A stretch of DNA of 32,870 nucleotides from a bacterium (GTDB lineage Bacteria > RBG-13-66-14). The DNA lies in contig DATKYS010000105.1 of NCBI GenBank assembly GCA_035528375.1, positions 1-32,870 of the forward strand, read 5' to 3'. Position numbers and translations under genes: made by a program. The notes under the pieces were generated by a model. It was given only the letters and a program-made list of their open reading frames with translations. It was not told where the DNA came from and searched no databases. This document shows positions 1 to 32,870 of the stretch, in pieces; position 1 is the stretch's first letter, and the number at the start of each line of letters is the position of its first letter.

Positions 1-260
1 CCCTCAATCCCTCTCCCACAGGGTGAGGGAGGCCGCACCCCGGCCTTCCGGCTCGTCCCAGGAACCGTCTCTATCGTATTGTAAAAAAAACGGCCGTACA
101 GCCGTTTCCGCACCTCGACCCTGACCGCCCCTCTTACCGGCCCCAAACACGCTTCTCATCCTATTAAAAAACGACCCACCGGCCGTCATCGTTTCCGCAC
201 CTCGACCCTAACCACCCCTTTCCCCCCCTTCCAGACCCCCCCTCTCCCCCCCTTGGCCCT
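1..260. repeat. Intergenic region: end of a composite repeat and an 87-base duplicated segment
   Basis: No gene is seen here. Bases 1-30 look like the right end of the composite repeat found elsewhere in the window (a CCCTCA..CCCTCTCCCAC..GGGTGAGGG pattern), cut by the window edge. From about 77 to 222 a segment occurs twice with an offset of 87 bases: the run GTTTCCGCACCTCGACCCT is at 104-122 and again at 191-209. Each copy starts with an A-rich run. On the minus strand both copies give a hairpin followed by a T run, so the duplication has also doubled a terminator. Confidence 0.6.
83..107 (-). terminator. Intrinsic terminator downstream of the lamin-tail gene
   Basis: Read on the minus strand, arms AAACGGC (107-101) and GCCGTTT (94-88) enclose a six-base loop. 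The second arm runs directly into T residues down to 83. This is the classical intrinsic terminator form, about 150 bases past the stop of the minus-strand gene ending at 261. A weaker relative lies at about 162-193 (AAACGA..TCGTTT then TTT) in the other copy of the duplicated segment. Confidence 0.65.
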
Positions 261-920
261 CTAGAGCTGGGGGCCGAAGAGGTCCTTGAGGAAGCCCCAG
301 GTGACGCCGCCGGCGGACGAGGGCGGGCGCTCGATGTCGCTGGCGGTGTTCTGCGGCTCGGGCTCGCCGCGGACATGGAAATCGAAGATGTTGTTGTCGG
401 TGTCGTAGCCGTTCCCGTCGCCGTCGTCGTGGGAGCTGCCGCTCTTGCGCTCGAGTGAATCGCCGGTGTCGGGCGCGTTGCAGGGGGTCGTCTCGTAGTA
501 GCGTGGTGAGATGCCCCAGCCGAGCATGTCCACCGTTTCGCCGCCTCCGATGAGAGCCACGCCGCCGGACACGGCGCCGAGCTCCAGCATGGGCGCGACG
601 AGGTCGGGGACGGGCCAGCTCTCGGGCCAGCCCTCCTCCGAGGTGGACACCAGATAGAAGCCGTCGGCGGGGATGCTCCCGGAGAGGGCGGGGTATTCGT
701 CTCGTAAATCGGAGCGGAGGAAGTACGCGTCGAGGCTGATCTCCTGGTCGGTGGGATTGTAGAGTTCGATGAAGGGGGCCTGGCCGACCGCCGGCAGGAT
801 GAGGACCTCGGAGACGACGATGTGGTCGGCGATGTCATCGGCCCGGGCGGGTGCGGCGAAGAGCACGGCCACGACCGCGATAAGCGCGCAATAAGCCTGG
901 TTCAGTCGCTTTTTGGCCAT
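261..920 (-). CDS. Secreted lamin-tail-domain (LTD) protein
   Basis: A 219-residue exported protein of unknown exact role. It starts MAKKRL, followed by a hydrophobic segment and an ARA-DD signal-peptidase-like site. The mature part opens with IVVSEVLILP..PFIELYNPTDQEISLDAYFL, the typical start of a lamin-tail domain (PF00932), a beta-sandwich common in secreted bacterial proteins. The C-terminal third is rich in D, G and N (DDGDGNGYDTDNN), possibly metal-binding. The upstream in-frame ATG at 941 lies only nine bases after a good -10 box, so the ATG at 920 with a leader of about 24 bases was preferred. The gene is monocistronic and divergent from HPr, with a terminator beyond it. The domain call is fairly sure; the function is not known. 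Confidence 0.75.
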   Translation of the reverse strand: MAKKRLNQAYCALIAVVAVLFAAPARADDIADHIVVSEVLILPAVGQAPFIELYNPTDQEISLDAYFLRSDLRDEYPALSGSIPADGFYLVSTSEEGWPESWPVPDLVAPMLELGAVSGGVALIGGGETVDMLGWGISPRYYETTPCNAPDTGDSLERKSGSSHDDGDGNGYDTDNNIFDFHVRGEPEPQNTASDIERPPSSAGGVTWGFLKDLFGPQL

Positions 921-950
921 CCGACCCGTCCAGGGAATCATCCACGTGTA

Positions 951-979
951 ACTATAGCCAAAAAATCGGGATGGGTCAA
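951..979 (-). promoter_or_regulatory. Sigma70-type promoter of the lamin-tail gene
   Basis: On the minus strand a TTGACC -35 box (979-974) is followed by 17 bases and a TATAGT -10 box (956-951). The predicted start of transcription is near 944. That gives a leader of about 24 bases for the ATG at 920, or almost none for the ATG at 941. Confidence 0.65.
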
Positions 980-1002
980 GGGAGAAGTGAGGGGGCCCGA
1001 GA

Positions 1003-1032
1003 TTGACCGGCGAAAATCGGGCGTGATAAAAT
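1003..1032 (+). promoter_or_regulatory. Promoter of the HPr gene
   Basis: TTGACC at 1003-1008, an 18-base spacer and TAAAAT at 1027-1032. It points away from the lamin-tail promoter, making a compact divergent pair. The expected leader before the HPr ATG is about 33 bases. Confidence 0.55.
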
Positions 1033-1071
1033 CGCGCGGTCGTCTGAAACTCCACCTCAACCCGCGGACCT

Positions 1072-1359
1072 ATGCCCCAGATCGAGATAGTCGTGACCAA
1101 CAAACTCGGCCTCCACGCGCGCCCGGCGGCCATTTTTGTCCGAGTCGCCCAGAAATTCGACGCGGAAATCTTCATCGCCCGGACCAACGGCGACACCTCG
1201 TGGGTGAACGCCAAGAGCGTGATGGGGGTGATGTCGCTGGGCGCGGCGCCGGGGGCGGTGCTCCTCGTCCGCGCCACGGGTCCCGACGCGGAAAAGGCCC
1301 TGAAAAGTCTGCGGCTGCTGGCCGACAAGAGGTTTCTCGAGGACCACTACCTGGCCTGA
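1072..1359 (+). CDS. ptsH: PTS phosphocarrier protein HPr
   Basis: A 95-residue HPr-fold phosphocarrier. In the phosphoenolpyruvate phosphotransfer relay it takes phosphate from enzyme I on a histidine and passes it to acceptor proteins in the cytoplasm. The active-site motif LGLHARPAA places the histidine at residue 15, exactly the position in classical HPr. The regulatory region KSVMGVMSLGA is kept, with Ser49 where firmicute HPr is phosphorylated by HPr kinase. Enzyme I follows at 1652 after its own promoter, so the pair is neighbouring but perhaps not strictly co-transcribed. No EII component is in the window, so a sugar-transport role is not shown; a regulatory relay is possible. Confidence 0.93.
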   Translation: MPQIEIVVTNKLGLHARPAAIFVRVAQKFDAEIFIARTNGDTSWVNAKSVMGVMSLGAAPGAVLLVRATGPDAEKALKSLRLLADKRFLEDHYLA

Positions 1360-1438
1360 AAAGATTGGTGGGGGGGTCCGGAGCGGGATTCTCGAACTTT
1401 TCTCATTAGCGGTTTCTGCACCCGGGTTTCCATTCTGG

Positions 1439-1463
1439 CTCCGGTCGGCGGAGGGTCTTTTTA
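1439..1463 (+). terminator. Possible weak terminator after HPr
   Basis: CTCCG at 1439-1443 and CGGAG at 1449-1453 form a five-base stem with a five-base loop, followed by GGTCTTTTTA. The short stem makes this tentative. The rest of 1360-1651 holds no gene, only the enzyme I promoter. Confidence 0.35.
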
Positions 1464-1584
1464 CGAGAGACGCCTGTTGATGCGACGAACATAGGTGACG
1501 CGACGCCGTCGGTGTTCTCCCGCGCCCTTGGCCCTTTCCCCCCCGCCGAGATTTAAAGCAAAAAGCGGACCAGGTTCAGCCGGT

Positions 1585-1613
1585 TGAGCATCGGGGGAAA
1601 ATAACCCATAATC
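1585..1613 (+). promoter_or_regulatory. Promoter of the enzyme I gene
   Basis: TTGAGC at 1585-1590, a 17-base spacer and CATAAT at 1608-1613. Transcription would begin near 1620, giving a leader of about 32 bases that contains GAGGAGAG just before the start codon. Confidence 0.5.
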
Positions 1614-1651
1614 ACCGCGTCGGGGACGCGGTTTATTAACGAGGAGAGACC

Positions 1652-3403
<1,752 letters not shown>

Positions 3404-3412
3404 TCCGCCGTC

Positions 3413-3441
3413 TTGTCTTAATACGTTTTTCGGGCTACACT
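3413..3441 (+). promoter_or_regulatory. Promoter of the first barrel gene
   Basis: TTGTCT at 3413-3418, a 17-base spacer and TACACT at 3436-3441. It starts only ten bases after the enzyme I stop codon, so the barrel gene probably has its own transcript, with a leader of about 33 bases. Confidence 0.55.
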
Positions 3442-3480
3442 TAACCAACGACTCATCGGCTCTTTACACGAGGAGGACCC

Positions 3481-4869
3481 ATGCGCCGTGTGTGTGCGAT
3501 ACTCTGCGTCATGGCCGCGACCGTCACCGCGACCGAAATCTACGGCCCCCGCGCCATGGCCATGGGCGGCGCCCTGGTGGCCATCGTCGAGGACGGAACC
3601 GCCGCCTACTGGAACCCAGCCGCCCTCGGACGAGAGGACATCACCTTCTCCGCCGACCCCGTCTGGGGATTCACCGTCGCCGACAACATCACCGAGTGCA
3701 TGAACGAGTTCGAGAGCTTCTACTCCAACCCACCCAGCACCTCCAACCCCAACGAGCTCATCGGCTTCGTCAACGACTTCTCCGACGCCCTGAAGCGCTT
3801 CAACGACCCGGGCACCGGGGTCATCGGCAACATGCACGTGGGGGTCACCTCCACCATCGGGCCCATCGCCGTGAGCTGGGTCAACATGACGAAGATGGAG
3901 ATCGGACCGGGGATGGACAGCCAGACCTCGCGTCTGATTGACGAGCACTACTTCAACGACGGCCCCGATTACCAGCGCCAGGCCATGATTACCGCCCTCC
4001 GCCAGGCGGGTCTCTTGACCCAGGCGGAGTACAACCGCCTGATGCTCCAGGGCTGGCGCACCACGGCCAACGACATGATCGGCCTGTCGGAGAACAAATC
4101 CGAAATCGCCGTCTCAGGGTTCAGCGAGCACGACATCGGCGTGAGCTACGCCCACTCCTTCCCGCTGGGCCGCTACGATTTCCTGTCCGTGGGCGGGACC
4201 GCCAAGTTCATCTACGGCCTGCGCTACAACAACGATATGGGCGTGCTGACCGACACCGGCAAGCTGGACAGCGACGTCTTCGCCACGGGGCCCAACTGGC
4301 TGTTCAACAACATCCTCGGCCTGGACGCCGCGTCTACCGGCTACAGCTTCAGCATGGACCTGGGCGTGCAGATGATGCTCGGGCGCTTCTTCCACCTGGG
4401 CATCGTGGGGCACAACATCATCCCCCTGGACATCACCTGGAGCAACGACGCCCTGGACCCCACCCCCCTCGACACCCAGATCCGCTTCGGCCTGGGATTC
4501 GAGCTCTTCGACAGCCTCACCCTGGCAATGGACGTGGACGCGCTGGAGACCGAGTACACGGTGAAGACGCGCGTGCTCGTGAACAACGCGTGGGTCGAGA
4601 AGGAGATCGTGGTGGACAAGGTCCGGGACCTCTCCTTTGGCGTGGAGTGGATGATAGCGGACATCTTCGCCATTCGCGCCGGCTTCAACACCAACTACAA
4701 CTCCCTCATCGAGGACCAGGCCAAGGCCACCTTCCTGGCCTCCCTGGGCTTCGGGGTGCAGGTCGGGGACATCTTCCACTTCGACCTGGCGGTGATGACC
4801 AACCAGTTCTCCGCCGGGGAGCACGACTCGACCCTGGGCGCTTCGGTATCCCTCGGTTTCGCCATCTAG
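3481..4869 (+). CDS. Outer-membrane beta-barrel protein, TraF_2/PorV-like
   Basis: A 462-residue predicted outer-membrane barrel. After a short signal peptide ending near TVTA comes the family signature YGPRAMAMGGALVAIVEDGTAAYWNPAALG. This motif is shared with proteins named conjugal transfer protein TraF (PF13729) and with PorV/FadL-like barrels. The rest alternates polar and hydrophobic residues as expected for barrel strands, ending GASVSLGFAI. The annotation name TraF is historical; nothing here suggests conjugation. The ATG at 3481 follows a clear GAGGAGG site. The next gene is a paralog in the same orientation. The substrate is unknown; roles as a porin or secretion-system anchor are both possible. 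Confidence 0.8.
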   Translation: MRRVCAILCVMAATVTATEIYGPRAMAMGGALVAIVEDGTAAYWNPAALGREDITFSADPVWGFTVADNITECMNEFESFYSNPPSTSNPNELIGFVNDFSDALKRFNDPGTGVIGNMHVGVTSTIGPIAVSWVNMTKMEIGPGMDSQTSRLIDEHYFNDGPDYQRQAMITALRQAGLLTQAEYNRLMLQGWRTTANDMIGLSENKSEIAVSGFSEHDIGVSYAHSFPLGRYDFLSVGGTAKFIYGLRYNNDMGVLTDTGKLDSDVFATGPNWLFNNILGLDAASTGYSFSMDLGVQMMLGRFFHLGIVGHNIIPLDITWSNDALDPTPLDTQIRFGLGFELFDSLTLAMDVDALETEYTVKTRVLVNNAWVEKEIVVDKVRDLSFGVEWMIADIFAIRAGFNTNYNSLIEDQAKATFLASLGFGVQVGDIFHFDLAVMTNQFSAGEHDSTLGASVSLGFAI

Positions 4870-4890
4870 TGTGCGCCGTCAAAGGTGACC

Positions 4891-4916
4891 GGGCGGGGAC
4901 TTGGGGAGCCCCGCCC
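4891..4916 (+). terminator. GC-rich hairpin between the two barrel genes
   Basis: GGGCGGGG (4891-4898) and CCCCGCCC (4909-4916) form an eight-base stem with a ten-base loop. No T run follows, so it may only attenuate transcription or protect the 3' end of the upstream message. Confidence 0.4.
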
Positions 4917-4965
4917 GCAGCAATAAAGGACCGAACCGCGACCTCCGACTGAAGGGGGACGGCCG

Positions 4966-6300
4966 ATGAGGGAAAAGGTATTTCTGGTTCTCATCGCGGC
5001 GCTCCTGCCGGCGCTGGCCCTCCCCGTGTACGGACCGCGCGCCATGGCCCTGGGGGGCGCCTACGTCGCCCTGGCCGACGACGAGGCCTCGATTTACTAC
5101 AACCCCGCCGGGATGGCCGCCGCCGGGGACTACTTCGCCTGCGTCCCCTGCTTCGCCATCGCCACCGACGACCGCATCACCGAGGACTTCGACACCTACA
5201 TCGCCCTCAAGGACGACATCTGGCACGCCGACACCGGCGGTGGCCTCGGGCCGCTGTTGGACTCCATTGACCGGACGGCGGACTTCCTGGAGGACCTGGC
5301 CGGGGGGGACCCGCCCGGCGTCACCGGCTACCTCTCCTACGGCGTGGGCGTGATGCTCGGGCCGCTGGCGGTGAGCTGGATCGGCGGCGGAACGGGCCAG
5401 GTCGTGCTGGAGCCCGACGCGGACACCGGCCGCCTCATCCCCGATTTCTACCTCGAGAGCTACGAGGCGGTGGCGCTGTTGTACCTGGCGGGCTACCTGG
5501 ACTCGGAGCAGCTCGCCACCCTCTGGCCCACCTACCCGGACCCCTCCGGATTCGTGGGCGACGTGGAGGGCGACGGCCTCGGGATAACCGAGAACCGGAC
5601 CGGCGCCCGGCTGGAAAACGAAGCCCGCCAGGAGTTCATCGTCACCTACGCCAACTACCTCTGGCGCTCCGGGCGCGGCGACCGCTTCTTCGTCTCGGCC
5701 GGCCTCAACATCAAGTACGTCGTCACCCAGAGCTATCAGAACCGCTTCACCGCCGGCGATTCCGGGATGTACACCACCGGGCCGGAGTGGATCACACGGC
5801 AGGTGCTCGCCACGCGGCCGACCCTGGGGCACGCCGTCAGCGCCGACGTGGGACTGTTGGGCCAGTTCACCCCCTACTTCCGGCTGGGCCTCCTGGTGCG
5901 CGACGTGATCCCCGCCCCCATCTCCTGGGACGAGCCGGTAACCGGGGTCTCCGACCGCCTGAAGCCCCAATGGCGGATAGGCGTGGCCGGCCAGGTGGTC
6001 CCGGACCTGTTGACCTACGCCCTGGACGTGGACCTCACGCGGGACGAGGGGTCGTTCTCACCCCAGCAGGACCTGGCGGTGGGCGTGCGGGCGGACTTCC
6101 TCGACGGGGCCCTGTGGGGCGGCGCCGGCCTGCGCTTCAACCTGGCCGACGAGACACAGCCTCCGCTCTACACCCTGGGAGTGGGGATGCACCTGGCGGG
6201 CGTCCGCCTCGATTTAGCCGTGGGCCTGGGGCGGATAGACACCTCGGGGGAAGCCAACACGTATTTCAGCGCCGCGGGGGCGGTGGGCTTCTCGCTCTGA
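4966..6300 (+). CDS. Outer-membrane beta-barrel protein, paralog of the preceding gene
   Basis: A 444-residue predicted barrel. The signal peptide MREKVFLVLIAALLPALA leads into VYGPRAMALGGAYVALADDEASIYYNPAGMAAAG, the same N-terminal signature as the gene before it. Other shared landmarks are a LAVSWIG-like strand, NIKYVV, LGLLVRDVIPAPISW and the C-terminal AAGAVGFSL strand. The two genes lie 96 bases apart in the same direction and probably arose by tandem duplication, though they have diverged widely. GGGGGACGGCCG precedes the ATG and includes a moderate ribosome site. A repeat hairpin at 6330-6351 with a T-rich tail may end transcription. Confidence 0.8.
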   Translation: MREKVFLVLIAALLPALALPVYGPRAMALGGAYVALADDEASIYYNPAGMAAAGDYFACVPCFAIATDDRITEDFDTYIALKDDIWHADTGGGLGPLLDSIDRTADFLEDLAGGDPPGVTGYLSYGVGVMLGPLAVSWIGGGTGQVVLEPDADTGRLIPDFYLESYEAVALLYLAGYLDSEQLATLWPTYPDPSGFVGDVEGDGLGITENRTGARLENEARQEFIVTYANYLWRSGRGDRFFVSAGLNIKYVVTQSYQNRFTAGDSGMYTTGPEWITRQVLATRPTLGHAVSADVGLLGQFTPYFRLGLLVRDVIPAPISWDEPVTGVSDRLKPQWRIGVAGQVVPDLLTYALDVDLTRDEGSFSPQQDLAVGVRADFLDGALWGGAGLRFNLADETQPPLYTLGVGMHLAGVRLDLAVGLGRIDTSGEANTYFSAAGAVGFSL

Positions 6301-6326
6301 GTGGCGGTTGTTCGGTTCCGAAGACG

Positions 6327-6640
6327 TAGGGGCCGACCTTCAGGTCGGCCCGTTTTAATAAGGCAGCCCTCACCCCGCGTTTTGCGATGACGTAGGGGCG
6401 GGTGTCCACACCCGCCCGCGGGCCTGATGCGGAAACGGGCGACCGTGGACGGTCGCCCCTACGGGGAATTGCGCGGTTCGAAATGTAGGGCGGGGAATCC
6501 TTTCCCCGCCGCGAATTGCGATGACGTAGGGGCGGGTGTCCACACCCGCCCGCGGACCGACCTAAACGGCGCGCCGTCGGTCGCCCCCACGGGAAACTAC
6601 GCGGCCTTAAATGTAGGGCGGGATTTCCTACCCCCGCCGT
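6327..6640. repeat. Cluster of seven modular hairpin repeats
   Basis: No gene lies between 6301 and the PGK start. Hairpins found, with nine-base arms and four-base loops unless noted: 6330-6351 (GGGCCGACC arm), 6396-6417 (GGGCGGGTG arm), 6437-6458 (GGGCGACCG arm, inverted orientation), 6489-6510 (GGCGGGGAA arm), 6530-6551 (GGGCGGGTG arm again), a long-loop or degenerate copy at about 6556-6590, and a degenerate GGCGGG-type copy at about 6612-6639. Each carries CGTAGGG or TGTAGGG on one outer side. The first is followed by GTTTTAATAAGG, suiting a terminator for the barrel gene. Read in frame they give peptides such as ADLKVGPYV, which should not be taken for genes. Confidence 0.9.
6330..6356 (+). 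terminator. Repeat hairpin with T-rich tail after the second barrel gene
   Basis: Arms GGGCCGACC (6330-6338) and GGTCGGCCC (6343-6351) around TTCA, then GTTTT. It lies 30 bases past the barrel stop codon in the orientation that would terminate that transcript. Confidence 0.5.
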
Positions 6641-6675
6641 TTTCGGTACCCCCCCCCGCCGCATTCCACCCCCCC

Positions 6676-6704
6676 TCGACAAACCGGGCCGACTTTAGTA
6701 ACCT
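6676..6704 (+). promoter_or_regulatory. Tentative promoter of the PGK gene
   Basis: TCGACA at 6676-6681, a 17-base spacer and TAACCT at 6699-6704. Both boxes are imperfect. It would give a leader of about 26 bases for the GTG at 6737, or an almost leaderless message for the ATG at 6713. Confidence 0.3.
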
Positions 6705-6736
6705 GCCACCGTATGACGAACCAGGGAGGTCGCGTC

Positions 6737-7921
6737 GTGCGCAAGCTCTTCATCGAGGACCTGGAGCTCGCGGGGAAGCGGGTGCTCGTGCGCCTGGACT
6801 ACAACGTCCCCGGCGACGACGAGGGCAACGTGACCAACGACGCCCGCATCACCGCCTCGCTGCCCACTCTGCATTACATCCTGGCGAAGGGGGCCTCGGC
6901 CGTCCTCTGCTCCCACCGCAGCCGCCCGAAGGGCGACGAGCCGCGCTACTCCCTCCGGCCGGTCGCGGCGCGGCTGGAGGAGCTGATGGGGCTCCGGGTG
7001 AGGATGGCCCGCCGGGGCGCGGTGGTCAGCGACGAGGCGCGCAACCTGGCGGCTTCTCTCGAGCCCGGCGAGCTCATGATGCTGGAGAACCTCCGCTACG
7101 ACCCCCGGGAGCAGCAGGGCCGGGACGAGCTGGCCCGCGAGCTGGCCTCCCTGGCCGACCTCTTCGTCAACGACGCCTTCCCCGTCTGCCACCGCAAGGA
7201 CACGAGCGTCGTCGGCGTGCCGAAGTTCCTCACCTCGGCCTACGGCTATCAGCTCCGGGAGGAGGTCGAGAACCTCAGCCTCCTGTTGGGCGATGTCCAG
7301 CGGCCCTACGTGGGCATCATGGGCGGGGCGAAAATTTCCACCAAGCTCGGCGTCGTCAAGAGCTTCCTCGGGCGCGTGGACCGGCTCCTCGTCGGCGGCG
7401 GCATCGCCTACACCTTCCTGGCCGCCCTGGGAAAAGAGGTCGGCGGCAGCATCCACGAGCCCGACTACCTCGAGTACGCCAAGGACCTCCTCCTGCGCCA
7501 CGCCGACAAGATCGTGCTCCCCACGGACAACTACGTGGTGGAGAGGATAGACCCGGCGTGCGAGCCCCGGCTGGTGGAGGAGATACCGGCGGACCGCATG
7601 GCGGTGGACATCGGGGACGCCACGCGCCGGCTCTTCGCCGAGGAGATAGCCCGGGCGCGGACCGTCTTCTGGAACGGCCCGGTGGGCTACTTCGAGGACG
7701 AGCGCTTCGCCGAGGGGACACGCATGGTGGCCAGGGAGGTGGCCAAACTGAAAGACGCCGGCGCCTTCACCGTGGTGGGCGGCGGCGATTCCGTGGCCGC
7801 CGTCGAGGACGCCGGGCTCGATTCGGAGAGCTTCAGCTTCGTCTCCACCGGCGGCGGGGCGTCGCTGGTTTTCGTCCAGGGCAAGGAGCTCCCCGGCATC
7901 GAGGCCCTGACGGACAGGTAG
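6737..7921 (+). CDS. pgk: Phosphoglycerate kinase
   Basis: A 394-residue glycolytic enzyme interconverting 1,3-bisphosphoglycerate plus ADP and 3-phosphoglycerate plus ATP. Family landmarks are KRVLVRLDYNVP, SHRSRPKG, LMMLENLRYDP, NDAFPVCHR, IMGGAKISTKLGV, FWNGPVGYFE, VVGGGDSVAAV and FVSTGGGASLVFVQGKELPG. The start is placed at GTG 6737, six bases after AGGGAGGT; the resulting N-terminus MRKLFIEDLELAGKRVLVR fits the family. An in-frame ATG at 6713 would add eight residues. Substrate-site motifs are slightly unusual: SHRSRP replaces SHLGRP and the usual GTAHRAHAS reads PVCHRKDTS, but the basic residues that bind phosphoglycerate (H60, R63, H152, R153) remain. It stands alone, not with gapA or tpi. 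Confidence 0.95.
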   Translation: MRKLFIEDLELAGKRVLVRLDYNVPGDDEGNVTNDARITASLPTLHYILAKGASAVLCSHRSRPKGDEPRYSLRPVAARLEELMGLRVRMARRGAVVSDEARNLAASLEPGELMMLENLRYDPREQQGRDELARELASLADLFVNDAFPVCHRKDTSVVGVPKFLTSAYGYQLREEVENLSLLLGDVQRPYVGIMGGAKISTKLGVVKSFLGRVDRLLVGGGIAYTFLAALGKEVGGSIHEPDYLEYAKDLLLRHADKIVLPTDNYVVERIDPACEPRLVEEIPADRMAVDIGDATRRLFAEEIARARTVFWNGPVGYFEDERFAEGTRMVAREVAKLKDAGAFTVVGGGDSVAAVEDAGLDSESFSFVSTGGGASLVFVQGKELPGIEALTDR

Positions 7922-7935
7922 GCCACCGTAGCGGT

Positions 7936-8304
7936 CTCCCTCTCCCCGTGGGAGCGGCGCGCCAACGTGATTAAGGGTGAGGGCTACCTTTCAAATAAAC
8001 GGGCCGACCTGAAGGTCGGCCCCTACGTCATCACAGCCCAGGGTGAGGGGTGCGATGGTCTCCTCCCCCCTCTTGGGGGGAGGCTCGCCTACGGGCTAGG
8101 GAGAGGGGTGCAGCGGTCCCCTCTCCCTCTTAGGGAGAGGCTCGCCTACGGGTTAGGGTGAGGGTAAGGTTCGTGAACGTGAAAACGGCGGCCCACGGCC
8201 TCCCTCTCCCCGTGGGAGCGGCGCGCCAACGTGATTAAGGGTGAGGGCCACCTTATAAAAAACGCGGCGGCCCACAGAGGACTCGTCCTACGGGGCCGCC
8301 CTAC
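7936..8304. repeat. Repeat cluster between convergent pgk and glycosyltransferase genes
   Basis: The 417-base gap holds no gene. A 55-base segment occurs at 7936-7990 and 8200-8254 with one difference. Each copy is the CTCTCCC-type half of a composite unit. The first is joined to a GGGCCGACC-arm hairpin (8001-8022) and the second to a GGCGGCCC-arm hairpin (about 8265-8304), both in inverted orientation. Two further CTCTCCC-type hairpins at about 8061-8107 and 8118-8166 share the segment GAGGCTCGCCTACGGG. On the minus strand the last unit reads hairpin, then GCGTTTTTTATAAGG, so it could end the glycosyltransferase transcript. Confidence 0.85.
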
Positions 8305-8338
8305 TTCATCGCAGAGAAAAGCACCGACGACTTTCCCC

Positions 8339-9214
8339 TCACAACGTCCGGCCCACCAGAAGCCGATAATAATCCCGCAACCGGAACGCGCTACGGCGGC
8401 GGTCGAAAAACCGGCGCACCATCTCCCGGCCGCCACGGTTGGGCCCCGAGTCCAGGGCCTCCCGGACCGCGCGGTCGAGCGCGTCGTCGGTGCGGGCGGT
8501 GAGGACGTGGGGCAGCCGGCCGCTCCACACCACCCGGCGCCCCCGGGCCAGCGCCTCCAGCACCATCCTCCCCTGGCCGTCGTGCCGGGTCGGGCGCAGA
8601 AGCACGCGCACCCCGGCGTAAACCGGCGACATGTCGTCGCGGACACCGAGATGCTCCCAGTTGGCGGGCGCGTCGGCGGGGGCCGGTCCGGGACCGCAGG
8701 AGCGGAACCGCACGTCGGGCATCCCGTGGGCCAGACGCACGGCCCGCGGCACGCCGTAGAAATCCCCGCGCTCGGGAGGGATGTAGACCAGCACGGAGGG
8801 CTCCTCGGGCCAGGGGGCGTCCTCGACGGCGAGCTTGTCCGAGAGGACCGGCTGGAAACGGGCGCGCACCCCGAGCCCGGCGAGCTCCTCGACCAGCCCG
8901 GCGCTGTCGGCCAGGTGCAACTGGATGAAGGGCAGGCTCAGGCGGAGCTTGAGCCGCTCCCGGCCCCGGCGCACGGCGAGGACGTCGCTCCCCATCCAGT
9001 GGGCCACCGTCGCCAGCCCCATGAGCCGGGCGGTGACCAGGCCCCGCCAGGCCATGGGCGGGTAGAAGACGTGGAGGAGGTCCAGGCCGGCCAGGGTCCC
9101 CGGGGTGAGGTCGGCGAGCTCCCGGGCGTCCAGGCCGATTTCCCGCAGCTCACCGGCGAGGAACCCCGGCGCCTCCTCCATCCCGTACACGCCTATTCTG
9201 ACCGCTCGCGTCAT
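8339..9214 (-). CDS. GT-B fold glycosyltransferase-like protein
   Basis: A 291-residue protein. The N-terminal half has a Rossmann-type start (RAVRIGVYGM) and HWMGSDVLAV, recalling the HxGSD segment of GT-B glycosyltransferases. The C-terminal half has RDDMSPVYAGVRVLLRPTRHDGQGRMVLEALARGRRVVWSGRLPHV, matching the nucleotide-sugar-binding region of family 4-type enzymes, where EALA..G..VV is typical. Donor and acceptor cannot be told. It is shorter than the usual 350-400 residues. ATG 9214 was chosen; an upstream in-frame ATG at 9253 adds 13 residues, and neither has a good ribosome site. It is an orphan, with no other surface polysaccharide genes nearby. It lies downstream of dcd on the same strand, but a weak terminator-like hairpin touches its start. 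Confidence 0.7.
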   Translation of the reverse strand: MTRAVRIGVYGMEEAPGFLAGELREIGLDARELADLTPGTLAGLDLLHVFYPPMAWRGLVTARLMGLATVAHWMGSDVLAVRRGRERLKLRLSLPFIQLHLADSAGLVEELAGLGVRARFQPVLSDKLAVEDAPWPEEPSVLVYIPPERGDFYGVPRAVRLAHGMPDVRFRSCGPGPAPADAPANWEHLGVRDDMSPVYAGVRVLLRPTRHDGQGRMVLEALARGRRVVWSGRLPHVLTARTDDALDRAVREALDSGPNRGGREMVRRFFDRRRSAFRLRDYYRLLVGRTL

Positions 9215-9232
9215 GAAAAAAGCCCGCTCGGG
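9215..9232 (-). terminator. Short hairpin with T run just before the glycosyltransferase start
   Basis: On the minus strand GCCC, a GAGC loop and GGGC are followed by six T residues that abut the ATG at 9214. The four-base stem is short. It may end the dcd message or simply be part of the ribosome-binding region. Confidence 0.35.
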
Positions 9233-9268
9233 CCCGGCACGAAAATCGAACACCGACGCACACCACTA

Positions 9269-9814
9269 CTAGGAACCGGAAACGGTTCGTTGTCCCTGAA
9301 AAACGCTCTGAAACTCCCGAACCGGTGTGCCGAACACCTGCTCGACGATGAGCTGGCACACCTTCAACCCCGGTTTTAAAAGGATGGTCAGAGGCCCGAC
9401 ATTCGTGATTTCGAGCGTTATCCTTCCCCTGAAGCCGGCGTGAATCGTGGGGGCGTTGACGTGGATTCCCAATCCCAATCGAGCCAGGGAGCTGCGTCCC
9501 TCGACGCGGGCGGCCAGACGAGACCGGTTAGGGAGGGACACGGTTTCCGCAGTCAGGGCAAGAAGGAAGGAACTGGGATTAACGCTGACCGAACCATCCG
9601 AATTGACCGGCACATCAACTTGAGACTGAGCCGCCAGTTCCCGATAGGATTTGGTCGGGTTGACCGGAGACGGCGGTGTGTTCCATCGCTTGAACTCGTC
9701 GCCCAACGTGAGGTCAATGCTCGAAGTGGAAATGCAATCCTCCGTCGGCATCGGCTCAATAATAAGCTGCCTATGAAAGAGGGCAGCTTTCAGCTCGGAG
9801 TCACAGAGAATCAT
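9269..9814 (-). CDS. dcd: dCTP deaminase family protein
   Basis: A 181-residue member of the dCTP deaminase/dUTPase-like trimeric family, which converts dCTP to dUTP and ammonia, a source of dUMP for thymidylate. MILCDSELKAAL is the usual N-terminus and SSIDLTLGDEF follows. The active-site signature VEGRSSLARLGL (S108, R112) and the catalytic glutamate in GRITLEITNVGP (E135) are present, and the C-terminus ends near FQGQRTV as in relatives. The longer frame begins at 9859, but ATG 9814 matches the family start. It lies seven bases after the stop of the small upstream gene, so the two are probably co-translated. Base composition (about 57% GC in a hand count of 9601-9720) is lower than in neighbours. 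A bifunctional deaminase-dUTPase cannot be excluded. Confidence 0.87.
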   Translation of the reverse strand: MILCDSELKAALFHRQLIIEPMPTEDCISTSSIDLTLGDEFKRWNTPPSPVNPTKSYRELAAQSQVDVPVNSDGSVSVNPSSFLLALTAETVSLPNRSRLAARVEGRSSLARLGLGIHVNAPTIHAGFRGRITLEITNVGPLTILLKPGLKVCQLIVEQVFGTPVREFQSVFQGQRTVSGS

Positions 9815-9821
9815 GGGGAAC

Positions 9822-10076
9822 TCACGCCGGAAGCGGTATGAGCAGCTCGCGGGGCACACGGATGCGGCTGCCGGTGGTCAGTGTCTCCTGGGGCAGGTCT
9901 ATCAGGATTTCATCGTCAACCTGATACACGGGAAAAACCCTTAAAAGGTCGCCCACCAGACTGCTCGCGTCCACGTAGAGGTAAAAATCGCCCTTCTTTG
10001 TGGAAATAGTCACGAACCTCTCATGGGAGAACATACCGGGTTCGACTTTGACTTTGAGCGCCAACTTATCGTTCAT
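9822..10076 (-). CDS. Small conserved-looking protein upstream of dcd
   Basis: An 84-residue protein that I do not recognise. The sequence from MNDKLALKVKVEPGMFSHERFVTIS through KKGDFYLYVDASSLVG to QETLTTGSRIRVPRELLIPLPA looks like a compact all-beta domain without signal peptide or membrane segment. The in-frame ATG at 10097 lies only 11 bases after the -10 box, so ATG 10076, with AAGGAG 12 bases upstream, is preferred. The gene is directly followed by dcd with a seven-base gap, and both share one strong promoter and lower GC, which suggests a two-gene unit. No function is assigned. Confidence 0.6.
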   Translation of the reverse strand: MNDKLALKVKVEPGMFSHERFVTISTKKGDFYLYVDASSLVGDLLRVFPVYQVDDEILIDLPQETLTTGSRIRVPRELLIPLPA

Positions 10077-10108
10077 CGCATTCACCGTCTCCTTCATGCC
10101 CTCAAGCC

Positions 10109-10137
10109 AGTATAGACGGCTGTATTTGAATCGTCAA
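10109..10137 (-). promoter_or_regulatory. Strong promoter of the small gene-dcd unit
   Basis: On the minus strand TTGACG (10137-10132), a 17-base spacer and TATACT (10114-10109). Transcription would begin near 10102, about 26 bases before the ATG at 10076. Confidence 0.7.
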
Positions 10138-10145
10138 GCGTTGAG

Positions 10146-10676
10146 CTAGTTTAGCGTGTACTCCGCCAGGTGGCGGGTCTCGAAGTCGCCAAAACCCTCG
10201 GCGACCAGGCCGATCCCCCGGGCGTACACCTCCCAGGTGGTCTCCAGCTCCACCTTGTAGCAGTTGTCGTAGTCCCCGTCGGGGGTTTCGTAGGTGAAGT
10301 CGGCCTCCACCAGGGTGGCCTCGCCGGAGCCGTCGGCGTAGAGCGGCCAGGTGGCGCCCTCCTCCAGCGGCTCTTTGAGGAGGACCATCGTGTACCGCGG
10401 GTCGTCGGGAGGCGGCCACGCCGGTTGGCGGCGGCAGGAGGTATCGGTGCAACGGAGCGCCAGTCGGGCCACGCCCTCGTCCCAGCAGTACCAGCCGTTC
10501 TCTTCGTCGGTGACGGTCACCTCGGCCAGGTCGCCGAAGCCGTCCCGGTAGGTCCACGAGTCGCCCACCGCCAGCGGCCAGAAGCCGGCGCCCAGCTCCG
10601 TAGAGCCCGTAACGTCCTCGCAGGAGACCAGGAGCGCCGCGCCGAGCGATACCGAAAACGCGAAAGCCTTCACCAT
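10146..10676 (-). CDS. Predicted lipoprotein of unknown function
   Basis: A 176-residue protein with a lipoprotein signal: MVKAFAFSVSLGAALLVSCEDV, where LVSC is the lipobox and Cys19 the lipidated residue. The mature part starts with a GFWPLAVGDSWTYRDGFGD segment, a motif (PLxxGxxWxY) common in secreted bacterial lipoproteins of unknown role. Four further cysteines in the middle (WYCW, LRCTDTSC) and one in DNCYK could form disulfides. ATG 10676 was chosen because of GAGGTG just upstream. The longer frame to 10841 would add an improbable Arg/Gly/Pro-rich leader. It lies 221 bases downstream of the serine hydrolase gene on the same strand. Confidence 0.7.
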   Translation of the reverse strand: MVKAFAFSVSLGAALLVSCEDVTGSTELGAGFWPLAVGDSWTYRDGFGDLAEVTVTDEENGWYCWDEGVARLALRCTDTSCRRQPAWPPPDDPRYTMVLLKEPLEEGATWPLYADGSGEATLVEADFTYETPDGDYDNCYKVELETTWEVYARGIGLVAEGFGDFETRHLAEYTLN

Positions 10677-10897
10677 CGCACCTCGTGGAATTACGGTTGG
10701 TCGGCCCGAAAAGGGAATGGGGGCGTCAACGGGGAGTGGACCGGCCGTGGCGCGCCCGGCGGATGGACCACCTCCGCGCGGCCCGAGCGGAACATCTACG
10801 CCCCGCCGTTCACCCGCCCGGATTGACGCGCTCCGGGGCAATGGGTTTAGACACCCGTTTCACGCCGCTCCACCCCCCGGAAACGCGGACGACGGCT

Positions 10898-12112
10898 CTA
10901 CTCGACGATGGAGGCGGCGATGACGTTGTGGATGCGGGCCCGCACCTCGTTGAAGGCGCTCTGCCGGCCGTCGGGGTGCAGCCGGTGGGCCAGGAGAATC
11001 ACGAAGAGGTCGTTCTCGGGGTCCACCCACAGGCTGGTGCCGGTGAAGCCGGTGTGGCCGTAGGCGGAGGAGGAGAGGAGGTCGCCGGAGGTGCAGTACT
11101 CGTCGGAGTGGAGGTCCCATCCCAGTCCGCGGCGCACCGTGGAGTCCACCCGGAGCTGCTCCTCGGTCATCCGCCTCACGGTCACCGGCGAGAGGATGCG
11201 CGTGTCGCCGTAAATCCCGCCGTTCAGGAGCATCTGGGCGAAGACGGCCAGGTCGTCGGCGGTGGAGAAGAGCCCGGCGTGGCCGGAAACCCCGCCCATC
11301 ACCGCGGCGTTGGCGTCGTGGACGCGGCCCACGAGCATGGTGCCGTCGGGGACGTCGGCGCGACCCTCGGCCCGGGTGGTGGCCGCCGCCGACGCGGCGA
11401 ACGCGCCCGTCGGATTGAAAACCGTGTGCGCCATCCCCAGCGGCTCGAAGACCTCCTCCCGGCAGAACTCGTCCAGGGAGCGACCGTCCACCCGGCGGAT
11501 GATTTCCCCGAGCAGTATCATGTTCAGGTCGCTGTAGAGGTAGCGCACGCCCGGCGCGTACTTGGGCTCGAGGGCGCAGATTTCGGCGATGACGTCGGCG
11601 GCGTCGGAGCACGTCTTGGGAAAATCCTGCCAGGCGGGGAGGCCGCTGGTGTGCAGCAGGAGCTGGCGCAGGGTGATGTCGCCCTTGCCCTTCTCGCCGA
11701 AGGCGGGGATGTAGTAGGCCACGGGCTGGTCCAGGCGGAACTCGCCGCGCTCCAGGAGGATCATCGCCGCCGTGGTGGTGGCCACCACCTTGGTCATGCT
11801 GGCCAAATCGAAGGGGGTGTCGGGAAGCATGGGCCGCTGCTCGGGCTCGACCTCGGCCATGCCGTAGGCCTTGCGCCAGACCACGGCGCCGTGGCGCGCG
11901 ACCAGGATGACGCAGCCCGGCATCCGCCCCGAGGCGATGATCTCCTCCACCAGGTCGTCCAGGCGGGCCAGCCGCTCCGGGTCCATCCCCACGTCCCCGG
12001 GGTCGGCGGTGGAGAGGAGCGGGCCGGGGTCGCCGGCGCCCAGCACGGTCGCGAGCACGGCCGCCACGCCGAGGAGGAAAATGCCCAGCCGCACGCCGAA
12101 GGGCTTTGCCAT
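10898..12112 (-). CDS. Serine hydrolase of the beta-lactamase/EstB-like family
   Basis: A 404-residue exported hydrolase of the class C beta-lactamase fold (PF00144), a group including esterases, D-aminopeptidases and peptidoglycan enzymes. An N-terminal hydrophobic segment (GVRLGIFLLGVAAVLATVLGA) suggests a signal peptide or anchor. The nucleophile motif is SMTK (Ser105, Lys108), the second motif YSD (Tyr193), and the third HTG (353-355) in place of KTG. GGVSGHAGLFST is also typical of this family. ATG 12112 is preceded by GAGGAAAGCAG. A true beta-lactamase role is unlikely; esterase or peptidase acting in the envelope is more probable. Located downstream of the TPR-POTRA gene but separated by 428 bases. 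Confidence 0.87.
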   Translation of the reverse strand: MAKPFGVRLGIFLLGVAAVLATVLGAGDPGPLLSTADPGDVGMDPERLARLDDLVEEIIASGRMPGCVILVARHGAVVWRKAYGMAEVEPEQRPMLPDTPFDLASMTKVVATTTAAMILLERGEFRLDQPVAYYIPAFGEKGKGDITLRQLLLHTSGLPAWQDFPKTCSDAADVIAEICALEPKYAPGVRYLYSDLNMILLGEIIRRVDGRSLDEFCREEVFEPLGMAHTVFNPTGAFAASAAATTRAEGRADVPDGTMLVGRVHDANAAVMGGVSGHAGLFSTADDLAVFAQMLLNGGIYGDTRILSPVTVRRMTEEQLRVDSTVRRGLGWDLHSDEYCTSGDLLSSSAYGHTGFTGTSLWVDPENDLFVILLAHRLHPDGRQSAFNEVRARIHNVIAASIVE

Positions 12113-12540
12113 CTGCTTTCCTCGCTTGGAGAAAACCTGGTGTCAGTGGAGCCGGTATCCGCTATTTTGGGCGACGAAAAAGCCGCTTTCCGCGTTGGAG
12201 AAAACCCGTTTACGGGGATCGAAACCCGTCGGCGAATCGCCTCGGGCGCGAACGAGACCGCAACGACCGCACCGCCGTCTTCGCTCACGGGACCGAAACC
12301 CGTCGAGGTCGCCTCTCCCGGTTTCCCGGTATCCGCGACCGGCCCTTACGACCTCCCCCGCACGCGATGAAGGACCCTAAAGACAATGGGCATCGCCTAA
12401 GCCCTTCGGGGAAATAGCCCCTTGCCGGCTCAACCTCCCACCGTGCGCAGGGATGAGCCAGCCCCATCGGGGAACGCCGCGTGACCCGGTGCAGGAATTC
12501 CTCCGGACACCCCCCGGCCTCACCCCGGCCCACCGCGGCG
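12113..12540. other. 428-base gap with two related hairpins
   Basis: No gene is seen. Two hairpins with near-identical arms stand at 12212-12229 (ACGGG..CCCGT around GATCGAAA) and 12287-12303 (ACGGG..CCCGT around ACCGAAA), 75 bases apart. A short TTGGAGAAAACC motif recurs at about 12125 and 12195. The region looks like a decayed repeat array upstream of the serine hydrolase. No convincing promoter was found. Confidence 0.5.
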
Positions 12541-13893
12541 TCACTCGCCCCGCTTCTCCTCGAAGAGGATGATGAGGTCAATCTCGTCGGGGGTCACGCC
12601 GGAGCGCAGGTTGCGGCTGACGCTGGCGAAGTAGCCGGTCTCGAAGAGCTCGCGGACGGCGGTGAAGACCTCGCGGCTGTCGAAGGGCGCGCCGACGAAG
12701 ATGCCGTGGGCCGCCAGAATCGGCTCCACCACGTCCACCGGGGTATCCACCAGCCCCCGGAGCTCCACGGCGCCCAGCGTCGCCGACTCGCCGGTCACCA
12801 CCTCCAGCTCCAGGGACACCGCCCGGCCGTCGAACTGGTCCTCGGTGCGTACCTCGAGGGAGACGCCTCCGATGGGCCGGCCGCGGAAGTAATCGCGGAT
12901 GCGCTCCAGGCCGTCGTTGACCGACTCCTCGGTGTACGGCTGGCCCGGCTTGAGACCGAAGGCCTCCAGGATGCCGTCCCGCTCGTCGTTGGCGTTGCCG
13001 TCCAGGATGACCTGGCTGATGACCGGCCCCGCGGGTGGGCCCTCCGCCATCTTCCGGCGCACGTAATCCAACAGGCTCTGCGTGTCGGCGTCGTCGGGCC
13101 TGACGTCCAGGGCGTCTTCGAGGTAATCCTCCGCCGAGCCCCAGTCGCCGATGACGGTGTAGATGTAGCCCACGCGCTGGTTGGCGATGAAATCGTCGGG
13201 GAGGGCCTCGAGCACGCGGCGGTAGTGCTCGTAGGCGTCGCCGTAGTTCCTGGCCCAGACGACCAACAGGTCGGCCAGGTTGGCGTTGGCCTCCAGGTTG
13301 TCCGGCTCCAGGGCCAGGGCGTAGCGGAACTGGTCCACCGCCTCCTCGTAGCGCTCGGTCACCATGAAGATGTAGCCCAGGTTGACCCGGGCGAAGACGT
13401 AGTCGGGCTTCTGCTCCAGGGCCTGGCTGAACCTGGTCTCCGCCTTGGTGGTGAGGTCCTGGGCGAGGTAGACGTAGCCGAGGTTGGCCAGGGCGATGGC
13501 CGAATCGGGTGCCAGGGAGACGGCGCGCTCCAGCTTCGTCTGGGCCTGCTCGAACTCCCCGCGCATGGAAAGGAGCGTGCCCAGGGCGGTCAGGGCGTCG
13601 GAGTAGTCGGGCCAGGAGTCAATGGCGGCGCCGTAGAACTGCTCGGCCTCCGCCAGGCTCCCGTCGAGCTCGTCTATGAGCCCCAGGTAGAAGTACGCCT
13701 CGGCGGCCGAAGTCGGCTCCTCACCCTCGGGCGTGCTCGTGAGGTAGTCCACCAGGAAGAGCTGGGCGTCCTCCAGCCTCCCGTCGCGGAAGGCCGTGAT
13801 GGCCGGGGTCAGCGCCTCGTCCACCTCGCGCTCTATCCCGAAGGCGGCGACGACGAGCAGCGCAAACAACAGGGCGGTCGCTTTACGCACCAC
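12541..13893 (-). CDS. TPR protein with two C-terminal POTRA-like domains and no barrel
   Basis: A 450-residue exported protein. After a signal-like segment (ATALLFALLVVAAFG) come about seven tetratricopeptide repeats (residues 30-280; for example NLGYVYLAQDLTTKAETRFSQALEQKPDY). Then come two segments resembling POTRA domains of BamA/Omp85 proteins. The first is at 291-368 (ISQVILDGN..LKPGQPYTEESVNDGLERIRDYFR) and the second at 371-448 (LGAVELRG..IFVGAPFDSREVFTAVRELFETGYFASVSRNLR). The protein stops where a barrel would begin. The start is GTG 13893 (GGGAGG five bases before); an adjacent GTG at 13890 is equally possible. It follows cdaR by 47 bases, so it likely belongs to the cdaA operon. 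A periplasmic scaffold role is inferred. Confidence 0.8.
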   Translation of the reverse strand: MVRKATALLFALLVVAAFGIEREVDEALTPAITAFRDGRLEDAQLFLVDYLTSTPEGEEPTSAAEAYFYLGLIDELDGSLAEAEQFYGAAIDSWPDYSDALTALGTLLSMRGEFEQAQTKLERAVSLAPDSAIALANLGYVYLAQDLTTKAETRFSQALEQKPDYVFARVNLGYIFMVTERYEEAVDQFRYALALEPDNLEANANLADLLVVWARNYGDAYEHYRRVLEALPDDFIANQRVGYIYTVIGDWGSAEDYLEDALDVRPDDADTQSLLDYVRRKMAEGPPAGPVISQVILDGNANDERDGILEAFGLKPGQPYTEESVNDGLERIRDYFRGRPIGGVSLEVRTEDQFDGRAVSLELEVVTGESATLGAVELRGLVDTPVDVVEPILAAHGIFVGAPFDSREVFTAVRELFETGYFASVSRNLRSGVTPDEIDLIILFEEKRGE

Positions 13894-13940
13894 TTTTTCC
13901 TCCCGGCGTTCGGGCGGGACGGGATTATTTTTCCGCCGGG

Positions 13941-14879
13941 CTACCCGGACCGGCGCTCGAGGGTCATCACCAGGACGGGGGGGTGGATGGCCTTGACCCG
14001 TGCGCCCGGCGGCAGGACGGGCACCGGCTCCACCGTGTACACCCCGGCCTGCCAGACCGGGGGGGAGACCTCCACCTCGGGGCCGAAATCGGCGAGCTCG
14101 CCCACCGGCGCCTCGACGACCAGCTCCACCGTCCGGGGCTCGAGGGAGGCGGTGAAGCCCTTGGGCACGCCGACCACCCGCACGGGAACCCGCCAGGAAT
14201 GGACCTCGGCCGGGATCAGCTCCACGCTGACCACCACCAGCAACCCTTCCACCGGCTCGACGCCGGGGCCTATCGGCATGAGCGCCACCTGCCGCCGGCC
14301 GGACTCGGTCATGCCCGAGATGTCCACCGGGGCGGTCTCCACGTAGGTCATCTCGGCCAGGGCGGTCGCGGGGCCGCGGAGGCGCACCTCGGGGCGGTCG
14401 CAGGTCACGCGGGCCACCGTGAGCCCCTCGGAGGGCCGGCCCACGATTCGTGGCCGGACACGCACCTTCTTCACCTTCTCGGCGTCCAGGGTGATGACGA
14501 GTTCGCGGTGCGGCAGGACGTTGAGAATCGTCAGCTCGAAGCCCGGGGGGAGGGAGACGTCGCCGGTGGAAATCTCCTGGGTGGTGGGCCCCAGCTTGCG
14601 GCCCTGGAGGTCCACCTCGGCGGAGAAGTCGTCGGCGGTGAGGGAAAGGAGATCCATGCCCCGGCCGCGGATGATCACGGGGACGGTCCTCTCGCTGCCG
14701 GCGGTGACGACGGTGCCCGGGGGGACGTTGGCCAGGACCACGGGGACGTTGAAGGTGCGCGTGCGCTCGGCGACCGCGTTGGCGTAGAGCCAGACCGCGG
14801 CGGCCACCACCAGCGAGATGACCTTCAGCCCCCAGTTTTTCGAAAGCGTCTGCCAGAAGCGGGCACGCTTGGAGGCCAT
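13941..14879 (-). CDS. cdaR: YbbR-domain protein, CdaR-type regulator of diadenylate cyclase
   Basis: A 312-residue membrane-anchored protein. One transmembrane helix near the N-terminus (LKVISLVVAAAVWLYANAVAE) is followed by extracytoplasmic YbbR repeats; NVPVVLANVPPGTVV and VPVRVVGVPKGF are typical segments. CdaR proteins bind and modulate the membrane diadenylate cyclase CdaA in firmicutes. Here the gene directly follows cdaA (71 bases apart, same strand), the conserved order. ATG 14879 is preceded by GGAAGGT. The family call rests on the YbbR-like repeats and the neighbourhood; a regulatory effect in this organism is inferred. Confidence 0.85.
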   Translation of the reverse strand: MASKRARFWQTLSKNWGLKVISLVVAAAVWLYANAVAERTRTFNVPVVLANVPPGTVVTAGSERTVPVIIRGRGMDLLSLTADDFSAEVDLQGRKLGPTTQEISTGDVSLPPGFELTILNVLPHRELVITLDAEKVKKVRVRPRIVGRPSEGLTVARVTCDRPEVRLRGPATALAEMTYVETAPVDISGMTESGRRQVALMPIGPGVEPVEGLLVVVSVELIPAEVHSWRVPVRVVGVPKGFTASLEPRTVELVVEAPVGELADFGPEVEVSPPVWQAGVYTVEPVPVLPPGARVKAIHPPVLVMTLERRSG

Positions 14880-14950
14880 CGGACCTTCCAGGTTATTCCG
14901 GTAAAGGGACGGCTGAATCCGTGCCGCCGCGCGGGACGAGGGGGCCCCCC

Positions 14951-15703
14951 CTAGTCCACGCCGAAAATCTTCGTCAGGTCGGAGCGCAGCTTGCCCAGCT
15001 CGTTGACGGTGTACTCGGTGAGCTTGCCGTTACGGGCGATGGAGGCCACCTGGCGTTCCTCGGAGACCACGAGGGCCACGGCGTCGGACTCCTCGGAGAT
15101 GCCGATGGCGGCGCGGTGCCGGGCGCCGTACTTGCGCGCCAGACCCGGCGGGTCGGCCAGCGGCAGCATCGTCCCCGCCGAGGCCACCATCCCGTTGCGG
15201 ATGATGGTCGCCCCGTCGTGCAGCGGGCTCTTCTCGGTGAAGATGGTCACCAGGAGCTCCGGCGTCACCTGGGCGCCGATCTTCACCCCGCGCTCGATGT
15301 AGTACCGCAGGCCGTCGGTGTACTCGAAGACGACCAGCGCCCCTATCTTCAGCCGGATGCACTCCCCCGCCGCCTCGACCACCGCGTCCACGAAGTTGCG
15401 CTCCGCCCCGATGAAGAAGCGGATGAAGCGGTTCTGCCCCAGGTGGGCCAGCACCTGCCGCAGCTCCGGCTGGAACAGGATCACGAAGGTGATTATCCAG
15501 ACGGTCTTGAAGTTGCCGAAGACGAAGCTGAGCGCCGGCAGCCGCGCCAGCTCGGCCAGGATGCTCGCCAGGACCAGGAGCAGGAGCCCCATCAGCATCT
15601 GCACCGCCCGCGTCCCCCGGATCATCACCAGGAGCTCGTAGACGATGAAGGCGACGATGAGGACGTCGAGGATGTCTTTGAGCGAGACCTCGAGGTCGAA
15701 CAA
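14951..15703 (-). CDS. cdaA: Membrane diadenylate cyclase CdaA
   Basis: Makes the second messenger cyclic di-AMP from two ATP at the inner membrane. Three transmembrane helices come first (ILDVLIVAFIVYELLVMI, MLMGLLLLVLASILAELA, FKTVWIITFVILF), then the DisA_N cyclase domain with the DGA motif in SPLHDGATIIRNG and the RHR motif in YGARHRAAIGISEESDA. Both catalytic motifs are complete. The start at TTG 15703 is chosen because GGAGG lies five bases upstream and the N-terminus MFDLEVSLKDIL fits the family. A GTG at 15748 would add 15 residues. A good promoter lies just upstream, and cdaR and the TPR-POTRA gene follow. Confidence 0.93.
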   Translation of the reverse strand: MFDLEVSLKDILDVLIVAFIVYELLVMIRGTRAVQMLMGLLLLVLASILAELARLPALSFVFGNFKTVWIITFVILFQPELRQVLAHLGQNRFIRFFIGAERNFVDAVVEAAGECIRLKIGALVVFEYTDGLRYYIERGVKIGAQVTPELLVTIFTEKSPLHDGATIIRNGMVASAGTMLPLADPPGLARKYGARHRAAIGISEESDAVALVVSEERQVASIARNGKLTEYTVNELGKLRSDLTKIFGVD

Positions 15704-15768
15704 GGGGGCCTCCGCGGGCCGTCGCGGCTGGTCGGTCGAAAGAACCACCGCTCCGGCCCAACGCGGCC

Positions 15769-15798
15769 ATTATACGTAAGTCCGGGTCGTTGTGGCAA
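15769..15798 (-). promoter_or_regulatory. Promoter of the cdaA operon
   Basis: On the minus strand TTGCCA (15798-15793), an 18-base spacer and a perfect TATAAT (15774-15769). The predicted start is near 15762, giving about 59 bases of leader to TTG 15703 or 14 bases to GTG 15748. Confidence 0.7.
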
Positions 15799-15861
15799 TT
15801 ATCGGTTGCACAAACGCCCCGGGGTGGACCGGCGGGGTACGGGTCGAGGTGAGAATCGCGG

Positions 15862-16277
15862 CGTAAACGCGGCGGCCCGCGGTCTCCCTCTCCCTCCGGG
15901 AGAGGGTCGGGGTGAGGGCCACCTTAAAAAAACGCGGCGGGGACTAAAGTCCCCGCACTACGTCACGAATCGTTGCCGCGATCCGTAGGGGCGACCGTCC
16001 ACGGTCGCCCGTTCCCGTGGTTGCCGAACGTAGGGGCCGACCTTTAGGTCGGCCCGCGGGAGGGTCTGGAGACCCGCCCCTACGTCATCGCAATCGCGGG
16101 TAGGGGCTGCCGCGGCCCCCTCTCCCTTTTAGGGAGAAGGTTGGGGTTGAGGGTCGGGGCCGGGAACGTAAACGCGGCGGCCCGCGGTCTCCCTCTCCCT
16201 CCGGGAGAGGGTCGGGGTGAGGGCCACCTTAAAAAAACACGGCGGGGATGGGAATCCCCGCCCTACGTCATCACAGA
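15862..16277. repeat. Repeat cluster in the divergent cdaA-folD intergenic region
   Basis: No gene is present. An 82-base composite segment is duplicated at 15862-15943 and 16167-16248 with one base difference. It contains a CTCTCCC-type hairpin, GGTGAGGGCCACCTT, a seven-A run and the start of a GGCGGGGA-arm hairpin. The two copies then continue with different hairpin loops (ACTAAAGT versus ATGGGAAT). Between them are hairpins at 15989-16010 (GGGCGACCG arm), 16034-16055 (GGGCCGACC arm), a copy with one arm mutated at about 16056-16080, and another CTCTCCC-type unit at about 16117-16158. The genes on both sides point outward, so these copies do not sit at any gene's 3' end. Confidence 0.9.
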
Positions 16278-16325
16278 GTGCGACCGTCCCAGGCCGCCCC
16301 GACGACCACCGCCCGCCCCGCGCCC

Positions 16326-16354
16326 TTGACTAGCGCGGCGGGAGCGGCTAAACT
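16326..16354 (+). promoter_or_regulatory. Promoter of folD
   Basis: TTGACT at 16326-16331, a 17-base spacer and TAAACT at 16349-16354. The expected leader to the TTG start is about 45 bases. Confidence 0.65.
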
Positions 16355-16405
16355 CTCAAGCACGCGCAAACAGGACATGACTTACACCCCGCAACCGGGA
16401 CCGTT

Positions 16406-17248
16406 TTGAGCGCCCGCATCCTAGACGGAAAAAAAATCGCCGGCGAGCTGGGCGAGGCCAACGCGGCCCGGGCGGAGGCGCTGCGTCGCGCCGGAATCGA
16501 GCCGACCCTCGCCGTCCTGGCGCCCGAGGGCGACCCCAACGCCGCCGCCTACGCCCGCTCCCTGGCCAAGGCCGGGACCAGGCGCGGCCTCGTCGTCAGA
16601 ACGGTGGAACTCCCCGCCGGCGTGGACCCGGAGGGTTTTCGTAAACTTCTCAAAGAGGCCGAGGCCGGCGCCCACGGGGTCCTCGTCCTGCGCCCGCTGC
16701 CGAAGGGTCTCGACCCGGACGCGGTGGACTCCCTGCTGGACCCGGCGAGGGACGTGGACGGGGTACACCCGGTGAACGCGGGGCTCCTGGCTCTGGGGCG
16801 ACCGCGCTTCGTCCCGGCCACCGCCCGCGCCGTCCACCACCTGCTCAAGGCCACCGGCGTGGAGCTCGTCGGCAAGCGGGCCGTGATCATCGGACGCTCG
16901 AACATCGTCGGCAAGCCGCTCTTTCAACTGCTCCTGGCCGAGCACCTCACAGTGACGGTCTGCCACAGCCGGACGGTGGACCTGCCGGGCGTGGCGCGGG
17001 AAGCGGACGTGCTGGCGGTGGCCATCGGCCGGGCGCACATGGTGACGCCGGACTACGTAAAGCCGGGCGCCGTGGTCCTCGACGCCGGGTATAACTGGAA
17101 TAACGAGCTGGGCCGCGAGCAGGGCGACGTGCATCCGGACGTCGCCGAGACGGCCGGCTGGTTCACCCCCGTCCCCGGCGGCGTCGGCCCGGTGACCACC
17201 CAGATGCTCCTGGAAAACGCCCTCCGGGCGGCTCAAAACGACCGATAG
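16406..17248 (+). CDS. folD: FolD-family methylenetetrahydrofolate dehydrogenase with altered cyclohydrolase site
   Basis: A 280-residue FolD homolog. The family oxidises 5,10-methylene-THF with NADP and hydrolyses the product to 10-formyl-THF. The cofactor motif GRSNIVGKPL, the RDVDGVHPVN segment (Asp118) and the C-terminal PVPGGVGPVTTQMLLENAL are intact. The substrate segment, usually YVxxKxK, here reads Y49-A-R-S-L53-A-K55, so the catalytic lysine (Lys56 in E. coli) aligns with Leu53. The usual VQLPLP reads VLRPLP, so the catalytic glutamine aligns with Leu95. Both changes hit residues needed for the cyclohydrolase step, so a dehydrogenase-only enzyme is inferred. The start is TTG 16406; no in-frame ATG is near. 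A copy of the 3' end lies at 18548-18640. Confidence 0.9.
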   Translation: MSARILDGKKIAGELGEANAARAEALRRAGIEPTLAVLAPEGDPNAAAYARSLAKAGTRRGLVVRTVELPAGVDPEGFRKLLKEAEAGAHGVLVLRPLPKGLDPDAVDSLLDPARDVDGVHPVNAGLLALGRPRFVPATARAVHHLLKATGVELVGKRAVIIGRSNIVGKPLFQLLLAEHLTVTVCHSRTVDLPGVAREADVLAVAIGRAHMVTPDYVKPGAVVLDAGYNWNNELGREQGDVHPDVAETAGWFTPVPGGVGPVTTQMLLENALRAAQNDR

Positions 17249-17312
17249 AATACCGGGTAAGGGTCGGAGTTGCTGTTTGTAATTAGTATACCTCACTGAC
17301 AAAAGAAACATT

Positions 17313-18491
17313 ATGCGTGTTTTAACCATATTTGTATTGATGAGCCTGTCGGTGACTTTGAGTTGCTCCGATGAGCCGGATGAGGCGGCCGATGAAGGCG
17401 GCGTGGGAGGCGAAGCTCAAGTCGAGGATGTCAGCGATGTTCCCAACCGTATCGCCTTCTACTCCTACCGCGACGGGGACTGGGAAATCTTCGTGATGGA
17501 CGCCGACGGGCGCAACCAGACCCAGTTGACGAATAACATAAGCGGGGATTATTCGCCCGCCTGGAGTCCGGACGGCCGCCGCATCGCCTTCGCCTCCGAC
17601 CGCGACGGGGACTCCGAAATCTTCGTGATGGACGCCGACGGGCGCAACCAGACCCAGTTGACGAACAACACAAGCTGGGACGGGGCTCCCGCCTGGAGTC
17701 CGGACGGCCGCCGCATCGCCTTCGACTCCAAGCGCGACGGGGACTCCGAAATCTTCGTGATGGACGCCGACGGACGCAACCAGACGCAGTTGACCAACAA
17801 CACAAGAAGGGACAATGGGCCTGCCTGGAGCCCGGACGGTCGCCGTATCGCCTTTGCCTACCGCTGCGCCGGGAACGAGGAAATTTTCGTGATGGACGCC
17901 GACGGGCGCAACCAGATACAGTTGACGAACAATACAAACGATGATAATGAGCCCGCCTGGAGTCCGGACGGCCGCCGCATCGCCTTCGTGTCCTACCGTG
18001 ACGGGTACTTTGAAATTTTCGTGATGGACGCCGACGGACGCAACCAGACACAGTTGACCAACAATACGAGCTGGGACAATGGGCCTGCCTGGAGCCCGGA
18101 CGGCCGCCGCATAGCTTTCTTCTCCTTCCGCGACGGGAGCTCCGAAATCTTCGTGATGGACGCCGACGGGCGCAACCGGGTCCAGTTAACGAACAACACA
18201 AGCTCGGACGAGTCTCCCGCCTGGTGCCCGGTTTACTCGGCCCCTTCCGAAACAAGCCATAGAGTAACCGTAGAGTCCCCCGAACGGTTGCGGGTGATCG
18301 TAGACGCCCTGTACATGCGCAATAATCCAGATACCACAATCGGCGACAAGGTCGGCCTTCTCAAAAAAGGGGATGTCGTCGAGGTTCTCCAGAGACGAGA
18401 AAACTGGGCGAGGGTGCGCACCGAGGCCGGCCTCGAAGGCTGGGCCTGCGTCGAGTTGGACGATGAGACCTTCCTCGTCACGGTGGAATAG
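17313..18491 (+). CDS. PD40 beta-propeller lipoprotein with C-terminal SH3 domain
   Basis: A 392-residue predicted lipoprotein. The lipobox is TLSC at residues 15-18 of the signal. Six PD40 (TolB-like propeller) repeats follow, each 44 residues and 132 bases, with consensus RRIAF.S.RDG..EIFVMDADGRN and QLTNNT..D..PAWSPDG. The repeats are nearly identical at DNA level, so they expanded or were homogenised recently. Six repeats fit one six-bladed propeller. The last 65 residues (VIVDALYMRNNPDTTIGDKVGLLKKGDVVEVL..WARVRTE.GLEGWACV) are a bacterial SH3 domain, which often binds cell wall. There is no clear ribosome site before ATG 17313. The gene sits between intact folD and a folD 3' fragment, so it is probably an insertion. 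Envelope binding is inferred; the ligand is unknown. Confidence 0.82.
   Translation: MRVLTIFVLMSLSVTLSCSDEPDEAADEGGVGGEAQVEDVSDVPNRIAFYSYRDGDWEIFVMDADGRNQTQLTNNISGDYSPAWSPDGRRIAFASDRDGDSEIFVMDADGRNQTQLTNNTSWDGAPAWSPDGRRIAFDSKRDGDSEIFVMDADGRNQTQLTNNTRRDNGPAWSPDGRRIAFAYRCAGNEEIFVMDADGRNQIQLTNNTNDDNEPAWSPDGRRIAFVSYRDGYFEIFVMDADGRNQTQLTNNTSWDNGPAWSPDGRRIAFFSFRDGSSEIFVMDADGRNRVQLTNNTSSDESPAWCPVYSAPSETSHRVTVESPERLRVIVDALYMRNNPDTTIGDKVGLLKKGDVVEVLQRRENWARVRTEAGLEGWACVELDDETFLVTVE
17446..18240 (+). repeat. Six 132-base tandem repeats coding for PD40 units
   Basis: The phase marker (c/t)GCATCGCCTT recurs with exact 132-base spacing at 17583, 17715, 17847 and 17979 (position of its A). Most differences fall in the variable residues between the conserved IAF and EIFVMDADGRN segments. 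Confidence 0.85.
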
Positions 18492-18493
18492 CA

Positions 18494-18545
18494 GTCCCTC
18501 TCCCCTCCGGGGAGGAACTCGTTCACGGGTCGGGGCAGGGGCGGT
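18494..18545. repeat. Degenerate CTCTCCC-type repeat
   Basis: CCCTCTCCCCTCCGGGGAGG followed by a GGGTCGGGGCAGGGG tail resembles the second half of the composite repeat, here immediately before the folD fragment. Confidence 0.55.
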
Positions 18546-18547
18546 TA

Positions 18548-18640
18548 TCCCTTCCCCCCGGCGGGGTCGGCCCGGTGACCACCCAGATGCTCGTCGAGAA
18601 CGTCCTCCGGGCGGCCCAACCAAACCGGATCGGTAACCTA
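18548..18640 (+). pseudogene. Duplicated 3' fragment of folD
   Basis: Bases 18560-18619 match 17177-17236 in folD at 54 of 60 positions by hand alignment. In the folD frame the piece reads PPGGVGPVTTQMLVENVLRAAQPNRIGNL and then stops at 18638-18640. Of five changed codons, three are synonymous and two are conservative (L to V, A to V). This suggests the piece diverged while part of a working folD and is not a freely decaying copy. There is no start codon or upstream part of the gene. Together with the intact folD it brackets the PD40/SH3 gene. Confidence 0.8.
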
Positions 18641-18711
18641 TAAATGACACATATGACTCGATTGATGAAGGTCCCGTGCGGGCGAAGCCCTTCCACAACG
18701 AAAGCGGATGT

Positions 18712-19665
18712 ATGACCATGCGAGCCGTCGTCATTCTGATAATTATTACAGCGGTCGCCGGGCTCGCCGAGCAACCCGCCATCGCCATCGTGGACCTCGA
18801 GGCCAAGCGCTGTGGCCAAGACCTGGCCGACGCCTGCTCAGATATCCTTCGCACCGAGATTATAAACACAGGGAAGTTCAGGGTTATCGAGCGGGCGCAA
18901 CTCGCCCGGGTGATGGAGGAGCACGCCTTTCAACTTTCAGGACTGGTGGATGCCAGTACAGTTGCAGAACTGGGGAAGTTAGTCGGTGCCGATTTCGTCG
19001 CCCTTGGCAGCCTTTCCGTTATAGGCGGCACCTATACTATATCGCTGCGCTTCATCAGCGTGGAGACGGCGGAGGCCACGCTGGGCAAGACCGAGACCAC
19101 CAGCAGCGAATCGGGTTTGCCCGATGTGTGCCGCAGATTGGCCGGTGAGTTCGCCTCCGCGGCATACGGCATCGGGCCGTCAACGAGTTCCGGCGGATAT
19201 TCAGACTCCGATCGTGACGGCGTTCCTGATAATAAAGACATGTGCCCGGATGAGCCAGAGACAATCAATGGCTATCAGGATGAAGATGGTTGTCCTGATG
19301 GACAGCCATCAACCCAAAGTACGCCCAGGGTAATCAGGCTTGAAGCAATATTTTTTGAGCCAAACAGCACAAAAATAGTTACACCTTATGTAGATAAAAT
19401 CAAAAACATCGTAAGGGTTTTACAAGAGTTCCCAACAATAATGATCAAAATTACCGGCCATACGTCGAACCAAGGCGAAGCTTCGTTTCTTCAACATCTT
19501 TCGGTTGATCGAGCCCAAGCCGTCGCGGATATATTGGTCGATATTTGGGGTATCAGCTCTTCACGCCTGGAAGTAGTTGGTCTGGGTTGTGATGCTCCCA
19601 TAGCACAAAATAACACCCAGGAAGGTAGAGCACAAAACGACCGGGTGGAGTTTTCGGTTAAGTGA
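18712..19665 (+). CDS. OmpA-family protein with CsgG-like N-terminal domain and TSP3 linker
   Basis: A 317-residue exported protein with three parts. After a signal segment (VVILIIITAVAGLA) comes a CsgG/FlgO-like domain at about 22-150: IAIVDLEAKR..SDILRTEIINTGKFRVIERAQLARVMEE..GADFVALGSLSVIGGTYTISLRFISVETAE. Next is an acidic thrombospondin type 3-like linker, DSDRDGVPDNKDMCPDEP..EDGCPD (165-196), likely calcium-binding. Last comes an OmpA peptidoglycan-binding domain (207-317) with ITGHTSNQGE, LSVDRAQAVADIL and NDRVEFSVK. ATG 18712 is preferred over GTG 18676. Base composition changes sharply: 77 of 120 G or C in 18721-18840 but 43 of 120 in 19321-19440, suggesting a mosaic gene. It probably links an outer-membrane complex to the cell wall. 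Confidence 0.85.
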   Translation: MTMRAVVILIIITAVAGLAEQPAIAIVDLEAKRCGQDLADACSDILRTEIINTGKFRVIERAQLARVMEEHAFQLSGLVDASTVAELGKLVGADFVALGSLSVIGGTYTISLRFISVETAEATLGKTETTSSESGLPDVCRRLAGEFASAAYGIGPSTSSGGYSDSDRDGVPDNKDMCPDEPETINGYQDEDGCPDGQPSTQSTPRVIRLEAIFFEPNSTKIVTPYVDKIKNIVRVLQEFPTIMIKITGHTSNQGEASFLQHLSVDRAQAVADILVDIWGISSSRLEVVGLGCDAPIAQNNTQEGRAQNDRVEFSVK

Positions 19666-19750
19666 CCGTTTCGTTCCCGCACAAAATCGGTTGTACAATC
19701 ATTAACTATTTTGCCGCGGAACGGGGAAAAACCCGCTGACGGGAGGCGTT

Positions 19751-21016
19751 GTGGCGGAAAACCTGAGCCCCGCCGAGAGAAAGAAACGCAAGCGCCGGAC
19801 GATCATTATCATCGTCCTGGGCGCCCTGGCGGCGATAGTGCTCGTCAACGTCCTCGCCTCGGGAGAGCCCGAGTCCGTGGTGAACGTCGAGCCGGTGGAA
19901 AAGCGCACCATCGAGAGCGTGGTCTCCGGGCCGGGGCACGTCCGTCCCGCCATCGAGGTGAACCTGGTGGCGCTCACCGCGGGCCAGATCGTCCGCGTGG
20001 CCGTCGTGGAGGGCCAGCAGGTCCACGAGGGCGACCTGATTCTGGAGATTGACCCCGACCAGTCGCAGAGCCTCTTGAGCCAGAGTCAGGCCGGCTACTC
20101 CGCCGCTCAGGCCCAGTTGGATCTGGCCCAGGCCAACCTGTCCCAGGCCGAGGACAACTTCACCCGCCAGCAGAGCCTCTACAGCGAAGGGCTCATCTCC
20201 AAGCAGGAGTGGGAGGCCACGCAGACGCAGCTCCAGGTGGCTCGGGCGCAGTACGAGACGGCGAAGAGCCAGTCCTGGGGCGCCCTGGCCTCCATCCGCG
20301 CCGCCCGCGACTCCGTGGACAAGACACGCTACTCATCGCCCATGGACGGCGTCGTCGTCGCGCTGAACTTCGAGGAGGGCGACATCGCCTACCCCCCCAC
20401 CTTCACCATCGTCCCCCTGGCCACCATCGCCAGCCTCGAGGGGATGAAGGTGGAGGCCGAGATTGACGAGACCGACGTCGTCTCCCTGGAGCTCAACCAG
20501 TCGGCCGTGGTGGAGATCGAGGCCTTCCCGCGCCAGAGCTTCGCCGGCTACGTCTCCGAAATCGCCCGCTCGGCAAAAACCTCACTCTCCGGCTCCGAGG
20601 CCGAGGTGGTCAACTTCGAGATAAAGGTCATCATCACCGACGAGCTGCCCCCGACGGTGCTCCCCGGGATGAGCGCCACGGTGGAGATAACCACGGATAC
20701 CGCCGAGGACGCCGTGAGCGTGCCCATCTCCGCCGTAGTCGTCCGGGACCGCGAGACGGTGCTGGAATGGCTCGGGGAGGACTACGCGCTCCCCAACGAC
20801 TGGGACGAGGTCGAGGGGGTCTTCATCCTCGACGGTGAGACGGTGTCGTTCCGCCCCGTCGTCACCGGCGTCTCCGACGAGGCCTTTATAGAGATTCTGT
20901 CGGGCGTCGAGGAGGGGGAGACGGTGGTCGGCGGCCCGTACAAGGAGCTGCGCGAGCTGGAGCACGGGGGCCGGGTGACCGTGGCCGAGGTGGTCGAGGA
21001 GAAGGTGGAGAAGTGA
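19751..21016 (+). CDS. Periplasmic adaptor (membrane fusion) protein, HlyD/MacA-like
   Basis: A 421-residue adaptor of the kind that links an inner-membrane transporter to an outer-membrane exit duct. One N-terminal transmembrane helix (TIIIIVLGALAAIVLVNVLA) is followed by a lipoyl half-domain (GPGHVRPAIEVNLVALTAGQIVRVAVVEGQQVHEGDLILEID). Then come an alpha-hairpin coiled coil rich in Q, A and L (about 105-185), the second lipoyl half (RYSSPMDGVVVALNFEEGD) and beta-barrel domains. The GTG start at 19751 follows GGGAGG. An ABC ATPase lies downstream, but a fragment of that ATPase gene and a small membrane-protein gene come between. No permease is in the window, so the export partner is unknown. 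Confidence 0.9.
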   Translation: MAENLSPAERKKRKRRTIIIIVLGALAAIVLVNVLASGEPESVVNVEPVEKRTIESVVSGPGHVRPAIEVNLVALTAGQIVRVAVVEGQQVHEGDLILEIDPDQSQSLLSQSQAGYSAAQAQLDLAQANLSQAEDNFTRQQSLYSEGLISKQEWEATQTQLQVARAQYETAKSQSWGALASIRAARDSVDKTRYSSPMDGVVVALNFEEGDIAYPPTFTIVPLATIASLEGMKVEAEIDETDVVSLELNQSAVVEIEAFPRQSFAGYVSEIARSAKTSLSGSEAEVVNFEIKVIITDELPPTVLPGMSATVEITTDTAEDAVSVPISAVVVRDRETVLEWLGEDYALPNDWDEVEGVFILDGETVSFRPVVTGVSDEAFIEILSGVEEGETVVGGPYKELRELEHGGRVTVAEVVEEKVEK

Positions 21017-21351
21017 CCCGCGACCGCCCCGGGGGGGGTAACGAGGGTCCGCTTTTGTAAAAAGAGGGATACGGCCTGGGAGTGACGCGCTGCCGCCACG
21101 GCCGGAGGGGTGGGCCGGAGGGGTGGCTTTACGGAGAGCTTGCGGGGCGGGGGGGGGCGGAGTCCCGCTTCAGGCCGTTGAGGGCGACCGCCCCCGGCGC
21201 GTTGCCAACTCAGGACGGACGGGCGTGGTCCGGAATCGAGGATTGACCTCCGCCCGAGCCGGGGCATCCTCAGTCGGGGCAAGGGGTAAACCCCTTGTCT
21301 GATCCCCCGCACGCGCCCGCGGCACCCGTCTTTCAACCGACGAGAGTGAAT
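21017..21351. other. 335-base gap between the adaptor gene and the ATPase fragment
   Basis: No gene is seen. It is very GC-rich, with a small tandem GCCGGAGGGGTGG duplication near 21102-21127 and a run of G at about 21150. A perfect seven-base hairpin (CAAGGGG, loop TAAA, CCCCTTG) lies at 21280-21297. A TTGACC at 21243-21248 has no good -10 partner. Confidence 0.5.
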
Positions 21352-21480
21352 ATGGCCGAGCCGCTGCAGGAAGTCCGCCGGCTGACCCGTCAGTACGAGG
21401 GTGACTTCGACCTGTGGCGCCTGTCGCGGGCCGCCGGTGAAGAGCTCCCGCCCCCGCCGCCGCCCGTCAACGCCTCGTAG
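21352..21480 (+). pseudogene. Duplicated 5' fragment of the ABC ATPase gene
   Basis: A 42-codon open frame, [20 protein letters not shown].. ending PPPPPPVNAS. Its first 117 bases (21352-21468) match 22046-22162, the start of the intact ATPase gene, with only four differences, all in the first 21 bases. After that the sequences part and the frame stops at 21478-21480. It lacks every nucleotide-binding motif, so it cannot act as an ATPase, although its start codon could still be translated. With the intact gene it brackets the 155-residue membrane-protein gene. Confidence 0.85.
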
Positions 21481-21514
21481 GGCGCCTTCAGGGCGTCAAT
21501 CTGATTAGTAGGCG

Positions 21515-21982
21515 ATGGCCATGCCGAAGTCTAAACCCGGGTGCGCCGCGTACCTGATCGCGTCGGCCGTGGTAATCGGTCTTGGGTGGCTCTTGGTCTC
21601 CCTCTGCGGCGAAGAAAAAGACGTACCCGAAGCTGAGCGCAAGGCACGAGAGGCCGTCAATACCGTCATCGCCCGCATCCACCGGGAGTCGGACGCCCCG
21701 ATACGGGACGACCTCAAATACTGGATGTGGTGCGAGAACCCCAAGGGAACGGGCGTCGTCGTCGGTCACCTCAACGAGGCCATGCCGCAGATAGGCTACG
21801 ATTGCTGGTTGGTCGTCGGCGACGAGATACAGGCGGTCACCGGCGGCTTCGCCAAGAACGCCATACCTTCCATCGAGTTCAGCGGCGCCCCCGGCTCGAT
21901 GGACGAGACGACCTTCGAGGTCACCCCGAAGTCCGGCCTCTGGATCGAAGACGTAGAAAGGCTTCTCAAACCGTTCAATTAG
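21515..21982 (+). CDS. Single-pass membrane protein of unknown function
   Basis: A 155-residue protein that I do not recognise. A short basic start (MAMPKSKPG) leads into one hydrophobic helix (CAAYLIASAVVIGLGWLLVSLCG). An acidic and basic helical stretch (EKDVPEAERKAREAVNTVIARIHRES) follows, then a mixed alpha/beta domain to SGLWIEDVERLLKPFN. This points to a small inner-membrane protein with its domain outside the cytoplasm. AGTAGG stands before ATG 21515; a second ATG at 21521 is possible. The gene is held between a duplicated fragment and the intact copy of the ATPase 5' end, so it is probably an insertion between adaptor and ATPase. Nothing in the sequence tells its role. Confidence 0.65.
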   Translation: MAMPKSKPGCAAYLIASAVVIGLGWLLVSLCGEEKDVPEAERKAREAVNTVIARIHRESDAPIRDDLKYWMWCENPKGTGVVVGHLNEAMPQIGYDCWLVVGDEIQAVTGGFAKNAIPSIEFSGAPGSMDETTFEVTPKSGLWIEDVERLLKPFN

Positions 21983-22045
21983 CCTTTCAAAGAGCACAGG
22001 GTCGGGGTGTGAAATTCAGCCAGTCTACGGACGAAAGATGAGCCC

Positions 22046-22885
22046 ATGAGCGAGCCGCTACAGGAGGTCCGCCGGCTGACCCGTCAGTACGAGGGTGACT
22101 TCGACCTGTGGCGCCTGTCGCGGGCCGCCGGTGAAGAGCTCCCGCCCCCGCCGCCGCCCGTCCCGGAGGCCCCGCTCATCGAGGTCCGCAGCCTCTCCAA
22201 GGTCTACCGGATGGGGGAGGTGGAGGTCCGCGCCCTGGACGGGGTGGACCTGGACATCGCCGCCGGCGAGTACGTCTCCATCATGGGCCCCTCGGGGTCG
22301 GGCAAGTCCACCCTGATGAACCTCATCGGCTGCCTGGACACGCCCACGTCGGGGAGCTACAAGCTGGCCGGTGAGCTGGTTAGCGAGCTGGACGACGACC
22401 AACTGGCCGACATCCGCAACCGGCGCATCGGCTTCGTCTTCCAGACGTTCAACCTGCTGCCGCGGGCGAGCGCCCTGATCAATGTGGAGCTCCCGCTCGT
22501 CTACTCCCGCATCCCGCCGTCGGAGCGCCTGGAGCTGGCCCGGCTGGCCCTGGCGGAGGTGGACCTGGCCGACCGGATGGACCACAAGCCCAGCGAGCTC
22601 TCGGGCGGCCAGCGGCAGCGCGTGGCCATCGCCCGCGCCCTGGTCACCCGGCCCTCGATTCTGTTGGCCGACGAGCCCACGGGAAACCTGGACTCGAAAA
22701 CCGGCGTAGAGATTATGCACATGTTCCGGAAGCTCCACGCCGACGGTCAGACCATCATCGTGGTCACGCACGATCTCGATGTCTCCTCGACGGGGCGCCG
22801 CATCCTCCACCTCCACGACGGCCGCCTGGTGCGGGAGGAGCAGCGGAGAACGCCGACTACCTCCCGGCTCCGCGGCCGGCGGTGA
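22046..22885 (+). CDS. ABC transporter ATPase, MacB/LolD type, with N-terminal extension
   Basis: A 279-residue ATP-binding subunit. Motifs: Walker [10 protein letters not shown] (81-89), Q-loop Gln133 in [12 protein letters not shown], signature [15 protein letters not shown] (from 185), Walker B ILLADEP (205-211) with NLDS after it, and switch His242 in [18 protein letters not shown] and the FNLLPR segment place it with lipoprotein-release and macrolide-efflux type ATPases. Unusual is a tail of about 40 residues before the first strand, with a six-proline run (33-38). The same tail is the part duplicated at 21352. The stop is ten bases before the TPR gene. No FtsX/MacB permease is nearby. 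Identification as an ATPase is sure; the substrate is not known. Confidence 0.93.
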
Positions 22886-22894
22886 AGGGGCGCC

Positions 22895-24574
22895 ATGGCG
22901 CTCGAAAAGAAGACCAAACGCCTGTTAATCTGGTGCGCCGCGGCCCTCCTGGCCGTCACGGCGGCGCTCATTTTCGTCTTCACCCGCCGCGAGGACCCGG
23001 AGCCCCACCTCCTCACGGCCAACGTGCTCCTGGACGAGGGCTTCCCCGACGAGGCGCTCATCGAGTACGAGGCCGTGCTGTCCCTGGACCCGACGAACTA
23101 CGAGGCGGCGGAGGGGCGTCTGGCGGCCCTGGCCGGCACCTACGGCCTCGAGGCCGCGCGCAACCGCCTCATCGCCGACCGCGACGCACACCCCGACGAC
23201 CCCTTCTACAGCTTCCAGCTCGCCCTGTACCACGCCCACCACCGCGACTTCTACCGGGCGCGGGAGCAGCTCGAGCAGGCGGAGCGGCTGGGGCTGTCCC
23301 GGGCCTGGCACGCCTACGGGCGGGGGCTGATCTATTCCGCCGCGGGACAGCTCGCAGACGCAGCCGAGGAGTTCACCAAGGCCATAGACATAGACCCCGG
23401 CCTGGGCTCCGGTTACGTAAACCTCGCCGACACCTGCATCGGCCTGGACAACCTGGAGAAGGCCCGGGCGATACTCTCCGAGGGGACGGAGACCTCGCCC
23501 AGGGCCGCCTACCGCCTGCGTCCACGGCTGGCCTGGCTCTCCCTGGCCGAGGGCAACGACATCCTGGCCCTGGAGCAGTTGACGAAGATTCTGCAGAGCG
23601 CCCCGAAGGTTCCGGGCTGCTTCTACGCCGCGGCGGCCATCGCCCTGTCCCTGGACCTCGGGGAGGGTTACGAGCCCGCCATCGAGCTGCCGCTGCCCGA
23701 CCAGCCCGCCGTGCCGGTGGAGGGCTTCGAGGGGCTGCCGCTGGGCCAGCGGTGGGCGATTCTGGCCTGCTCGGAGGCGCTCGAGCACGACCCGCTGCCG
23801 GCGCGGGCGCACTACCACCTCGCACGGTGCCTCTACGAAGCGGGGGACTCCGAAGCCGCCGAGCGCGAGCTGGAGCTCACCGCCACCAACGGCACCCACC
23901 AGGTGCCCTACTCCACGGCGCCGGTGGAGCTCTACCGCTGGCTGGGCGGCGACGCCCTGGCCGCCGGCGATTACGTCGCCGCCCGGAACTCATACCGGAC
24001 CGTCCTGGGTTCCCGGAAGGACGACCCCGACGCCCTGTACAACATCGGGCTGGCCTACGAGCGCGAGGGCGAGCCGTCCCTGGCCGCGAAGGGCTACGAG
24101 GCCGCGACCCGGGTCGCGCCCGACGACCCCCGGAGCTTCAGCGGCCTGGCCCGGATCCACATCGCCGCCGGAGACTTCTCCCGCGCCATACGGTACGCCG
24201 AGGCCGCCGCCGAACGCGACCCCGCCGGGACATCCACACAGAAGATGCTCGTCCGCGCCTACATCGCCGGGCGCTGCTTCGAGCAGGCCGACGCCGTCCT
24301 CCAGACACTCCGCCACATGGTTCCCAAGGACCCCGAGGTGGGCATCTTCACCGGCCGGCTGGCCGAGCTGCGGGGCGACCTCCAGGAGGCGGTGGACGCC
24401 TATACCGTGGTGCTCCAGTTGGGCATCCCGACCGCGACGGCGCTCGAGCTTTACTACTCCATCGCCCGGCTGTACGCCCTCGAGGCCGAGGGCGCCGACG
24501 ACCGCGCCGAGAGGAAGAGGCTCGAGAACCTCTCCGCCCAGTTCGCCGCCGAGGCGGCCAACCTGAAGCTGTAA
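22895..24574 (+). CDS. Membrane-anchored TPR protein
   Basis: A 559-residue protein with one N-terminal transmembrane helix (LLIWCAAALLAVTAALIFVF) after a basic start, leaving the rest probably outside the cytoplasm. Most of the length is tetratricopeptide repeats, for example LDEGFPDEALIEYEAVLSLDPTNYEAAEG, AGQLADAAEEFTKAIDIDPGLGSGYVNLADT and DDPDALYNIGLAYEREGEPSLAAKGYEAATRVAPDD. TPR superhelices act as protein-binding scaffolds. AAGGGG precedes ATG 22895, ten bases after the ATPase stop, so the two are probably co-transcribed. It may help assemble the adaptor-ATPase complex, but this is only inferred from position. Confidence 0.85.
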   Translation: MALEKKTKRLLIWCAAALLAVTAALIFVFTRREDPEPHLLTANVLLDEGFPDEALIEYEAVLSLDPTNYEAAEGRLAALAGTYGLEAARNRLIADRDAHPDDPFYSFQLALYHAHHRDFYRAREQLEQAERLGLSRAWHAYGRGLIYSAAGQLADAAEEFTKAIDIDPGLGSGYVNLADTCIGLDNLEKARAILSEGTETSPRAAYRLRPRLAWLSLAEGNDILALEQLTKILQSAPKVPGCFYAAAAIALSLDLGEGYEPAIELPLPDQPAVPVEGFEGLPLGQRWAILACSEALEHDPLPARAHYHLARCLYEAGDSEAAERELELTATNGTHQVPYSTAPVELYRWLGGDALAAGDYVAARNSYRTVLGSRKDDPDALYNIGLAYEREGEPSLAAKGYEAATRVAPDDPRSFSGLARIHIAAGDFSRAIRYAEAAAERDPAGTSTQKMLVRAYIAGRCFEQADAVLQTLRHMVPKDPEVGIFTGRLAELRGDLQEAVDAYTVVLQLGIPTATALELYYSIARLYALEAEGADDRAERKRLENLSAQFAAEAANLKL

Positions 24575-24602
24575 CGGAACGCCACGACCGCAACGAGGTG
24601 CC

Positions 24603-25889
24603 GTGAGACGACCGCTGTACTTGTTTCTATTCGCGCTCCTGGCGGCCGGCTGCGACCCCCAGTCCGACAACCCACTGGGGGGCGGGCTCAACGACCGCCC
24701 GGACCAGGAAATCCTCACCCTCATCCTCGAGCCCGGCCCGGGATGGGCGGACACCGGCTACTTCGGCTACGGCAACACCGACGGAGCGCTCACCGACGCC
24801 GTGGGCCGGGTGGACGATACCCTGGTCCGCAGCCTGGTGAACTTCAAGGTGGAGGACCTGCCCGACGAGGTGACGTCGGAGAGTCTCTACCGCGCGCGGG
24901 TGGAGTACTACTACGCCGAGTCCCCCGGCGTCGCCAACTGGCGCCCCTTCTCCCAGGGCAGCCTGACGGTGGACGTGTACGCGGTCACGAGCGAGTGGGA
25001 GGACGACGAGGCCACCTGGCTGAAGCGCACCGAGGACGAGGACTGGGACGACCCCGGCGCGGACTACACCGGCCCCTTCGGCTCTTTCGTCCTCGACGAG
25101 CCCCCCTCGGGCTACGGCGAGATACGCAGTTTCGACGTGACCAACCTGGTCGCCTGGTGGCTGGACAACCCCGACGAGGAGAACGGTCTGTTATTGAAGG
25201 CCCAGGACGAGGACACCGCCCGGGTCATCAAGGAGTTCTACTCCGACGATATAGACAACTCGAGCAACCGCCCCCACCTGGTGGTCGTGTGGGAATCCTC
25301 CGTGGGGCAGAAGATGGAGGCCAGTCTGGAGGCCTGGCAGGACGTGATCATCGCGGACGACCTCTCGCAGCCCGACTCGCTGGTGTACGGCTCCGCGGCC
25401 GAGCTGCCGCTCTCGTCCGCCTTCGGTACCGGAGGGCGGCTGGTCTTCGACTTCGACCTCTCGCTCCTGCCCGCCGAGGCTACGGTCAATCTGGCCGAGC
25501 TGGAGCTCTTCTCGGATTTCCCCGGCCGCGACGGCGCGGTCGGCATCGCCGCCCACCCCCTCGAGGACGACTTCTCCGAGGGGGACGACCAGGGCGACCT
25601 GCGGCGGATGACGCTCTCCGACACCAAGGTGACCGGCCGGCTCGACCCCGCCCCGCCCGGCTACGTCAAGATAGACGTCACCCCCATCGTCCAGGACTGG
25701 ATAACGGGGGAGGAGGACCAGCACGGTCTGGTGATCAAGCTGGCCACGGAGCAGGGCTACGAGGACCCCATCCGCCTGTGGACCCAGGAGGCCGTCGAGG
25801 GCCGCAGTCCCCGCCTGGTCGTCAAGTACACCCTCCCCCCGGATTTCTGGTACGACCGTGAGCCGGAGGAAGGGGCGACCTCATATTGA
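24603..25889 (+). CDS. DNRLRE-domain lipoprotein
   Basis: A 428-residue predicted lipoprotein with lipobox LLAAGC at the N-terminus. The mature part holds two domains of the DNRLRE type (a surface beta-sandwich found in secreted and polysaccharide-related proteins). The first runs from about TGYFGYGNTDGALTD to RPHLVVVWES, with VRSLVNFKVEDLP and FDVTNLVAWWLDNPDEENGLLLKAQDED. The second goes from about residue 235 to PRLVVKYTLPP, with IDVTPIVQDWITGEEDQHGLVIKLATEQG. The closing strand PRLVVxYT/W is characteristic. GTG 24603 follows GAGGT, 28 bases after the TPR stop, so it may be in the same operon. The molecule it binds is unknown. Confidence 0.82.
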   Translation: MRRPLYLFLFALLAAGCDPQSDNPLGGGLNDRPDQEILTLILEPGPGWADTGYFGYGNTDGALTDAVGRVDDTLVRSLVNFKVEDLPDEVTSESLYRARVEYYYAESPGVANWRPFSQGSLTVDVYAVTSEWEDDEATWLKRTEDEDWDDPGADYTGPFGSFVLDEPPSGYGEIRSFDVTNLVAWWLDNPDEENGLLLKAQDEDTARVIKEFYSDDIDNSSNRPHLVVVWESSVGQKMEASLEAWQDVIIADDLSQPDSLVYGSAAELPLSSAFGTGGRLVFDFDLSLLPAEATVNLAELELFSDFPGRDGAVGIAAHPLEDDFSEGDDQGDLRRMTLSDTKVTGRLDPAPPGYVKIDVTPIVQDWITGEEDQHGLVIKLATEQGYEDPIRLWTQEAVEGRSPRLVVKYTLPPDFWYDREPEEGATSY

Positions 25890-25971
25890 GCGTGGTGATT
25901 ACGGTTTCTTCGGTTACATTCCTTCTAAGCGATAAACACGAGTGGTGAAGAGAAGGTAACTAGAGGTCGTT

Positions 25972-26871
25972 GTGTCTAACTTATTCCTAAAAATAGGTTT
26001 GTTAATCGTAGTCATGCTTGGGTGCAACCCGACGACTGATTCCAACCCTATTGAGCCCGGTGAATATCCTTTAACGGACGATGACTTCTACGACGGGTGC
26101 GCCACCGTTTCACCCGATGGAAATTGGGTTGCGTTTATCTCTCGTCGTGGTTCTACTCTTCCGGCTGTTTGGAAAATACCAACCACAGGAGGAACACCCC
26201 AGCTTGTATTTGAGGATGACAATTACCTTTTCTATTATATTGACTGGGGCCCAGATAATTCCCAAATCGTAGCTTTAGTAGCAGATTTGGAATTGTCAGA
26301 TAATTACATTGTTCTTCTCAATATTATTACGGGTGATATTCAACACTTAATTCCTGTCTCTACTGTCGAAGCTTCACCATCAATTAGTCCTGATGGAAGC
26401 CTTATCGTTTATGTCGATAGCGTCGGTTTCCCTAAACATTTATATCTGTACAATATTGATTCTTCAGAAATAACTAATTTACTTTGGGATCCTAATTATT
26501 ATCCTATGGCTCCTGAATGGTCACCGGATAACGAAACAATCGTTTTTACTTATTATAGTTACAACCCCTACGAACCAAATATTTGGACAATTGAAAAGGA
26601 CGGCTCGGGATTGACTCAACTGACCGAAGGGCCGAACAGGTATCTGAATCCCACCTGGTCTCCCGACGGGGAAGAAATCTGTTTTGTTTCATCCGATGAT
26701 CCCGAGGTTTGGGGCGAACTCTGCTCTATTCCTTCAACCGGTGGTGATGTAACGGTTTTGACGGAATCAGACTCCAACGATTATCCCTGTTACGTTCCCG
26801 GTGAAAAGGATGTGGTTTTCATTTCGAATCGCAACCACGAAAACGGTGATGTATGGCTTCTAAAACGTTAA
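25972..26871 (+). CDS. AT-rich PD40/TolB-like propeller lipoprotein
   Basis: A 299-residue predicted lipoprotein with lipobox VMLGC in the signal. Propeller repeats of the PD40 type follow: VSPDGNWVAFISRRG, ISPDGSLIVYVDS, WSPDNETIVFTYYS, WSPDGEEICFVSSDD, and a final segment of the same kind ending KDVVFISNRNHENGDVWLLKR. GTG 25972 is preceded by GAGGT. The gene is strikingly AT-rich: 39 of 120 bases are G or C in 26221-26340, against GC-rich genes on both sides, so it was probably acquired recently. It is related in fold to the PD40 gene at 17313 but not close in sequence and lacks the SH3 domain. Confidence 0.8.
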   Translation: MSNLFLKIGLLIVVMLGCNPTTDSNPIEPGEYPLTDDDFYDGCATVSPDGNWVAFISRRGSTLPAVWKIPTTGGTPQLVFEDDNYLFYYIDWGPDNSQIVALVADLELSDNYIVLLNIITGDIQHLIPVSTVEASPSISPDGSLIVYVDSVGFPKHLYLYNIDSSEITNLLWDPNYYPMAPEWSPDNETIVFTYYSYNPYEPNIWTIEKDGSGLTQLTEGPNRYLNPTWSPDGEEICFVSSDDPEVWGELCSIPSTGGDVTVLTESDSNDYPCYVPGEKDVVFISNRNHENGDVWLLKR

Positions 26872-26957
26872 TGGCAGCCTCACTCATGCCGTTATGAACT
26901 GGATTCCGGGGAAGTCTTCCAACTGACGCACTGATCGGCGTTCTTTAGAAAAACGAC

Positions 26958-28139
26958 ATGCTCAAAAACCGCGCCATCATTCTGTTGATCCTCCTCCCCG
27001 GCCTGGCGCTGGGGTACTCCCTCTACTCCCTGGGACGGCCCGGCGAGCCGGTCCCGCCCGCCGACGCCCGCGGCATGGCCCTGGGCAACAACGCCCTCGG
27101 CCTGTGGGACCCCTACAGCCTGTCGCTCATCAACCCGGCGTCCATCGCCGGCCGGGAGTACTCCACCATCACCCTCACCACCCGGTGGGAGAACAATTTC
27201 TACCGGGTCGCGGCGGGGGACAGCGTCTACGAGGTCGTGGACCTGCCGAACATCCAGTTCACCTTCGACCTGCCGGCGGGCCTGGCCGTGGGGGCGGGGT
27301 GGCAGGAGCGGCAGAGCTGGCGGTACCTCTACTCGGAACCGCTGCACGACGGCGACGAGGAGGTGGGCACCGCCTGGGTCGAGGGGCGGGGGGCGGTGAG
27401 CGCGGCCAACCTGGCCCTGGCCTGGGCCCCCGACGAGAACCTCGGCCTCGGCATCCGCGTCAGCGGCCTGATAGGCTCCCCCACCGAGGTCTGGCGCACC
27501 GAGTTCGACGACGAGGATAACGATGAGTACACCGACACCGAGGACCGCCTGGTCACCGACGTCGTCGGCCTGACCCTGGCCGCGGGGGTGAACGCCCGGC
27601 TGGGGCAGTTCAACCTCGGCGCCTACCTCGAGTACCCCGTCCTGGGCGACGTGACGAAGATCACCGAGTCCAACTTCGGCGAGGTCTCGCGGGAGAGCGC
27701 GACCTTCGACTTCCCGGTGAACTTCGGCCTGGGCGTGGGCTGGACGCCGAGCCGGAACCTCTTGCTGGTGGGCGATTTCCGCTACGAGATGTGGAGCGGC
27801 TTCACCATTGACGGCGTGGAGCGGGGCTACGACGACACGCTGCACGCGGGGCTCGGGGTGGAGGTCATCCCCAGCCGGCGCTTCACCGACTTCTTCCTCT
27901 GGCGGATGCCCTGGCGTGTGGGTGGGTATTACGAGACGCTCTACGACTCGCCGCGGGGGACGGGCTTCTCCGAGCTCGGCGTCACGGTGGGCACCGGCGT
28001 TTTCTTCGGCGAGGAGGACGAGAGCACCATTGACCTGGCCTTCCAGTACGCCCGGCGGGGCAACCTCGACGAGAACGGGCTCGAGGAAGAGATCTTCCGC
28101 CTCTCGGTGAGCTTCAACGGCTCGGACAACTGGTGGTAG
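26958..28139 (+). CDS. Outer-membrane beta-barrel protein, PorV/UPF0164-like
   Basis: A 393-residue predicted barrel. The signal peptide MLKNRAIILLILLPGLALG is followed by a family signature, PADARGMALGNNALGLWDPYSLSLINPAS, a variant of the RGMxxGGA..D..A...NPA pattern of the two barrels at 3481 and 4966. Barrel-like strands follow (GLAVGAGWQERQSW, VGLTLAAGVNARLGQFNLGAYLEY, VNFGLGVGWTPSRNLLLVGDFRYE). The protein ends FRLSVSFNGSDNWW, with a terminal aromatic residue as is common for outer-membrane barrels. The ribosome site before ATG 26958 is weak. A repeat hairpin with GTTTTTC tail lies 50 bases past the stop. Substrate unknown. Confidence 0.78.
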   Translation: MLKNRAIILLILLPGLALGYSLYSLGRPGEPVPPADARGMALGNNALGLWDPYSLSLINPASIAGREYSTITLTTRWENNFYRVAAGDSVYEVVDLPNIQFTFDLPAGLAVGAGWQERQSWRYLYSEPLHDGDEEVGTAWVEGRGAVSAANLALAWAPDENLGLGIRVSGLIGSPTEVWRTEFDDEDNDEYTDTEDRLVTDVVGLTLAAGVNARLGQFNLGAYLEYPVLGDVTKITESNFGEVSRESATFDFPVNFGLGVGWTPSRNLLLVGDFRYEMWSGFTIDGVERGYDDTLHAGLGVEVIPSRRFTDFFLWRMPWRVGGYYETLYDSPRGTGFSELGVTVGTGVFFGEEDESTIDLAFQYARRGNLDENGLEEEIFRLSVSFNGSDNWW

Positions 28140-28186
28140 GCGTAGGTTGACCAACCGGCCGGTGGAAATTCAATCCCCCTTTTCTG

Positions 28187-28455
28187 CGTAGGGGCGGGTG
28201 TCCACACCCGCCCGTTTTTCCGCCGATGCGCGCCGAAATGTAGGGCGGGGATTTCAATTCCCGCCGCGGCGGCCCGCAGAGGGGCCGCCCTACATCCCGC
28301 CTATTGCGATGACGTAGGGGCCGACATGCGGTCGGCCCGTTTTTAATAAGGTAGCCCTCACCCTTAATCCCTCTCCCACATGGAGAGGGAAAATACGGCC
28401 AGTAGCACACCCTGGCGCACCCGTTGCCGCCCTCTCCCACTGGGAGAGGGAAAAT
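28187..28455. repeat. Repeat cluster between barrel gene and ribD
   Basis: No gene is seen in 28140-28464. Hairpins: 28192-28213 (GGGCGGGTG arm) followed by GTTTTTC, a degenerate GGCGGGGAT-arm copy at about 28239-28265, a GGCGGCCC-arm copy at about 28266-28293, and a GGGCCGAC-arm copy at about 28318-28338. The last runs on as GTTTTTAATAAGGTAGCCCTC and then into a CTCTCCC hairpin to about 28390, the clearest forward-orientation composite unit in the window. Another CCCTCTCCC-GGGAGAGGG hairpin is at about 28431-28450. Barrel and ribD genes converge here, so the hairpins could serve as terminators for both. Confidence 0.88.
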
Positions 28456-28464
28456 ACTCCGCCC

Positions 28465-29610
28465 CTACTCCGACAGGGTCACGTCCCCGTTGGTCCTGTA
28501 TCCCCGGCGGACCTTCCCCCGGATCATCAGGTCCTCGCCCACCTGCTCGTAGGTCACGTCCGCCAGCCTGTGGGCGTCTATCATGCGCTCGACGCCGCGA
28601 CCGCCGATGGGTCCCGGAGCCTTGACGCCGCCGATGAGCACCGGGGCGATGAAGGCCACGACTTCATCCACCAGCCCGGCCTCGAAGAGGCTGCCGGCCA
28701 CCCCCCCGCCGCCCTCGACCAGGACCGTCACGATGTCCAGCTCGGCCAGCCTCCGCATCAGCCCCGTCATGTCCACGCGCACCGGGGTGCCCTGGATGAC
28801 CTCCACCCGGGCCCCGGCCCCCTCCAGCGAAGTGATCCGCGTCAGGCTGGCCTTGGGCGACACGGCGACGATGGTGCGCGGGCTCTGTGTGATGGTGCGG
28901 CCCCGCGTCGGCATCCGTCCCTTCGAATCCACGATGACCTTCTGCGGGTGCCGCACGTCGGGGAAGTCCACCCGCACGTCCAGGCGCGGGTCGTCGGCCA
29001 GCACCGTGCGGATGCCGATGAGCACCGCGTCGGTGTAGTTGCGGAAGTGGTGCACCATCCGCCGCGACTCGAGCCCGGTCACCCAGCGGCTGTCGCCCGT
29101 GGAGGTGGCTATCTTGCCGTCCAGGCTCGCCGCCATCTTCACCGTCACGTAGGGCAGGCCCCGGGTGATGAACTTGACGTAGGGGGTGTTGAGCTTTTCC
29201 GCTTTCTTCTTCAGGCAGCCGACCCCGACCTCGATTCCCGCCGACCGCAGCGCCTCCAGGCCCCGGCAGTGCACCTCGGGGTTGGGGTCCTCCATGGCGG
29301 CGACCACCCGTCCGATTCCGGCCTCGATGATGGAGTCCACGCAGGGCGGGGTGCGGCCGTGGGTGCAGCAGGGTTCGAGGGTGGAGTAGAGTGTCGCGCC
29401 TTTCGCCTCGCCGCCGGCGTCCTTCAGGGCCAGGACCTCGGCGTGGGGCTCCCCGGCGCGCCGGTGCCAGCCCTCGCCCACGGTTTCCCCGTCCTTGACC
29501 ACCACCGCGCCCACCAGGGGGTTGGGCGAAGTGCGGCCGTAGGCCTGGGCCGCGAGCTCCAGGGCCCGCTCCATGTGGCGCCGGTCCAGGGCGGTGAAAC
29601 GTGGGGACAA
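28465..29610 (-). CDS. ribD: Bifunctional riboflavin biosynthesis protein RibD
   Basis: A 381-residue enzyme catalysing two consecutive riboflavin steps: deamination of the pyrimidine from GTP cyclohydrolase II, then NADPH-dependent reduction of its ribose. The deaminase domain (about 5-150) has the zinc ligands His56 in PHAEV, Cys81 and Cys90 in PCCTHGRTPPC, spaced 25 and 9 as in E. coli RibD, and TSPNPLVGAVVV. The reductase domain has VKMAASLDGKIAT, DSRWVTG, DAVLIGIRTVLADDP and VLVEGGGGVAGSLFEAGLVDE. TTG 29610 is chosen, five bases after CGGAG. No other rib gene or FMN riboswitch is visible; it stands alone with its own promoter. Confidence 0.95.
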   Translation of the reverse strand: MSPRFTALDRRHMERALELAAQAYGRTSPNPLVGAVVVKDGETVGEGWHRRAGEPHAEVLALKDAGGEAKGATLYSTLEPCCTHGRTPPCVDSIIEAGIGRVVAAMEDPNPEVHCRGLEALRSAGIEVGVGCLKKKAEKLNTPYVKFITRGLPYVTVKMAASLDGKIATSTGDSRWVTGLESRRMVHHFRNYTDAVLIGIRTVLADDPRLDVRVDFPDVRHPQKVIVDSKGRMPTRGRTITQSPRTIVAVSPKASLTRITSLEGAGARVEVIQGTPVRVDMTGLMRRLAELDIVTVLVEGGGGVAGSLFEAGLVDEVVAFIAPVLIGGVKAPGPIGGRGVERMIDAHRLADVTYEQVGEDLMIRGKVRRGYRTNGDVTLSE

Positions 29611-29645
29611 CTTTGCTCCGCGGGAGTGGTTGTGGACGGGGGAGG

Positions 29646-29674
29646 AGGATAGCAGGTGCGCCGGTGCGCGTCAA
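29646..29674 (-). promoter_or_regulatory. Promoter of ribD
   Basis: On the minus strand TTGACG (29674-29669), a 17-base spacer and TATCCT (29651-29646). Expected leader of about 29 bases, too short for an FMN riboswitch. Confidence 0.6.
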
Positions 29675-29702
29675 GGTATACGGCGGATGGGGGCTTTTTT
29701 AT

Positions 29703-30058
29703 TCTCCCTCCCCCCTCTGGGGGGCGGCGCGCCGACGGGTCGGGGTGAGGGTTGCCGCTATCCCCTCTCCCTTTTAGGGAGAGGGCTAGGGTGAGGGTCG
29801 GGGTTGGTAGGTGAAAAGGCGGGCGGGTGTGGACACCCGCCCCTACGGCCGCACATCGCTAATCAAATCCGTAGGGGCGAGAAGTCCACGGTCGCCCGCG
29901 GGCCGACCTGAACGGCGCGCCGACGGTCGGCCCCTACGTCATCGCAAATACGGGGCGCGGCCCGGGCGTGAACGCGGCGGGGTTATGAAACACCGCCCTA
30001 CATTGGGTTGTATGACGGTCAACGACGCAACGGGCGGGTGTGGACACCCGCCCCTACG
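29703..30058. repeat. Repeat cluster between ribD and the GATase gene
   Basis: The 477-base gap contains no gene. A CTCTCCC-type hairpin with nine-base arms lies at 29763-29785 and a degenerate one at about 29703-29750. Modular hairpins: 29821-29842 (GGGCGGGTG arm, inverted), about 29871-29898 (GGGCGACCG type with a damaged left arm), 29900-29933 (GGGCCGACC arms around a 16-base loop), about 29978-30003 (GGCGGGG type) and 30032-30053 (GGGCGGGTG arm, inverted). The last lies 34 bases past the GATase stop in the orientation that could end that minus-strand message. The long-loop version also occurs in degenerate form at 6556-6590. Confidence 0.88.
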
Positions 30059-30087
30059 GGGGGACCTGCGGGGCATCGGGCGGAGCG

Positions 30088-30687
30088 TCACGACCCGGCC
30101 CCCGCCACTATCCGGGAAAAATTGGCGGCGATGAGCTCCCCCGTTTTCCCCGATCGCTCGGGGTGGAACTGCGTCCCCCACAGCGGCCGCGTCCGGTGTC
30201 GGATGACCTCCACCGCGCACCAGTCCGAGGTGGCCAGCACGTCGAAGTGCCGCGTCAGCCCTTCGTCCGCCGACACGTGCTCGAAGTGCGACTTGAAAGC
30301 GGTGAAAGTTTTCGTAAACCCGGCCAGGAGCGTGTCGGTGCGCGTGACGCGGATTTCGGCGTCGGCTTCGAAGAACGCCTTCTTGACCACCCGGGCGCCC
30401 CAGGCGTGGGCCAGCGTCTGGTGCCCGTAGCAGATGCCCAGGAGCGGCTTCTGCGTCTCCCGGTAGAGGGCGTAGAGGATTTCGGGGGCCGGGTCGCGGG
30501 TGATGAGCTTCGTCGAGCCGGTCACCACCGCCGCGTCCTCGGCGAAGCGGGGCGAGGCCAGCGCGTCCACGTGGACCGTAGCGACGCGGAAGAAGGGCTC
30601 CAGCATCGCCAGGTAGACCGGGATGCAGGGGTCGTCGGCGTCGAGGCAGGCGTTTACGAGGAGTAGCGAGGGTTTTTCGGCGGGCAT
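30088..30687 (-). CDS. Class I glutamine amidotransferase-like protein
   Basis: A 199-residue protein with the full triad of class I glutamine amidotransferases: Cys86 in LLGICYGHQ, His175 and Glu177 in GTQFHPE. AVVTGSTKLITRD and FKSHFEHVSADEGL fit the GuaA-like stand-alone subgroup (GATase1). The partner synthase domain is missing, and no purine or tryptophan gene is near, so the acceptor reaction is unknown; a gamma-glutamyl hydrolase or detoxifying role is possible. The ATG at 30687 begins seven bases after the -10 box, and no other start lies nearby, so the transcript is probably leaderless. Identification of the family is sure. Confidence 0.9.
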   Translation of the reverse strand: MPAEKPSLLLVNACLDADDPCIPVYLAMLEPFFRVATVHVDALASPRFAEDAAVVTGSTKLITRDPAPEILYALYRETQKPLLGICYGHQTLAHAWGARVVKKAFFEADAEIRVTRTDTLLAGFTKTFTAFKSHFEHVSADEGLTRHFDVLATSDWCAVEVIRHRTRPLWGTQFHPERSGKTGELIAANFSRIVAGAGS

Positions 30688-30694
30688 GGCGCCA

Positions 30695-30722
30695 AGTATA
30701 CGGGCCCGGCCGGCGCAGTCAA
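30695..30722 (-). promoter_or_regulatory. Promoter giving a probably leaderless GATase transcript
   Basis: On the minus strand TTGACT (30722-30717), a 16-base spacer and TATACT (30700-30695), then TGGCGCC and the ATG. With the usual seven-base distance the first transcribed base would be at or next to the A of the start codon. Confidence 0.65.
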
Positions 30723-30763
30723 CGGTTTTTTCGCGCCGGGGGCGCGGTGGTGGTAAATCGGGC

Positions 30764-30976
30764 GGGCGGGTCAGGAGATCCGCCCCTACATCATCGCAAT
30801 CGCGCCGACGGGCTAGGGTGAGGGTCGGGGCCGGGAACGTAGAGGCGGCGGGGTTAGGTATCTGCGCCCGAAGGGAAAACCCCGCCCTACGTCATCGCAA
30901 TTCGCGGCGGCCCGCGGAGGGGCCGCCCTACGTCATCGCATGGGTGAAAGCGGGGGAAGGAATTCCCCGCACTACG
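30764..30976. repeat. Repeat cluster in the divergent GATase-arsR region
   Basis: The 401-base gap holds no gene. Four hairpins in inverted orientation lie at about 30764-30788 (GGGCGGGT type), 30846-30889 (GGCGGGGTT arms around a long loop), 30906-30930 (GGCGGCCC type) and 30950-30976 (GCGGGG type with an imperfect loop). The first three end with TACATCATCGC or TACGTCATCGC and the last with ACTACG. A GGGCTAGGGTGAGGGTCGGGG remnant of the second repeat type is at 30810-30830. As both flanking genes start here, terminator duty cannot explain this cluster. Confidence 0.88.
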
Positions 30977-31031
30977 AATAGAATCGTGCGATTTTCCATA
31001 GATGACGGCCGCGGGCGGTCGCACGTATCAC

Positions 31032-31060
31032 TTGACAATATGACTCGTCGGTAATATGAT
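31032..31060 (+). promoter_or_regulatory. Promoter and possible operator of the arsR operon
   Basis: A perfect TTGACA (31032-31037), a 17-base spacer and TATGAT (31055-31060). AATATGA occurs at 31037-31043 and again at 31053-31059, 16 bases apart and overlapping the -35/-10 region. These direct repeats are candidate binding half-sites for the ArsR protein, though ArsR operators are more often inverted repeats. Confidence 0.65.
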
Positions 31061-31088
31061 TGAAGGGTAAATTAACCGGGGGCGGCAG

Positions 31089-31412
31089 ATGGTCGAAAAA
31101 ACGATGCGCACCGCGGGCCTGGACCGCGCGCTGGATCTCCTCGGCGCCCTGGCCGTCGAGACGCGCCTGAGGCTCCTGTTGCGCCTGAGCCGGGGCGAAC
31201 GCTGCGTCTGCGAGCTCTACCCCGGCGTCGGCGAGCAGTCCAACGTCAGCCGCCACCTGGCCCGGCTGAAGGAGTTGGGCGTCGTCGCCTGCCGCATCGA
31301 AGGCCCCCGGCGGATGTACCGCATCACGGACTACCGGGTGCCGGCGATTCTGCGCGCCCTCGACCTCGCGACGGCCTCCCCCCTCGACTCCGACGGCGAT
31401 TTCCAGCTATGA
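31089..31412 (+). CDS. ArsR-family metal-sensing repressor
   Basis: A 107-residue winged-helix transcriptional repressor. ALAVETRLRLLLRLSRGERCVCELYPGVGEQSNVSRHLARLKELGVVACRIEGPRRMYRI is the ArsR/SmtB DNA-binding domain. The metal-site motif CVC (Cys39, Cys41) sits in the third helix as in arsenic(III) sensors of the ELCVCDL type. It probably controls its own operon from the promoter just upstream and leaves DNA when arsenite or a similar thiol-seeking ligand binds. The stop overlaps the next start (ATGA), so the permease is translationally coupled. Confidence 0.93.
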   Translation: MVEKTMRTAGLDRALDLLGALAVETRLRLLLRLSRGERCVCELYPGVGEQSNVSRHLARLKELGVVACRIEGPRRMYRITDYRVPAILRALDLATASPLDSDGDFQL

Positions 31413-32584
31413 AAAACCGCACGATGTTCATTTTAATGCTGGCCGTCTTCCTGGCCTTCTACCTCATGCCCTTCGCGTCGGGGCGTGTGGAAGGCGCCGC
31501 CGGAGAAGCGGTGGCGATGGCCTCGGAGTACGCCCGCGAGCACGTCCTGTTCTGCCTGATTCCGGCGTTTTTCATCGCCGGGGCGGTGGGCGTGTTCGTG
31601 TCCGGCGGAGCGGTGCTGCGCTACCTGGGCCACGGCGCGAACCGGGTCGTGGCCTACGGCGTGGCGAGCGTCTCCGGGGCGGTGCTGGCCGTGTGCTCCT
31701 GCACCGTCCTGCCGCTCTTCGCCGGCATCTACAAGCGCGGGGCTGGAATCGGGCCCGCGGCGACATTCCTCTACGCCGGTCCGGCCGTCAACGTCATGGC
31801 GGTCATCCTCACCGCGGCGGTTCTGGGGCCGACCCTGGGCATCGCCCGGGCGGTCGGCGCCATCGTGTTCAGCGTGGTCATCGGCCTGACCATGTCGGCC
31901 ATATTCCGGCGCTCCGAACAGAAGCGCGCGGCGGAGGCCCTCGCGGAACCCGTGGATACCGCGCCGCGGCGCAGGCCCTGGCAGGACGGCATCTACTTCC
32001 TCACCATGATCGCCCTGCTGGTCTTCGTCAACTGGGGCAACCCGGGCGGCGGGGGGTTGGGCCGCTGGCTCCACGAAAACCGCTTCTGGGTCGGCGGCGG
32101 GTTCCTGCTCATCCTGGCAATCCAGCTCCGGCGCTGGTTCAAGCGGGACGAGCTGCGGGAGTGGGGCGCCAGGAGCTGGGAGTTCGCCCGGCAGATTCTC
32201 CCCCTCCTCTTCGCGGGCGTTCTGGTGGCCGGGTTCCTCCTGGGACGACCCGGGCACGAGGGGCTCATCCCGTCGCGCTGGATCGAGGGCGCGCTGGGCG
32301 GCAACTCGCTGGCGGCCAACTTTTTCGCCTCGGTCGCCGGCGCGCTCATGTACTTCGCCACGCTCACCGAGGTGCCCATCCTCCAGGGGCTTTTGGGCGC
32401 GGGGATGGGCGGCGGACCGGCCCTGGCCCTGCTTCTGGCCGGACCGGCCCTCTCCCTGCCGAACATGCTGGTCATCCGTTCCGTCCTGGGCACGAAAAAA
32501 ACCGCCGTCTACGTCGGTCTGGTGGTGGTGCTTTCCACCCTGGCGGGCTGGCTCTTCGGCTTCATCTATCCGACCGTCAATTAA
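31409..32584 (+). CDS. DUF318/YraQ-type permease
   Basis: A 391-residue membrane permease of the ArsP/YraQ family (PF03773), with about ten hydrophobic helices. The hallmark CSCTVLPLFAGIYKRGAGIGPAATFLYAGPAVNV is present, with Cys96 and Cys98 in the CSC motif, and the second half repeats the theme at SLAANFFASVAGALMYFATLTEVPILQGLLGAGMGGGPALALLLAGPALSLPNMLVI. Members have been linked to organoarsenical export and to other thiol-reactive substrates. The start overlaps the arsR stop by four bases and the thioredoxin-like gene follows after eight bases. Arsenic or metal export is inferred from family and context. Confidence 0.9.
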   Translation: MKNRTMFILMLAVFLAFYLMPFASGRVEGAAGEAVAMASEYAREHVLFCLIPAFFIAGAVGVFVSGGAVLRYLGHGANRVVAYGVASVSGAVLAVCSCTVLPLFAGIYKRGAGIGPAATFLYAGPAVNVMAVILTAAVLGPTLGIARAVGAIVFSVVIGLTMSAIFRRSEQKRAAEALAEPVDTAPRRRPWQDGIYFLTMIALLVFVNWGNPGGGGLGRWLHENRFWVGGGFLLILAIQLRRWFKRDELREWGARSWEFARQILPLLFAGVLVAGFLLGRPGHEGLIPSRWIEGALGGNSLAANFFASVAGALMYFATLTEVPILQGLLGAGMGGGPALALLLAGPALSLPNMLVIRSVLGTKKTAVYVGLVVVLSTLAGWLFGFIYPTVN

Positions 32585-32592
32585 GGAGACAC

Positions 32593-32835
32593 ATGCGTCA
32601 GTTGAAGATATACGGCGCGGGATGCGCCCGGTGCGGCCGGCTCTACCAGAACTGCCTCGAAGCCTTGGAGGCCGCCGGGGAGCAGGGAATCGTGCTCAAG
32701 GAGGAGGACATCGTGAAAATTTCCGTCGCCAAGGTGATGTTCACCCCGGCGCTGGAGATTGATGGGAAGCTCGTGAGCGAGGGGAAGCTTCTGACGGTGG
32801 AGCAGATCGTGGAGAAGCTGCGCGGTACGGCGTAG
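32593..32835 (+). CDS. Small thioredoxin-like redox protein (CxxC)
   Basis: An 80-residue thioredoxin-fold protein of the redox-active disulfide protein 2 / Thioredoxin_3 group (PF13192). LKIYGAGCARCGRLYQN carries the active pair Cys11 and Cys14, and VMFTPALEIDGKLVSEGKLLT has the cis-proline (TPAL). AAGGAGAC is placed just before ATG 32593. Such proteins are often encoded next to DUF318 permeases and ArsR regulators. It may deliver electrons or a metal ion to the permease; this is inferred from context. Confidence 0.9.
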   Translation: MRQLKIYGAGCARCGRLYQNCLEALEAAGEQGIVLKEEDIVKISVAKVMFTPALEIDGKLVSEGKLLTVEQIVEKLRGTA

Positions 32836-32848
32836 TGTATTTCGGCGG

Positions 32849-32870
32849 GCGGGTGTGGAGACCCGCCCCT
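32849..32870. repeat. Modular hairpin repeat cut by the window end
   Basis: GGGCGGGT, a short loop and ACCCGCCC followed by CT, the same family as the other GGGCGGGTG-arm repeats, in inverted orientation. Confidence 0.75.

Follow-up and report, generated by a model that had tools for sequence, protein, structure and literature searches.

REP elements headed by GTAG form a superfamily in which 24 families, distinguished by their stems and loops, have been described (PMC3733652). Elsewhere, REP classes numbering in the tens, each following its RAYT, have been reported (PMC3686654), as has RAYT/REP coevolution (PMC2817692). According to a published model, classes decay once their RAYT is lost (PMC3686654), and recognition has been tied experimentally to GTAG plus features of the loop and stem (PMC8266576). 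Because stems in this superfamily normally vary behind an unchanging GTAG (PMC3733652, PMC3686654, PMC2817692), the hairpins described here belong to a known kind. The sequence-only reading, which had called stem variability on a fixed tag unusual, therefore does not hold for GTAG, but the remark stands, as far as the same sources go, for the longer sequence TTGCGATGAC, which is found across families.

We conclude that the hairpins of the window (the whole stretch of 32,870 nucleotides analysed) are very probably GTAG-headed REP elements, which occur singly or as inverted pairs (BIME/REPIN-like) and comprise several coexisting families, each of them propagated by a RAYT of its own (a tyrosine transposase of the Y1 HUH type). 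The kind of element is known; less ordinary are the long tag across families and one hairpin replacement between sister species. Our comparisons covered the window's own genome (G000, an uncultured Coatesbacteria MAG of 144 contigs) and the congeners G001, G002 and G003, with about 0.87 Mb of sequence sampled in pieces.

Hairpins of the window and their placement

The elements are built of GTAG followed directly by the stem, and the unpaired GTAG is conserved beside a short palindrome, as in GTAG-type REPs. The constant outer tag proposed at first reading is thereby narrowed: GTAG(GG), the known REP head, is universal, whereas GATGAC (at most one mismatch) precedes GTAG in just 85 of 190 copies, mostly of types A, B, Bl, E, F and G. 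Other stretches stand before GTAG in D copies (AAAT) and in C copies (mostly CCC/CTC). As claimed from the sequence, the two arms pair within each type and differ between types, and the focus-gap hairpins folded as single-stranded DNA with z-scores of -4.3 to -4.9 against shuffles. The stems read GGGCGGGTGT-cc-ACACCCGCCC in type A, GGGCCGACCT-tc/tt-AGGTCGGCCC in type B (Bl is B with a longer inner loop), GGGCGACCGT-cc-ACGGTCGCCC in type C, GGCGGCCC-ctcygc in type E, GGGCGGACCT-tc/tt in type F and GGGCGGGTCT-tt in type G, while type D consists of GGCGGGG plus caps, its D2 form being GGCGGGGAA-tcct-TTCCCCGCC. Lower stem and loop cap are associated nonrandomly, a few particular caps going with each lower stem, which rules out free modular mixing of the two. 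Long structured inserts such as GGCATAGCTCGCTACGCTCGG were seen in the loops of D-type hairpins (window 30847-30890; L121 at about 1590-1660; L123 at about 1880-1990) and recur in the genus, including beside a D-type RAYT.

The focus gap extends from a gene ending at 6300 to one starting at about 6713-6737, which we take from its sequence to encode phosphoglycerate kinase, and holds five intact and two degenerate copies. The first is a plus-strand B hairpin (6326-6351, with -tc- between its arms) that carries GAAGAC, one mismatch from GATGAC (6320-6351 in all). It is followed by a GATGAC-tagged A hairpin on the plus strand (6386-6417, hairpin 6392-6417), whose inverted partner, a C hairpin on the minus strand (6437-6462), completes a head-to-head heterodimer with a 19-nt spacer. 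Next come a plus-strand D2 hairpin with AAAT (6481-6510, hairpin 6485-6510) and a second GATGAC-tagged A hairpin on the plus strand (6520-6551, hairpin 6526-6551). The latter forms a head-to-head heterodimer with a degenerate long-loop B (Bl) copy 2 nt away on the minus strand (6554-6590), and a degenerate D-type REP on the plus strand, with two mismatches to D3, lies at 6613-6638. The four types said to lie within about 190 bases are indeed present, with B, A, C and D2 inside 6326-6510.

Elsewhere in the window, minus-strand copies of type B (tagged, 8001-8032) and type E (long-loop form, 8266-8304) are followed by plus-strand C (15985-16010) and B (16030-16055) copies, the latter facing a tagged A/G variant on the minus strand (16058-16089) head to head, and by a tagged D2 copy on the minus strand (16241-16272). 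A further group comprises A (28188-28213, plus), D2 (28240-28265, plus), E (28268-28293, minus) and a tagged short B variant, GGGCCGAC-atgcg-GTCGGCCC (28308-28338, plus). The remaining copies are all on the minus strand: A (29821-29846 and 30032-30057), tagged Bl (29900-29943), D3 with two mismatches (29976-30001), a tagged A/G variant (30764-30795), a tagged D-type copy with a long loop (30847-30896) and a tagged E (30906-30937). Our count for the window is about 24, not the roughly 28 given before. A second dispersed repeat, CCCTCACCC..CCCTCTCCC-loop-GGGAGAGGG, adjoins REPs and is also present without them; in the window it occupies 8062-8128, 15886-15906, 16191-16211, 28368-28450 and 29763-29785. 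Window positions 9205-10154 (950 bases) and 12157-12557 (401 bases) are replaced by about 21 and 2 bases, respectively, in the syntenic G001 contig C275.

Across 332 kb of G000, GTAG followed by a hairpin was found 164 times, the top rank among all 256 tetramers (median 11). In the own genome, GTAGGGGC-N14-GCCC gave 370 matches (6 for the reversed control), and GATGACGTAGGG gave 158 genome-wide compared to 1 in the control. Copy density was 423 per Mb in a sample rich in REPs; contigs that had not been selected for tags had 175 per Mb. Confinement to one contig, as an assembly artefact would produce, was looked for and not found, given the 370 matches across the genome and the presence of the long tag in three sister species. 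The pattern scan also returned records of the congener Candidatus Coatesbacteria bacterium RBG_13_66_14. An Anaerolineae contig matching the pattern was set aside, as its hairpin is of a GGGTTTC type and it has no DNA similarity to the sampled G000/G002 sequence. No hairpin matched phage records. Elements of the form GTAGGGGC-hairpin-GCCC with other stems occur in unrelated phyla (G060, G037, G045, G029, G088 and others), with up to 221 copies and ten Y1_Tnp matches in G060.

None of the 190 copies lies inside a gene predicted by a codon-usage gene finder written for the analysis, and both orientations occur between genes, as first described. Convergent gaps are densest (47 copies in 8.7 kb), tandem gaps hold 95 copies in 49 kb and divergent gaps are lowest (14 in 11.9 kb). 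Orientation in tandem gaps is unbiased (50/95). Neighbouring copies are arranged head-to-head (22), tail-to-tail (22) or head-to-tail (36), and inverted neighbours are mostly heterodimers; the head-to-head pairs include no homodimer (0/22) and have a 2-bp spacer in 15 cases. No inserted pair facing a clean empty site stood out. This strict intergenic placement, unbiased orientation and heterodimeric pairing match published GTAG REPs (PMC3733652) and speak against a dedicated role in termination.

It is accordingly very improbable that the hairpins function at the RNA level, chiefly as intrinsic terminators or 3'-end stabilisers, and persist because a hairpin plus T-run ends transcripts. GTTTTTT does follow several copies, convergent gaps are enriched and the focus gap contains one terminator-like match. 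However, only a minority carries a T-run (C 0/17, G 1/9) and just 16 of 28 T-run copies are co-oriented with flanking tandem genes, and on these two grounds we rejected intrinsic terminators. In addition, the scan yielded 1 terminator compared to 0.6 in shuffles, the content of orthologous gaps is not conserved, and the hairpins had no match in Rfam.

RAYT genes and their flanking stems

The search for a RAYT-like (Y1) transposase suggested by the sequence-only reading was successful: G000 contains a single Y1_Tnp gene (R0, contig C91; 157 codons; PF01797, E=1.4e-14), and the hairpins flank it. Its protein scores 109 bits against NF047646 (REP_Tyr_transpos equivalog; NCBI cut-off 80) and matches the structure PDB 4er8 (TnpArep), the only solved relative found. 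The RAYT alignment contains an HLH motif and a conserved WQ..YYD motif. R0 lies between genes that we take to be purF and purM, with a type F hairpin upstream and an inverted Bl plus another F downstream. The gap between these two genes (L010:11623-12388; L214, L213, L212) differs in every congener: in G000 it holds the RAYT and F/Bl hairpins, in G001 a C/A pair, and in G002 and G003 unrelated genes plus REPs.

The congeners carry other RAYTs, with 32-36% identity to R0 in the alignment. G001 has three: A and C flank the first, D3 and a D2-like copy that contains a long insert the second, and D1 the third; G002 has one, flanked by D1; G003 has two, one with D3/D2 and one with D2. By contig, the flanks are A and C on C310, D3 (plus D2-like) on C240 and C454, D1 on C353 and C41, and D2 on C11. 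In a maximum-likelihood tree, RAYT lineages agree with the flanking stem (D1 pair, 100/99; R1-R3, 95/95). R0 falls in a group (85/90) with RAYTs from other families of Coatesbacteria, whose hairpins mostly share the cap kind of the R0 hairpins, YCT-TY-AGR. Since stem types flank different RAYTs and RAYT clades follow the stem type, multiple stems on GTAG are the known signature of coexisting REPtrons, some of them RAYT-less.

Each family would thus be a non-autonomous element spread by its own RAYT, which presumably mobilises the family flanking it. By analogy with known systems, the RAYT would recognise the GTAG head and a folded single strand, and cut and join beside it. The A, C, D and E families of G000 may date from RAYTs that were later lost or that the assembly lacks, with F/B retaining one, and mosaics may arise by insertion or strand transfer beside older REPs. 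Copy divergence and share relative to RAYT presence fit weakly with the model of class decay after RAYT loss (PMC3686654). G000, the genome with the F/B RAYT, has its least diverged copies among types B, F and Bl, and D1 makes up 14% of copies in G002, where a D1 RAYT is present, compared to 6% in G000 (p=0.0009; p=0.09 when only G000 contigs not picked for tags are used). Type A, the most abundant family in G000 with 72% of copies exact, is an exception to this pattern, because no A-type RAYT was found in the genome's 144 contigs; the gene may be unassembled or unbinned in this MAG.

Turnover, hairpin exchange and the long tag

G000 and G002 share about 89% identity in aligned DNA. Among 25 syntenic gaps with a REP in at least one of the two, none has the same REP set in both (0/25), and six gaps devoid of N runs show clean presence/absence. 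We therefore rejected fixed, vertical inheritance for most sites. The focus gap itself, with its four types among the five intact copies in G000, holds a single intact copy in G001, and in G002 its copies are ordered differently. In a few copies that seem to be orthologous, point changes are confined to the cap. At one apparently orthologous REP (L284 at about 1080-1127, L257 at about 16160-16262), the loop in G002 approximates the reverse complement of that in G000, and stem and flanks are unmoved, a picture that an in situ inversion of the hairpin would give.

The locus of R1, the A/C RAYT of G001, exists in three states. It is empty in G000 (4 bp in place of 610 bp in G001), contains a lone F hairpin in G002 (..CGGAATCGGGAATAGACTC-GTAG-F-GCATCGGTGCTATAATCTC..) and, between the same unique flanks, holds an A-rayt-C-A REPtron in G001. 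As identical flanks enclose F in one species and A plus RAYT in another, hairpin F of the one corresponds to A plus RAYT of the other, and this locus is a true hairpin exchange, one event. The empty sites to be looked for in relatives are therefore present, here as in the six gaps above, and whole stem-loop swapping, suspected from the window alone, is seen directly at this orthologous site; fixed positions with no stem exchange, the opposing outcome, were looked for and not found. When more orthologous swaps were sought by matching flanks, most hits were paralogous repeat contexts, and because such candidates are confounded by repeats we claim only one exchange.

These data also bear on whether the hairpin is variable cargo of a classical MITE moved by a DDE transposase via terminal inverted repeats. 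Different hairpins do have TTGCGATGAC in common as their left tag, and in many cases also a right flank (T-run, AAGG, CCCTCACCC). Yet the left tag is absent where no GTAG-like hairpin follows, and the right flank also occurs alone and is thus an adjacent repeat. Moreover, no target-site duplication is visible by eye at the empty R1 site and RAYT genes lie between the hairpins, which makes this reading very improbable. The REP/MITE-like label given at first is accordingly kept in its REP part, on the strength of a Y1/RAYT gene flanked by hairpins and of empty sites, and disfavoured in its classical MITE part. Least credible of all is a single ancestral hairpin family that diverged in place by compensatory point mutation with neither exchange nor mobility: one compensatory pair separates some neighbouring types (F/B; A/G) and the cap-only changes fit it, but types are discrete with near-identical copies genome-wide and a different RAYT each, orthologous gaps turn over, and different stems stand between identical unique flanks at the R1 locus.

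Having preferred RAYT-borne REP families, we turn to their tag. TTGCGATGACGTAGGG occurs 92 times in G000 and 54 times each in G001 and G002 (reversed control, 0). It was absent from the congener G003, which nevertheless has 108 GGGC-class hairpins, from ten other Coatesbacteria genomes and from two genomes of other phyla. This long tag (TTGCGATGAC before GTAG) is found in at least six stem families, with different RAYTs. Restriction of the tag to three sister species, across families, indicates a recent lineage-specific extension common to families with different RAYTs. An empty chassis, that is, a tag lacking a GTAG-like hairpin, was not found; the search gave only degenerate heads and a few unrelated near-matches, and a pre-existing insertion target of this kind was rejected. 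Sharing of the longer tag is not explained by one family with one RAYT and remains unusual. The tag could have spread among REP copies by gene conversion, or through strand transfer by a RAYT at the tag boundary. A tentative scenario, to which we give low confidence, is that in the ancestor of the three sister species the new 5' extension TTGCGATGAC joined REPs and was captured by at least six hairpin families of different RAYTs through hairpin exchange behind the fixed tag (a RAYT might, for example, transfer strands where tag and GTAG meet), and that families have since swapped hairpins at occupied sites rather than only inserting at new ones. If so, the targets of RAYTs would include sites already occupied by a REP, and mosaic clusters would be accounted for.

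Comparison with described systems

A literature search for REPs in Coatesbacteria found no report, and the present data document multi-family REP/RAYT systems in a candidate phylum beyond the coverage of the cited REP papers. With one locus in three states (empty, lone REP, other-class REPtron) and a datable tag in only three of the genomes searched, this genus offers a natural test bed for the open question of how REP classes replace one another.

Group 3 TnpAREP/REP pairs, such as the S. maltophilia REPtron Sm (Corneloup et al. 2021, PMC8266576), likewise have a perfect palindrome immediately following GTAG, and the bases of their short loop are important to the enzyme, which fits the RAYT-clade-specific caps in our sequences. 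Their published cleavage sites are CT (or CA), whereas GATGAC ends in neither; the copies flanking R0 and R1 read ..GACTC-GTAG, unlike the GATGAC tag. The GTAG superfamily (Di Nocera et al. 2013, PMC3733652) shares with our elements an unpaired GTAG head, a short perfect GC-rich stem, a short loop, several families per genome, head-to-head heterodimers, intergenic sites downstream of genes and copies that flank a RAYT. Different here are the phylum, Coatesbacteria, and the presence of TTGCGATGAC before GTAG in at least six families, which the description consulted does not mention. In fluorescent pseudomonads and stenotrophomonads (Nunvar et al. 2010, 2013; PMC2817692, PMC3686654), the REP class also follows its RAYT, related strains differ in their RAYTs, and abundant RAYT-less classes are read as RAYT loss or orthoswitch. 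In contrast to those systems, one orthologous site here carries a lone REP in one sister species and, in a second, a REPtron that belongs to a different class.
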